Source of the DNA: Volutella citrinella
Taxonomy: Eukaryota > Ascomycota > Sordariomycetes > Hypocreales > Nectriaceae
Assembly (NCBI GenBank): GCA_034401135.1
Contig: JAWZSP010000006.1
Coordinates: forward strand, 3,472,001 to 3,536,000
Direction: 5' to 3'
Length of the DNA: 64,000 nt
Part shown: positions 1 to 64,000 of the stretch, piece by piece
Layout of the letters: each line of letters starts with the position of its first letter
How positions within the stretch are numbered: position 1 is the first letter of the stretch
Program-made: the position numbers and the translations under genes
The notes under the pieces: generated by a model
Database searches by the model: none
What the model was told of the DNA's origin: nothing
Seen by the model: the letters and a program-made list of their open reading frames with translations, nothing else

Positions 1-105
1 GGCTTCGGGGGCAGCATCGTTGGTATAGGCGCGGACGCTGGGCCCGACGGATCGAAGGGCGCGGCAGCTCCGTACGACGCCGGAGCGGCAGGGTTGCAGA
101 GCCAT
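1..105 (-). CDS. N-terminus of a probable mitochondrial protein (partial, runs off the window)
   Basis: An ATG on the minus strand at 105 opens a frame that stays open to the window edge, giving 35 residues. The sequence seen begins MALQPCRSGVVRSC and continues with several Arg, Ser and Ala, no acidic residue for the first 29 positions, and an R-A-Y-T stretch at 25-28. That composition and the R-x-Y-(S/T) pattern are typical of a cleavable mitochondrial presequence. The mature protein lies outside the window, so the product cannot be named. It is divergent from RTT109, with about 780 bp between the two starts. Confidence 0.55.
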   Translation of the reverse strand, partial: MALQPCRSGVVRSCRALRSVGPSVRAYTNDAAPEA

Positions 106-883
106 GGCGAATTGGGGAGGGTGAATTGGCCTGCTTGAGGTTCGACGCTGAATGGGTCGTGATGGAGGCAATGCGAAGCTGGCTCGCGAACATTTTCTCG
201 AGGTCACGTGGATTGGACTCCGTCTCGACATGGGTCGCGGGTGGCCCCGCCCGGCCTTGGCGCTTTTAGTGGGCCAACAACGGCGATGTTCAAGTCTAGG
301 GTATTGTCGAGAATCAGAACTGTGTTTCGCAATGGGTAATAAAAAGAATAAGAATTGACGGAGCATCTGTTGATACTAGGGCATACTGCGACTTGGCTAA
401 AAACTGATTGGAGACACCTGAACATGGTCATATTTTGTAGATACGTTATGTATGATAGCTGTCAAGACAACCTGATGAGGAGCTTTAGACAATCTGGACA
501 ATGGTAATCTGTTGGATTCTGTCGCAAAGCAGTCAAAATAGCCAAGAGTGTAGTCTTATTTCTAAGAGGCTACGAGACATTTTTCATTCTGCCCAATCCC
601 TATCGATTATTCCGAAGGATTGGATGTGAACTTGTGGTACATGATGAGACCATCGCTCTGGCCTGTGTTGTTGCCCTGCTCCACTGGAATTGGTTGCGCG
701 GGGGAAGTGGTCCCCCTGCAGTAGACTCGACCATTTTAGGGGACGCCTAGCGCTCATTCAGTGCTGGGCCGCGTTGATCCACCCGCGTCCCGCGTAGCTT
801 TCAAATGTACCTTCAGGTTGGCATCAAGCCAAAGGACAAAACCTTGGTACTTCAACTTCACGTAGCCTGACCAGTTTCCTGCG
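106..883. other. Divergent intergenic region
   Basis: Shared upstream region of the partial minus-strand gene and RTT109. Short frames exist on both strands but none has protein-like composition. No repeat or RNA gene is visible. It is AT-rich in the middle (about 330-660), as expected for fungal promoter DNA. Confidence 0.5.
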
Positions 884-2599
884 ATGACGACCGGTACCAG
901 CGGTGACGGCGACCTGCGCAGCCGCCTTGCTTCGGTACTGCCAGCAGGTCGCGACTTTGGCATCTATCACCTGTCGACACCCCCGACAAAGACCAACCCT
1001 CTCTACTCGCCGCCCCCGAACGAGCGCCCCGAACGAACCTACTGCGAAAACCACTTCCTCGCCGTCTCCATTGACGCAGCAACGGTGGCCCCGGATTCAT
1101 CGCAAAGCAACGCGATCACAGAATCTGGAGAGAAGAAGCACGTGCTGATTCTTGGCCTCGAGATCTTCATCTACTCGACCGCGCGAACCACCACGCTCTT
1201 CGTCTCCAAGGCCGATTCGACGGGCTACCTCAGTCTGCTCAACCTGCCCAAAGGCACCCCCAGCCCCATCAGGGGGGTATGCGCTACATTCATCCAGTAC
1301 CTGGTCGAAAAGCGCAGAAGAAAAGATGTGCAGTTCATTGTCAGCTTGTTTGCGCGCTCTCAATCGCAGTATCTGTTCCCCGGAAGCGTTGATAACAAGG
1401 GCAAACACGTCCTCGACGATCGAGGGTTGATCAAGTGGTGGTGTCGTGTGCTGGACCCCCTGGTTGGACCGGCCCCAGAGGACCAGTCTGTGCCCTGGAA
1501 GAGTGCCAAGGGCTATCTCGTCGTGCCGGGTCTGGAGACGTATGAGACGAGGAGCTTCGTCTCCAGGAATGCCGGTGCTGCTTCCTGGGTGCTGGGTCAC
1601 CCTCTGGAGAGCATATCGCACTACTACAGAGAGTTCGACTGGGTCCCACCACGATGCCTCATCCCTCACTTCCCCGATGACCCGAAGTCGCGCTTTCGTG
1701 ATGAGTTGGACGAGGAGGCTGCTAGATCGGGAGCTATGAAGACAACGGGCAGCTGGAAAAGTGTGAAGACTTTAGAAACTTTCTGGGAGTTGATGGCGTT
1801 CCGACAGGAGTGCTCGAGTGGGCGCATGACGGGCTTTATATGGGTTGTGTTTGGTGACGAGATTGATACAACGGATGCGCCGCCCGCGGACTCGAGCCAA
1901 GCTACGTCCAACCCCAGCCAGCAGCTGATGGTAGCTCCGGAGACTCCAAAGAAGCAGCGCACTGTGTCATGCATCACCCCCACTACGACACCTCGCAAAC
2001 TATTCCCGACCAACGCGGATATCCGTCGAGCGGATGGAGCCAAGAAGACGAGGAAGACGCCCAAGAAGAAGAAGGTCCTGCGCGGCCCGATCATACCTCG
2101 CCCTGCTCGTATCAAGACTGCTCAGCGTAACTATCTGCTTGACCGCCCCTCATCGACGGCGTACTACACTTGGCCGCCAGAGGGTCGCGGCGACCGAATC
2201 GTGTCCGAGAGCGACTACAAACGCATCGTGGAGCTCCTCATGCATCTTGACTTTGGTACCCTCGCTAAAGCCGCTGGTAGCACTCGTCGATGGGTGGGTG
2301 AAGTGAGCGTGGGAGCCCGCTGGGGAGCATTTGTTTCGGGCAAACTCGAGTTACCGACAGCGTCACAGAATGGCACAGAAACCAAAGGGGCGCAGGTGAA
2401 CAATCTTTCAGGGCTGGTCAAAAGAAAGCGCACAGACTCGGCAGGACAAACCGATGAAGCCCCAGGTAGCAAGGTTAATGTCCTTGCTGCTGGCCTGGTC
2501 AGACGGAAGTCCAAGGACGAGCCTGTCAAGGCCGAGGCGGATAAGCCAGCGGTTAACGTGCTCGGGGCGGGGCTGATACGGAAGAAGCCAAAGGCTTGA
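884..2599 (+). CDS. RTT109: Histone H3-K56 acetyltransferase Rtt109
   Basis: Single-exon gene for a 571-residue protein. It is recognised as a Rtt109 (KAT11) histone acetyltransferase, which acetylates free histone H3, mainly on Lys56 and Lys9, with Asf1/Vps75 chaperones during replication-coupled nucleosome assembly. The catalytic domain spans roughly residues 15-415. It contains the N-terminal LPAGRDFGIYHLSTPP segment, the GYLVVPGLETYETRSF region around 210-225, and the FPDDPKSRF loop at 263-271, whose Asp265-Asp266 probably corresponds to the Asp pair near the yeast active site. A lysine-rich stretch near 390-405 looks like a nuclear localisation signal. The C-terminus holds three copies of a V-N-x-L-x-(x)-G-L-(V/I)-(K/R) repeat spaced exactly 26 residues apart (starting at 505, 531 and 557). 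The start is the first ATG before the conserved domain. Confidence 0.93.
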   Translation: MTTGTSGDGDLRSRLASVLPAGRDFGIYHLSTPPTKTNPLYSPPPNERPERTYCENHFLAVSIDAATVAPDSSQSNAITESGEKKHVLILGLEIFIYSTARTTTLFVSKADSTGYLSLLNLPKGTPSPIRGVCATFIQYLVEKRRRKDVQFIVSLFARSQSQYLFPGSVDNKGKHVLDDRGLIKWWCRVLDPLVGPAPEDQSVPWKSAKGYLVVPGLETYETRSFVSRNAGAASWVLGHPLESISHYYREFDWVPPRCLIPHFPDDPKSRFRDELDEEAARSGAMKTTGSWKSVKTLETFWELMAFRQECSSGRMTGFIWVVFGDEIDTTDAPPADSSQATSNPSQQLMVAPETPKKQRTVSCITPTTTPRKLFPTNADIRRADGAKKTRKTPKKKKVLRGPIIPRPARIKTAQRNYLLDRPSSTAYYTWPPEGRGDRIVSESDYKRIVELLMHLDFGTLAKAAGSTRRWVGEVSVGARWGAFVSGKLELPTASQNGTETKGAQVNNLSGLVKRKRTDSAGQTDEAPGSKVNVLAAGLVRRKSKDEPVKAEADKPAVNVLGAGLIRKKPKA

Positions 2600-2900
2600 T
2601 GGCTTGAAAATCGTTGGATATTGTATAACTAGGTGTAGGCGTTGGGAAGATATGGCTGGATAAAGCGCCAATGGGAACTATAGGGACTTGGGCTTGGAGT
2701 CTGGAACATGCATTTATATACTATGCCTGACTTACCTGCGGCCTTCAATGTCGCGGGCACCGAAAGTGAATGTCAAGAGGCTTAATTTGAATCAAGGTAC
2801 TGTGACTGCCGAGGATATGATATGTACGATTCTTTGTAGTAAAGCACACCTTGTTGCAGTCTTCCACCTTACCCCAATCCAATCCCAATCCCACCAGACC
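2600..2900. other. Convergent intergenic region
   Basis: A 301-bp stretch between the RTT109 stop and the lipoxygenase stop on the opposite strand. It should hold both 3' UTRs and polyadenylation signals. No further feature is seen. Confidence 0.5.
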
Positions 2901-5168
2901 TCAAATGAGAATCGAAACTGCAGTAGTACCGGGATCTAGCACCATATAAGGAACGCTGTCCTTGTCCATGGCGGTGCTATTCTCGAGAAACTTCTTGGCG
3001 CACTCTTGGAGATTTTTGAAGAAGGTCTCGCTGACCTGACCAACCTTTTCGCGCTTCTGCGCCTCCTTGTCATCGGGCTTGGGCTTGGCGCTGACTCGGT
3101 TGGCCTGCCACTGGGAGTGAGCAAACATCAGGAGGCTGCGGTCACTGGCGACCTTGAAGCTGAGGAGCCAGGGGACCTGGACGGACAGCAGCCACTGCCT
3201 CTGGCGGCCGGCCGGGAGGGCGACGAGGAGGCTTCTCTCGGTGTAGGAGCTGAGCTCGGGCAGGCTTCGGGGCAGGGGCTGGCACAGGGCCGACGGCTTG
3301 GCGAAGACGAAGGACTGGTAGAAGCTCTGCAGGTAGTTGACGGCGGTGTGGAAGGGCGACGCGATGTGGATGCACATGGTGACGGCGTCGCAGAGCTGCC
3401 CAAACGTCTGGATGTTGGGGAACGTCTTGATCCAGCCTCCGGTCTGGACCTCCTTGCACCATTTCTTGATGCATTGGTCGGACTGGACCTGCTTGTCCGC
3501 AATCTTCTCGTTCTCGTCGAACTCGGTAAGGAGCATGCCCCTGACGTAGGTCCGGATGGTGTTCCACATGGTGAGCATGTTCTTGGCATACGCGTAGTTC
3601 TTGTACTTTTGGCCCTCGAGCTCCTTGGCGGTGTTGGGGAAGCCCCTGTTGACGAGGTCGTTTGGAACGTAGCTCTTGACGTAGTCGAAGTTGTCAAACT
3701 CGTAGCGCACGTACGAGTAGAGCGACTCTGGCGACACGCCGACGAGGTCCTTGATGACCTGGGGCACCAGGGTATCTCGGGCGGCAGCGTTGAGGGACAG
3801 CGTCTTGTACCAGTGCGGCTGCAGGATCTTGAAGACGATGTGGTCCATGGGGATGGCGCGGTGGGTGCCCACGATGATGGCCTCCTCGACGAAGTGAGCC
3901 TTTGTCAGATGGACGCCAACCTCGTGGCGGGTCCAGTCAGACACCTGGGCGCAAGTCTTTGCGTACCGCCACGGCCAGTCGTTGATTTCCTGGTCGCTGG
4001 GATCGGTGGGCAGCACCCGCTTGTTGAAGATGACGACGGACTTTTGCATGCTGACCTTGTAGTCGCACACAATGGCAATGGGGTGGATCTTGCCGTCCGG
4101 GTGCAGCTGGAAGAGGGTGACGGCCGCGCACATCCAGTTCTTGTCGGCGCTCTCCTCCTTGTGGACCATCTCCTCGTCGGGCTTGAGCCCAAAGGCCTTG
4201 CGGAGGTAGCGGTGGTCCTGGACGAAGAGGGAGGCGGGGTCGATCTTTGGGAGCTTGTCGGCCCAGTACGGCTCCTTGTTGCGCCTGGCAGTGTCGATGA
4301 ACTCCCGGAGGAGATCGTTGGGGACCTTTGTGATCGTGGTGGGATTGGTGCCGGTGAGAGACTGCTCGGCGAACCGTCGATCGCTGAACCAGTCCTTGAG
4401 CATGCCGAGGTTGTCTCCCTGCAGGATGTCCGTCCCAGACTTGCGGTGCTTCCGGTTGTACTCGACAAAGTCCTGGATCTTCATGCCTTGGTCCCAAGCG
4501 GCGTCGATGTTTCCATTGGTGAGGTGGAACAGCCACTTGGCCGTCTTCCCCAAGAAAGTATCGGGCACGACTTGCTTGATAATCTGGCCCGTCTCGGCCA
4601 GGCCAAGGGCGTTGAAGATCTCCCACCGGCTGACCTGGTCCTTCTTGGGGATGGTCTGGAGGTGGGGAGGATAAGTGGCGGGCTTGCCATCTTCGCCGAT
4701 GGGATACGCAGAGTATTGGTAAATGTCCTGCTTTGATTCGAGTGTTGCCAGGCGAGGGAGAGTTGGCTCAACCTGCAGAACATCAAAGTAGGACTCGTAG
4801 CTGGAGAAGCATTAGACTACATGTACATGTACTTCATGTAGTGATGGAAATGCTAACCTGCGCTCAATACGACTGTATGCATGCGTAATAGCGGCCTGGG
4901 TGCCAGAGTACGTGCCCTGGACAATGTTTCCCTCGCCCAGCTTGGGCTTCTTGGCCAAATTGTCGGCATTTGGCTGGGCATAGATTCTCAACTTGACAAG
5001 CGTTTCATCAAAGACGCCTGGGTCGATGTCGCTGAAAGGAACGTCCTTGAGATCATCAAAGAGCTCTTCCTTTCTCTTCTCCAGAGATGGCTGATCAAGG
5101 ATTGCCCCAGAGCTACTGGCGGTGCTGACTGGCTGGATAGGCAGAGGGGGGATTGGAGTGGTGACCAT
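2901..5168 (-). CDS. Lipoxygenase, iron-type, intracellular
   Basis: Two exons (5168-4858 and 4800-2901, intron 57 bp) encode 736 residues, dioxygenating polyunsaturated fatty acids such as linoleate to hydroperoxides. All lipoxygenase metal ligands are visible. Two helix histidines sit in RHEVGVHLTKAH (His396 and His401, spacing i,i+5), with the downstream GTHRAIP segment. The His588/Asn592 pair sits in SPFHTAVNYLQ, and the chain ends in Ile736, whose carboxylate is the fifth ligand. The i,i+5 histidine spacing and terminal Ile match plant-type iron enzymes and Fusarium-type iron lipoxygenases rather than manganese lipoxygenases. No signal peptide is present, unlike secreted manganese enzymes. 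Splicing joins the frames exactly at AG|C (Ser104). Regio- and stereospecificity cannot be read from the sequence. In fungi such enzymes make oxylipins. Confidence 0.92.
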
Positions 5169-7183
5169 GTTTGCGGCCTTGGGGAGTATCGATGATGGAC
5201 TTGATAGATGCTAGAGGCACTTGAAACTAAAGATACTGTCATTGACAACACATGGGCAATGGAACCATTTTATACCTGTATGCACATCCAGCAAGTTTAT
5301 CCTGTCTGCCTCGTGGCTACACAACCTCCCCCTCTAGTCGCACTATGGCCTCGACCATCAGGTCATCTGCAGCAGAGCTGCTCAGCCAGAATGTACTACA
5401 TTAAACCTTGAATCACAGAATCAAAAGGCCCTCGGCCCAAACCTAGCTGCAACCGCCCCTGGACCATCTTGAGTTTCCATCATCGCTACCTACCCCGGAA
5501 CCAATCAGTAACTACAGATATCTAATAGAGAGCGCATCAAAGGTCTCTAAGCGGCGGTATGCAAGGAAAAAAGCCAATCCAATACCTTCACGGCCGTAAA
5601 TAAACATCTCCCGGAACTGCTGTCACCATTGCGCCTGCAGTGGTGTCCGTTTTAGGCTTGAGACAGCCTTGCGCCAACTTTCAGACTCCTTCACCACCGT
5701 CCCCGGCCGCGCCACTCCACTTGCCGGTCTTCCGCGGGCCCCTAGTACGCGGGTAACCTAAAGGGAAACGTGAGGCATGTTGATGAGTCCTATAATAGAC
5801 AAAGGTTTAGAAAATAGTAATTGATGGCGGCTGCGGGTGGTAAAGAGTTGGCTTTGAAGGACAAAGGGCCCTCTAAAAGCGGGTGACCCTGATATTCGAC
5901 ACTATGTTGGCCATCGTTTAGACAGCTCCGAAAAGCGAGGGAACGATTGCGGGCTTCAGAAGCACCACCCCGTCTTGCGAGCAAGTAGTTTGTAGCTTCT
6001 GAACAACCTCCGAGGACCAGCTATGGCAGATAGGCACTCGGCCCGATGAGCAACTCGGTATCCGAAGTTACTGAATGGCATACCCGATACATGTCGCCAT
6101 GGTCTGAATCCTTGCAATTGGCTACTATAGAAAGTCTAGCTATGGTTGCGCTCAGCTTCCATGTCAATGTTCCCGCCGCCCGCCCGATATACTCCTTGTA
6201 TTACCATTCCCCGCTTCCGTGTGCTGCCGCCACAGTGTAGACATGTGAGACATGTCAAACATTCTGAACAACCAAATGCGGCTCAAGGCGTGGCAGGCCA
6301 CAATTGGCCTGCAGGCTCATTCCGCTTTGGGAAACATGATGGACTACAAACTCAGATCCCTATGTTTGACAGTGGCGTTTCCCAAGTCGAAGATGGTGGT
6401 ACCTATGTGGTAATTGGCAACGCTTACAAGTTGCGCATTCGACCGGAATCAAGCCGAAATGGGCCACGGCTGAAACGCAATTTGAGGCTCTGCTCGCCCA
6501 ATTAGTTAGAGGATTAGCGCGATGTGTCTGGAATTCATCCATCCAGCGCCGAATAAGCTCACGGACTCGCACGACAAGTATTTCCGTCTCCTGCTACGTG
6601 GACGATGCCATTTGGCTGGAGGCTTGCCCTCCTGCGTAGGGTGCCATAAGCGGCGTTTGGGTGGATGTAGAATGATATAGGGCAGGGGAGTCTGCCAATA
6701 CCAAAGTTGATGCTTTAGCTCTTGCAGAAGCTTTGCCAATCAAGTGGCCACTGTCCCGAGGTCATCCCCCGGTTGACGACTCGCGTGTTTTGTATGTCAG
6801 CATAATGTATATCAAAGGCTTGTTACTGGTCGTACGTATGGCTGAGCGAGGTAGCATTGGAGCCATGACAATGAAACAAGTGGAGGTGTGGGGGTATTTG
6901 ATAGCGATGAAACAATACAAGTGTTCTGAGCCTCCTTGGGCTCACTCACCTGACCGGTCAAACAACATGCGCATGCATCTTGACCCCGACAACATGCGCC
7001 GGGCGCCGGGCGCTGGTGGATGTATCTTCGAATGTAATCCATATAGTCTTTATTTTGGTTTATTACAAAGGTCCGGTGACCACCGGGGACGAATTTGGTC
7101 ATCAATCATGACGCCGTAAAAATCAACAGCTTCTAAAGCCAGCGATGCACCCATCGTACAGTACAAATGCTTCAGACCTCACC
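5169..7183. other. Intergenic region, no gene seen
   Basis: Two kilobases between two minus-strand genes. The first few hundred bases (5169-5700) are the likely lipoxygenase promoter. All frames longer than 60 codons lack family resemblance and have stop-rich neighbours. No tandem repeat or RNA gene is seen. Confidence 0.4.
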
Positions 7184-8472
7184 TCATCGCTTGAACAAGT
7201 CAATGTTGACCGGGGTGATCGGATCACCGCCACTCAGCACCGCCATGATGTTCCGCATGCTCAGCTCCTCGAATCCCTTGTGCGTGTCTACAGTGCCGCC
7301 GGCGTTGTGGCAGGTTAGCGTGACACGCCACGTCGACTTGGCTAGCTCTCGTAGGCCCGGGTGTACCCGTGGCTCGTCGGCATGAACGTCCAAGGCAACT
7401 GTGGAGAGCTGCTCATCCTTGATGGCCTCAACGAGGGCGTCCTCATCGACCAGGCTACCTCGGGCGATGTTGACGAAACGAGCCCCGCGGCGGAACTGGC
7501 TCAGCGTCGTCTTGTTGATAAGGGCGCCATCGCCTGCTGGCGTGCAGAGGACAATGCAGTCGCAGTTACCAAGCAGACTCTCGAGAGTATCGTGCTTGGT
7601 GGCGCTCAGAGGCTCCGTGACAGAGGCGGGCTTGGGGAAGACGTCGTAATAGTGAATGTTCATGGCAAAGCCGTGCCGGCAGCGCGAGGCAATCTGCTGG
7701 CCAATGTTGCCGAACCCAATGAAGCCAACAGCACGGCCTCGGAGGTTGTAGGACTGCGCGGTGGCATCACGGTGGCAGGCCTGGAACTCGTCCTCGCTGC
7801 CAGACAGTGCTGACGAGATTCCCCACCCAATGTGGCGGAAGGTCGATATGACGAGAGCGACAGCAAAATCAGCAACGGCCTCGGCAGCAGCCAACCCGGA
7901 GTTGCAGTAAACGATTCCTGTATTAAGCGTCAGAAAAAAGTGCTAAATGTTGAGCCTCATTGGATGGTGGTGGTGGCTTGGCATGCTTATCATGAGTGGT
8001 CATGATGCAGGCTCTCTGCTGCTGGACGGCTCTTACCTCGGTCAGCCAACAGCTGGGTATCGGCCCAGTCAAAGCCAGCGCCGGCACTTGCAAAGACCCT
8101 GACATCCCCGGGGAGCAGATCAATCAGTTCGGCATCCCACTTGCCCATCTCACCGCCGGTGCCCCAGAAAGGGCGGAAGATGGCTTGGAACTCGCCCCAG
8201 CGACGCTCCTTGAGGCCCTTGATGAACTCGGGCCGCTCTCGCTCCTCAGCGGAAGGGCGAACGACGTCACATAGTGCGGTGAAGCGGGCATAGGTCTCGG
8301 GGTTGTACTTGATGGGGTCGCCAATGTGCAGGACCCGGGGCTTGGAGGAGGCCATGGACAGCTTTGCGGGAGAGAGCGGCGAGCCTGGGTGAGTGAAGAG
8401 AGGCACAGGAGGGGCTGGTGAGGTGGCACGCGGCGTCGAGGCTGGGATGGGCGTGTTAGTTGGCTCTGCCAT
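7184..8472 (-). CDS. D-isomer-specific 2-hydroxyacid dehydrogenase
   Basis: Two exons (8472-8037 and 7917-7184, intron 119 bp) give 389 residues. The protein belongs to the NAD(P)-dependent D-2-hydroxyacid dehydrogenase family, which interconverts 2-keto acids and D-2-hydroxy acids. The Rossmann motif GFGNIG is at 213-218. The catalytic triad is present: Arg298 in NIARGSLVDE, Glu327 in DVHADEP and His349 in TCHNAGGT. The last motif reads HNAGG where HxGxxT is usual, so the loop next to the catalytic His is unusual. The N-terminal 39 residues are Pro/Ser/Thr-rich and lie before MASSKPRVLHIGD. Translation could instead start at that second ATG (8355). The fold and residues make the family firm; the substrate (glyoxylate, hydroxypyruvate or a branched 2-keto acid) is not predictable. 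Confidence 0.9.
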
Positions 8473-10711
8473 GGCTGCCAGAGTCGTGGGCGCGGTTGGG
8501 GGTAGTTATAGTCGAGAGCTCGGTGTACTGCTGCTGTTGGGCCGGCACTGGCAATGGCATCTGGCGACTCGATGTGGTTGTGAGGCGAGGCGGCGACGGG
8601 ATGCGATGCGCTGCCATGCGAGTGGTGCGGGACATGGGGAAAGCATTGGCATTGGCATTGGCATGGATGGTAATGGCAGGGTGAGTGACCTTGACCCCCA
8701 AAGTGGAGCGATGTTGGGTTGGACTCGGGCTGCTGGAGCCGTTGGAGCTTGATGGGCGCCCCGGCCGTAGTAGGCGGCACCGACTACTGCCGCTGTTACT
8801 CCTGCACTAAGTGCTCTGTGGCTAGGCTGAAACCGATCCATCCATATTTACTGGCGCTGGCAGCGGCAGTGGCAGCGGGACGGCAGTGGAGAGGGAGCCC
8901 GCTCGATCAGGACGATCGCAACTGCTCCATAACTCACTACGGTACTACAGTGCTGGGGCTCCTTCCAATGCCACCTACGACTGCTCATCAACGTCTCCCG
9001 TCCCATCTCAAGTCTTTCGCGTAACACACATGCGCAACTACACACGCCACCATGTACGCTCCCGGGTCGCCTCGCAGCATTTCACTCAAAACCCCCAACT
9101 TCCCTCCCGCCTCCCCCACAAGCGACAAGACAAAACACCCACGCATGCCCGCGCCGGGCCTGTCCCGCGGGCCCGGGCCGTCCTCGAGCTCAGCAGGCAC
9201 CCGAGTCCAATGCAGCAGACCGCCGCTCTCCGCCGCCTTAGCAGTCGATGCCCGGGCCGGCTCAATTGCATAAGCTCCCCCGACCTTCTGTCGGAGAGAT
9301 GCATTAATGGGGGCAGAGTCGGGTGACAGCATCCCCCAATAAGTGGCTGCGAAGTCGCTGCGCTCACGATCAAACCCCTACACGCACCTTGCCCCCTGAG
9401 GCATTCAGATGATCGCCATGATGATCTTATTGGTTGTCGTCCACTAATAACGGGCGGGCAGGCACTCGTAGTATCATTGCCGACGGCATCTCCCTCAGTA
9501 GCCGTAGCATTTTAAGTGGTCGTTCCTACGACTAGTATCCATGGCACAACGAGGCGGGCCACTTGTGTTTCTACTTCGCCTAATCTGAGGCCCAGAAAGT
9601 GAGGCGACAATTCGAGGCGCAGCCCGCCATTGTAGGGCCTCGAAGTCAGGCGCGGGCTTGCACGCACGGGGCGGTTACAGGAGCAGATACTCGTCAGCTG
9701 GCCACTTTGTTGCTCCTATTGCTGGTGGAAGTAACCCAAGACTTTGTACTTGCAGAGAATCGTGTACGCCCGATGAGCATAAAACTCGCCCCGGTTCGCC
9801 ACCCCCCGCCACCTGCTGTGGTTGACCGTACTGTTACTGCCTTGTTACTTGTCACTTCCTTCTCAACATCCAAGCTCCCAAAAGCAACAACACATATCAG
9901 TCTCGTGGTTCTCATCTCCATCCCCATTCTGGTAAGAAAAACCCGAACCGCCCGTGCGACGCAACCAGCCCGGAGCGGGAAGCACACGTAAGCCCTTGTG
10001 TACACAGTCGACGCACGAGATCAAACGAAAAACAAAAACACACACACCAAAGAACGGTGTCAGAGGCCAAGCTGCTCACTCGTGACTCACATTGGCCACT
10101 CACAACCCTGTCGTGGACAGAATGGGCAGGAGCACGTCAGCCACTCGCGTCCATGCTTGCCCTCGCCACCAAGTCAGAAATGGCAAAACAATGAAAAGGA
10201 AATAATCAAGATGTGTGTCCTTCTCCTTCTTCTTCTTCTCCCAACCTCTCCCGAAATAACCAGCGTCACGGGCTGAAGAACCTTGCAGAAATCTCGACCC
10301 GGCCCATGCGAAATCTTCCCGTGCTTTCAACCTCCTCCATCTCGGCCCCGAACTTTTACATCATAGCCGCGAGTGAGTGAGCCCCAGTGGGCTTCGCCCA
10401 GGCTTCAATCAAGCTTCTCGCAACTGGACGGCAAAGCTTGATCTCCAGCACTACTTGGCTTATTACAGCCAAACTCATCCGCCCCGACGACTGAAAGGGT
10501 CAAGTGGCATCTGGGTCGTCTCCACTGTCCCGATTATTTCGGGCCCGAACGGAGATCCACCACGGCCCGACGTCCTAGCATCCTGAACCTTTTGTTGACG
10601 TCGAGGGACTCTTGACAACAATATGGTCGGTTTCACACGCACACACACGCGTGCCAGCGAAATCTCCAATCCCGGCCACTAAAAGATAAGCGACGAACCT
10701 GGTCATTATCC
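8473..10711. other. Intergenic region with low-complexity tracts, no gene seen
   Basis: Mixed composition. A short GCATTG repeat lies at 8643-8664 and a TTC-rich tract near 10217-10240. Segment 9850-9935 is CA/CT-rich like a 5' leader and is followed by a GTAAGA donor-like site at 9931, but no coding frame follows. Frames on both strands look random (Pro/Arg/Ser-rich by GC content). Confidence 0.4.
8643..8664. repeat. Short tandem repeat (GCATTG)n
   Basis: Three to four direct copies of a 6-bp unit upstream of the hydroxyacid dehydrogenase start. Confidence 0.8.
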
Positions 10712-11572
10712 TCAGTGTCGGTTCGACCGTTCCCGGCGGCGCGTACGGGAGCTGTTATAGGTCGCCTCTCCTTGAGCCCTTGGCATGTTCGGAGGCCTCG
10801 GCGTTCCACGGGGATACAAGTTACTGGCTCTCGAATAACTCGTATATTGTTGTCCCTGTTCGATATGTGGATCACTGATCAGGCGATGTCGCCGTAGGTG
10901 GGAGAGGAAGTCCTCATCCAAACGCATGTGCTGCCTCGTCCAGCCCACCTGGAAATGCTGCGCAATATGGTGCATTCGATCCAAGTAGCACCTCTCTCTT
11001 TGCCTGTGGTCACTGACTGGAGCTTCAAAGTACACTTCCTCACAGAACCAGCACCGTGACACTGTTGGAAATGTATTGTTCAAATGTTCGCGCATGTGCG
11101 CGATCCATCCCTCCTCATCGTCTCCGTCGAAAATGATATCGCAGCCAGTAAACTGGACAAACTCGCAGCACAACGGTGAAGCCATTGGAATGGTGGGTCG
11201 GCCGCGATGCACAGGCTCCGGACCAGTTCGGGGCGGTGCAGTGGAGAGAGACGCTTGGGAGTGGGAAGAATCAAAAACCGACTGCTGGTACGCGGTGAGG
11301 TTGCTCTCGGATGAGGGCGCAAAACTCATTGATCGAGGCATGGAGGCAACGGAAGCATCCTCGTGGCTGAGGTATAGACTTGGAGCGTATCCGAAAGCTG
11401 AAGGGCCCGCCTGGTAATACAAACCTCCGTTGTAACCCTGCTTGGATGCTTGGAAATGTTCAAGGAAACCGTTGACATCCTGACAGAGTTCCATCATTGA
11501 TAAGTCGGACCTGGTCTTGACTTCCTTTGGGGCTGTGACGAATTCCGTTATTGCCCTCCGAATCTCTTTCAT
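10712..11572 (-). CDS. Fungal orphan-family protein with C2H2-like Cys/His motifs
   Basis: Frame of 286 codons from the first ATG (11572). Residues 1-120 are Ser/Gln/Tyr-rich and probably disordered. The middle resembles a family common in Sordariomycetes that has no assigned function. It has a CEFxxxxGCDxxFD segment followed by W-I-x-H-x-x-x-H, then C-W-F-C, then M-x-H-I-x-x-H-F, which together form two irregular Cys2-His2-like zinc sites. The C-terminal 50 residues are rich in Arg and Pro. The frame stays open upstream of the ATG to an acceptor-like CGCGTAG at about 11610, so a missing 5' exon is possible and the true start is uncertain. Nuclear or scaffold roles are guesses; I would annotate it as hypothetical. 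Confidence 0.7.
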   Translation of the reverse strand: MKEIRRAITEFVTAPKEVKTRSDLSMMELCQDVNGFLEHFQASKQGYNGGLYYQAGPSAFGYAPSLYLSHEDASVASMPRSMSFAPSSESNLTAYQQSVFDSSHSQASLSTAPPRTGPEPVHRGRPTIPMASPLCCEFVQFTGCDIIFDGDDEEGWIAHMREHLNNTFPTVSRCWFCEEVYFEAPVSDHRQRERCYLDRMHHIAQHFQVGWTRQHMRLDEDFLSHLRRHRLISDPHIEQGQQYTSYSRASNLYPRGTPRPPNMPRAQGEATYNSSRTRRRERSNRH

Positions 11573-14378
11573 CAACGATCCAGTGTTGGTGAACTGGTGG
11601 GCGCAAATCTACGCGATGCAGTTCTATTGAGATGATTCGATGTTGGACGAGGGACCCGAGGGAAAGACTGAATGGATGGTTGAGTCAAGGCCCATAAAAT
11701 GGTTGGAGTGGGTATGCTGCGCGTAAGTCTTGAAGTACGGCGTGAAAGTTGAACTCTACAGGACCAGCCCGCAATCTGAAAGTGCGATGTGAATGATCAA
11801 CAGACAGTGCGACAGGTTCGACTAGGTGGTATGGCTCGGATGGGGGACTGGGCTCGTACTTATGAAAGTCGGGACCTTTGATCCAACCTGGCGCTTCATC
11901 TTGACCAACACCATCTGCGCTATCCGGCGGTACCTACCTTACGAACCGAGATACATACACTGCACTCCAGCATTCAGCCCCCGCGCACTCGGGTCCTTGT
12001 CACCCGCAATGCATGGTGTCCCGATTTAACGTTGCGACCGACCAAACGCCATTGCGGGTGCCGCATTGATCCATGCAGGTGGCAGGGTTGATGGGATGGA
12101 TGGGCTGCTGTCACCCCATACATCGGTCTCCATCAGAACTGATCAATCATGGCTTCTGGCCAAGGAGAGCTTTGATCTTCAACGACAGCCGCCGAATCCA
12201 GAAACAGGTGTCAAGAAACCCGTCGGGCCGTTCCTTGCGTCTCTTGATTCGGATACCTCTTCGAGATCCGCAGATCAAAATGACCCTTCGTGGTTTAGGA
12301 GACGTACGATCCACAGACTTGGGCCTCGGGGACGCCAGTGATGCATGGGTGGAGTCAAATCTGACCTTCCACAACGGTCACTTGGCCATCAGCAGCCCAT
12401 CACAAGGCCGCTACTAGCAGGCTTCAGCGTCGCATATTGGACGTCGCGGAACCCGTGGCTGAGATGCATTCACAGACGACGTGAACTCTACGGAAGAAGA
12501 ATCTCTAGCCAATGCTGATGGCCCACGTGTACGATGTTCTCCCCTTGGAGCCGGCGTTTGGAACCTGCCAAGATGGCTATTCGGGACCAATACGTTGGTG
12601 CAGCTCTCGCTACTCCGTGTGCATCCATCGAGGTTCACGACATGACTGCAATTCTCTGGCTTTGACCGTGAAACAGATGTTTCTTGTGACATCGATCGAC
12701 CAAGGGCCCTGGTGTACATTCAAGCTGAGTGGGTTCGGGACCGGGCTCCTCAAAGCACCTAGCCGCCGATGGGCCACCTAGCTGCAGCACTCTACCCGGC
12801 CAAGCGCAGACAGGGACCCGAAGCCAGCAGGAATGGGAGGGGCGCGGAGTGAGTGCGGGATGGAAACTCCCCCAAAATTGAGGCTCAACTACGTCTGACC
12901 AGGGCCGGGAGAGTGTATCCCGGTAGCAGATTCATCCTGGAAGAGGCGGCATGCGAACCCCACCTCCTCGCACCTCCGAATGCTGCGACCTGTGGATTGA
13001 TTGTTCACACGTCCGTCTTCTCGCTTGACGCGGTGCATCACTGGAGGGGAAAAAAGTAAAGACATTCCAGCGCACCTGCGGCCATGCTTGAACCAACAAC
13101 GGAGCCGGCTATGGGTGGGCCCGCCCCGGCAGCCGAGCAAGATACCTCGTCAGATTCGAGTGTGACGCCGCCACTATCGGGGGTGGAGGGAGACGCGATG
13201 GTATCATTGGGAACCGGTGGTCTTCGGTCTGACGACCCCCCAATCCGCTTCGCCATTTGAGCCGTGAAGGGTGGTTGGCTGAATGCGACATGTTGGCTGT
13301 GATCCAAAAGCGGCCGCGCATCAACAGTCGTGCGGGCATCTAGACCTCAGAGGCGCCGGGGGCGGAGACGAGCCACGACATGGTGGGCCAGCCCTACCCG
13401 GTGAACGTTACAGCCGTCTTGTATTGGGCTATTCTAGGGGAAGAGAGGACGACAGCGGCAGCAGGATGGGGGCAGGGATAGCCAATACTATGCAATGGCA
13501 CTGATGTCAACGCCACCAAGGTGATTGGCATGACGGCGCAAGTGCATGAACCCCGTGGACACTATCGCTGACCATGCATTCCTAGGACGCAGTTTATCTC
13601 AGTCCGGTCGCTAACACTTGATATGTAGTATGTATCTGTCTATGCTACGTAGCAGGCCGCCTGCCGCGACGGCTCTGGATCCGCTCGGAATTATCGCGAC
13701 ACTGCTGATCGGTCTACCTCGGCTCTTCCGAGTTTCTTTCCCATCCTGACTCCTAGTATTGTAGTGCAATTCCATGATCCGACGCCATAAAGCAATCCTA
13801 GAAAAATCTCCAGCCTGGCATTGTGCTGTACGTCTTGATTTATTGCAACTAGTTATGCGTCGATCCCCGTTGTCGTTTACAACGTGGAATATCCCCCAAA
13901 GTGTCGAATAATGAGTCATTGTTGCCCCGGCTGCCACGGCCAATCCATGTTCGGGTACTTTTATGCAGCAATCATCGAATGCCTGGGCATGTGGGCATCT
14001 GGAGGTTGCACTGCATGTCTGGCGTGGAGTGCTCTACAGAGTAATCACTCAGCTCCATTGGTAATGAGATGAGGCTCTGCAAACTACTAGGACGAGCGCA
14101 TACTCTTCGATGAGTCAACGTATCGTCAATTTAGATTGGGCTTGGCGTTGTTCGTGATGAGTGACGAGTGGTACACAGGCTGATTAGCTGTGGCTGTTGG
14201 TTGGCCTTGCTCGTAAGCCACGGCGTCATCGGCTTCAGCGTGCTGGACTGAGTCGTTGCTCATTTATCTTGCATATCGAGCGTAGCTTATCGCGAACTCG
14301 ATGCTTGGTCCTCCATTCCTAGAAGGTACATGCTTTGCCCTTGATGGTGCTGTACCAGGAGCGAACTGTGCGTAGTTA
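11573..14378. other. Intergenic region, no convincing gene
   Basis: About 2.8 kb. A possible short upstream exon of the orphan-family gene may lie just beyond 11610, but I could not identify a matching donor. A 58-codon frame at 13084-13260 (+) has protein-like composition but no recognisable family. No repeat structure is seen. Confidence 0.4.
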
Positions 14379-16011
14379 CTACTCAGGATTGCATATTACT
14401 CTTGCCTTGGACAGTACGTTTCGATACTGGAGGTGGCCTCCGTTTTCATCGCCGTGCTTGATCACGCCCGGGAATGCGACGCATGATATCTCACGCGCCG
14501 TCAGTGCATCCTCGTCCTCGCCGCCGAGGTCCTCCATGGTGTCCGGCTCGAAGAGGACCTGCTGGTGGGGTAGGATGTCGGGCATGTAGACACGGAGAAG
14601 GGCCTTTTGCACGACGAGTAAACGAGACAATTCGACTGAGTTGTTGACGAGGACGCGCAGACCCGACTCGCGGGCATCTGAGGGTGTCGTGCCTGCTAGG
14701 GCGTCGAGAAGGCGGGTGATCTGCCGCATGACATCCTCCGTGGCGGCAGTGGTAGACTCAGCTAGCTGCGCGGGCGTGGCCTCGCGGCGGAAGAGGGTGA
14801 GAGTGGAGGACCGCCATTGGTTTACCTGCTCCTCCGAGGATGCTGCGTTGGCTCATCAGTGCTGCTCTAGCAGGGGGGGAAGGGGAAAGGGGAAAGGGGA
14901 AACGGTGGGGTGGTGCCGAGGCCCGGAGACATACTGTACAAGGTGAGCATCTTCTCCATCTGGCGGAACTGCTGCGTCTGTTCTTCGGAGAGGCCAAAGA
15001 AGTAGGCGTTGAAGACCCTGTTGACGAGGATCCTGCTCACGATGGACTGCAGGAGGTGCACCTTGGCGGTCTGCACCAGCTCCTCATACATCGGCACCAG
15101 CTCGTTCAGCTCAGCCAGCGTTGCCTCGTCTAGTTTCTCAATGTCTGTCGCCGGACAAGAGACAATTAGCCCCCCGGCCTCTACATGGCGGGTGCGGACA
15201 CGGGGCGAAACTCACCCAGCTTCGCTTTGCGAAAATTGACAATGACCCAGTTCTGCAGGCCGTTGCCCAGCCTCGTCATGCCGTCCCCGAACACCTCGTC
15301 GCTCGTCTGGCCGTCGGTGCGCGTGCTCGTGCTCACCCACTCCTTCAGGCCGCGCACCTGGCCGCGCAGCCTGCGGATCTCGTCGTCGCGATCCTTGAGC
15401 TCCCGGCGTAGCACCTCCCAGCCCTCCCGCAGCTCCTCACGCTCTGCCTCCCGGACATCGACTTCTGCGTGTAGGAGGCGCAGCTCCGTGTCGGTGCGCA
15501 GGAAGCGCTGGTTGAGGGCGCTGTGCTTGGCCTGCCAGAAGGTGGCCGTCTCACTCTCGTTCTGGCTCAGCCGGTCGAGCTCGCGGGTGAACTCGCGCTC
15601 CATGACGCCCATCTCCTGCTCGAGGTACGCGATGCGCTCGTCCTTCTCGCGCAGCTGGGCATCCTTTTCCTTCTCGCGCTCCTTGCGGTCCTTCTTGTCG
15701 CGGCGCTCGCGGCGCTCCTTGTCCCGATCCGACTCCCTGATGCTGCCGCTACGGCTGTTGCTCCCCAGGCTGGACCCCGCTCCCACCTCCTTGTCTTTTG
15801 AGGTCACTACGCCGCCGGCCGTCAACGGCACGCCGCCCTCGTGCGGCTCTTCTGGGGCCGTGGCGATGGCGGCGGACATCTGAGCCCGGGGCGGCGGCGC
15901 GGGCATGCTGTTGCGGTTGGGATTGGAGGCGGACGCCGACGTCGATCGGAGCGACGGTGGCCCGGAGGAGGGGCCGACGGAACCGGGACGGCGCTTCTCG
16001 GAGGAGTTCAT
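14379..16011 (-). CDS. Coiled-coil protein of unknown function
   Basis: Three exons (16011-15216, 15144-14935, 14842-14379; introns 71 and 92 bp) encode 489 residues. Residues 1-85 are Ser/Pro/Ala-rich and disordered. Residues about 88-240 are highly charged heptad-like sequence (DKERRERRDKKDRKE, LEQEMGVMEREFTREL, EVLRRELKDRDDEIRRL) and should form a long coiled coil. The rest is a conserved-looking helical region with LQNWVIVNFRKAKLG, HLLQSIVSRILVNRVF and FFGLSEEQTQQFRQME. The reading frame is preserved through both introns, which supports the model. I recognise this as a conserved filamentous-fungal protein type but know no function. A structural or cytoskeletal scaffold is plausible, not shown. 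Confidence 0.8.
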
Positions 16012-16966
16012 GGTTCGGGTCGGGGATGGGACAGGTCAAGGTTCATTCAATGGAAGCTGTCTAGGTAGGTACTAGTAAGCAAACAGCTCGTCGTCGTCAG
16101 GTCGGAATAGTAGTGGCGGGGTCGGGAGCCAGACGGGGCTGGTTTGGCATGGTGGTTGCAGGCGGCGAGCGCGCAATACCGAGAGACTGCTGCTGCAAAC
16201 GAGGGAGCCGATGGGTTTGCTGGGCAATGGGTTGTGGAACGGGGTCGACGAGGAGTTATGAGAGGAGAGCGGTGCCAGCTCATCCACGTGTACGTGTACA
16301 CACACACGAAGCTGATGATTTGGAATTGGAAACCAATGTCGTTGCCTGGAGGGGCGGTGCACTGGACTGGCACCTGCCCGGGCACCAGCGGGCCCGTCCG
16401 CTAATACTGGGGACGGGAGGTACCTAAGGTAGGTAAGCGATGGGAGGGTTGCCCCCCAGTTTGATCAGCACCTGGCTGGGGTCGCAGTGGGGCAGGCTTC
16501 GACACTGGTAAGCCAGTGGAGTGACCACAACTCCAAGCAACTCAAAGGCATATATTCCCCGAGGTTTACATGCATACACTTACAACAGCATAGATGCCTA
16601 CCTAGATAGCCAAGAGGTGGGGTGGGTTGCAATTGTTCACAGGGTGTGTCTTTCTTTCTTTCATATGCATCACGCTGGACAACTGTCTACCTGCCCACAT
16701 ATCCCATGCTGCTTGGTGGCTGTTTTGTTCATGCCGTCGAACCATCTCTGCCTGGGCTTTTCTCTCCAGCCGCGTCTATGGATGCCTCTCCGCCCGAAAA
16801 GCGAGTGATGACTGCCTCTCGCATCGTCGAAATCACGGTGCCTAATCCAGAGATCCATGCCCTCTCGCACCCCCCCTAGGCCGCAGCTTTCCGCTCGAAA
16901 TGATTGGGCCAGCCCAGTCGAGACGGCATCTTGCAGACGGCCGACGTCCGTCCCGTGGTTCTCCGT
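16012..16966. other. Intergenic region
   Basis: Promoter side of the coiled-coil gene and 3' side of the AKAP7-like gene. A TACCTAAGGTAGGTA-like element occurs at about 16420-16434 and a related CTAGGTAGGTAC at 16060-16071. Such palindromic tetramers are common in Sordariomycete intergenic DNA. No gene is seen. Confidence 0.4.
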
Positions 16967-17722
16967 CTACACGCTGACCTCGGCCTCGACGATATAGGCC
17001 TCGTCGTCTGTCCCTTCAATCTTCTTCGCACCCATGCGGCAGATTGCCACCTTTTCCACGGGCATGTCCTCGACCCACGTGTATCCGTCATACTGGCTGA
17101 TCATGTCTCGAGCATCCAGCGTCAGCCTGTCTCGCTGGTTCCCTCGGCCGCCTCTGGAGCCTCCTCTGGAGCCTGCCCCCCTACTGCTCCTGCTCCCGCC
17201 GCGCACGTAGATGGTGTTGATGATGGTGGCGTGGAGCAGGAGCGGCCTCTCCTCCTCGGCCATCAGCCCGGCCTGTTGGAACGCCGCCCGGATCTGTTCA
17301 CAGAAGCGATACAAGATGCCTTCGGAGTCCTCTGGCGGCGCGTAGAGCACCGTAGTCCGCTCAGCCGCCTGCATAGCTTGAAGTCCTTTGATCGAGATGG
17401 AGAGGCCCTCCTTGCTTTGGCTCGCCGGGCTCGCCGGCGCTGTGTTCCCTCGCACACTCACCCTAGCCGTCGCCAGCATCTCTCGTAGGCGCAGGCCCTT
17501 GAGAAGCGCAACGGCCCGGGCCACGCCAGACCCGTCGTCGTCCTTCAGGCTCATCACGCCGAGCGTTAGGTGCAACGTGCCAGGTGGGCGTACCGCGTCG
17601 CCTGGGATGGCATAGCTCAAGGGACTCGTCACATCGGCGCGGAAGGCCGCCAAGCTGCGTGAGAGTTGCGCCCCAGCGAGCGGGATGCAGACGAAGTGCG
17701 TCGGAGATAGCCGTGAACCCAT
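16967..17722 (-). CDS. AKAP7/ASCC1-like 2H phosphoesterase-fold protein
   Basis: Single-exon gene, 251 residues. It has the two signature motifs of 2H phosphoesterases (the 2'-5' RNA ligase-like superfamily): HLTLGV at 51-56 and HATIIN at 164-169, that is, H-x-T twice with the expected spacing. The opening THFVCIPL is also typical of the AKAP7 nuclear-localisation-signal domain family, which includes ASCC1. These proteins act on or bind RNA 2',3'-cyclic or 2'-5' linked phosphates. An insert at about 173-198 is rich in Arg-Gly-Gly and Ser-Arg-Gly, an RNA-binding type composition. The C-terminus VEKVAICRMGAK is the last beta strand of the fold. Nuclear location and an RNA-repair or processing role are inferred from the family. 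Confidence 0.85.
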   Translation of the reverse strand: MGSRLSPTHFVCIPLAGAQLSRSLAAFRADVTSPLSYAIPGDAVRPPGTLHLTLGVMSLKDDDGSGVARAVALLKGLRLREMLATARVSVRGNTAPASPASQSKEGLSISIKGLQAMQAAERTTVLYAPPEDSEGILYRFCEQIRAAFQQAGLMAEEERPLLLHATIINTIYVRGGSRSSRGAGSRGGSRGGRGNQRDRLTLDARDMISQYDGYTWVEDMPVEKVAICRMGAKKIEGTDDEAYIVEAEVSV

Positions 17723-18077
17723 AGCGCCTGAGCCTTGTTGCTGAAGCGCTGGTGTGGGTAGTGGTCAGGGAGTTCTGAGGACAGGTCTGCGCGCCTTGAA
17801 AGTTGACCTGATCTTGCGGAATTGTTGATATGTAGTTGGTGTTGAAGGTGTGCACAGTTCGTTCACTTGACAGGCTGACACTGACACCACCTATAACGCC
17901 TACTCTAAACCACTAACCTAACAACTGTTACCCTATAACTCCATGATAACCCTAACCCTGCCCGCCGGGCAGGACAGGGCTACAACTCGTGCGTGAAGCT
18001 GGGCTAGTGAGTGTCGGAGGCATCCGGCACCGCTGTTGACCCTTTCTCATCTTTTTCCATACAGCCAAGTTGATTCA
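17723..18077. other. Divergent intergenic region
   Basis: Between the AKAP7-like start and a small plus-strand frame. It contains an acceptor-like pyrimidine tract ending in TACAG near 18064, and a two-unit telomere-like AACCCTAACCCT at 17948-17959 that is too short to mean much. Confidence 0.4.
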
Positions 18078-18308
18078 ATGGACCAAATCTTTGGCCCTGG
18101 GGCATTATCAAAATTATTTACGGCCAAGATCGGCCTGTTCCCTTTCAACGATAGCGAAAGAGAGCTTGAAAAAGGTCTAACAGCAATTGCGCCCGATATT
18201 GATATCGCACTGGCGGATATCAATATACCACTCCAGGCTAGGATTAACAGGAGCGCCATGATCGAGTTCGGGAATGGCAAGGGCGACAAATCCAAGACTA
18301 CAAAATAA
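18078..18308 (+). CDS. Small hypothetical protein, possibly a gene remnant
   Basis: ATG at 18078 opens a 76-residue frame beginning MDQIFGPGALSKLF with protein-like composition, unlike surrounding random frames. The middle is acidic and hydrophobic (LTAIAPDIDIALADINIPL). The end reads RSAMIEFGNGKG, then a Lys-rich tail. The frame is also open upstream to an acceptor-like TACAG, so it could be the last exon of a longer gene whose 5' part I cannot find. The Ala-x-hydrophobic-x-Phe-Gly-Asn pattern recalls, faintly, the core of HET-s-type amyloid repeats. One weak copy is not enough to assign it. It may be an orphan gene, a remnant or chance. Confidence 0.3.
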   Translation: MDQIFGPGALSKLFTAKIGLFPFNDSERELEKGLTAIAPDIDIALADINIPLQARINRSAMIEFGNGKGDKSKTTK

Positions 18309-19185
18309 GAGTCATCCAGCCCAGGCATCAACTAGTAGTCTTGAAGAAGCAATTTGACAGGGAGCGATTTGGGTTCTTTAATCTTCTCGAATTACATGAA
18401 CGAAACTTGGATTCAAGATCGACTATGTTGTCGAGCTGTGATGAATCAAGGTTCCTGCACCATGAAAGGAAAACACCACGTTGGGCTGGTAACAAGCTTT
18501 ACTGTACAACTCTGATAGGCACATACGTTGAATCGTTGTTCATTTACTGCTAGTGCTTGCCTCGTTCAGAGGCGACTGGGAATTTCCAGTCAGACACTGT
18601 TGACCGTTACCAGACTGCTTCTGCAAAAAACGATGCCGTCAAGAACTAGCACTCTGCTCAAAAGCCAGACGAGCAGACAATTCTACATACAGTACGGCGT
18701 AGTCCGCACTGGTTCAGGGAACACAGAGGGAACCAGCCGTAGAGAGGCCAAGATGCCCGCGGACTCTCCGCTGACTTGCTTCATCAGATACCGGGACCTC
18801 CTTCTTCATCCCACCTAACAGGGGCTTTTTTTTTAGCCAAGCTCGCTCACCCTCTGCCCATAATGGATGCTGGACCAAGGTGACATATCCACGGCGACAC
18901 TCAACCTCAATCTATCATCCCCTCCTTCTGTTTCCACCAAATGATTTCGAAAGTAAATAGGGTATTTTGACGTTGTGAATTTCGACGTCCGAAAGACAAA
19001 TGAGACATCGAACCGCATATGCTACCCCATCGGCCAGTGCTCAACAAGAATGCATCACCACGAATACGATCCAGGTGTTTGCGATGCGTCGTCCTTAAAT
19101 GCCGCGTGCGAATTCGAATTCCGATTCCGATTCCGATGCGGCTGCGACTGCAGCTTCGTTCTGCCGACCAAGGGTATCCTTGACC
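18309..19185. other. Intergenic region
   Basis: AT-richer than average. Two further frames (18341-18553 and 18528-18818, +) show no family resemblance. A run of eight T occurs at about 18828-18835. An ATTCCG microsatellite lies just before the YPD1 stop. Confidence 0.4.
19118..19135. repeat. Microsatellite (ATTCCG)3
   Basis: Three perfect direct copies of a hexamer in the YPD1 3' flank. Confidence 0.8.
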
Positions 19186-19764
19186 TTAGTCGAAGAACTT
19201 CTTCAGGGCCGACTCGACCTCATCGTAATCTTCCTTGACAACTTTGAGCACTTCAGTAATGAGGTCGAGGCATTTTTCGCTGTCCTTGAGGTCGGAGCCG
19301 TCGAGCTTCTCGTTCTTGCCATATCTCTGAATCTTTTCGCAGCCGTCCTGGACCTTGCTTAGTCCTAGGGTAGCAGAGGATCCTTTCAAAAAGTGGCCAA
19401 GGGAGGAGAGCTTGATCAGATCCTTTTCTTCCCTGATCAAAATTGTCAGTCTGGTCACCCCAAACTCGTCGACAAGGGCCAGGCGCGAAGACCCAAGATC
19501 GTAGGAAATACGCACAAGGCTGTATCCATTTCTGAGAAGGTCTGCTCCGCTTGCTCGAAGAAGCCAAACACGATACTCTTGCTGAACTCTCTCTCCTCTT
19601 CATCATCGTCCATCTCGAGGATTTGCTCAAACGTGCTGATATCTACTCCATAGTCGCCAAGCTTGGTGAGAGACAAGGTCGAATCCTATTGCCCCAACAT
19701 TAGAGGGAGCCCGTCAGTCTGGGGCGCAAAGCGAGGCACCCACCTTCTCTTCGGCTGGTGACAT
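19186..19764 (-). CDS. YPD1: Histidine-containing phosphotransfer protein Ypd1
   Basis: Three exons (19764-19744, 19685-19516, 19432-19186; introns 58 and 83 bp) encode 145 residues. It is the HPt intermediate of fungal multistep phosphorelays. It takes phosphate from the receiver domain of hybrid histidine kinases and passes it to the response regulators Ssk1 and Skn7, controlling the HOG osmotic and oxidative stress pathways. The phosphorylated His77 sits in the signature LGHFLKGSSATLG. The helices before (ILEMDDDEEEREFSKSI, FFEQAEQTFSEMD) and after (CEKIQRYGKNE) match the four-helix bundle of the family. The first exon is only seven codons, and splicing it gives an in-frame MSPAEEK start. 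The second junction gives DTAL|EEKDL, in register with other Ypd1 proteins. Usually a single essential gene. Confidence 0.93.
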
Positions 19765-21208
19765 GGTGGTTTCGTTTAGTTGTGTTGGCGCGAGAGCAAG
19801 GGAGCTTCGTTCAAGGCAGGGAGCGGGGTGTTGATAGCAGATTTGTATCCTGATGCCGAGTTAGAATCTCAGATGAGGTAGAAAGAGATGGCTAAGACCC
19901 AGGCTGTTGGTAGGGACAGCAAGGGGGGTTAGGGAAGACAGGAACAATGGCGTTGCGCTGGGCAGCCACCGGGCGAGGGCTGAGAGAACGGGTTAAGTCC
20001 CAACGCAGGGTCTCAAGACCGCACTCAGACAGCAGAAGCAATGCCTTGGTGGATATTGGATATTGGGTGGCACTGAGTAGTACCTTTGGTCACTTTCGGA
20101 GAGCTTCTGTGGAGGGGCAGGAGGGGTATTCCAAACTGCGCAAGGGGGGGCGGCCAGTTGACGGCACGAGGGAGGGGCAAAGCAGGTGGTTCTCGTGCAC
20201 TTCCCGACTCTCGGTATGCGCAGGGCTCTGTATCTGGACAGAATGGTACGGTGGTGACGGGGAGATGTCGGGGTTCTGGCAGGTAGGGTAGGTTTGGGTG
20301 TTTGGACGTGACGGACGTGTGCAAATCAAGCAGGTCTTAGGGAGGGGCAGAGCAGCAATGGCGAGTAGAACAGGCACACACCACTACACCAAGCCCCGCC
20401 CGACTGGCAGAAAGCAGTGGAAGTGGCACGCAACCACACGCCTCGCCTTACAAGAGCAGCCAAGACCCGGCCCAAGCTACACCCAGCGGAGCACGGGTGG
20501 GGTTGGGCTAAGGACGCAGGGCGTCGTGGTCGTAGCGCAGCCGTGGGCGAGAGATGGCGTGCACCAGCAACATGGACAGGGCCACAGCCGGCGCCCCGAG
20601 GCGGTGGGATATTGGGGGTGACGGGGAGACGGGGACGAAGAGCGAGTGCGAGTGAGAGATTTGCAACAGGCGGCCTGGGAGGAGAATAATGACAACAAAC
20701 GAGACGAGACATCCAGTCACGGGCCAGTGCCATCGCATTCGAGCGAGAAGCAGCTGGGTGGCCGAGATCCTGGCGATTCTTACCTAAGGTGGCGGGGCCT
20801 CCTGACGAGAGAGAGTTGCTGGCGCAAGACCGCAACGCAAAATGGGGTTCGATCGTGGTTGCGTTGTTGCTGATGTGGACAGAGAGTGGCCTTTGTGCGT
20901 GGGCGCGAGACTATCGTATTGGAAAGGTGATTGAGAGTGCGAGAGCTGGCGGGAGATCCCGAGACTGGTGGTCCTGGCTTGACTGACGACAGTGGCTGAT
21001 ATAGCGCCAGAAGGCCCAAAACGTCTGGAATGTGCAGCACCAACGGTAGTTGTGTGGGGTCTTTGGCGGCGGGCTAAAGCCAGGAGGCTGGCTGTGGTTG
21101 GTAAGATTTGTGTTGACAGGGTACGCAAGCTGGGAGATAGAAAGAGGATGAAGAAGTATTGTGAGTACTCAGTTTTAGTTGTAGAGTAGTACTAGTCGCA
21201 GCAGGGAC

Positions 21209-21298
21209 GGGAGAGGGGGAGAGGAAGAGGAGGGAGGAGGGAGGAAAGGAGGAGGAGGAGGAGGAGGAGGAGAGAAGAGAAGCGGGAGGAGAGGAGAA
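21209..21298 (-). promoter_or_regulatory. Polypyrimidine promoter-type tract (minus strand)
   Basis: On the minus strand this is an almost pure CT run (one G) with CTCCTC repeats. Fungal promoters often carry such tracts just upstream of transcription starts. Its position 1.4 kb before the YPD1 ATG suggests a long leader or an unseen noncoding transcript. Confidence 0.35.
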
Positions 21299-23020
21299 CC
21301 AACGGGAGGCGGCCGGAGCTGGGGCCGAATGTCAAAGTCTCGGTGTGAGGATTCGATGGCGGGCAGTCACTCGACAGCTTCCAGTACCCTCGCTAGGAAA
21401 TTGCTGGGAAGGCAGGAAGCTGCTTTGTAGGGGGGTCGGCCCCTCCTCTCTCTGTTTGCCCATGGGCATGGCATGGCTGGCTAGGAGGTGTCCCCTTGAC
21501 GACTTTTGCCTACCATTATTACTAGCGGTAGGTCGGCGGCGCGCAGTCGAGTCGTCCCAAGATTACGTCGATGCTGCGGGAGCCCAGAGGAGCGGGGCAG
21601 TTGCATCATTGGACCCAGCTCGAAGGGTCGGGGGAGGTGAGAGGGGCCAGGGCTTGCTAATAAGATGCCAAAGTGCCAAATGGGTCCCAAGACTGGCCTC
21701 CTCCTGCCTGGACTCTGGTCTTGTTGTTGTCAAGCCTTGAGCCGCGGTAAATCGATAGCTCCCACGATACCATCCGCGGCTCACAGCTGCGCAGTCGATC
21801 GCTCATTGATGTCCTGAACCCCGACTTCCTTGTGCTCCCGCCGCACAGCTGTGACCTCATAGTACGTAGCAGCGGTCGCTGGGGGGTGGACTGTGCGACC
21901 CATGACGCCAACGAGGATGGGCGGCAAGGGGAACCCTTCCCCATCTCCGGGTCACGGCCGCTGCCTCCTGGAGTCCTGGTAGGCTCTGTACGTACCGCGC
22001 AGCCTGCCATGTCAGTGCCACGCGACAAGACGACACTACCCGTCCTCCGCGGCATGCTCAGACCAGCCCCCCTGGAGGTTGGAGAGAGCCCGGGATTCGA
22101 GATTGCTCGCAAAAGCAAACGAAACCTTCCTAAGCCTGCAACAGAGGCGGAAGTAGCCATCCATCCGACCTGACCGCTGGCGTCTTCATCCTCGTCAGCC
22201 GCGGCGGCTAGGTCCACGGTGGTCTGAGATGATGTCTCCGCGCGTGGTGGTAAAATTTGTCGGCCTATACAGTAGCGCACCGCGAATGTGGCACTCGCCC
22301 GCCCACTAGCCCCGAACTATCGTCGTCCAAGCCAGCATTAAGGCACCAGGCTGCCACAAGCATTTCAGGCCAGCATTGTGAGTCGTGCCACTATGGGTTT
22401 TGGTGCTGAGCGAGTCAACTCCTGATTGAGGAGATGCGATGGGGAAGCCGAAGCGTGTGCTATCGACATAATTAGCAATAGGAGGCGTTGCCGGGCTCAG
22501 TCAGGCTCTTGGGACAGAGCAGCTCCTGCATCCAGTCATAACCACGCAGCTCAGCACCGTAAAGAGGACATTGATAGCCGGTTTGCCCTCGGGTGCTGCT
22601 GATGTGGCCGAGATTCAGGCATGTGCAGTACCGGTATTTCACAAGCGACAATCGGACAGTGTGCCGTTTCTCTGAATCCCATGTTTTCAGGAGGCTCACC
22701 GAGGCGGATTTTATCCGCTTAGCAAACATCTGGAATTTTAGAAGGTGTGCCGGGTCTGCACTTGCCTTCCCCAGGCATTACAGCACGTCCGCATGCACTA
22801 CCAACTAGCCCAGTCCCAGCGGCCATGGGACGGGAGGCAGGAACGAACGAGGTCCTAACTGGCTTGGGCAGGTCCTCCCTGGAATCGAGCAAGATGCGCT
22901 ACGTGACACAAGCTCTCCATCAGGCCGCTCTTACCCCACAACACAACCAAAAACCACCACTCACAGGAACACGCGCCCACCCAGTATTATGCCTACGGCA
23001 GCACAATATCACATCACAAC

Positions 23021-23050
23021 CTCCACGCACCTCCACGCACCTCCACGCAC
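23021..23050. repeat. Tandem repeat, 3 x 10 bp
   Basis: Three perfect copies of CTCCACGCAC in intergenic DNA. Confidence 0.85.
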
Positions 23051-23313
23051 TGGGTTCGGCCCTGGGTACAATCATAAAAGAAAACATGCGAGCAGGCAAG
23101 GCCCTGCCATCTCGCACTCGATTGGTTGTCATTTGAATTTCCTTCACCTCTGGTCCCGCTCTAGATGATCTCATCCACCCACACCACCCCTTGTTGCTCA
23201 TGAGCAGTCCAGGTGCGAGGATGAACATGTGCCATCCATCCACAACTGGGAACAGGAGACCTGCTCCATACTGGGAAATCTTTCCCCAGGAGGCGGACTT
23301 CCCGCCCCGTACA

Positions 23314-23327
23314 AACACACACACACA
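23314..23327. repeat. (AC)n microsatellite
   Basis: Short dinucleotide run in the gene-poor region. Confidence 0.8.
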
Positions 23328-24142
23328 AAAGAGAGGCCCGTCTGGTCGAAAGCCACCGAACCACTCGCGACCACTCACCGGTTGCCTGATTCGTCTTGCA
23401 GATCCTCACGCAGCCAAGATCGGCGTCTTTCGGTTGCCTCAAAATGCCGTTACCAGGAATTACAGCGCTATGAGCTTGAGGCTCTGGTGGATGGCACGGC
23501 ACCACGTTCCCGCTGTCTTCTCCACGACGCTTCCGCCCACCAGCTCTTATCTAGTCGAATTGTGCAGCTGGAGGCCAGGTCGTCTCCACATTGCCAAGCT
23601 GGTCAGCAATGACGGGAAAACAGGGCGCTTACAGCTGCTCATCCTCACCCAACTGGATGTCGAATGCTCGAACGTGGGATATATCATGTAGGTGATATCA
23701 TGTGCAGATTCGTCACGAGTCCTGCGGTATTTCCTTCTGAGTCGTACCCCTCAGCCATTTCCTCGCAACTCAACATGTCGAACGAGACAGCAAGCTTGCT
23801 CTAGCTCAAGTCAAGTCGAGGCCAAGCTCGGCCCAGTGGATGCACCCGGCCGAGTGACAGGGCTAGTAAGCAGGGCTCCCGTTTACCAGACAAGGCATGC
23901 GGCGCTTCCATCCGCCGGGGTTGTGAAAACGTGTTTCTCTCTATCCTGGGTCTCTCTAATAACCCCCACGGGTTGTTAATGGCAAGCCAGGTTTTGTCTG
24001 CTCCTCTCACCAGACCAGCACGGACAACACAAAAGCAGTCTAATCTGCCAGGCCAAACGTCGAGTTCAGGAAACTAGAATCATCGTCTCTCATCCTTTCA
24101 GGCCTTGGATGACTGCCGAACAAACGAGGTAGGACATTATCT

Positions 24143-24166
24143 CACCATCACCATCACCATCACCAT
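24143..24166. repeat. (CACCAT)4 microsatellite
   Basis: Four direct copies of a hexamer. The overlapping frame would encode alternating Thr-Ile and is not considered coding. Confidence 0.8.
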
Positions 24167-25561
24167 CGCCCGTGCAACAAAGGAGGCACGATGTGATCTT
24201 GTCTGCCACCGTGACACACAACACGCGGCAAAGCCTGCATGCATCGCCGACTCAGGTGATTTTTTATCCACCAGAAACCGGTTTTTTGGCTACCACGTTC
24301 TTCAGCCCGCCACGGAGGTTGTGCAGCATGGTGATAGCAGGACCGCACCAATCCCCGTTGGGCATCTGTCACTAGCTGGATGCACGAAAATAGCGTCTGA
24401 GGGGGCGCTGAGACAGGAGACAACAAGACTATATATGCAGCTTGTCGCGACTAAAAGGCGGGGGGCAGGTAGGGGAAATGACTGAAATGACTGCATTTTG
24501 CGATTGAAGGCCTCGATCATGATAGGGCGCGTAACGCAAAACATGCGTGCACAACTCGGCGGGCTGAACACGTTGTAAGATGCATCTGTGCGAAGCGAAC
24601 ACTTTTATGGCTCACATTGGACTGGCTTGTATCCGAGCGCAAAAACTATCAGCCAGGTTGACTCCAATAGTAGCTCTGCTTCACTGAATTATTGCTTACG
24701 AACGGCCACTGCCACCACAGCCTGAATGAATGCAGTTGGCCCTCCATACTCGTTCGGCGCTTTTGTCAGACTCGGGCTGTCCCGTCACCAATAATGATAT
24801 TCTATGATAGACTTTCACAGAAAACACTCAGCATACTGCACAAACCCACAGGGTGCTGCGTGCCACCTGATTTGATCGTCTTACCTAGCTTGCCTTATCA
24901 GTCTTGCGAGTCCCGCTCTTGGTGAGTGTGCAGCAGATGAAAACCAACACTCTTGTTGCGCTGTAGATCATTCATATGGCGGTTATGTTCGTCTCGCTAT
25001 ATTTACGCCTTCCGTTGCATTATTATATGCATATTGATTGAACTAGGATCGAATCAGAGTGTCCAGTGACAAGACTAGAGCCTGCTCATATCGACCAATT
25101 TTCAGCTCCATTTTAGGGACAGCCTGAGTAATTTGGAGTTTATTACATTACGTTATTTCGGGGCTTCACAAACTTTTGTTCAAACACTCTTGAGCCGAAA
25201 CGTGAAGAAAGTGTTCGATGGTTGGGTTGGCTACCGTTCAAGACCACTTTAAGAGACTTCTCACGGGGGGCATTATGTGCTCAGATATCAATGGCTTAGT
25301 AGCCATTAGACAGAGAAATCCTAAAATTTCCCATCATTTGCAGGTTCTCGGCGGTTGATCCAACTACTAGTACGGATACTTCTCCTCGCTGTGACGCAGA
25401 TCACGATACTAGGCGCGTGACTCTTGTGTTTGGTAAACAGGTCCTCGAAAAGTGTTGACAGTTCTTCATTATCACTTTATAAAGCCTAATAATACACCAA
25501 GGCCGTTGTTGAATTGTCCTTTATCCTTCCATATTAAGTCCAAATTCCCACTAAAGCCAAT

Positions 25562-26743
25562 TTATAAAATCACTTTGGTTGCCACGCTCAAGAGCCATGC
25601 TGCATCCTTCCAACCACCGTCCTCACTGCCGGGAGGCGGCAGGCGATCCTCCGGAAGCGTTGTGATTCCAGCTAATTGGCGCGACGACCAGCTGCGTGAC
25701 CGGCTGAGCTGCGAAACGCTGTCTGTGGGGGAGTCCTCCTCTTCCTCATCGTCGTCATTTTCTTCAACTGAGAAGAGGGACCAGACATTTCCAAACCAGG
25801 TACCGGCACCGGATTGGCCACGGCGGACCAGTCGCTGGATCATTGCTTCGTCATCCTGCAGAGTATCAAGCTCGAGTTCCTCGAGCTTCTCGTCCAAGTT
25901 CACAAAGTCCGGTCCCGCAATTCCTTCCTCAACCGCTTGATCAGGGAAATACGAGTCCTGGACAGATGATGGCCGCTCCAGGGGGGTGAGCAGCTGGCTT
26001 CGAGGCCGAGTCATACTATGAGAGCGGCTGTGCGTACGGCTGGGGTGGCGGCTGGCGTATGGGGAACTATCGTCATCCAGCACGACAACGCTGCCGCGCC
26101 GGCTGGCTTGTTGACTCGCGGTGATCTGTCGTTCCCGGGCGAGTTCCTCTTCGAAAGCTTCCTCCTCTGGGTCTCGCGGAGCAGCTAGGTTAGTGGAGCT
26201 CTGGCGGGACACTAGCCAAGCCTGGCCCTTGAATTCTCGAGCCTCAGAGCTCATCAATGCCCCCGTCCGTAGCAGCCAGTCGCTGTCATTGCGTTGGCCC
26301 AAGCCAAACCCGAAACCCATCTCGTTTTGGACCCTGCGACTGGGCGTGGTACGTCCGGAGACGGCGCGCCGTGACCCCGTAGGACGATTCTCGGCAGCAA
26401 GATGCGATGCAGACTTGCTTTTGGCTAGCGAACCCCCAGGACCGGACTGGGTTCGCTGGTGGGAGCGGGAGCGGGGGGTGGTCGGCGATTGGGAAAAGAG
26501 CCGAGGTGTTGTTGGTGCGGATTTGCCCTGGATGTAGGACAGGGACGGGTGGATGGGCGAGTGCGGATGCGTCAACGACTGCATATCGAAATGGGCATGA
26601 TGCTGATGAGAGTCGGGAAGCAGTTCGTCATCGCGGAGAGGGAGTTTGGAGGTGAGGGGGGCCAGGGTGAGATGGTTGAGGCTGGTGGACGAGCGGTTCT
26701 TGCGGCGAGCGCGATCAGCGTGCTGAGTATATGCGACGTCCAT
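25562..26743 (-). CDS. DUF3984 family protein
   Basis: Single exon, 393 residues. It is recognised as a filamentous-ascomycete family (DUF3984) of unknown function. Typical features seen: an N-terminal RRKNRSSTSLNHLTLAPLTSKLPL segment, Ser/Arg/Pro-rich disordered stretches with many SP and TP sites (IQGKSAPTTPRLFSQSPTTP), a conserved DWLLRTGALMSSEAREFKGQAWL block at about 155-180, an acidic stretch, and the C-terminal WKDAAWLLSVATKVIL. The many Ser/Thr-Pro and Arg-x-x-Ser sites suggest phospho-regulation; that is inference. It is divergent from ELP1 with a 1.3-kb spacer. Confidence 0.85.
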   Translation of the reverse strand: MDVAYTQHADRARRKNRSSTSLNHLTLAPLTSKLPLRDDELLPDSHQHHAHFDMQSLTHPHSPIHPSLSYIQGKSAPTTPRLFSQSPTTPRSRSHQRTQSGPGGSLAKSKSASHLAAENRPTGSRRAVSGRTTPSRRVQNEMGFGFGLGQRNDSDWLLRTGALMSSEAREFKGQAWLVSRQSSTNLAAPRDPEEEAFEEELARERQITASQQASRRGSVVVLDDDSSPYASRHPSRTHSRSHSMTRPRSQLLTPLERPSSVQDSYFPDQAVEEGIAGPDFVNLDEKLEELELDTLQDDEAMIQRLVRRGQSGAGTWFGNVWSLFSVEENDDDEEEEDSPTDSVSQLSRSRSWSSRQLAGITTLPEDRLPPPGSEDGGWKDAAWLLSVATKVIL

Positions 26744-28073
26744 GATGAAAGATTCGGCGGCTTCTTGGTTAGACTGGCTGTCGCACCGTATCGTCTCACG
26801 TCGTCTTGCGATCTAATCAGATACAGGGGCTTTATCAAGAGCAGTCAGGGACGTCGAGAGTGGATCTTGGTGGTCTGTGGGGAAGGGAAGTAGGTGCAGG
26901 ATGGACAGCAGGGAGTCGCAAGTGCCCCGTGGTGACTCAATCAATCACAGCGGAGTGAAGAGCTCAAGGGCGAAGAGCGGACAGACGTCAACAGTCCAAT
27001 GCAAAGAAATAGAATCGTCGGGAGGCAGCGAACGTGACTGATGGCATGTGAAAGTCGACGCGGCTGTTGGGAGCGGGACGGACGAGGAGTGGAGAGAAGG
27101 GAATCAATCGGCGGAGAAGAAACTGCAAGCGGGTGGAGGAGGGAGGCGCCGGAGCGGGAGGGGGGGGGAGGTTTATCAATAGCCGCGAATAGTGGCCGCG
27201 CCGAGGATCAGGTGCAATTGCCCGACGCACCAGAGCCAAGAGTGGAATGCCCGCTGAGGAACCCGAGGCACACAGATCGGACCGGTAAAGGATGTAAACT
27301 AAAAAATGCAGTGCAATGGATGGATCTGAGCGCGACAGAGGGGGATGCGAGGCAAAACTTGACAGGTCCTCATCGGAACTGGAGTGACATGGGCTGCCAT
27401 CAACACCACCAATCCTTCCGCAATGCTACAGTACCGGCCAACGGCAACACAGAATCGGTTGGCTGCAGCACAACGCCACAGGCCCCGGAGGTGGAGGGGT
27501 TGTTGTACTTGTCGGGTCAGCCACACCAGGTAACTCCCGGCGGGGTGCCCCAGCTGGACAGTACCCCGCGCCCAGCCGCAGCTGTGTACCCGGCAGGCCA
27601 CCCTCTCATGCAAAAAACTCGACACCCGGGCCTCGCCTCTTGAAATCCCAGCATCCCGTCGCAGGCCGCCGCCGATCCAGGACACCACCCCTCGGACGGA
27701 CTCACAGTTCCTTGTTGGTGTCTTGTATTCTTGGCCCAAGTCCCGGGCGTCAACCCACACAATCGCGCCACGGATGCGTTCGGGCTGCAACATCCGATAG
27801 CACTCGCATCGCATCTCGCCACTGCCGCCCACCGACCCCTCCAGGCGCCAGGGTCAGTCAGGCCCGGTCAACGAGGCCAGTTTTTTGTGTAACACTCAGC
27901 AGCCGTCGAGTCCAGCCTCTCATCGCCCAGCCGAAAATTCACCAGTCAGACTCGGACCGTGCCCGACCAGGAGTGGGTTCAATTATCCGTTGACGACATC
28001 TTGCACCGGCAACTAAAGAGCCAAGTCGTCACCAAGTTCACTGGTTTCCTCTAAGTGAGACGAACACAGGACG
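26744..28073. other. Divergent promoter region of the DUF3984 gene and ELP1
   Basis: Frames in this spacer (for example 27041-27643, +) have random, Gly/Arg-rich composition. A G-rich run lies near 27150-27168. No gene or repeat is seen. Confidence 0.45.
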
Positions 28074-31000
28074 ATGCGCAACCTTCGCAACATCCGGTTT
28101 GGGCGAGTCCACCAGGACCATGTCACAGCCACCTGCTGGGATCCGGAAAAGGACGAGGTCCTATGTACGGCTGGGCCCACGCCCGACGACTCCAACATTC
28201 AGCTGCTCCGCGTCTCTGGCGATCAGGACATGTAAGTCGCACTACCCCCCCACGGGCTTTGTCCCTGTTTCGTAACCTGATCCTCTATCCGCCTTGGGCC
28301 TCTCCGGTCCGGCCAAGATCAAGCATCACGGAAACATCTGACTGACGAACTGCTAGCTCACTTCGAACTGTTGCGTCATGGCCCGCTCCCAGTCCCAGCC
28401 CCGACCTGCTCGTTGACCGGGTAGTCAACCTTCACTATCTGAGCGGGTCTGCCACCACGTGCCTTGTGCTTGAGGGTGGTGACATCGTCACGGTCCAAGA
28501 AGACGAGTTTGGCCGGGAGGAGCCCCAGATCACCATTGTCGGCTCCATTGACGCCGGCATTGCTGCCGCTCGCTGGTCCCCTGACGAGGAGCTCTTCATC
28601 GTCGTGACCAAGGCCAAGTCGGTCCTGTTCATGGGAAGCACTTTTGATCTTGTCACTGAAGAGGTCTTGATGGTCGCCGAAGACCTCCAAAAGTCCAAGC
28701 ATGTTTCCGTCGGCTGGGGTAAGAAGGAGACCCAGTTCCAAGGCCGTGGCGCGAAAGCCATGCGAGATCCCACCATCCCCGAGAAAGTCGATCAGGGCCT
28801 ACCCAGCGCCTTTGAGGATGGCAAGACGACAGTGAGCTGGAGGGGGGATGGTGCCTACGTTGCTATCAACTCCATCGAGGACGGCGTCCGTCGTGTAATC
28901 CGCGCCTTCTCGCGTGAAGGGGAGCTCGACAGCGCCAGCGAGCCCGTCGATGGATTCGAAGGAACTCTGAGCTGGCGACCTGCGGGCAATCTCATGGCTG
29001 GCATCCAGAGGCTACCAGATCGTGTAGATGTTGTCTTCTTTGAAAGAAACGGCCTTAGGCATGGACAGTTTACGCTGCGGTCTCCTGGGAAATCAATCTC
29101 GGGTTATGAAAAGATACGCCTTGAGTGGAACTCGGACTCAACAGTCCTGGCTGTCATCTTCAACGACATGGTTCAGCTCTGGACGATGGGCAACTATCAC
29201 TGGTATCTCAAGCAAGAGATCCCTATCGGATCCGACATTTCAGGCTTGGCATGGCACCCTGAAAAGGCTCTTCGCTTCTCCGTTGCTTCGTCCGCCAATG
29301 TGCTTGTCACAGAATTCATTTTCAACACAACCCGTGGCTCGTGCCTCCCACCGCACGACAACGGCGCAGTTGCCGTCATTGATGGTGAGACTGTTAAGCT
29401 GACTCCCTTCCGCACGGCCAATGTGCCACCTCCAATGTCCTTGTTCGACATTGCCGTCTCCTCGGCCGTAGTGGACGTGGCCTTTGCCCATCAGAATACC
29501 TCCTTTGCGGTATTGCACCACGAGGGAATAGATGTTTACGAATGGCCAGTCAAAAATGAGAGGCCAATTAAGCCTCAGTTGGTTCGCAAGGTCGCTTTCG
29601 CGGCTTCAGCTAACACTCAGCCTCATGTTCCTCTGAGGATAGCCTATGCTGCCGGCAACCAATGTCACTGGTTCACTTACTTGAAAAGCGAGGTTCGGGA
29701 TCAGGGCTTCGTTCAATTGGTTTTGCCCAATGAAGAGACCATCGCCGATATCTCTTCTGGTCAAGTTGCAACCCAGGAGCCTCTGGTGGCCACTACTACC
29801 AGTGATGACCGGACAGGTATTGAAGGCTATGGGCAGGATCGCAACGGGAAACTATACCTGATTGGAGCCTCTGCGAATGAACCTCTCCCCGTTCAATTCC
29901 ACACGCAGCTGCCATGGTTTGAAATCACCAAGGTTGAAGAGGAGCCTGTTGCATTCGGCTTGTCGAGAAACGGCCATTTATACGCAAATTCTCGCCTTTT
30001 GGCCAAGAATTGCACCTCTTTTATCCTCTCCCCAAGCCACCTCGTCTTTACCACCAATAACCACTTCGTGAAATTCGTACATCTATCCGCAGATGTTGAG
30101 GGTAAGTTATATCCGCCTCGCCTCTCAAGTCTTGCGTTCTAACATCTTCTAGCCATGGAGGTTCCAGCCGATGACCCCGAGAAGGACGAGCGGTGCCGCA
30201 GCGTCGAGCGCGGTTCTCGGCTTGTAACGGCCATCCCGACCAACATGGCTCTCGTGTTCCAGATGCCGCGAGGCAACGTTGAGACAATCTATCCCAGAGC
30301 CATGGTCGTGGCGGGTATTCGCAGCCTCATCGACGAAAAGAATTATGCACGGGCGTTTAGTTATTGTCGGGCCCAGCGTGTTGACATGAATATTCTCTAT
30401 GATCACCAGCCCGCCCAGTTTTTGGCAAGCGTGGACCTCTTCCTAACCCAAATCAAAGACGTGTCTTACATCGACCTCTTCCTATCGTCACTTCGGTATG
30501 TTGTCTTTCTCTCCTGTTAAAACCTCATATATGAGGCTAACGGACATAGACCGGAGGACGTTACCCAAACCATGTACCAAGACACCAAGCCCAAATCACA
30601 GCTTGCTGGTGACCTCGGGGCGGCTGACACCTCATCCGCCCCCAGGGGCTCCGAAGCAAAGGTCAACGCAATCTGCGACGCTGTGCTCAAGACGCTTCAA
30701 GGACGCAAGAATACAAACCTTCAGAACATCATCACGGCCCACGTGTGCAAGGCGCCGCCGGCTCTGGACGATGGCCTCACACTCGTTGCCGAGCTCATGC
30801 GGGAGGATGAAAAGTTGGCTGAGAAGGCCGTCGAGCACATATGCTTCCTCGTCGACGTCAACCGCCTGTACGAAAACGCGCTCGGCCTCTACAACCTCGA
30901 GCTTGCCATCCTCGTTGCCCAACAGTCTCAGCGCGATCCTCGCGAATATGTCCCATTCATGCAGAACCTCCATGCCTTGTCCGAGCTGCGCCGCAAGTTC

Positions 31001-32239
31001 GAAATCGACGACCATCTCTCTCGCCGCACCAAGGCCCTTGGCCATCTGCAAGCCCTCGACGTCTTTGACGAACTCGTGGCTTACGCTACCCGCCATGTCC
31101 TATACCACGACGCGCTCCGCCTCTACCGCTACGACGAGCCTCGTCTGCGCATCCTGACAGACGCCTACGCCGGCTATCTGGAGGAGACTTCCAAGTACCG
31201 CGAAGCTGGCCTCGCCTACGAGTCCCTCGGCAACTTTGCCAAGGCCACGTCCTGCTATCGGGCTGCCGGCGCCACCTGCTGGCAGGAGTGCCTCTTCACG
31301 GCGCAGCAGCAGTCCCCTGCCATGTCCCCCGGAGCCATGACCGAGCTGGCCACGGCCCTCGCGGACGCCCTATGGGAGGCCAAGGACTACGCCGCCGCCG
31401 CCACCATCCACCTCGAGACGCTAGGGGCGATGGACATGGCCATCAAGTGCCTCTGCAAGGGCTACCTGTTCGCCGAAGCCATCCGCCTCGTCAGCCAGCG
31501 AAACCGGCCTGATCTCCTGGCCGCCGCCGTTGACGTCGGCCTCGCCGAGGCTCTCGGCACCACGACCGAGTTCCTCGCCGACTGCAAGGCACAGCTCGGC
31601 GCCCAGGTGCCCCGTATCGCCGAGCTGCGGCGCAAGGCCGCCGAAGACCCGCTCGCTTTCTACGAGGGCGACCGGGCCGGCGCGTATGATGGCATCCCGG
31701 ACGACGTCTCCATCGCCGCTTCGTCCCGCGTCAGCACCAGCGCGAGTCTCTTCACCCGGTACACCGGCAAGGCGGGCAGCGTAGGCACCGTGGGCACCGG
31801 CGTCAGCCGTGCCACGAGCAAGAACCGGCGCCGCGAGGAGAAGAAGCGCGCGCGAGGCCGCAAGGGCACCGTCTACGAGGAGGAATACCTCGTCAACAGT
31901 GTGCGCCGCCTGGTCGAGCGTGTGGGCGCTACGTCGGCCGACGTCGAGCGCCTCGTCTTCGCCCTCGTGCGGAGGAACATGCCCGAGCGAGCGCGCGCCG
32001 CTGAGGCTCTGATGGCGGACGTAAACGAGGCCTGCACCATCGCCATCAAGGAGGTGTTCCAGGTTGGCGGTGAGCCGGCGAGGCAGCAAGAGCCGCAGGA
32101 GGAGCCCGGTGTCGATGAGCCCTCGTGGAGGGCAACTGGAGCTGGGGCCGTTTTGCAGGATTACATTTCTGGGGAATGGAAGAAGCAAGCTCCGCCGGTG
32201 GTCAAAGCCATGCAGAAGCTGACTCTTTTGGGATCTTGA
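28074..32239 (+). CDS. ELP1: Elongator complex subunit Elp1 (Iki3)
   Basis: Four exons (28074-28231, 28357-30101, 30153-30495, 30550-32239; introns 125, 51 and 54 bp) encode 1311 residues, close to the yeast length. Elp1 is the scaffold of Elongator, the cytoplasmic complex that makes 5-carboxymethyl derivatives of wobble uridine in tRNAs. The start MRNLRNIRFGRV is typical, and residues to about 700 form the two WD40 propellers (for example AAARWSPDEEL, VSWRGDGAYVAI). The rest is the TPR-like helical region. A basic stretch at about 1173-1200 (KNRRREEKKRARGRKG, then YEEEYLV) matches the conserved C-terminal tRNA-binding motif. All four junctions keep frame and the family match. An exon 1 of 52 codons separated from the main frame is easily missed. 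Confidence 0.95.
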
Positions 32240-32801
32240 TCACCGTTATTATAGACGACGTTTTTGTTTTTGCTCATGATGAAGACGATAGATAGACACG
32301 GAGCGGAAAGGAGGCCAGGTGCTTGGGGAAATGTTGCATGCCGTGATACATTCTACTCGGGATATAGAAGAAGAACATCACCGAAATATCCATCTTCAGG
32401 ACAACACATCATCTCATCAAAACGTTCAATCTCGATTCAACGTGCATGACAGCATGGTTCCCACTCAAACTAACACAAGCAAAAATTTCCCACTTTCGCC
32501 TCCGCTATGAAGAAAAAGCAGCAAAAAACCCACGCAGGATCCCCTCGACCTCAGCACTCCCAAACCCTTTGAGCGGCTGACGAACCCAACAATCCCCATC
32601 CCGTCCTTGAAACTAAAATGAACCGTACCGATAGTAAATAGGTGAATAAAGGGGGCGTTGGCGAGTAGGCTATATTTCCCATAATATTCCACCGAGTTCC
32701 CGAGCGCGTAACCATTTGCATCGCATGCGTACCGTGATAGACAACATTAACAACATTCGTGTGTGCAACTCTCACATGCTTCCTGTCTGTGAGAGCCGTC
32801 T
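32240..32801. other. Convergent intergenic region
   Basis: 3' flanks of ELP1 and BUD6. AT-rich stretches fit polyadenylation regions. No gene seen. Confidence 0.5.
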
Positions 32802-35800
32802 TTAAGCACCATTAGGCTCTGGGGATCCCGATGGGGGGGCGTCCCCGACAGCATCCTCGCCACCAGCGGCCTCGGCGCCGTCTTCTCCAACAGGATTATC
32901 TGGGATGATGCCGTTCTGGCGCTCCCATACTTCGCGGCGAATCCTATCGTCCTTGGCCTTCCGTGCGCGCTCCACCTCTTCGAATCCGCCCGACTTCTTG
33001 AGCTTGCCATCGGCAACAAAGTCGGTCATTTCCCGCAGCAGGGGGTTTCCACGGCGGCCCTCAAGCTCCTTCTGGCGCAGCTTTTCTGCGCGCTCGATGG
33101 CCTCGAGACGGTCTTCGTGGTTTGGCTGCAAGGCACGCACCTCGCCGAGGAGATCCTCCTTCGCAGCACTCTGGTCAGTGCTGTTTCCAAGGTTGCTCAG
33201 GCCCTTGGAGAATTGCCGGGCAGTGCTAGCGCTGGCACCCGTGCCATTGTCCTTCATCTGCTCCTTGGTGGCCTGCTCCACTAGCGTGAATGTTTCCGCC
33301 GCCTTCTCCAAATCATCACGCAAATCGACCAAGAGATCCTCCATAAGGCGGAGTTCGTCACGCCCCTGGCAAACGTCCTCGAGCTCCTTCTCCCAGATCT
33401 TAGTCCAGATGGGCTTCTCTTCCTTCATGTACTCTTCCATCCTCTTCAGCTCCTTGGTCAGGACAGTAACATCCTTGGCCACCGCCTCGAGCTGTCGTGG
33501 TAGTGGTCGGACGCCGCGGTGAACGACATCCTTTCGAAGATCTTCAATGAGATCCTGAAGATCATCAACCTTGCCAACAAGTCGATCCGAGTCCGAGTTG
33601 AGCTGCTTCCGTCCATTTGTGACATAAGCATATCCAGCGTCGCCTTCGATTTCGGGAATAGCTGCCTTGGCGGTGGCAACCTTGACATTGGCGGCTTTAC
33701 TCCTGATTGTGGACATGGAATCCTGGATCTCGGCCTGGAACTTGGAGTAAGTCTGTCGGATGACTGCCAGATCACGTCGGAGGCCCTGAATCTCGGTGAT
33801 TTGGCCTGCATCAAGCTTGCGCCCGGAGCTTGCTGCCTTGCTCCCATCCGGGATGGGGGTTGACACGGGAGTCAGAGCCATCCGAGTCATCTCGCTGGCA
33901 GTCTCCTGCTGTCGATCCGACACACGTTGCAAAGCTGCGCCTTGGTCATCAACAGTCTGCTTGACGTCGCGGACCATCTGGGTCAAGCCGGCGAGTCCCT
34001 CATCAATATGTTTCTTCACCTCATCCAGCGCCTCGACATTCAGGACCAACACAGTCCGGTCTTTGACGTCGGCAAGGTCCTCGAGTTCATGGCGCACACC
34101 TGAAACTGGGTCCTGGATGTAAATCTCGGGCAGATCGGAACCGTTTTGCTGTGTGTTCCACGAGAACTTTTCAATGAAGGCGAGCTGCAGGCGCCCGATG
34201 GACAACTCGTCCCGACCCTCCGGTAGCACGAACTTCTTTACCTTGGACTTGTACTGGAGGAACAAGGTGAGATCTTTGGTGGGGGTCGGCGGTGGGGAGT
34301 CCTGGAAGTAGGATGTGTCCGCGGGCCGCTTCTCAGCCAACGGCTTGGCGACTGTTGCTGGTTCAGGCTCCGGTTCGGGTTCGGGCGCCGGCGGCGTCGG
34401 CTTTGCTTCATCAACCTTGGGTTTCACCTCCTCCACTGGAGAGGCCGAATTCAGGAAGACTGGGTCGGTGGGAGGCCCTGAGAGGGTTGCGCTGGCAGCG
34501 TATTCCTTGTCCGGGCTTCGAGAAACAGCAGATTTCGCCTCCGAGGAAAGCTCTGCAGGCTTGTTCTCCTCGGTTACATTGCTTGGGATGCGAATAGGGG
34601 AGGCCCCGAGTCCGGCCCCACGCAGAGACTGGCTGGAACCATCGCGGTTGTGGCGCAAGGACTGTCGCACCTGCACAGCATGCAGTGATTCCCGGGCTTC
34701 TCGTCTTCCACGGTTCGGGATCGGCGTGGTCTGCGGGGGGAGAATCGGTACACCGTTGGTGCCACCGAGATGCTTAGATATTTGATACTGAGAGTATCGG
34801 CGAGATGCTCGACGCTCCAGGTCTCCGCCCTTCTGAAGCGCAGCCAGGGCGCTGGAGGTGTTGTCTGGCGGAGGGGGTGGCGGAGGAGGAAACGAGTCGA
34901 TGTTCAGTTCTCCAGTTGTGGACACGCTGGGCATCGGGCTTTCGCCCTCAGGGTAAGGCGGCATAACGGGCATGCTTTGCATCGTGTTGCTGGAGAGCGA
35001 TGACTGGTCAGACACAACGGAGGCTCGCGATTGATCTCGTTGGGCATTGAAGCGGCGGCTGGGAGATTGGGCTCCGGCTGACTGCGGGAGCGAGTCGCCT
35101 CGTTGCGGCTCCTGAAATCCATTCTCTAAACCATCCTCGAGCATGTTTGTCAACCCACTGTTGGCACTGCCCACAGTGCTGACGCTCGTTGTCCTGTCTG
35201 GGATGGCATTTCCGTCGCGATCCCGGGACTGCTTCTGTCGGAGCTTTTGCTGCTTTCTCTTCAAACCGTGGAGTAGGTTGATTATTATGTCTCGAATTCT
35301 CGGCAGGTATTTTTCCAGGCTCTCGGAGCTCGCCTCTTGGCTAAGCGTTGCCTCAAGAATATGCCTGAGCAGATCAGGAACGTTTCCGAGATCAGAAGTA
35401 TCGACATTAATGGCTGTAAAGGCCCTGCAGGCCATATTGAACTCATATCCAAGCCGCACGTAGACATCGGAGACCTGGCTGTCGGTGGCTTGCCCGCGGG
35501 ACCACTGCGTCAACGTCTCGAGCAGCTGCTTTGTTGCGACGAGCAGATGCGTTACGCTCTTCTCGATTTGGGAGAGAGGCATGTTGGAGCCACTGCCGGA
35601 GGAGCCCTATATTTGCAAACACGGTCAGCTTCTGAACGGAGCTTGCAGCCCTGCGGCCAGCCTCGCCGCGACAAAACGGGATGCCGACAACTCCAGCCAT
35701 CAGTTCCTTACCTCACGATTCACTCGGCGTGAGCCGGACGACTGAGCCGACCTGTTGGAAGCAATCGAGCCGCGCGGCTGCATTCCCACGGCGGGAGAAA

Positions 35801-35891
35801 TGGAGCGAACGGGAACATTGGGTGGCGGCCCAGGCTCGGCGCCCGGCGAGCGTCGGTGCGCAAAAGAGCGCTGTGACGGAGGAGCTTGCAT
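32802..35891 (-). CDS. BUD6: Actin-interacting polarity protein Bud6/Aip3
   Basis: Two exons (35891-35712, 35606-32802; intron 105 bp) encode 994 residues. Bud6/Aip3 works with formins at sites of polarised growth, promoting actin cable nucleation at hyphal tips and septa. The N-terminal conserved region SQIEKSVTHLLVATKQLLETLTQWS begins at about residue 72. A disordered middle contains a run of eight prolines (about 300-307), which could bind profilin or SH3 proteins. The C-terminal Aip3 domain starts near DLTLFLQYKSKVKKFVLP and goes on into the coiled-coil core (LRRDLAVIRQTYSKFQ, LQDLIEDLRKDV, LKRMEEYMKEEKPIW). The 60-codon first exon is Ser/Pro/Arg-rich and joins in phase. If it were omitted the protein would start at the downstream ATG (35582), 68 residues shorter. 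Confidence 0.92.
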
Positions 35892-36779
35892 TACGACCGG
35901 GGGGGTTCAGGCGTCTGTGATGCAACAGCGGAAGGGATCGCGCGCGCGCTGGGTCGAGGAGCAAGAATAAATGGAGGCGGCTGTGGAGGCGAGAGCTCTG
36001 AGCTCAGGCTTCGAAACTGGCTTATTGTTGAGTCGTCGGAAACGGAAGGTGGGTGCGAAGCATCCTCGAACGAGAGACAAGGACGGCGCGGAGGAACGTT
36101 GGCGTGGGGCGACGGATGGGGCGACCGTTGGCGGCAGCTGACGCAGGGAGCGAGGGCGTCGAGGCAGGACGAGATGCGGCGCAACGACGAGATGATGAGG
36201 CGGCGATGGGAGGCTCAAGGAGGGAGAAACTGACCGTTGTCTGGTCGGCGATGAGTGTGTTTGGCGGATGGGGGGTGGGTGCAGGTGGCCCATCCCGTGA
36301 ACCCCTGCATCCGCACGTGCCACCATGGCGTGTGTCCCATTGCCTGGGACGTGCAGCTGCTCCAGCGCTGCACCGCCTACAGGTGCTTCTATAAATGGCG
36401 ACCACCACGGACTTCTACAGCGCTACGTAGTACCCTCATGCGGTGGCACAAGAAGCTACGGGCGCCTATAGGCTGTGATATAGGGCAGTCCGCACACCCG
36501 AGGGCGAAATTCTTCAGAGTCGCTCAGGATATCATCGTCCCTCGCCACGCTTCCCATGCGATTTCGTATTTCTGGAAAGCCATCCTTCCAACAGGCAGGT
36601 GCTGCATTGCGCTGCTGGCCGGTTTCGTGGCAGTCATTCATTGCTTCGCTACCTTAGTCAACCCCAAGGTGCAGCCGTTCTGGCGGCTGTGGGGTTATCC
36701 CAATTTCCATATCACGTGCAGAATTACTAAGCGAAGGCCCGGTCCCACATTGGCTGGACCTACTTAAGCTGGCCTGCCA
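35892..36779. other. Upstream region of BUD6
   Basis: GC-rich leader and promoter side of BUD6. Long antisense-looking frames here (35886-36408) have low-complexity composition. No gene supported. Confidence 0.4.
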
Positions 36780-37230
36780 TCGCTCAAAAACTTTTTCTTT
36801 CCCTGGCATCACGATCACAACAAACGACCAGCAACCGCCTCTTGTGGTCTCTCTCTCCCGTAAGTACGAATGGTTTACTTCTGTACTGATTTGCTACCCC
36901 TTCCTATGATTAAATTTTCCACCTAATTCGCAGTTTCCACGCTAGCTGTCTAAGAGCCTTTTGACAAGCGATGAGCGCTGAATTACCTTCCTTGGATGTA
37001 TGAGGATTTGAAGGATCATTTGCAATGTTGTATTCAGATTCTTCTCGATCAGACGTGCTAACCTTCTGATTCCCAGGTTCCCCGTGTTTCATCCGCGCTT
37101 CTTGTTTGCTCAGAACTCCGTGTTCCAGACAGGGTCACATCGACCACTTGTAGATTTTTCCTGACTCCAGGCAGGCTTTCTGTTGAGTCGCGATCGCTCA
37201 GCGGTCACCAAAATATGATCAATAAAAGAA
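36780..37230 (+). ncRNA. Probable spliced noncoding transcript
   Basis: A promoter-like CT/CA-rich stretch at about 36780-36858 is followed by two well-formed introns: 36860-36933 (GTAAGT to TTCGCAG) and 36998-37076 (GTATGA, branch GTGCTAAC, end CCCAG). The 64-nt exon between them (36934-36997) contains stops in all three frames, so the spliced RNA cannot code through it. An AATAAA lies at 37221-37226. This is the layout of a noncoding RNA or snoRNA host gene. I could not identify a convincing C/D or H/ACA box. The borders of the transcript are approximate. Confidence 0.4.
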
Positions 37231-38344
37231 AAATTCAATCTCAATTCTCGCTTCCCTCTCCACGGTGACAATCTGCACTTGCTCCAAGCCCACTCCAGGC
37301 AGACTGCGCGCAAACTTTTCCACTTCTGCACTGGCCATCCACCCGTCGCGACAATGACGACACAGCGAACAGGGCACAGTCACAGGACGGCGATCTTGGC
37401 ACCTCTCAAAACAATTTGCAACGTCCTCGTTTCGCATTTTGGTAGTCAGGAAGTCTAGTAGTCGACGAAATGGCGTGACCAACCTCCAATGCAGCAGGGC
37501 TGAATCCGATGCTCGTTTTGGTGGCCATCCCAAGGAGCTGAATGCGTCGCAGCTTGCTTACGCTACCCTGCATCGGGGTCGCACTCTCTGAGCACCTCCA
37601 AATTCTCGTTGAACTTGGCTTACAATGTGTCGACTACGGGAAGCACGTCTGGTGTAGGCTGCATGGGTTTACTCGACGTATCTAAGCCTTGGTGCCTGCG
37701 AGTTGACGCTGAATCTACTGACTAGCGAATGTAAGATGCAAGAACAAACAAACGTATTGAAGGGCTCCGTTCATTGATACAAAATTGCATGGAGGATATA
37801 TTCATCCAACGGTAATGCAAGCATTTGGTAATGGTAGTCAGTAGTGGCCGGAGACTAGAGTATGCCTTTATTGAAACCTCATACGATCTCTCGATATGAG
37901 CCTGCTCGCATCGGGGACCTATCATGGATCTCGTCGCATTCGCTTGTTTAATGGATATGTGGTGCCGGCCTCCGAAGTACGAAAACTGCTGTGCTTTGCG
38001 GAGTGGCGCATATGGGACCAACATACACCCGCCATTGGCTAGACGAAGCTCAAAGATACCTTCTTGAAAGAGGAGCAGTGAATTGACCATTGACGATGAC
38101 GCGGCATTTTTAAAGTGTGCCTGGCCCTCAATTGAAATGCTCCGACTTCCTTCAGCTTGGCGGCCTCGCTATCAGCTATGATGGCATGGAGGGGGTCAGC
38201 TGGCGGCGCCTCTTTTCTGCCTGGAAAGCCTCTTTTTGGTTTGCTTACACTGGCGCTCGCTACAAAACCCAAACTCTGTCCGCATGCGCTGCGGGGCTCG
38301 GGAATACCATCTTGCTTCCAATTTAACAGTCAGAACGGGTAAGA
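37231..38344. other. Intergenic region, no gene seen
   Basis: A minus-strand frame at 37219-37533 contains a C-x2-C-x2-C motif but no other support. The rest is the promoter side of the monooxygenase gene. Confidence 0.4.
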
Positions 38345-39653
38345 ATGAGTAATCGCAAGGTTGCAGTTATCGGCGCTGGCCCTGCTGGTAAGTGCGATGA
38401 GAGTGACCCGTCGTTGAATCGAGGTCCGCTTACACACGCCGCCAGGTTGTATGCTGGCACGGCTTCTCCACCTCAAGGGCGTCCCTGTCACCGTCTTTGA
38501 GGGCGAGGCCTCGCCAGATTTCCGGTCCCAAGGGGGCACGCTGGATCTTCACACGGCTACGGGGCTGGCTGCCATGAAGGAGGCCGGTCTCTGGGATGAG
38601 TTTCTCAAGCATGGTCGATACGACGGCCAGTACATGGCCATTGTGGACAAAAAGCTCGAGTATCTCTTTGTTAAAGGGTCGGAGAAGCGCTCTAACCTGG
38701 AGGAGCGGCCAGAGATTGATCGCTTTCGACTCCGCGAGATTCTCACCAACTCGCTCCCAGATGGGATGATCACATGGGGCCACCGCCTCACCAAAGTGGA
38801 GGACCGCGCGCTCGTCTTTGAGAATGGCGCGAGGGTGGAGGGATTCGATCTCATCGTCGGCGCTGATGGAGCATGGAGCAAAGTCAGGCCTGCCGTGGCT
38901 CTTGAATTGAAGGCTACGTTTACGCGCGTCGGCATGCATGAGCTGGGCATTCCCGATGCCGAGAAGGCAGCGCCCAACGTCTACAAGCTGGTCAACCGCG
39001 GAAGCATCTTCGCCTCGGCGGAAGGGATCCGGATGTCTATCCAACAGATGGGCGATGGCAGCATCGACATCCACGCCAGCTTCATCAAGGAAGATCCGGA
39101 CTGGATGAAGCCCGGAAAGTGCGCCTACGACGCCACCAACCTCGACGAAACCATCAAGGCGCTCCTCTCCACCACCTTCGCCGACTGGGACCCGCGGCTT
39201 CGTGAGGCCCTGGAGCACGCCAGCGGCAAGTGCATGTCCCGGTCCTTTTACATGCTCCCCGTCGGCACGCGGTGGGTCCACAAGCCCGGCATGACGCTCA
39301 TCGGCGACGCGGCGCACCTCATGACGCCCTGGGCCGGCGAGGGCGTCAACCAGGCGCTCGACGATGCGCGGATCCTGGCGGAGGCCGTCGCGGGCGCCTG
39401 GAAGGAGGACGATGCCGAAGCGCTGGACAAGGCGGTCCAGGACATGGAGGAGCTCATGTTTGCGCGCGTCAAGGAGGTCCAGGAGCTGACTGCCAACCTG
39501 ATGCAGGACTGGTTCTTCACCCCGGGAGCTCCGCAGTCTGTCATGGCGAGGGCGATTAGCAGGCATGTGCGACGGGCGCTGCCGTGGCCACTGCAGCCCA
39601 TCGGAGTGTTGGCGGTCCATGGATACTATTTCTGGCGGAATCTCTTTCGTTGA
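38345..39653 (+). CDS. FAD-dependent aromatic-type monooxygenase
   Basis: Two exons (38345-38387 and 38446-39653, intron 58 bp) encode 416 residues. The intron splits the dinucleotide-binding motif, and splicing restores IGAGPAGCM (GxGxxG at 10-15). Other group A flavoprotein monooxygenase features: RSQGGTLDLH, the IVGADGAWSKVR (DG) motif, and GDAAHLMTPWAGEGVNQALDDA (GD motif) that binds FAD ribityl. The enzyme should use NAD(P)H and O2 to hydroxylate a small aromatic or polyketide-like substrate. The overall pattern is closest to the TetX-like/salicylate-hydroxylase-type family. The C-terminus PWPLQPIGVLAVHGYYFWRNLF is hydrophobic and might touch a membrane. A transporter gene follows only 297 bp downstream on the same strand. 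No other biosynthetic core gene is nearby, so a catabolic or detoxification role is more likely than secondary metabolism. Confidence 0.9.
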
Positions 39654-39950
39654 TAGTGCCTGAAATGTTTTGTTTAGTACTAATTAGTCGTGTTTTTTTG
39701 GTGTTGGACTTCCTGATGATCCATGATATGCAATGATGCTGGAGAGACAGAGTTAGTGATGTACTCACTGTAGCTTGTCCGTTAGCGCAGTTCCAAGTAG
39801 CTGCTTACCACATCATTTTCGGACATCATGCCGATTTCTCATGTGACTGGGGTCGTGTGCCATCTCTCAAACCCGCCAAAGCTCCGCCAGCTTCATGACC
39901 TCCTTGGGACACTGACAGCACCGCTGCCGATCAGTCCAATCGCCCTCACC

Positions 39951-41648
39951 ATGGATAGCTCACAGGCGCCGCTGATGGCCCCGGAGCCCCGCCACGAGGA
40001 CGAGGAGCTCGAATACGATGTTGCGGCATCTCCGGGTGCGCAGCTGGCGGGCAAATCGGCAAGCGACCGTCCCTCCATGTTTGTCCTCGTGCTCACGTTT
40101 GCGGCTGGAATTGGCGGTCTATTATTTGGATGTACGAATTCTATGTATGCCGAAGCTGTGTGCCTGTTTGCTTACGCTGTGATTGACAGACGACACCGGT
40201 GTTGTGTCCGCCACGCTCGTTTCCATCGGCACGTCGCTATCGAACCGCAACCTAACCTCGATGGACAAGTCCATAATAACGTCCTCGACTTCCCTCTTCG
40301 CCCTCTTCATATCGCCGTTCTCGTCCATACTAGCGGATCGATTTGGCCGCAAGCGAGTCATCCTCTTCGCCGACGTGCTCTTCATCGTGGGCGCCCTCTT
40401 GCAGGCATGGAGCGGCACTGTCGGCGTCATGGTCATCGGTCGGTGCGTTATTGGCACTGCAGTCGGGGCTGCTAGCTTCGTCGTCCCTCTATACATTGCG
40501 GAGGTGGCACCGTCAAATTACCGGGGCCGTTTGGTGACGATCAACGCCTTGTTCATCACGGGCGGCCAGGTGGTCGCATACATCATCGGCTGGGCGTTTG
40601 CAGAGCACGGCTCCCCCGAGACTGGGTGGAGATGGATGGTTGGTCTGGGAGCGCTTCCCGCACTTTTACAGGCTGCCATCATACTTTTCATGCCAGAGAC
40701 GCCTCGATGGCTGGTCAGAGCTGGGCAAGTCGGTGCCGCCAAGCTTGTGATCCAGCGGGCAAACGGCGACCCAACCGCGCACGGCGCAGAGGTGGTCGTG
40801 CGAGACATTGAGACGGAGGTGCGAGAGGAGCATGAGGCAGCGCGGATTCGCGAGCGCCAGACATCCAGCCAGTGGAAGTGGCTTGGGGGCTGGCAGCTCC
40901 TGTTGAGCGAAGGGCGCAACCGCCGTGCGCTTGCCATCGCATGTCTCCTACAAGGGCTCCAGCAGCTCTGCGGCTTCGTAAGTTGAATCTTCCAAGGCAA
41001 AAATACGATCCTCCCACTGACACGAGTTGCGCGCAGAACTCCCTCATGTACTTTTCGGCCACTATTTTCACAATGGTTGGATTCCAGAGTCCGACGCTGA
41101 CATCGCTGACTGTGGCGGTCACGAATTTTATGTTTACAGTGGCAGCGCTGCTCCTTGTCGATAGGATCGGACGCCGCCGGATCCTGCTCTACTCTATTCC
41201 AGTTATGATTATCGGGCTGTTGATGGCCGCACATGGCTTCTCGTTTGTGAAGCTGAGCCAATCAACCGAGACGCGTGACGATACGGACAGTGGCTCGGCT
41301 GGACCCAAGGCCGCGGCCGTCCTGATTCTAGTGAGCATCATGGTGTATGTAGCGTCGTACGCAATCGGAATGGGCAACGTTCCATGGATGCAGAGCGAGC
41401 TGTTCCCTCTTGCTGTCCGGTCGTTGGGAAGCGGCGTATCGACGGCGACGAACTGGGGCGCAAACTTCATCGTCGGGCTGTCGTTCCTCCCGCTCATGGA
41501 TGCGCTGACACCGCCGTGGACGTTTGCCCTGTACGCAGCCGTGTGTCTGGGCGGGTATGTGCTGATCTGGCGCATCTATCCCGAGACGGCGGGTCTGAGC
41601 TTGGAGGAGTCGACGGCACTGCTAGAGCATGGGTGGGGGGTGCGGTAG
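39951..41648 (+). CDS. MFS sugar/inositol-type transporter
   Basis: Three exons (39951-40131, 40190-40977, 41037-41648; introns 58 and 59 bp) encode 526 residues with about 12 membrane spans. Sugar-porter signatures are clear: GIGGLLFGYDTGVVS in span 1 (restored by splicing), LADRFGRKRV, PLYIAEVAPSNYRGRLV, PETPRWLV before the central loop, LQGLQQLCGFNSLMYFSATIF in span 7, DRIGRRR, and a final PETAGLSLEE. The QQLCGFNSLMYFS segment and the loop GWRWMVGLGALPALLQ resemble H+/myo-inositol symporters of the Itr1 group. Substrate remains a guess. An in-frame ATG at 39828 would add 41 residues, but the ATG at 39951 has the better context (CACCATGG). Its tight spacing behind the monooxygenase suggests shared regulation. 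Confidence 0.9.
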
Positions 41649-44183
41649 AGCTGCTAGATACATGCCTTGCCTTGCCAAGGCCATAGAGGTTAAAATAAGA
41701 TCACGAGAATCATGACACGCAAAAGCTGGTGCCATGACTGGGGCCGGGAAATATCCCATGAGCAATCTGGTCCATGAGTCGGCTGATAAGAAATAAGTTT
41801 TTGCTAGGGTGTGAAATGCCAGGACGCTAGGCGAGAGCTTCCGCTGTTTGGAAAGACTGGCCCAATCCAGGGGGCGGGACAAGGCGACAAGCGCTGGGGT
41901 TTAGAAATAGAGCCGAAGAGAAAAAAGAAAAGCGAGAGAAAATGATCAGGCCAGCTCCGGCTTACCAGCGGCAAGCCACGGCCCGCGAAGCTTTTTTCGA
42001 CAATGTCGTCATTGGTAGCAGGTCAAGCTTCTTTGGCAGATGGTTGTTCAGCAATCGCGCGGAGGCTAGCAAGCGCCGACCGCCGACGCCGACGACGCCA
42101 ATTACATCACCGTGCGTTGCGAACCGTTATGGGCGGCCTGGTATGTCCGCATTCTTCGGAGGCCGGACTTAGCAGACTCTTTTTGGGACTTGCTGTGGCG
42201 CGCCCTGCGCTATGACCATACAGGGGTGGACAAGGTGGATGCGAATAGGCGTGATTCTCCCGAGATTCCATTGATGCTTTGTCAGGTCAGATGGAGTGAG
42301 GCTCTATGACTGGTTTTTTCGTATATCCCTGTTCGCATCGGACGGTCCCTCGCTTCTCCAAACGGGTAATAATGTGTTGTCTATAGATTGCCCGTTTGGA
42401 AAGGCATGTCTCCATGGTGGCGGCGCTTGCAAGATCTACAGCAGATAAAATGAAGTAAGGAACAAACAGACATGGAATTGAAAAAAAATAAAAAAAAATA
42501 AAAATGAGTAGACGGCTGTCTCATCTCAAGAATCAAGTGAAGGATCTGTTCAACCCAGACGGCACTCTCCCGTGTCAAATATCCTAGCAAGGGGCCCCGT
42601 ACGGGGAGCGGCGGGTCGCGCCCGTCAGGCAAAGATTCCAGCCCAAGGGGGCCCGTCCGCGTGGTGCACTGATATTCCCCTAAAGAAGGAATTCTCATGA
42701 CTGCGGAGCTGCGACGAGCACACGGCGGATTGGACACCACGGTGTGATGTGGGAGGCACGGGAGATTCACAACCGAATATCCGGGCCGGGGCGCTTATTG
42801 CTCGGATCCGACTGAAGCGGGATGGGAGAGGACGTGCCGTCGGAGCAAAAGCTGGGAAAGCAGCCTGCAACAATGACGAGCGCTTATTGTCCAAACAACG
42901 ATATGGGTGTGCGATCTGCAAATCCACAGGGCAATTAATAATGAAGGCTGCATCATGGCCTCGAGAATGGCAGGCTTGCCAGGCAAAAGCTGAGGCTCAG
43001 GCCCACGGCAACGGTGCCGAAGCGGCTGCCGAAGGTGGGAGTGGGGCTCGGGGTGGGTCCGGCGTCACCAGCAGAGATTTCCGGCTTTAGCAGTGGATCC
43101 TCCCAAGTTCGCCCCCACTTTCAGACTCTCAAGTTCTTGTGTCGACGGGCGGCCCGTGGTCTTCGGCCTTTGACCATGGAATTACGGGCATGATCTGCTC
43201 TCACCCTAGCTCATCTTCCCCCCCAGTTGCCCTGCGCTACGGCTGCACCGCACCTTAGCTCTCGCTCAGTCATGGCCCAGCTGCTGCACGCCCATGGCGC
43301 TTTAGTAATTCAGTGCGGATGTATTAGCTCCTCCTTCTGGTCTTCGCTTCCCAAAAGGGCGCCGCGCGGGGCCGCCACACCTCGGGGCCTCGCGTTTAGG
43401 TGCCGCAGTGCCGATGATGCCCTGTCCTCTGGGTAGAGTGGGTTCTCCAGCTCCGCGGGCAAGGGATCGAAAGGGAATCATGGTCCATGGAAACCAACGG
43501 AGATTCTCTTGTCCAGGGCTGCTGGCTACCGACCCCTGGCTGTCCCGTAATCCAAGTAGTCAATACTTAAGAAGCTTTGTGCCCACTCCCGGCCCCCGTT
43601 AGATCTTAGGGGAATCTTGTTCATCATACCAAGCTCCGGTTTCTAATAATCTCCTAATCGCCCTAATTAATCCCTTCATCCCCCCAGCCAGCCTTCCAGA
43701 CTCGCGTCGATCTCAGCTTCCTGTCTCCTCATTCCAGACCGATTTAGAGCTGATTCCAGGTTTCGCTTCCTTGTCTCAGTCTACCCGAGCCTCGACTCAA
43801 TTCGCTATCCCGGCCCTCGTTCCTCGCTCCCGTCGCCGAACGCAACGCGGAAACGGAACCGCAAGCTGCCGCCGCATACAGTAGCGCCCGCAAGACCCAG
43901 CGTCATAGGTCCATTGATTGCTTATACTTTCGACTACTGCCGCGCGAACTCGCAGACTCTTGTTCGGCCTGGCCGCTTTGTCACACAAGCACTACCTCGG
44001 CCGCATAGCTACCCCTCCGGGCTCTGATTCCGTATAAGAGACCGTTGAGTCCTCCGCCACTCCCGCCGCCCTCCCGACTTTCTGGGTGCCGAACAATCCA
44101 GCCACAGCCGACCCGGAGTCGCACAACGACAACAGATACAACTACGGACCCAATTGCAATAGAACACCAACCCGTCGCCCATC
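41649..44183. other. Intergenic region
   Basis: 2.5 kb between two plus-strand transporter genes. It contains an A-rich tract at 42481-42503 and, from about 43640, a CT-rich leader-like stretch leading to the next gene. No gene seen; frames up to 129 codons lack family resemblance. Confidence 0.4.
42481..42503. repeat. A-rich (A7TA2A7TA5-type) tract
   Basis: Low-complexity adenine run interrupted by single T residues. Confidence 0.75.
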
Positions 44184-46150
44184 ATGGGGATGGACATTGT
44201 CGACAAGGACCTTATCGACGCCGAGCGCGCGGCGTCTCCGCAAAACTACCAGCGGCGCGACAGCCACGAGATTGAGCGCATCGCCACGGCCTCCTCATCT
44301 TCGTCGGCCTCGTCTGCGCACGATGCCCTCGACGCCGGCCGCCACCTCGGCAGCATCAACACAATCAGCCGCGTCTCGACGCAGACGGACCTCGAGCGCC
44401 ACCCCACGGCGCTGAGCCGCATCGTCACGCAGCGGAGCCAGCACAATGCCACCGTCGGCGTCGGCGGCCTGCGCTCGCGCACCAGCTCCCGGGCCTCGCG
44501 CCGCCCGCTGCCGGCCTTTGGCGCCGGAAAGCCGTACCCGCCGCCGCTGCCCGAGCAGGAGGAGTACGTGGTCGAGTTTGACGGGCCCGACGACCCGCTG
44601 CACTCGCAGAACTGGCCGATGCGCAAGAAGCTCATCACGGCCGCCATGCTGGGCTACACCACCATGACATCGGCCTTCACCTCGTCCATCTTCTCCGCCG
44701 CCACAATGTCCGTCTCGCGCCAGTACGGCGTCAGCGACACCATCGGCTTGCTGGGCACCTCGCTTTACGTCCTCGGCTTCGCTACCGGCCCGACCCTGTG
44801 GGCGCCCCTCTCCGAGCTCAAGGGCCGCCGCTTCCCCATCGTCATCGCCATGTTCGGCTTCTCCCTCTTCTCCATCGCCTGCGCGACCGCAAAGGACATC
44901 CAGACCATCCTCATCTGCCGCTTCTTCAGCGGCTTCTTCGGCGCATGCCCCCTGGCTGTCGTCGCCGCCGTCTTCTCCGACATGTTTGACAACCGCACTC
45001 GCGGCACAGCCATCACCGTCTTCTCCATGGCCGTCTTCACCGGCCCGCTGCTGGCGCCCTTCATCGGCGGCTTCATCGTCGAGTCGTACCTCGGCTGGCG
45101 CTGGACCGAGTACTTGGCCTCCATCATGGGCTTCTTCGCCTTCACCCTCGACCTCCTCTTCCTCGAGGAGACGTACCCGCCCGTCATCCTCGTCTCCAAG
45201 GCCGCCGACCTGCGCCGCCGCACCAAGAACTGGGGCATCCACGCCAAGCAGGAGGAAATCGAGGTTGACTTCCGCGAGCTCGTCAGCAAGAACTTTTCGC
45301 GTCCACTCCGCCTGCTCTTCACCGAGCCCATCATCCTGCTGCTCTCCATCTACATGAGCTTCATCTACGGACTTCTCTACCTCTTCCTCACCGCCTACCC
45401 CCTCGTCTTCGTTGGCGTCCACCACTTTAGCCTGGGCCACTCTGGCTTGACCTTCTTTGGCATGATTTGCGGACAGCTTCTCGCCGGTGTCAGCGTCATC
45501 CTCAGCCAGCCGTGGTACTTGCGCAAGCTCGAGGCCAACAATGGCATTCCTATCCCTGAGTGGCGTCTGCCCCACGTCATGGCTGGAGGTGTTGCCTTTG
45601 CCGCTGGCATCTTCTGGTTTGGATGGTAAGTAATTCGACTATATCCCACCCCCAGGAGATGTCATTTCATACTAACCTCGTCTCTAGGACTGGATACAAC
45701 CCCAACGTCCACTGGATCGTCCCCGCCCTGAGCGGCCTCTGCACCGGCTTCGGTCTCATGGCCATCTTCCTCCAGGCACTCAACTACCTCGTCGACGCCT
45801 ATCTGATGTTTGCTGCCTCCGCCATCGCCGGAAACACCTTCCTACGATCCCTCTGCGGTGCTGGTTTCCCTCTCTTTGCTCGTAAGATGTTTGACGGAAT
45901 GGGTATCCAGTGGGCTGCCACTCTGTTGGGCTGTGTTGCCGTTGTGCTCGCTCCCATCCCCTTCATCTTCTACAAGTACGGTGCAAAGATCCGCCAGAAG
46001 AGCGCCTATGCTCCCACAGCACCACCTGCCGCGCCCGTGCCCAACACCTCTTCTTCCGAGGAGGAGAAGGACGAAACCTCAGAGGACCCTGCCCTGGCCG
46101 CTTGTGTTGCTCGACGCGATAGCATAGCCCACGGCAAGGAGTCGGCATAA
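44184..46150 (+). CDS. MFS transporter, DHA1 (drug:H+ antiporter / polyamine-type)
   Basis: Two exons (44184-45625 and 45688-46150, intron 62 bp with an ACTAACC branch) encode 634 residues with about 12 spans. The N-terminal 130 residues are a Ser/Arg-rich cytosolic tail, ending in VEFDGPDDPLHSQNWPMRKK, the usual lead-in of DHA1 proteins. Signatures: TLWAPLSELKGRRFPI (motif A), ICRFFSGFFGACPLAVV, GTAITVFSMAVFTGPLLAPFIGGFI (antiporter motif C) and WRWTEYLASIMG. These match fungal polyamine and azole efflux transporters of the Tpo/Flr1 type. The C-terminal tail is acidic, then contains RRDSIA, a likely phosphosite. A plasma-membrane H+ antiporter exporting toxic compounds or polyamines is expected. 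Codon use is strongly C-ending, suggesting good expression. Confidence 0.9.
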
Positions 46151-47083
46151 ATCCCTTGAAACATTCAAACATTAATTTTTTTTGCATTTATCCATCAAAT
46201 ATACGTCTCCTCAGGCTGCATTGGAAACCCAATGATTCCATATGGAGGACTCGAGCTCGGGGAAGCGAGGCGTTTTTGCATTTGATGGGGTTTATGAGCT
46301 GGCATTTACAGTACATGGGACAGCGCACCGGTAATGACTGCGCGACTATGTGACGAGTTGATTAATCATATCTAATAAGGTCGAAGAAAAAAAGAATAAA
46401 ATATGTCACATCAATGAAACCCCGTGCGTTGATCTGAGTGATGTGACCTGGAGCCAAATGCAGTATCGGTGTAACGTTTGACAGCAGCGGCCAATCAAGT
46501 TGGCCAACAAGAGATAGCCGCCCACGGAGGACAAGACACTGGGATGCACCGCCGAGACGGCATGCAAGATCTTTGCACCGCTTGGCGCGCCCTGCCCTTG
46601 GCCACAATTGTCTTGATTTACTCCGTACATGAACAATGTTTGCATCTGGGGAAACATGGCTTTCTTGGCCTACTTTCCGGATTCACATCCGGCGCGTATC
46701 GTGTCGAGGTTGAGTGACAGTCCAGTCAGCGACCTACTATTAGTGACGCACATCCCCTGGCCCCCCTGCATTGTGCGCCTGCAGCGGCTGGGGTGATAGG
46801 GAGGGTTCGCGCGCGCAAACGCATGAACGCATCGAACGGGTTAGGGTTCGCCATCACGCGGGGGCAGCGGCTAAACCATTGGTCACGGCAGCCTCGCCAG
46901 GCAAAGGCAAAGCATCAAAGAGGTCAAGACCCTGCTGAGGCCGGGCTGGATTGTGACGGGAAGGCTACGGGCCAATGAGACAACCAGGCGCTTAAAGTCA
47001 GGCTGGGCCGCTGTGTGCTGTGTGCTTGGAGGCGTCCCTCATCTTACAAGTAAATAAAGGAACACTCAACCCTCTCAAAGACC
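46151..47083. other. Intergenic region
   Basis: 3' flank of the DHA1 transporter and promoter of the HET-s-motif gene. It contains a short GGGTTAGGGTTCG at 46838-46850 (two telomere-like units, probably chance). No gene seen. Confidence 0.4.
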
Positions 47084-48254
47084 ATGGTCAGTCACCGCAA
47101 ACCATCTTTTCGTCACTCGTCTTTGGACCATTCTCGCTGACAATTCCCCATTCTGTCCAGGCTGACGACTGTGACGCTGCAAGTGGTGCTGGCGCCCTCA
47201 TCCATTCGGCGCTCGTCATCGTCCAAGAAGTCTGGGACGCTCGTGCGCGGGTCTCAGAGGTTTCAGACCAGACCGACGAGTTGGCAAGGCACTTGCAGGC
47301 GACCAAGAGTTCGCTACGGGAGGCCCAATCCGCCGTAGACTGTCGGAGGGCCGTCGACTTTGAGGCGCCCATCACTGACATCTCCATCACCGGCGTCGAG
47401 CTGCGCAACCACTTTGAGGCCGTCGCGGAAGCTCGAGAAGACGGCAGCTGTGCCGAGTCAGCGTTGCCGCCCGGGGAAGAGGAGCAGATAGAGCTGAGAC
47501 ACCTGGTGCGCCGCTTTGTGAAGGCCCAACTGGAATTCGCAAATCGCCTCGAGGCTGCCCAGACGGAGCAGGCTGATTCCGCTTCCGATTCCGATTCCGA
47601 GCCTGAGCCCAATTCAGAGCCCGAAGAGTCCAGGCCAATGGGGGGCAAGTCGAGAGGCTCCAAGCAGCCGGCCCAAGACGTGGTGGTTGACCGGGCCTAT
47701 CAAACCACTGGTATGTACGGACAGCAAAATGTGTTCTCTGTATTGGTGAGGATGTATGCACTGACGAGTCCATCTCTTCTTTCTCCGCACCAGACAGAGC
47801 ACGCGGCACAGCATTCGCTCCGCAACCCAGCAGCACTTCCCTGGTGGTCTCGCACAAGCTTCTTGAAATCGGCCAGCAGATGCACGTTGGACAGAGGATG
47901 AACCCCGGCGAGAGAATGCAGCGACGTCTCGAAGCAGCGCCTGGCGGTGGCGGCGGTAGCAGCAGCAGCAGCAACGGTAGCACCCCGGCCTACACGCGCG
48001 ACTACATGTCCGACTCTGACCGCGCCCGCTCCGGCAGCAGGGGCGAGAGCGTCAAGGGCGGGCGCTACGTCCTCGAGAACGGCCTCGGCGAGAGGGCGAG
48101 GATCCACGTGGGCAACTACGGCAACGCTGGCACCGTCGAGCCCCTGCCCGCCGTTATCCACGTCAAGAACAACTCGCTAGAGCGGGACGCGAGGATGCTC
48201 GTGGGGAACGTCAACGATGCGTCGGTGGAAGCCTTTATGGCTTTCTGGAAGTGA
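47084..48254 (+). CDS. HET-s-type amyloid-motif protein, candidate cell-death effector
   Basis: Best model: exons 47084-47086 (the ATG alone), 47161-47710 and 47794-48254 (introns 74 and 83 bp), 337 residues. An unspliced start at 47020 is the alternative. Residues 2-140 look helical (ALIHSALVIVQEVWDARARV, DELARHLQATKSSLREAQ), like N-terminal domains of fungal STAND/NLR-linked proteins, but the family is not certain. A Glu/Asp/Ser-rich linker and a Gly/Ser run follow. The C-terminus carries two pseudo-repeats: R1 with GERARIHVGNYG at 282-294 and R2 with ERDARMLVGNVND at 314-326. They are 31 residues apart, with identical V, N, L, A-R, V-G-N positions. The chain ends AFMAFWK. Two AR-x-x-x-GN repeats plus a terminal Phe-Trp is the layout of the HET-s amyloid (HRAM) domain. 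A weaker third copy (QQMHVGQRMN) lies at 212-221. The N-terminal activity and partner receptor are unknown. Confidence 0.75.
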
Positions 48255-48896
48255 TGGGGCTGGGTGTCATGAGCAGGCGAGATCCTACAAAGGCTCATTA
48301 TTGCGATTGGGGCCTCGGGGGGAGACTGTCTCCCAATAGCTGGCAACTAATGGGCTGGGATGATGGCTTAAGAACTAGATGTATTGTAATTTTTACTGTC
48401 ATTGGAAGTATGCCGACATGGTCCTCTATCTGCCAGTGAGGCAGACAGACCGCATATATTCTATAAGCGAGCCAAGAATGGATTCACAGACTCCCACATT
48501 GTGAGAAGGAAGTTGTAAGAACAGAGTTATCACGAAGGACGGGCACCACCGAGATCCGATGACCCCCGCACTCCGCTTATTTTATTTCCAGAAATAACTG
48601 CATGACATAAGCCCGGCATGCGAATCACCCCGACGATAAAAGGATCGCATGTCTGGTCGGTCCATGATAGGCTGGGCGTCTTACTGAATTGCCATCTCTG
48701 GCGAAGCCGGGGTGGTCAACTGAGGGGCCCCAGTCGTCCCATTTGTAATCACCGGAGGAATTATCAGACTCACGATGGACAATATCAGATACACGATAGG
48801 TAGACAATATCAGACGCACGACGACCCATATAATTGCTTCCGTGCCCAGCTAAACTCTTCATTCTCTCTTGGTAGTAGGTTCTCAAATTGACCATC
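48255..48896. other. Intergenic region with a triple GATA repeat
   Basis: 3' flank of the amyloid-motif gene and promoter of the GFA-like gene. Apart from the GATA repeat listed separately, no gene or structure is seen. Confidence 0.45.
48762..48822. promoter_or_regulatory. Three spaced TATCAGA-x-x-CACGA elements (GATA sites)
   Basis: Three imperfect 15-bp copies start at 48762, 48783 and 48808: TATCAGA, two variable bases, CACGA, one variable base. Each contains a TGATA core on the minus strand, the binding site of fungal GATA factors such as AreA-type nitrogen or light regulators. They lie 75-135 bp before the ATG of the GFA-like gene, a sensible promoter position. Confidence 0.45.
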
Positions 48897-49474
48897 ATGA
48901 CAACAGAGCAGAGCAAGGAAGAGGGCACTTACGAGGCAGGGTGCCACTGCGGGCACATCAGCCTATCGCTGACCATCTCACCGCCGCTCCCCGAGCACCA
49001 AGTCACCCAATGCAATTGCTCCATCTGTCGCCGGGGAGGCTACCTGCTGGTTTGTGAGTACCTACTTTTCCCGGGCTTCTTGCGCCTCCCTGCTGAGACG
49101 ACCAGACCCCAACTATGAAAAAGTTACGTGGCACAACGACTCGCATCAACGGGTCGGGAGATATGTGTTCAGCACCAAGACGCGGGAACACATGTTCTGC
49201 CCCAAGTGCGGCGCAAGCATCGGCATCGATTTTCGAGAGGCGGACCCGAAGCGCTACGGAATCAGCGTAAGTTTCGACCTGGAGGGGTCTATCGCGACTT
49301 TGTAGCTTTCTCCTACACAAGGCTGACGGATAATGTCTTAATCAGGTCCGGCAGTTCAATGGAATCGACTTGGAGGCCTTGAACTACGCCAAGTTTGATG
49401 GACTGCACATGCTCGGCTCGGGTAGGGACATGTCTGGCGACGTCGAGGCCCAGGCAACCCAGGCCAATACTTAA
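48897..49474 (+). CDS. GFA/CENP-V-type zinc protein (glutathione-dependent formaldehyde-activating family)
   Basis: Three exons (48897-49053, 49106-49266, 49346-49474; introns 52 and 79 bp) encode 148 residues, the usual length. All zinc ligands of the Gfa-like fold are visible: CHCGH near residue 16, CNCSICRRGG near 41, and CPKCGAS near 90. The internal FSTKTREHMFCPKCG block and final GLHMLGSG are also typical. Named after Paracoccus S-(hydroxymethyl)glutathione synthase, most fungal members have no proven enzyme activity, so formaldehyde handling should not be assumed. All junctions restore the frame. The gene is short, with small introns, and lies behind a GATA-rich promoter. Confidence 0.9.
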
Positions 49475-50384
49475 GCCCACTCAAAAAATCAAAAGCAGGA
49501 TTCCTCATTCATCAACCCTGTGCTGGTCGTGAATGCTCACACCTCGCCTAGAAGCTTCATCGAGGCTACCGCTGGGAAGGGAGCGGATCGGCCTATCTGG
49601 CCTTGCGTGATTGACAAGCCATCTACGCAACCCTGAGCGATCGCCAACCGGGGGTGAATGCTACACACACACACACACAAAAGAACATGGGTGCCACTCC
49701 TGCCACACGTCTTTGTGGCACATGAAATGCTGAAATCCAGGAAGGCCTCGTTTTGAGGCATCCTGACGTATGTTTGCGTATGTTTGCCGTAATGGACAGT
49801 AGAAATCCAGCAATTAATTGGATGTAGCGCCCAGGCCATCCATTCTCTAGGAGCTGTCCCTTCGGGGCCCTTGGGACTCATGCCAGTCCTGGCAGCTTTG
49901 AATGCTCCTGTCCGTTTTCACGGAGAGGACGTCATTAAACGGACCTGAACCTCCAAGCTTTGCGGAGTCTTAGCTTGGCAAGCTTGGCCAGGCGTTAGAG
50001 CCCGTTTTAGCGCCCATTTAGTGGGTGGCATTTAGAGCTGCCCCCTGCGACAGCGGGCTGTCCTTCAGATGGAGGCTGGCGCAGATCGCCCCACCAGGGA
50101 AGCCACGACGGATAACGACGTCATCGACCTCGATGTCCTGATGAAACCGTCATCACATTGGTGACGCCAGCCATCTCATTACCCAGCCATGTAGGATTCC
50201 CTAAATAGATAATTCAACTAGTGTATGGTAGCTCTATTTCTATTCTTCTCCTCGTTCTTCGACACTTTCTGGGTCGCCAGCTCTATTTCCTGGGCAACGG
50301 CATCGGTCACTTACACGGGAGCTCCACGGAGCTTCAACACCTCGCAGACCTTCTCCCACTCGTCTAGCAAAAAAATCGCCCGCC
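49475..50384. other. Intergenic region
   Basis: Promoter region of the Mug190-like gene. A CT-rich leader (about 50230-50370) precedes the ATG. Contains the (AC)9 run at 49662-49679. No gene seen. Confidence 0.45.
49662..49679. repeat. (AC)9 microsatellite
   Basis: Perfect dinucleotide run in intergenic DNA. Confidence 0.85.
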
Positions 50385-53300
50385 ATGGATAACAAGGAGA
50401 CGGTCATCCCGTCTGGCCCCCAGCACTACAGCGGCCGAAACCGCGTGCCCAACATCCACGAGTTCATGCAGCAGCTCGACCGAGAGAAGGAGAGTCGCGA
50501 TGCCGCCATTGACGAGGAGCTCAAGGACAACAAGGACGTGCAGGACCACAAGGTTGAAGTTGAGCGGAAGAAGAAGGCCCACCGCACGGTCCGAGATCCC
50601 GTAACCGGAAAGGATGTCGACATCCGGGATGCTGACCTTGACTTCTCTGAAGCGGTCGACAACCCGCAGGTGAGAAGCCTTGACCTCGTGCCTACTGTGC
50701 CCCCGAGCACGATGCTAATGAGCATGCGAACAGATGTCTATTCCAAACGAAAACCTGGGCAAGCCAACAACAGTCAAGGTTACTTCACAGCAGTCTGGCG
50801 AAGAGTATCGCCATGCGCAAGACATCACGGCACCCCCCGACCCCGTGCAGAAGGGCTCGACCTCGGATGTGCCCATCCGCAGCGAAAAGACATCTGTCCT
50901 ATTCTACAAGACTCCCTCGGTCAGCTACGAGCCCATGTTTGAGATCCTGGAACAGCGAGCAAATGTCCTGTGCGCCGGCATCTTCATTGCCATCATCATC
51001 GTCGGTCGCATCTTTGGCGGGCACTTGCTGGGCGTTACCCCTCTAGCAGCGTGCGTCGCCTCGGGGGTCTACTTGTGGGCAAAGGACGTGATCCGCCAGG
51101 GGCGAGATATGGAATGGGCTAGTGAGCAGGATCGCGGCGAGACTGCCACGACAAACCTGATTCCCGAATCCGTCGAATGGATGAACACGATGCTGGGCAT
51201 TATGTGGGGCCTTATTAACCCCGAGATGTTCGCCGCCGTTGCCGACACGTAAGTCGAGATGCTAGAGATGACAATTCGAAATGAGTACTGACTGGGCGTA
51301 GGTTGGAAGATGTCATGGCGGCTTCTGTCCCTGGAATCATTGAGCATGTCCGTGTTGCCGACATCTCCCAAGGCAACAACCCTATTCGAATCCTCAACAT
51401 GAGAGCGCTACCCGACTCTCACGTGCAAGACATCAAGGATGAGCAGCACAAACAAAACGAGCAGAATACAGATCCAGAGGAGTTGGCTGCAAATGAACAG
51501 GCGGGATCCTTTTACAACCTCGAGGTATCAGTCGCCTACCACGCCAAGCCATCCGGTGCCGACATAGCCTCCAAGGCCCGCAACATGGGCATGCAGCTTG
51601 TCTTCTACCTTGGTATCAAGGGCCTCTTTGGTGTCCCGTTGCCCATCTGGGTCGAACTGATTGGCTTGGTTGCCACGGCGAGGATCCGACTTCAGCTGAC
51701 CCCTGATCCGCCCTTCCTCAAGACCATGACTATGACACTCATGGGTCTCCCCAAAGTGCAAGCGGGATGTACGCCAATGATAGAAAAGGGCGTCAACATT
51801 TTGAATCTGCCGCTCATTTCCAACTTTGTCAACTGGGCTATCGGCGCCGCGGCATCAATGTATGTTGCGCCCAAGAGCCTGACCCTCGATCTGCAAAAGA
51901 TGCTCCAGGGTGACGACATCAAGAAGGAAACTCTGGCGCTTGGCGTCATGTTTATTCGCATCCACAAAGCCACTGGATTGAGCAAGCAGGATCAGCGAGG
52001 CAGCAAGGGCGGCGGCTCCGACCCATACATAACCATTGCTTGGAGCAAGTTTGGCAAGCCTCAGTTCTGTACCCGAGTCATCCAGGATGACCTGAATCCG
52101 GTATTTGAGGAGAGCTGCGGGCTCATGGTTACCAGCGACCTGATCACGGCTGATGAGCAGCTTTCCGTGGAACTCTGGGACAGCGACCGCTCCTCTGCCG
52201 ACGACGTGGTTGGCAAGATCGAGCTCAGCATCCAAAAGCTCATCCAGCGCCCTGGGAAGATGTTCCCTCAGGTATCCAAACTGAAGGGAGTCAACGCTGA
52301 CAGCGAGATGCCCGGTGAGCTTCATTGGGAAGTCGGCTTCTTCGGAAAGACGCAGTTCCGTAAAGCGCTCCGCACTGATGGGAGGGACATTAATCTCCCC
52401 AAGGAGCTCAAGGACAAGCCTGAACTGCAGGAAGAAAAGGGCACCGTCAACACAAAGGAAGAAGATGCCGTTATCCACACTCCCCCCGACCCTCTGTGGC
52501 CTTCTGGAATCCTCAGCGTCGTTGTTCACCAGATTGTAGGCCTCGAGCTGGCAAACATCAAGGGCTCCAATGGCAAGAGGAGGGGCCGGGAGTATGAGCC
52601 CGCCAGACCTGAAGCTGGCGAAGTCAAGGAAGAGCAGAGCAAGACCCTGCCTAGTTCATATGCCTGTATCTTGGTCAACGACGACCTGGTCTACAAGACG
52701 CGAACCAAGGTGGTGTCGTCACAGCCTATCTTCAATGCCGGCACGGAGCGGTTCATTCGAGATTGGCGCTCCTGTATTGTCACCGTTGCTGTCCGGGATT
52801 CTCGAAACCGCCAGCACGACCCGCTCATCGGCGTTGTTCCGCTGCGGTTGAGCGACCTCCTTCAGACCAGCAGCGAAAGTACGAGATGGTATCCGCTAGA
52901 TGGGGGCATTGGGTTCGGTCGCATTCGAATTTCAATTCTGTTCCGCTCGGTTGAACTGAGACTGCCACCCCCACAGCTGGGCTGGGACATTGGAACGTTC
53001 GAGTTCATGTCGGACGCAATCACAACCCAGGACTATAGCCCTGGTGACAAGGTCAAGGTCCGCCTGAGGACCGGAGGTTCGTCTGCAAATATCAAGAAAC
53101 ACCTCTCAAGCCGCGAGGGCAACGGAATGAAAATCGACATCAGCAGCGAGGAGAAGATTCGTCTGCCAGTGCGCCATCGCTTCAGCTCGCCAATCTTCCT
53201 CGAGTTCTACACAGCCGGTGCCCGGCGTGCAAACGCGTATGCTACCCTTTGGCTGCTGGATCTGGTAGACGGGGAAGAAAAGGACTTTGACATTCCCGTC

Positions 53301-54119
53301 TGGACATGCAGTAATGGGTTGCGATTGTCCCAAAACTACATCACGGAGAAGAACTTCCAAGACATCCCCGACATGGACATCAAGGAGGTTGGTCGCGTGC
53401 GGTTCAGAGGCAGATTCTCAGCTGGAACGGATCCGGACCATATTCGATTCGCGAGCTCCAACGATACTTGCGAAACAATCGAAACCTGGGAGGCTTGCTA
53501 CGCCGAGGGCGTCCGCCAAAAGGAGGTCCACGCTGAGGTCCCCCCCATGATCCAGAAGCTTCATGACGAGTCCTTGACACATGGGCGCGACGTTCTAGCG
53601 CAAGCGGATGAGAAACAGAAGGCTCACTGGCTCGCCAAGGATGGTACTGACTGGAGCGGCGCCTTTGGTGAAGATCCAAGTGCCCTCATGAGCAAGCGCA
53701 AACGCGAGGCGGAAGATAGCGAGGAGTATGATGAATTTGACGAACAGGACGGAGACTCCGATGAGGATGACGGTGATGATAGCACCAACCCTGATCTCGG
53801 CATCAACGATGGTGACACGGAGCCTTCGGCTGGGTCCAACAATGCCAACGGCCGTCAATCGACGGAGAGCCACGACACCGAGGCAACCAGCGTCTCCCAG
53901 GCGAGTGCCGACAGCTCAGGCAGCAAGAACCCGCTCAAGAAGTACCGAACCTATCGCGAGAACAGCCGCGACATGCATCGAAAGCACCGTGGCCTGATGC
54001 AGTGGCGGCCGATGCGGAATGTGCAGTTTGCCAAGGACGAGGCCATGTTTGCGTTCCGAAAAGTGAAGAGCCTGGGGGCCTTGGACGGCAGGAAGCCAGA
54101 CGTGGAGACTGAAGTCTAG
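50385..54119 (+). CDS. Mug190-like ER-plasma membrane tether (SMP and C2 domains)
   Basis: Three exons (50385-50669, 50734-51248, 51302-54119; introns 64 and 53 bp) encode 1205 residues. The layout is that of the tricalbin/extended-synaptotagmin group, closest to fission-yeast Mug190. A charged cytosolic N-terminus is followed by a hydrophobic hairpin at about 172-215 (CAGIFIAIIIVGRIFGG, LAACVASGVYLWA) that anchors in the ER. An SMP lipid-transfer domain follows from about 235 to 475 (SVEWMNTMLGIMWGLINPEMF, KTMTMTLMGLPKV). A first C2 domain begins near 478 (LGVMFIRIHKATGL, SDPYITIAW, DDLNPVFEE) and a second near 668 (LSVVVHQIVGLELANIKG, DPLIGVVPLRLSDLL). The C-terminal 130 residues include a long acidic run near 1070-1095 and a basic tail. 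It should tether ER to plasma membrane and move phospholipids. Calcium dependence of the C2 loops is not resolved here. Confidence 0.92.
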
Positions 54120-54646
54120 GCTCAGTCTTCTCGATACTCACTCATTTCCTGTATTATGATTCAGATTGTGATGTATGACGGACGGGATGAAATTGGCGTT
54201 GTTTGACAGGAGAGAAATGGCGCGTCCGAGAGGTGTTTGAGCCTGGAGAAATTGTCACAGTGGCTATAGCGCGTTAATCAAGATGAAATATCCCCCCCAA
54301 GGATAAATCACAGTGAACCGACAGGGAAAATTAGATGATTGAGGCTTGTGGTGTGAATGGTTGTAGAGGCTCAAGCCGCCCTGCTCAATAGAGTAGTTAC
54401 GCTGAGCACGTGCTGTGGATCACTATAAACCACAGCAGTCCAGCTCCCACCACCAGGACTCAACACCATGATGAGCGCCACATACACAACGAATACCTGA
54501 AATCAATTACCCGCCCGCCTGGAGCATACGCAGAAGCTGGTACTATACCATCGGAGATTAGATCGCCACCGCAGAGAAGTCTCGCCCGGTGGCGAGCTTG
54601 GTGTTGACATCAGTGAGACTCGCTGGCGCCCAATGTGCACATCACA
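54120..54646. other. Intergenic region
   Basis: 3' flank of the Mug190-like gene and promoter of the AT-hook gene. An ATG at 54635 lies in frame 12 bp before the chosen start. No other feature seen. Confidence 0.45.
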
Positions 54647-55744
54647 ATGGACCCAAACAGCAGCCAGTTCGGCGCAGGCTACCCTGCGCTGAAGAGGAGT
54701 ATCATGCAGATGGATTTTGGGAGTCACTCTCCCGCTGGTCGAAGTGTAAGCTCCGAAGACCCTCTGCTGGGCCAACCGCCGGCCCCGAGCAGCAGCACAG
54801 CGCAAGCCAAGACGATATCACGACCCATCTCACAGCCCATCTCACAGCCCATCGTCACATCCCCCAAACCCAGGGTGGCCGTGGTTTTAGCCGCTGCGCC
54901 CGAGAACCCCGGCTTCGTAAAGCTAGAGAGCGTGGATAGGGCAATAATCTCGGATCTACCTCCAACTGGAAACGAGAGTGCCCCAGGCCCACCCGCAACG
55001 CCTCCAGCCATGACCGTGAGGTCCAGTCCAGGCAAATCTCCTGCAGCGACTGACCCGCTACCCGAACCATCTCTCTCGAGCCCTATGAAGAAGAGAGGCA
55101 GGCCAAAGGGATGGAAGCCTGGAATGAGCTACAGCCAGCCCGGTTCGGCAACGACAGCGACATCACGGCAGGGGCGACAGATCAAGACGCGACCACATTT
55201 GAACGGCTATCCCAAGAAGCGTGGTCGAAAGGCAAAGGCCCCGACGCCGCACCCAAAGGAAATCTACTGTCGCCTCAACACGCCATTCGTCGCGTTTCTG
55301 TGCGAGTGGCAGGGCTGCAAAGCCGAGCTTCACAACCTGCCAACCCTGCGGCAGCACGTCCGCATGGTCCACGGGCGGTCGAGGACCCTGCGCTGCCTCT
55401 GGGCCAAGTGCGCAAGCAAGGACCCGCCCGTCTCGTTTACCGACGAGGACGGCTTCGATGACCACGTGGAGGATGCGCATCTTGTCCCGCTGGCGTGGCA
55501 TGTCGGCGACGGGCCGAAGAACTCGGAAAACTGGGCGCAGCTGGGGAGGAGCAAGGAGGGCGGCGAGATACCAGACTATCTCCGGGATAAAGATGGGAAC
55601 CAGGTCACGCCGTCAATACGGGACCAGGAGGTGGAGGATCTCCAGACTTGGCGGAACAATCGGCGCAAGTTGAAGGAGCTGCTGATACGGCGGGACGAGA
55701 ATCTACAGGAGGAATCGGAGAGCATGGACAGCTCGGATCCTTGA
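54647..55744 (+). CDS. AT-hook and C2H2 zinc-finger protein
   Basis: Single exon, 365 residues from the ATG in MDPNSSQ; an in-frame ATG at 54635 would add four residues. Two AT-hook cores are visible: KKRGRPKGW at 148-156 and KKRGRKAK at 190-197, which bind the minor groove of AT-rich DNA. Two C2H2 fingers follow: Cys219, Cys224, His237 and His242 (CEWQGC, HVRMVH), then Cys250, Cys255, His273 and His278 (CLWAKC, HVEDAH). The first 140 residues are Pro/Ser-rich and contain a short SQPI/SRPI repeat. The C-terminus is charged and helical. A nuclear DNA-binding role is well supported by motif content; the targets are unknown. I recognise this domain order from other filamentous ascomycetes, where it is uncharacterised. 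Confidence 0.85.
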   Translation: MDPNSSQFGAGYPALKRSIMQMDFGSHSPAGRSVSSEDPLLGQPPAPSSSTAQAKTISRPISQPISQPIVTSPKPRVAVVLAAAPENPGFVKLESVDRAIISDLPPTGNESAPGPPATPPAMTVRSSPGKSPAATDPLPEPSLSSPMKKRGRPKGWKPGMSYSQPGSATTATSRQGRQIKTRPHLNGYPKKRGRKAKAPTPHPKEIYCRLNTPFVAFLCEWQGCKAELHNLPTLRQHVRMVHGRSRTLRCLWAKCASKDPPVSFTDEDGFDDHVEDAHLVPLAWHVGDGPKNSENWAQLGRSKEGGEIPDYLRDKDGNQVTPSIRDQEVEDLQTWRNNRRKLKELLIRRDENLQEESESMDSSDP

Positions 55745-55994
55745 AGCTTGACTCATTTTTTGGGTATCTTGAGTCCTGCTATATAACCCATAAAATTACA
55801 TTGGGCCACACAAGCCCAGTTCTAGTCAAAACCAGAGCTAAAAAGAGTGGCAGGCATTTAAAAAAGGGCATTTGGATCGAGGTTACCATCATCAGGGTTG
55901 CATTAATCGTGGGGTCAAAAGGCTAGGGGCACATAGGCTATCGTACAAAAATGATCACTCAGAATCCGCCTCAACGTCAGCACGCTGCACGCAT
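55745..55994. other. Convergent intergenic region
   Basis: 3' flanks of the AT-hook gene and the FTA2-type gene; nothing else seen. Confidence 0.5.
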
Positions 55995-56905
55995 CTACTC
56001 CCAAGTACGTGGTCTCCTCGGCCGCAAGCGCTCAATGTATTCGTCATTCGGCATTGCTCTCCTCCCCTCGATCCCCTCGTCCTCGACCATGTTGTCGAAC
56101 CTGACGAGATCCGAGTGCCTCACTCCCTCGGCGAACCTCGGCGTCATGCCGTCCATCAGCCGATGAGGCTCCGTGTAGGCCGAGCCAAAGTCCACGACCT
56201 TGCCGCCGCAGAAGTTGTCCGCTCGAATGTCGCGGTTGTAGACTTTCATCTTCTTGAGGGATATCAGGCCGCGCAGGATGCGACCCGCCGTCGCTTGCGT
56301 CACGTCTGGGTTATCTGGCGCAATGTCCTTGATGATGGCCCTCGCAAGACACCCGCCCTTGATCTTCTTCTGGACATCAATGTCAACCTCATCGAGGCCT
56401 AGATCAACCCCTTTCTCCTGTTCTAGTATCCTTTGGTCTCGCTCCCCGAGGAGGAGGAACCCATGGCAGGCCACTGTTATTGCCACGCCAGTCTTGAATC
56501 TGCCCTTTCTCTCGCTTTCGTGGATCCTGCCGTAGGCTCGACATTCGTTGAAGAATGGGTCAGTATAGTAGGCTGCTTCGACCGGAGATGGTCTTTTTCC
56601 CTTGCCGCTGTTCATCAGAGGGCCCCAGAAAAACTCCTCGCGCATTGGGTCGTAGAATCTGAACTTGATGCCGAGCCCGATCAGCTATTGGGGGCCGTTT
56701 TTCGACTCGTTGTCTGGCTGCTCACCACCTTGATCGCATACACCCGCGATTTGATTCTCGCTCGAAACACGTATCCTTGAACGTCGCCATCCGATACCTC
56801 GCGTTCCTCGTCGAGCCTCTCCAGCCATTCAATGGGCGAGGCGTGGTACTGGAATCGTTTCAGCTTGGGACCTTCGCAGGGTGGCAGCTCCTTCAGCGAT
56901 GCCAT
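55995..56905 (-). CDS. FTA2-type kinase-like protein
   Basis: Two exons (56905-56726 and 56663-55995, intron 62 bp) encode 282 residues. The junction gives YAIKV|FRFYDPM, matching the family; a nearer AG would leave a 41-bp intron and add seven residues. The protein matches the fungal family named after the Sim4 kinetochore subunit Fta2, a protein-kinase-like fold that is expanded in filamentous ascomycetes as orphan copies. Kinase positions are complete: Lys59 in YAIK, Glu100 in NECRAYGRI, the catalytic-loop NRDIRADN (Asp205, Asn210; His replaced by Asn), and Asp218 in VDFG. There is no clear Gly-rich loop, and the C-lobe is short. A kinetochore role should not be assumed from the name. It is transcribed divergently from a nuclease-like gene, 415 bp apart. 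Confidence 0.82.
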
Positions 56906-57320
56906 GTTGCTCGTGAGCGAATTGCTTTTCGACGAGAACAAGGCTGGCGCGTATCCTCTGTTTTTATCAACCGGCCCGTCCGTGTCCTGCATGCACCTCG
57001 TCCCGTTCGGAAGGCATTGCCGCCCCCAAAGATGGAATGTGGCATTAAGAGCGGGGTGTTGGCCCAACCATCTTCGTTTCCTGCAAGCCGTACAGCGTCT
57101 ATCACCAACATGCAGGATGCAAAGGGGCCGCGTGATGGTTTTCAGCTGATCCGCGCAGAGCGCATTAAATAGGCTATCTATCCATAGGTAGCACGCCCAA
57201 TCGGCCTGGCCATAGAAGATTGTTTCACAAGCATCTAAGACACCCTATCCTAGAGACTATCGTTTTTGAGGCTTGATATTATTAGTCCAATCCAATCGAT
57301 TAGACCCTCAACTCAGCAAC
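56906..57320. promoter_or_regulatory. Shared divergent promoter region
   Basis: A 415-bp spacer between the starts of the FTA2-type and nuclease-like genes, so the two are likely to share control elements. An upstream in-frame extension of the kinase-like gene (to 57067) exists but lacks family resemblance. Confidence 0.4.
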
Positions 57321-58725
57321 ATGGAACCGCCTGCCAACCCGGACTCGATCCTCGAGTACCTCACAAAGCCGAACCCGGAGGTGCTTCACAGTGGAAAGGA
57401 GGAAAAGACGGCAACCTCGGCTGTCAACAAATATTGGCCCTCTCAAATCCTACCATGGAAGGAGTTCAATATATCTACATTGGAACTAGTCCATGGTGGA
57501 CTGTTGTTTCGCGAAGCCCAGCAGAAAGGCCGCCGACTGCGACCCCATCCGTACATTTCGCCTTCGGCCGACTGCGTTATATCTTGTGAGCCCCAGACGA
57601 GACAGCTGATTCACGATTGGAATACGGCCATTGTCAACACGGCACTTGACCCCCTCAGAGAAAAATATGTCCTCTGCCGGTGGGTCGTGTTCGGGAGGAG
57701 GTCAGTTGAAGAGAACGAGCTACCGTACCCGACTCGACGAACATCGAAGCGCAAACAGCCAACAAGATCCTGCAATCCTGCTGCGCCAAACAAGCCGAAG
57801 AAGGTAAAAGTTTCAAGACAGCTTCCCGACGCCGGTGCTGTGATTTGGGACTTTCCGGACGTCCTGCCCGACAAGGACAAGCCGCGCCCAGCACCGGTCG
57901 AGAGGTTCGTCAAAGAGTACAAGGTCGCCACAAACTGGAAAAGCAAAGTCTTCCTCGGGGGCAAGTTTTTGAAGAATAATGGCGAGTGGAGAGATTTCAA
58001 AGAGGAGGACAAATATTCCTGGCCCATCAGGCAGGCTTTCAGCTACTGTGTCATGCACAGATGCCGCTATGGATGTATTCTGACATGCGAGGAGGCCTTT
58101 ATCTTCCGTATCAAGCCCAGGGAAGATGCCCCCAGTATGTTGATCCTTGATGAGATGATAGTTTTATCTTCTGACTTTCTTTGGAGACTTCGAGGCAGAT
58201 GGCTACGAGCCAACCGACGTATGCCGACAACATGGTGTCATGGAATATGTATCTATTCCCTGGGACAGCGACAACGGAGGCGAAGACGCGCCAATTTGTC
58301 TTACAATCAACTTGGCCATGTGGTTTCTTCATATATTGGCTGGCAATCAAAACCAGGTCGAATGGAGCTATGGCCCCTTGGGTGCGGAGAGCGTCCTGGT
58401 TCGGTCGCCGACGTCGTCAGATGGGCAGATCTTGGCCGCAGATAGCGCATGTCGCCGCGATGTTTCGACGACTAAAGCAGAATTGGCAGATACCGATGCC
58501 TCTAGCAGTGACGAAGAGGACCGGGAGAAAAGGAGAAGATCCTTCGAAGCCACGGAATCGGCCGATGAATCGACCAGGGAAAATACCCCGGTGGAGGCTA
58601 CTCCGCGCGGCAAGAGAGTCAAGAAAGATCACGGGGGAAGGGCGGAAGATGACCATATTCTATTGTCATTCTCTGAGAGTTACTTTACGCCCGGAGAGAC
58701 GTCACTAAGGCAGTCAGCGGTTTAG
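57321..58725 (+). CDS. Uncharacterised fungal protein with PD-(D/E)xK nuclease-like signature
   Basis: Two exons (57321-58134 and 58187-58725, intron 52 bp with a CTGAC branch) encode 450 residues. The N-terminal half has a conserved-looking CVISCEPQTRQLIHDWNTAI segment at 85-104. Two basic patches (RRTSKRK at 139-145, KPKKVKV at 158-164) look like nuclear localisation signals. Then comes Pro183-Asp184, 14 residues, Glu199-Tyr200-Lys201, the spacing of a PD-(D/E)xK active site. Gln238-x3-Tyr242 and RYGCILTCEEAFIFR at 249-263 follow. That last block resembles the Q...Y, YG.LT..E..F.R pattern of restriction-endonuclease-fold domains in fungal kinase- and Crinkler-associated proteins. The C-terminal 100 residues are acidic and Ser-rich. 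Nuclease activity is inference from motif spacing; the gene would otherwise be called hypothetical. Confidence 0.7.
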
Positions 58726-59168
58726 AGGTTGTAACTTATAGGCAAGATGTTTATAGCTTTTATGCTCTTCTGCAGCTGTCTACAGGTGGTGTATCACATC
58801 TACATGTAATAAAGGTTCACCGAGGCGCTGATGTGATTAATATTGGCAGGGAAGTCTACGGTCACATCTTAGTCAACATTCTACAAACTACGCCGATTTA
58901 GGACTCTTTTATCGTCTACTAAGTTTTGCCATCATCAGCAGGGAAGCGCGCGGTCCTTCTGGGTTCTTCTTGTTCTCTCTGGGTAACGTTTGAGCCCTGG
59001 TATCAACTCTCTCCCGGCGCCAGGCCAGCAGTTTCGATCAAGTGAGCGACTCATATCGGTAATCGGGCTCTAAGCCTTACAAGGGAGCATTGAACCTTGT
59101 TTTCTTTCGCAGCTGAGCAAAGCGATATTCCGACAACCCCGTCGTCTCCAGTGCAACAGCACGCACGC
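58726..59168. other. Convergent intergenic region
   Basis: 3' flanks of the nuclease-like gene and the ATP-grasp gene. No gene seen. Confidence 0.5.
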
Positions 59169-60695
59169 TCATGCAAGAATCTTCTGCGACAACTTGTCTA
59201 CCCGGTCCATTAGATTGGCCAACCTCGCCTCGTCTTTCGCGCCAACGGCCACCGTGGCCACGCTGCCGCCGGTGTCCTTGTCCTCGTACCAGCTCAGAGC
59301 GCACATGCGGCCCTCGTAGAACTCCTGCGCGAACAGGTCGATGAAGTCCATGCGGCCCATGTTGACCTGGACAAAGAAAGCCGATGCGCAGGGGAGATTC
59401 CGGCTGGTGAAGAAGTGGTTCCGCATCAGGGGCATGTTCATGGACCCCGTGATGCGCACGTTGAGGTCGACGATGTGGCAGTCGCCCTCGGCGGACTCGA
59501 GGACGTCGCAGCCAGCAGGGCCAATGTAGCCGTATGATTGAAGCCATTGCGATACTTGGCAGATGAGATTGTCGAATTTGCCGCACAGGTCATCCTGCTC
59601 ACGGTAGTCAATCATGCTGCCGTACCACTGGGCGTCACCACTGATCATCTGTCGGGTCACCCCGATGAATGTATGGGCCTTCCCTTTGGCGTTGACGAAA
59701 AAGGTGATGCCATAGTTGCCGACAGGGTCTTGGATCAAGTCGGAGAGGATGAGGGCGGCAGGCTCGAGGTGGGAGTTGGAGGCGTTGACACTGGAGAGCA
59801 GACGTCGCAGGAAGCCTTGCTCAAGGATTGTGATGACGTCCTGGCGCTCAGCCTCGGTTTGGATGAACCTCGTGCCGGCGCCTCCAAACGTTTCCTGGTG
59901 CTTCAGGACGAACGGCAGGGGGTGTGACTTGAGGGCATCATACACCCTGCGGCTCTGTTCTTCGATCCAGCTCCCGCGGGAGCCCGAGCAGTCGATGGGA
60001 ATGAGAAACTCGTCTGGCTTCTGCTTCTGGCAGGAGATGCAACACGCCTGAGGATCCACGGGGTGGCTGTCCACAGTGACAACAACGGCGTTTGGCGTGG
60101 GAAGACCAGAGAGCGCCAGCGCTCGCTTGGAATTGATGAACCAGTGCGTCTCCGGGGGCACGATGATGTTGTCGTACCGCTCAAAATCATCAGTCATGAC
60201 CTTGCTGGCAATGAGATCGATCTCGGCATCCTTGCAAGGAATGTGTCCCGGCCCCTTGCAGAAGACAAGCCGGGGCCGCTGCCAGTCGGCCAAGATGGCC
60301 ATGGTCTGCAGTGCCTGCTTGTGGTCGTAGGCCCTTTGCTGGGACGACGAGTTCATGTGGAAGAATATCGCCGGGGCAGCGCCGCTGATGAAGGCATCTC
60401 TCTGGCAGACGAGTGAGAGGTACTTGATGCAAATTGCGCTCGTATGGCCACCGGCGCAAGCATCGTTGCTTGTAAAGGGGCCGTCTTGATATATGTACTT
60501 GTGGTTTCGAGGAATGTCGGGGCTCAGCGGATAGAGAGCGCTGAAGATGCAGAGGACCTGGGCAATCTGCTTGTCACTCAAGCTCGGGCATGACTCCCGG
60601 TATAGGTCTGCGATTGTTGTGTCGAGAACGACCGTCGGTAGCCGCAAAGCTGGTCGAGAGAGTGTCGTCGTCACAGTCATGGTTGTGGTGCTCAT
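59169..60695 (-). CDS. ATP-grasp domain protein, solid-state-culture-type
   Basis: Single exon. I place the start at 60695 (MSTTTMTV), giving 508 residues; the frame stays open 82 codons further, but that part looks random. The C-terminal half is an ATP-grasp fold: FVLKHQETFGGAGTRF at 262-277 is the Lys and Gly-rich nucleotide-binding part, and CHIVDLNVRITGSM near 406-419 supplies the Asp/Asn metal ligands (Asp410, Asn412). The N-terminal half contains an HKYIYQDGPFTSNDACAGGHTSA block. It resembles a fungal family first noted as expressed in solid-state culture of Aspergillus, with no known reaction. ATP-grasp enzymes join a carboxylate to an amine or thiol through an acyl phosphate, so a small-peptide or amide ligase is the likely activity. 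No partner biosynthetic gene is adjacent. Confidence 0.82.
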   Translation of the reverse strand: MSTTTMTVTTTLSRPALRLPTVVLDTTIADLYRESCPSLSDKQIAQVLCIFSALYPLSPDIPRNHKYIYQDGPFTSNDACAGGHTSAICIKYLSLVCQRDAFISGAAPAIFFHMNSSSQQRAYDHKQALQTMAILADWQRPRLVFCKGPGHIPCKDAEIDLIASKVMTDDFERYDNIIVPPETHWFINSKRALALSGLPTPNAVVVTVDSHPVDPQACCISCQKQKPDEFLIPIDCSGSRGSWIEEQSRRVYDALKSHPLPFVLKHQETFGGAGTRFIQTEAERQDVITILEQGFLRRLLSSVNASNSHLEPAALILSDLIQDPVGNYGITFFVNAKGKAHTFIGVTRQMISGDAQWYGSMIDYREQDDLCGKFDNLICQVSQWLQSYGYIGPAGCDVLESAEGDCHIVDLNVRITGSMNMPLMRNHFFTSRNLPCASAFFVQVNMGRMDFIDLFAQEFYEGRMCALSWYEDKDTGGSVATVAVGAKDEARLANLMDRVDKLSQKILA

Positions 60696-63600
60696 GATAG
60701 GGCTGGGATTGCGCAGACTGTCTTGAAGAGCAAGAGATGGCCATGGACATGAGCAGCTGGGAGCTCGAGCTAATAAGCACAGAAGGGGCCCCGTCATCGC
60801 CAGCTTGAGCGCGAAGTATGCCGTGCTCGCTTTCTCACAAGCTCCAAAACTCTGGACAGCTTCTAACCCGATACATGACGTGAGAGTGCCTGGGCTTGTA
60901 CACAGGATCGACAGTGGCTGGAGCCATAAATACCTGAACACAATGTGTAACTACAGCCATAGGCGAATGGCGACCTACCGTGCATGTTGGATAGTCCGTG
61001 ACGCAAACACTTACCAGTGGTATACCAGTAGTATTGCTTCAATCTTCCACGCACACGGTTCGATGACGTACCTGGTGTTCCTTCACGCTGTGTTTTCCTG
61101 CATACTATATCATCAAGGTCACATGCCCTGACGTAGTTTCTATCACGTCGCCACTGACGGAAGCAACCGACGTGTTGTATAATGTCGCAAAGTTGGGTTT
61201 GGCCATCCTTTCCTAGTCCTGTCCAGGTCGGACCTTATTGGGTTCAGAGTTTCCGCCTGAGACTCACACTAACGACAGCCGAGGAAGTCAGACACGTTCC
61301 CCGGCCATGCGAGATAATTCAATAAGGGCTCTAAAAGCCGGGCCGCATTTCTGGGCGCAACAGATTGAGTGTCTGGGCATGGACACCTCGACGTCCTAGG
61401 TGTCGGGTAGGTTGGGCGCTGTGTATAGTTGCAGCAGACGGAGCTATACTCAAACTTTGAGATGTTCAAAGCGGAACACCCCGCTCGTTAAATTGATCTA
61501 GAAGCATTTGGTAGCATGATACTATCACTTTTCCGTTGTTCAGGCAGTGAGTGTGGCTATTGATATTAGAGAGCTCCTTGGATATGTGCGATCAACCAGT
61601 AATGCAGAGAGGATGGTTTTCTCATACTCAGTAGATGGCTGGACAAAATTCCTTTACTCATCTGAACGCGGATATCAAGCTTGTGACTCGCCGTATATCG
61701 CCCGGCTGCCTTGAAAAACCATGGCCATCTCATAGTCAGGAGTAAGGTATGCATGTGCAGTGCCCTCCACCGCTAATAGCCATGTGCACTTGTTATGCGA
61801 GCTCAAAAACAGAATAAGCATTGACGGTGAGTGCCGTTCCGGGCTGGTCCGGCGCATGGTGCAGATCCAAAGGCTGCTATTAATTGCATGCTGTATTCAT
61901 TATAATGCAGCCTTGGATTCAGGGTCGGCACAAGAGGATCATCCACGTGGGTTTGGTCAAGTTGAAACGACTGGTACTTATGCGTGAGCAGATCTGAGGA
62001 TAGTAGACTGGAGATTGCCAGGGGCCGACTATCGAATAGCAACCAGGGTCCAAGAGTCCAAGAGTCTCGCTTGCGACAGCACCCTCTTTGTAGCTAGCCT
62101 TACCCTCTCATCAGACATGGTTGGTGAATCTCACATCAAAGCGTCAACATCTCCTAGCCCGGAGCCGCAGTATATTGGTGGGCTGTCTAGTGGCGACAGC
62201 ATTGGTGCTCAGCAGGGCGGTTCCATGCTTTGATTTCTAAGGCGAGTGGAGGCCACGCCTCATTCTCGTGACATTTGTGGCCACTGGACGGTTACGTGGT
62301 GAGATGGACTTCATCCCTGCTGGCTGCCCCGGCCAGAAAGCTTGGCCTATTTAGGGCATTGCTTTCCGGGAATTAGGGGGCAACGTGCTATAGCGACAGG
62401 GGCTGAGGCGCTGGGCAATGTTGCGATTCGACACCTGCCAAGAAGGCCGGAGATGGGATTGACTGATTGCTACTGATAGCCGTGTTTGGACTGGCCAGGC
62501 TAATTACTTTGATGCCTGTTGGATACCACTTCTGGCCCAGAACAGAGATTAGCTGCGGCCGAAGGAGCTGGAGGCGGTGGACGGGGCTGGGATGTAAGTT
62601 AGTATTCTTCGAAAGGCCATGTGGGTTCCGCACCAACTCTTTGATCCCCATGCGATCTGCCACAGTGCAGAACTGTTGTTAGGGGCAGCGTTTCTTTCTC
62701 GGGCTGCTATGGAGAGAAGAGACCGATGGGCGAACTCAATTCGAGCAACCAGACGCAGGCTTCAACGAGGGGGTGAGACACCCGAGACACTGTCTGGTGA
62801 TTGGTTTCGAAGCAATTTCGCCATCCGGGCTGGTGAGTGAGCGTGACGCTGATGAAGAGCCGAGCCACTTCTCAAATCAATTTGTCATGACGACAGGCTG
62901 CATTCCTTGATTGATTGAATATTCCACTCATCTTGAGGACCCGCGCCAGTATTCGAAACACAATATACGATTGCTATCTTTGGTGCTGTTCCCCACTGTG
63001 AACGCCGGACGGTGATGCACGGCGGAATTTGAGCGGAGTCCGCTATGTAGCCAGGGTGATTGCGACTTGGTGATGACGACATTGCTGGAGGGAGCACCGT
63101 GACTCGCTGCAGCCGGCAAGCCTGTGTGGGTGTGGCACAGATTCGTAACCGTCGCCTGCGGGCCGTGGCAGCGGATGAATATGCTGTCCAAGAGCAGGAC
63201 AAGATAGGCGGGTTGGATGCTTCTCTGTGACATTCTACCGCCGCATGGGTTGGGTGTCATGGCCCATCGAGGCGTTTCCTGGTGCGCTTGCAAGGGATGC
63301 GCTCTGAAACGAATCTTATTATTCATCCACAGAGGTTGGGCCCCATGCTCGATTGGATGGCGCCGCTTGACATCCGATTAGCATATCACACTCATCCCAT
63401 CCCGTCCGCCTCTGCCGACAAACCACCATTACCAATCCAACGTCGTGCGTAGGTATCCGGATTTTGTACCCTGTCATCCCGACGGTACCTGCCAAGTACT
63501 CCATGGAGCACCATCGCCTCGCCTGCAAGGCCAGGAGAACGCTCAGTTGGACAGCAGGGGCTCGTGCGGATGGGCCTCCTCGTCGCAACACAGCCCGGAT

Positions 63601-64000
63601 GGATTCCGGCTGTTGGGTGTGAGCTGGCTGCATCGCCATCGGCTGGAGTGGCGATGGCTTGACTAGACACGGCCACAATTGACCATCCCCGGCGCCCCGC
63701 ACTGCATCGCATCGCATCGCATCCGTCCGCCGCGGCAGAGGGCGGAGACGTAGTGCAAGAGTCTAGCCTAGTGCTGGTAGGCGGTATCCGTTAGGCGTGG
63801 TGCCAAGGTGTTGGAATGTGCAGTGGTTGTCAGTCTTGAGTCGAGCGCCGTGCCATGGGACAAAGCTACGAGCTGCATTTTGTTTGGTCTAGTTACGGTA
63901 GGAGTTGGTGTGAGGGGTTGAGAGAGAATACTAGTAGTATCTATCCAACTGCCCTCTCATGCTCGTTTGCGGCAGGAGCAATAGAGATTTCGCTGCTGAG
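60696..64000. other. 3.3-kb region without a convincing gene
   Basis: Promoter side of the ATP-grasp gene, then intergenic DNA to the window edge. A plus-strand frame ending at 62233 has a Ser/Gly/Gln-rich tail but no recognisable family. A short CATCG repeat lies near 63703-63720. A gene reaching in from the right cannot be excluded. Confidence 0.4.

Follow-up and report, generated by a model that had tools for sequence, protein, structure and literature searches.

Structure of the locus

The window, that is the whole stretch of DNA analysed here, is 64 kb long (C6:3472001-3536000) and comes from a genome of 45.1 Mb in 26 contigs. On its plus strand, at 47084-48254, lies a gene with two introns that we predict, from the genomic sequence alone, to encode a protein of 337 aa. 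Exon 1 (47084..47086) consists of the ATG start codon only. It is followed by intron 1 (47087..47160; 74 nt, GTCAGT...CCAG), exon 2 (47161..47710; 550 nt), which encodes an N-terminal helical region and the start of a linker, intron 2 (47711..47793; 83 nt, GTATGT...CAG) and exon 3 (47794..48254; 461 nt), which encodes the remaining linker, two repeats, a tail and the stop codon. Both introns contain a CTGAC branch-point-like site; the 5′ splice site of intron 1, GTCAGT, presumably differs from the commonest form. No in-frame ATG was found upstream in the open stretch that precedes 47084. Since intron 1 directly abuts the start codon, the whole N-terminal domain depends on splicing. In an unspliced transcript the first in-frame ATG would be far downstream, within the linker.

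We compared codon log-odds in all six frames, using nine long open frames of the window as the training set. The frame of the gene scored highest of the six in both exon 2 and exon 3 (+0.21 and +0.23 bits per codon, respectively), and the repeat tail reached +0.41 bits per codon with a GC3 of 90%. When only synonymous choices were scored, the gene frame was again favoured in exon 3 and in the tail, while in exon 2 it scored 0.03 against 0.17 and 0.03 for two minus-strand frames. These competing frames contain 5 stops (score 0.17) and 2 stops (0.03). Antisense frames across the gene were ruled out by the codon log-odds together with the stops.

A Pfam profile search of the open frame upstream of the gene (from 44184) identified an MFS transporter. 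The tested piece of a small downstream gene (from about 48897) had no Pfam match; by eye we take it to encode a GFA-type protein. No immune-receptor domain was detected in the ten open frames of the window tested by profile. At 2940-4733 a 598-aa open frame on the plus strand lies opposite a lipoxygenase-encoding frame (2904-4811, minus strand); GC-rich coding DNA probably gives rise to it as a shadow frame.

Two repeats at the C-terminus of the protein

An earlier note on this DNA had described the cores GERARIHVGN and RDARMLVGN in one frame and 31 residues apart, the residues V, N, L, A, R, V, G and N common to both repeats, and a chain ending in FMAFWK; all of these are present in the translation. 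The last 80 of the 337 residues contain two HRAM-like repeats of 21 residues, repeat 1 at residues 273-293 (48057..48119) and repeat 2 at residues 304-324 (48150..48212), separated by a loop of 10 residues (48120..48149) and followed by a C-terminal tail with aromatic residues (48213..48251). The distance from G19 to G19 is 31 residues, and 8 of the 21 positions are identical (V5, N8, L10, A14, R15, V18, G19 and N20). Position 16 is hydrophobic in both, being I in repeat 1 and M in repeat 2.

The rules for HRAMs, as worded in the excerpted text of PMC4518210, are a glycine at position 19 (perfectly conserved among published HRAMs), hydrophobic residues at 5, 8, 10, 16 and 18 (with that at 8 worded as general), R or K at 15, a loop of 6-18 residues (seen in 154 of 155 published double-repeat proteins), opposite charges between the repeats at positions 4, 6, 7, 11, 12 and 13, and often an aromatic tail, diglycines and aromatic residues being frequent after repeat 2. 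Both repeats studied here have glycine at 19, R15 with a polar residue, N20, and hydrophobic residues at four of the core positions (V5, L10, I16 and V18 in repeat 1; V5, L10, M16 and V18 in repeat 2). The loop length falls within the published range, and among the six charge positions tested the repeats carry opposite charges at 12 and 13 and like charges at none. Two positions depart from the rules. Position 8 is Asn in both repeats, and position 3, where N, Q or H would be expected, is Arg in repeat 1 and Ile in repeat 2, so that the first Asn ladder is missing. The segment after repeat 2 has aromatic residues (FMAFWK) and zero glycines, and no Tyr matches Y281 of HET-s. Scored at nine positions taken from the same excerpt of PMC4518210, each repeat satisfies 7 of the 9, the failures being positions 3 and 8. 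The tail is HRAM-like, but the Asn that each repeat has at core position 8 places it outside HRAM1-5 as defined. Residues 199-219 (47835-47897), which end in HVGQR, satisfy 6 of the 9 scored positions and share V5, L10, H17, V18 and G19 with repeat 1; they are a possible degenerate third repeat.

The HRAM1 profile, PF11558, gave no match at E ≤ 10 with either the whole protein or the tail alone, as against 96.6 bits for the HET-s domain of the same genome, which served as a positive control. The HMMER filters discard most weak matches, which bears on this negative. PF11558 matches only 38 of the 155 published double-repeat proteins, according to the excerpt of PMC4518210.

Chance controls

In order to estimate how often such a pair arises by chance, residues 265-337 were shuffled 300,000 times. 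A pair scoring 7 + 7 at an allowed spacing appeared in 161 shuffles; the charge pattern accompanied it in 2 and a Phe-Trp tail in 1, and none had 8 or more identities, figures that carry some selection because the gene was picked by eye by a pattern-seeking reader. We also scanned 278,462 residues of real sequence, comprising open stretches of at least 60 residues from the rest of the window and from fetched genome loci, some of which overlap. Two HRAM-scoring pairs were found. One is the Pfam-confirmed HET-s domain of this genome, with 4 of 21 positions identical and the same charge count; the other, with 2 of 21 identical and no charge pattern, is unconvincing. The repeat pair exceeds chance.

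The short core ARxxVGN is uninformative by itself: it occurs 99 times in the genome, and its reversed control 88 times. Of the 99 matches, 41 were viewed in translation, namely 30 loci as listed, 8 picked for their sequence, both matches within this gene and the HET-s locus. Among these 41 an HRAM was recognised only in this gene and at the HET-s locus. The other 58 were judged from their 21 letters alone.

HET-s-type sequences elsewhere in the genome

PF11558 has a single match in the genome (G000:C3:1842439-1842633, or L001:1501-1695, minus strand; 95 bits), within an open frame of 156 aa. No HeLo match is listed on this stretch, and the adjoining frames, which contain stops, appear to us to be kinase-like. 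This locus looks like a decayed HET-s-type gene. A weak NACHT match lies about 5 kb from it, and by eye the N-terminus of that receptor is phosphorylase-like.

We compared the two repeats with those of this HET-s domain, taking as controls 9533 Gly-anchored 21-mers from open stretches of at least 100 residues, a set made stricter by its inclusion of loci fetched for ARxxVGN. Repeat 1 scored 30 against HET-s repeat 1, a score reached by 1 of the 9533 controls, and repeat 2 scored 19, reached by 24. The two repeats scored 26 against each other, reached by 3 of the 9533. HET-s repeat 2 was poorly matched, with 431 of 9533 controls equalling repeat 1 and 1807 of 9533 equalling repeat 2. When open stretches of 60 residues or more were admitted, 21-mers from two other loci exceeded repeat 1 against HET-s repeat 1, L042 with a score of 33 and L078, which comes from a locus fetched for ARxxVGN, with 31. 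Elsewhere a HeLo match is preceded by a 71-aa frame in which a single 21-mer (L040:529) scored 35 against HET-s repeat 2; this 21-mer has no N, Q or H at position 3.

Search for relatives

The whole protein and residues 270-337 were searched against 5.8 billion proteins, in searches that reach only proteins sharing 5-residue words. Neither query found a relative at E ≤ 10 (7653 and 90 candidates, respectively), so that conservation of the repeats, whose lack in orthologues the earlier note named as counting against its claim, had no orthologue to draw on in this database. As a control we used the neighbouring Bud6/AIP3 gene. It found 1820 proteins at E ≤ 0.001 among 7991 scored candidates, with best matches, 79-82% identical, from Dactylonectria, Ilyonectria, Fusarium and Neonectria among others. 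Poor fungal coverage of the database as the cause of the missing relatives was ruled out by this control, which shows good coverage, and the absence is therefore meaningful for relatives that share 5-residue words. The same best matches make it likely that the host belongs to the Hypocreales, near the Nectriaceae. No paralogue was found in the genome with either the whole protein or the tail as query, few candidates being scored in each case. The gene appears, as judged from its sequence, to be lineage-specific or very fast-evolving. Lineage-specific or fast evolution is common in allorecognition genes. Among the titles and beginnings of abstracts listed from the open-licence literature, we found no pointer to the protein or to an HRAM variant with Asn at position 8.

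N-terminal region, linker and structure models

Residues 2-142, encoded up to about 47583, are predicted to form an N-terminal helical region. No other stretch of 19 residues in the protein is as hydrophobic as residues 7-25 in its first helix (mean hydropathy 1.35). A long, acidic and Ser-rich linker of about 130 residues (143-272) connects this region to the repeats. The N-terminal domain had no Pfam match at E ≤ 10, PF17111 and PF14479 included. With a HeLo-like profile built from nine PF17111 matches of this genome, residues 1-145 scored 8.8 bits, a score reached by 3 of 2000 shuffles and by 11 of 262 coding control tiles, which overlap one another; residues 16-61 align co-linearly with profile positions 22-67. 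A profile-profile comparison with HeLo-like gave an E-value of 0.014 and a probability of 3%. The corresponding HeLo profile, from six matches, gave 3.1 bits, reached by 128 of 2000 shuffles and 12 of 262 coding tiles. The earlier description of this region as helical and not an obvious HeLo domain agrees with the helices predicted at low confidence and with the missing Pfam match; the HeLo-like scores point both ways.

Structure was modelled from the single sequence using AlphaFold2, and the models are weak because the protein has no relatives to draw on. For the full-length protein (mean pLDDT 48.0) the model gives helices at 4-66, 79-94 and 107-142, then a long coil, and low-confidence strands at 274-279, 285-292, 304-310 and 317-321. 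In a model of the tail alone (62.9, pTM 0.43) each repeat again has two strands at matching positions, and a final helix follows. At this low confidence the models would fit repeated strand pairs and stop short of a solenoid; of the structure that the earlier note had proposed to look for, the two strands per repeat are predicted and the two-rung solenoid is not evident. Foldseek returned nothing significant for either low-confidence model, and these fold searches are uninformative.

Receptor genes

Neither NACHT nor NB-ARC has a match at E ≤ 0.01 within the 64-kb window, in agreement with the earlier statement that no NLR gene lies there. By these two profiles an adjacent receptor gene is absent; along the contig about 590 kb separate the gene from the closest NACHT match, and no NB-ARC match is nearer. 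Across the genome NACHT has 69 or more matches at E ≤ 0.01 and NB-ARC has 7, 2 of which coincide with NACHT places. HeLo matches number 8 (E ≤ 0.1) and PF17111 matches 17 (E ≤ 0.01), some of which belong to the same gene.

The earlier note had suggested searching the genome for an NLR with a matching N-terminal motif. We looked for one repeat close to a Met upstream of each of the 69 NACHT matches and of 4 additional NB-ARC matches, omitting one weak NB-ARC match. The flanks scanned measured 1.5 kb at 30 loci, about 0.9 kb at one and about 0.6 kb at 42, lengths from which distant first exons may escape, and no receptor motif was recognised in them. At a loose threshold the scan gave 12 rows, the best of which lies within sequence that is phosphorylase-like by eye. 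The receptor-side profile PF17108 had 3 weak matches in the genome, none above the cut-off, and one of these is the HET-s locus. A missing adjacent receptor is not fatal to an effector role, since in the excerpt of PMC4518210 an adjacent receptor accompanies 98 of 155 published effectors and is absent in 57, and signalling between non-adjacent genes is suspected in PMC9815663.

Interpretation

Our preferred explanation, to which we give a probability of roughly 0.5, is that the protein is an amyloid-gated effector or adaptor broadly of the HET-s kind. The firmest part of this explanation is that the tail is an HRAM-type motif, which we consider probable. The role as effector or adaptor, plausible by analogy, is less sure; membrane attack as the output is a guess, and cell-death activity is only what we infer. 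Counted in favour are the reading frame with its introns, a repeat pair beyond both shuffled and real-sequence controls, the likeness of repeat 1 to repeat 1 of the genome's own HET-s domain, agreement with published HRAM rules, counterparts of residues critical in HET-s, strands at matching positions in the low-confidence models, and a genome that is rich in receptors and holds one canonical HET-s domain. Counted against it are the Asn at position 8, the missing ladder at position 3, the lack of a Y281 counterpart, a tail without glycine, no PF11558 match, no relatives and hence no conservation, the poor match to HET-s repeat 2, the scores of L042 and L078, no recognised receptor motif, no significant Foldseek match and an N-terminal domain that is no recognised executioner. 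The earlier designation of the tail as HET-s-type holds for most HRAM positions, for the counterparts of G19, R15 and Phe-Trp and for the likeness of repeat 1 to the HET-s domain of the genome; it fails for the PF11558 match, the hydrophobic position 8, the Y281 counterpart and the first Asn ladder.

The resemblance might instead be due to chance, the gene being a young unconstrained orphan with a partly duplicated GC-rich tail and no functional amyloid. Zero relatives among 5.8 billion proteins in a database rich in Hypocreales, the unrecognised partner motif, the Asn that both repeats have at core position 8, the missing Y281 counterpart, the near equality of ARxxVGN counts with the reversed control and the two genome 21-mers that exceed repeat 1 once short frames are admitted would all suit such an orphan. 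However, a pair with this identity arose in none of the 300,000 shuffles, the score of repeat 1 against a repeat from an independent HET-s domain is reached by 1 of 9533 controls, two features that do not depend on the repeat core (the opposite charges and the Phe-Trp tail) fit as well, and codon use is of the coding type, with 90% GC3 in the tail. We regard chance as possible but unlikely. A true HRAM-like tail could also belong to a decoy, a regulator or a prion-only element like HET-s, the tail co-polymerising with another HRAM pathway and the N-terminus being non-toxic. The unrecognised executioner, the length of the linker (residues 143-272) and the lack of an adjacent receptor gene by NACHT or NB-ARC point this way, whereas the hydrophobic first helix (1.35, residues 7-25) and the predicted helices are compatible with a HeLo-like effector, and the co-polymerisation itself is hypothetical; this account seems to us rather improbable.

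The remaining alternative overlaps our preferred explanation and differs from it in the identity of the N-terminal domain, which would be a divergent but standard HeLo-like domain (PigL_N, PF17111) joined to an HRAM tail, new in sequence and known in type. The co-linear alignment of residues 16-61 to profile positions 22-67, with a score reached by only 3 of 2000 shuffles, argues for it, but 11 of the 262 overlapping coding tiles score as high, Pfam PF17111 itself finds no match at E ≤ 10 and the profile-profile probability is only 3% (E-value 0.014), and we lean against it while taking it seriously. A bolder version of the amyloid-gated effector or adaptor, which we hold only tentatively and consider doubtful, is that a further HRAM class marked by Asn8 gates a lineage-specific domain that is not HeLo, HeLo-like or sesA, and thus a new amyloid-triggered executioner or adaptor whose receptor lies elsewhere in the genome. 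The Asn8 pair may possibly form a buried Asn ladder that replaces the one at position 3.

If the protein is an amyloid-gated effector or adaptor, its tail would be unstructured at rest. Templated by a seed, either an activated receptor that has one similar repeat or an existing polymer built of this motif, the two repeats would stack as the two rungs of a beta-solenoid. This solenoid would be held together by the Phe-Trp tail, by the opposite charges at 12 and 13, and by the residues at 15 (a row of Arg), 19 (the Gly turn) and 20 (Asn). By analogy with NWD2 and HET-S, where, in the excerpt of PMC4344463, the N-terminal motif of NWD2 templates the HET-S fold and ligand-driven clustering is the proposed trigger, the growing fibre would cluster the N-terminal helical domain by way of the 130-residue linker. 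A HeLo-like membrane-attacking domain would be the most likely N-terminal output, and the attack would be made by the hydrophobic first helix; otherwise the domain would recruit a partner.

Comparison with known systems

With HeLo-like (PF17111 = PigL_N) and HeLo (PF14479) effectors the protein shares a predicted helical N-terminus, a hydrophobic first helix and an amyloid-type tail; it differs from them in having no significant profile match, a long linker and no adjacent receptor gene found here. With HRAM2-HRAM5, as described in the excerpted text of PMC4518210, the tail shares G19, the hydrophobic residues at 5, 10, 16 and 18, R/K15, the loop length and the charge pairing, but the published marks of these four classes, Q or H at 3 and Q at 16 or 18, are missing from it. 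In that text no class from HRAM2 to HRAM5 is described as having Asn at position 8.

In HET-s, according to the excerpt of PMC4055769, activity is hit hardest by Ala replacement of the two turn glycines, F286 and W287, and is also markedly lowered by replacement of Y281; replacement of the R238/R274 pair is null when in single copy, the Asn ladders are of lesser weight, and the core residue I231 matters for structure and infectivity. Relative to this domain (HRAM1, PF11558), the tail studied here has no counterparts of Y281 and the first Asn ladder and has Asn where I231 stands. Asn at position 8 would be a natural test of how much change the solenoid tolerates in its hydrophobic core. The loop has 10 residues here and 15 in HET-s, Phe-Trp follows G19 by 13 residues here and by 8 in HET-s, the glycines that HET-s has in this last segment are missing, and neither a PF11558 match nor a HeLo domain was detected. 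What the two have in common is a pair of C-terminal 21-residue repeats with R15, G19-N20, opposite charges and Phe-Trp, and among the residues whose replacement affects HET-s the tail retains both turn glycines, the Arg pair, the second Asn ladder and counterparts of F286 and W287.
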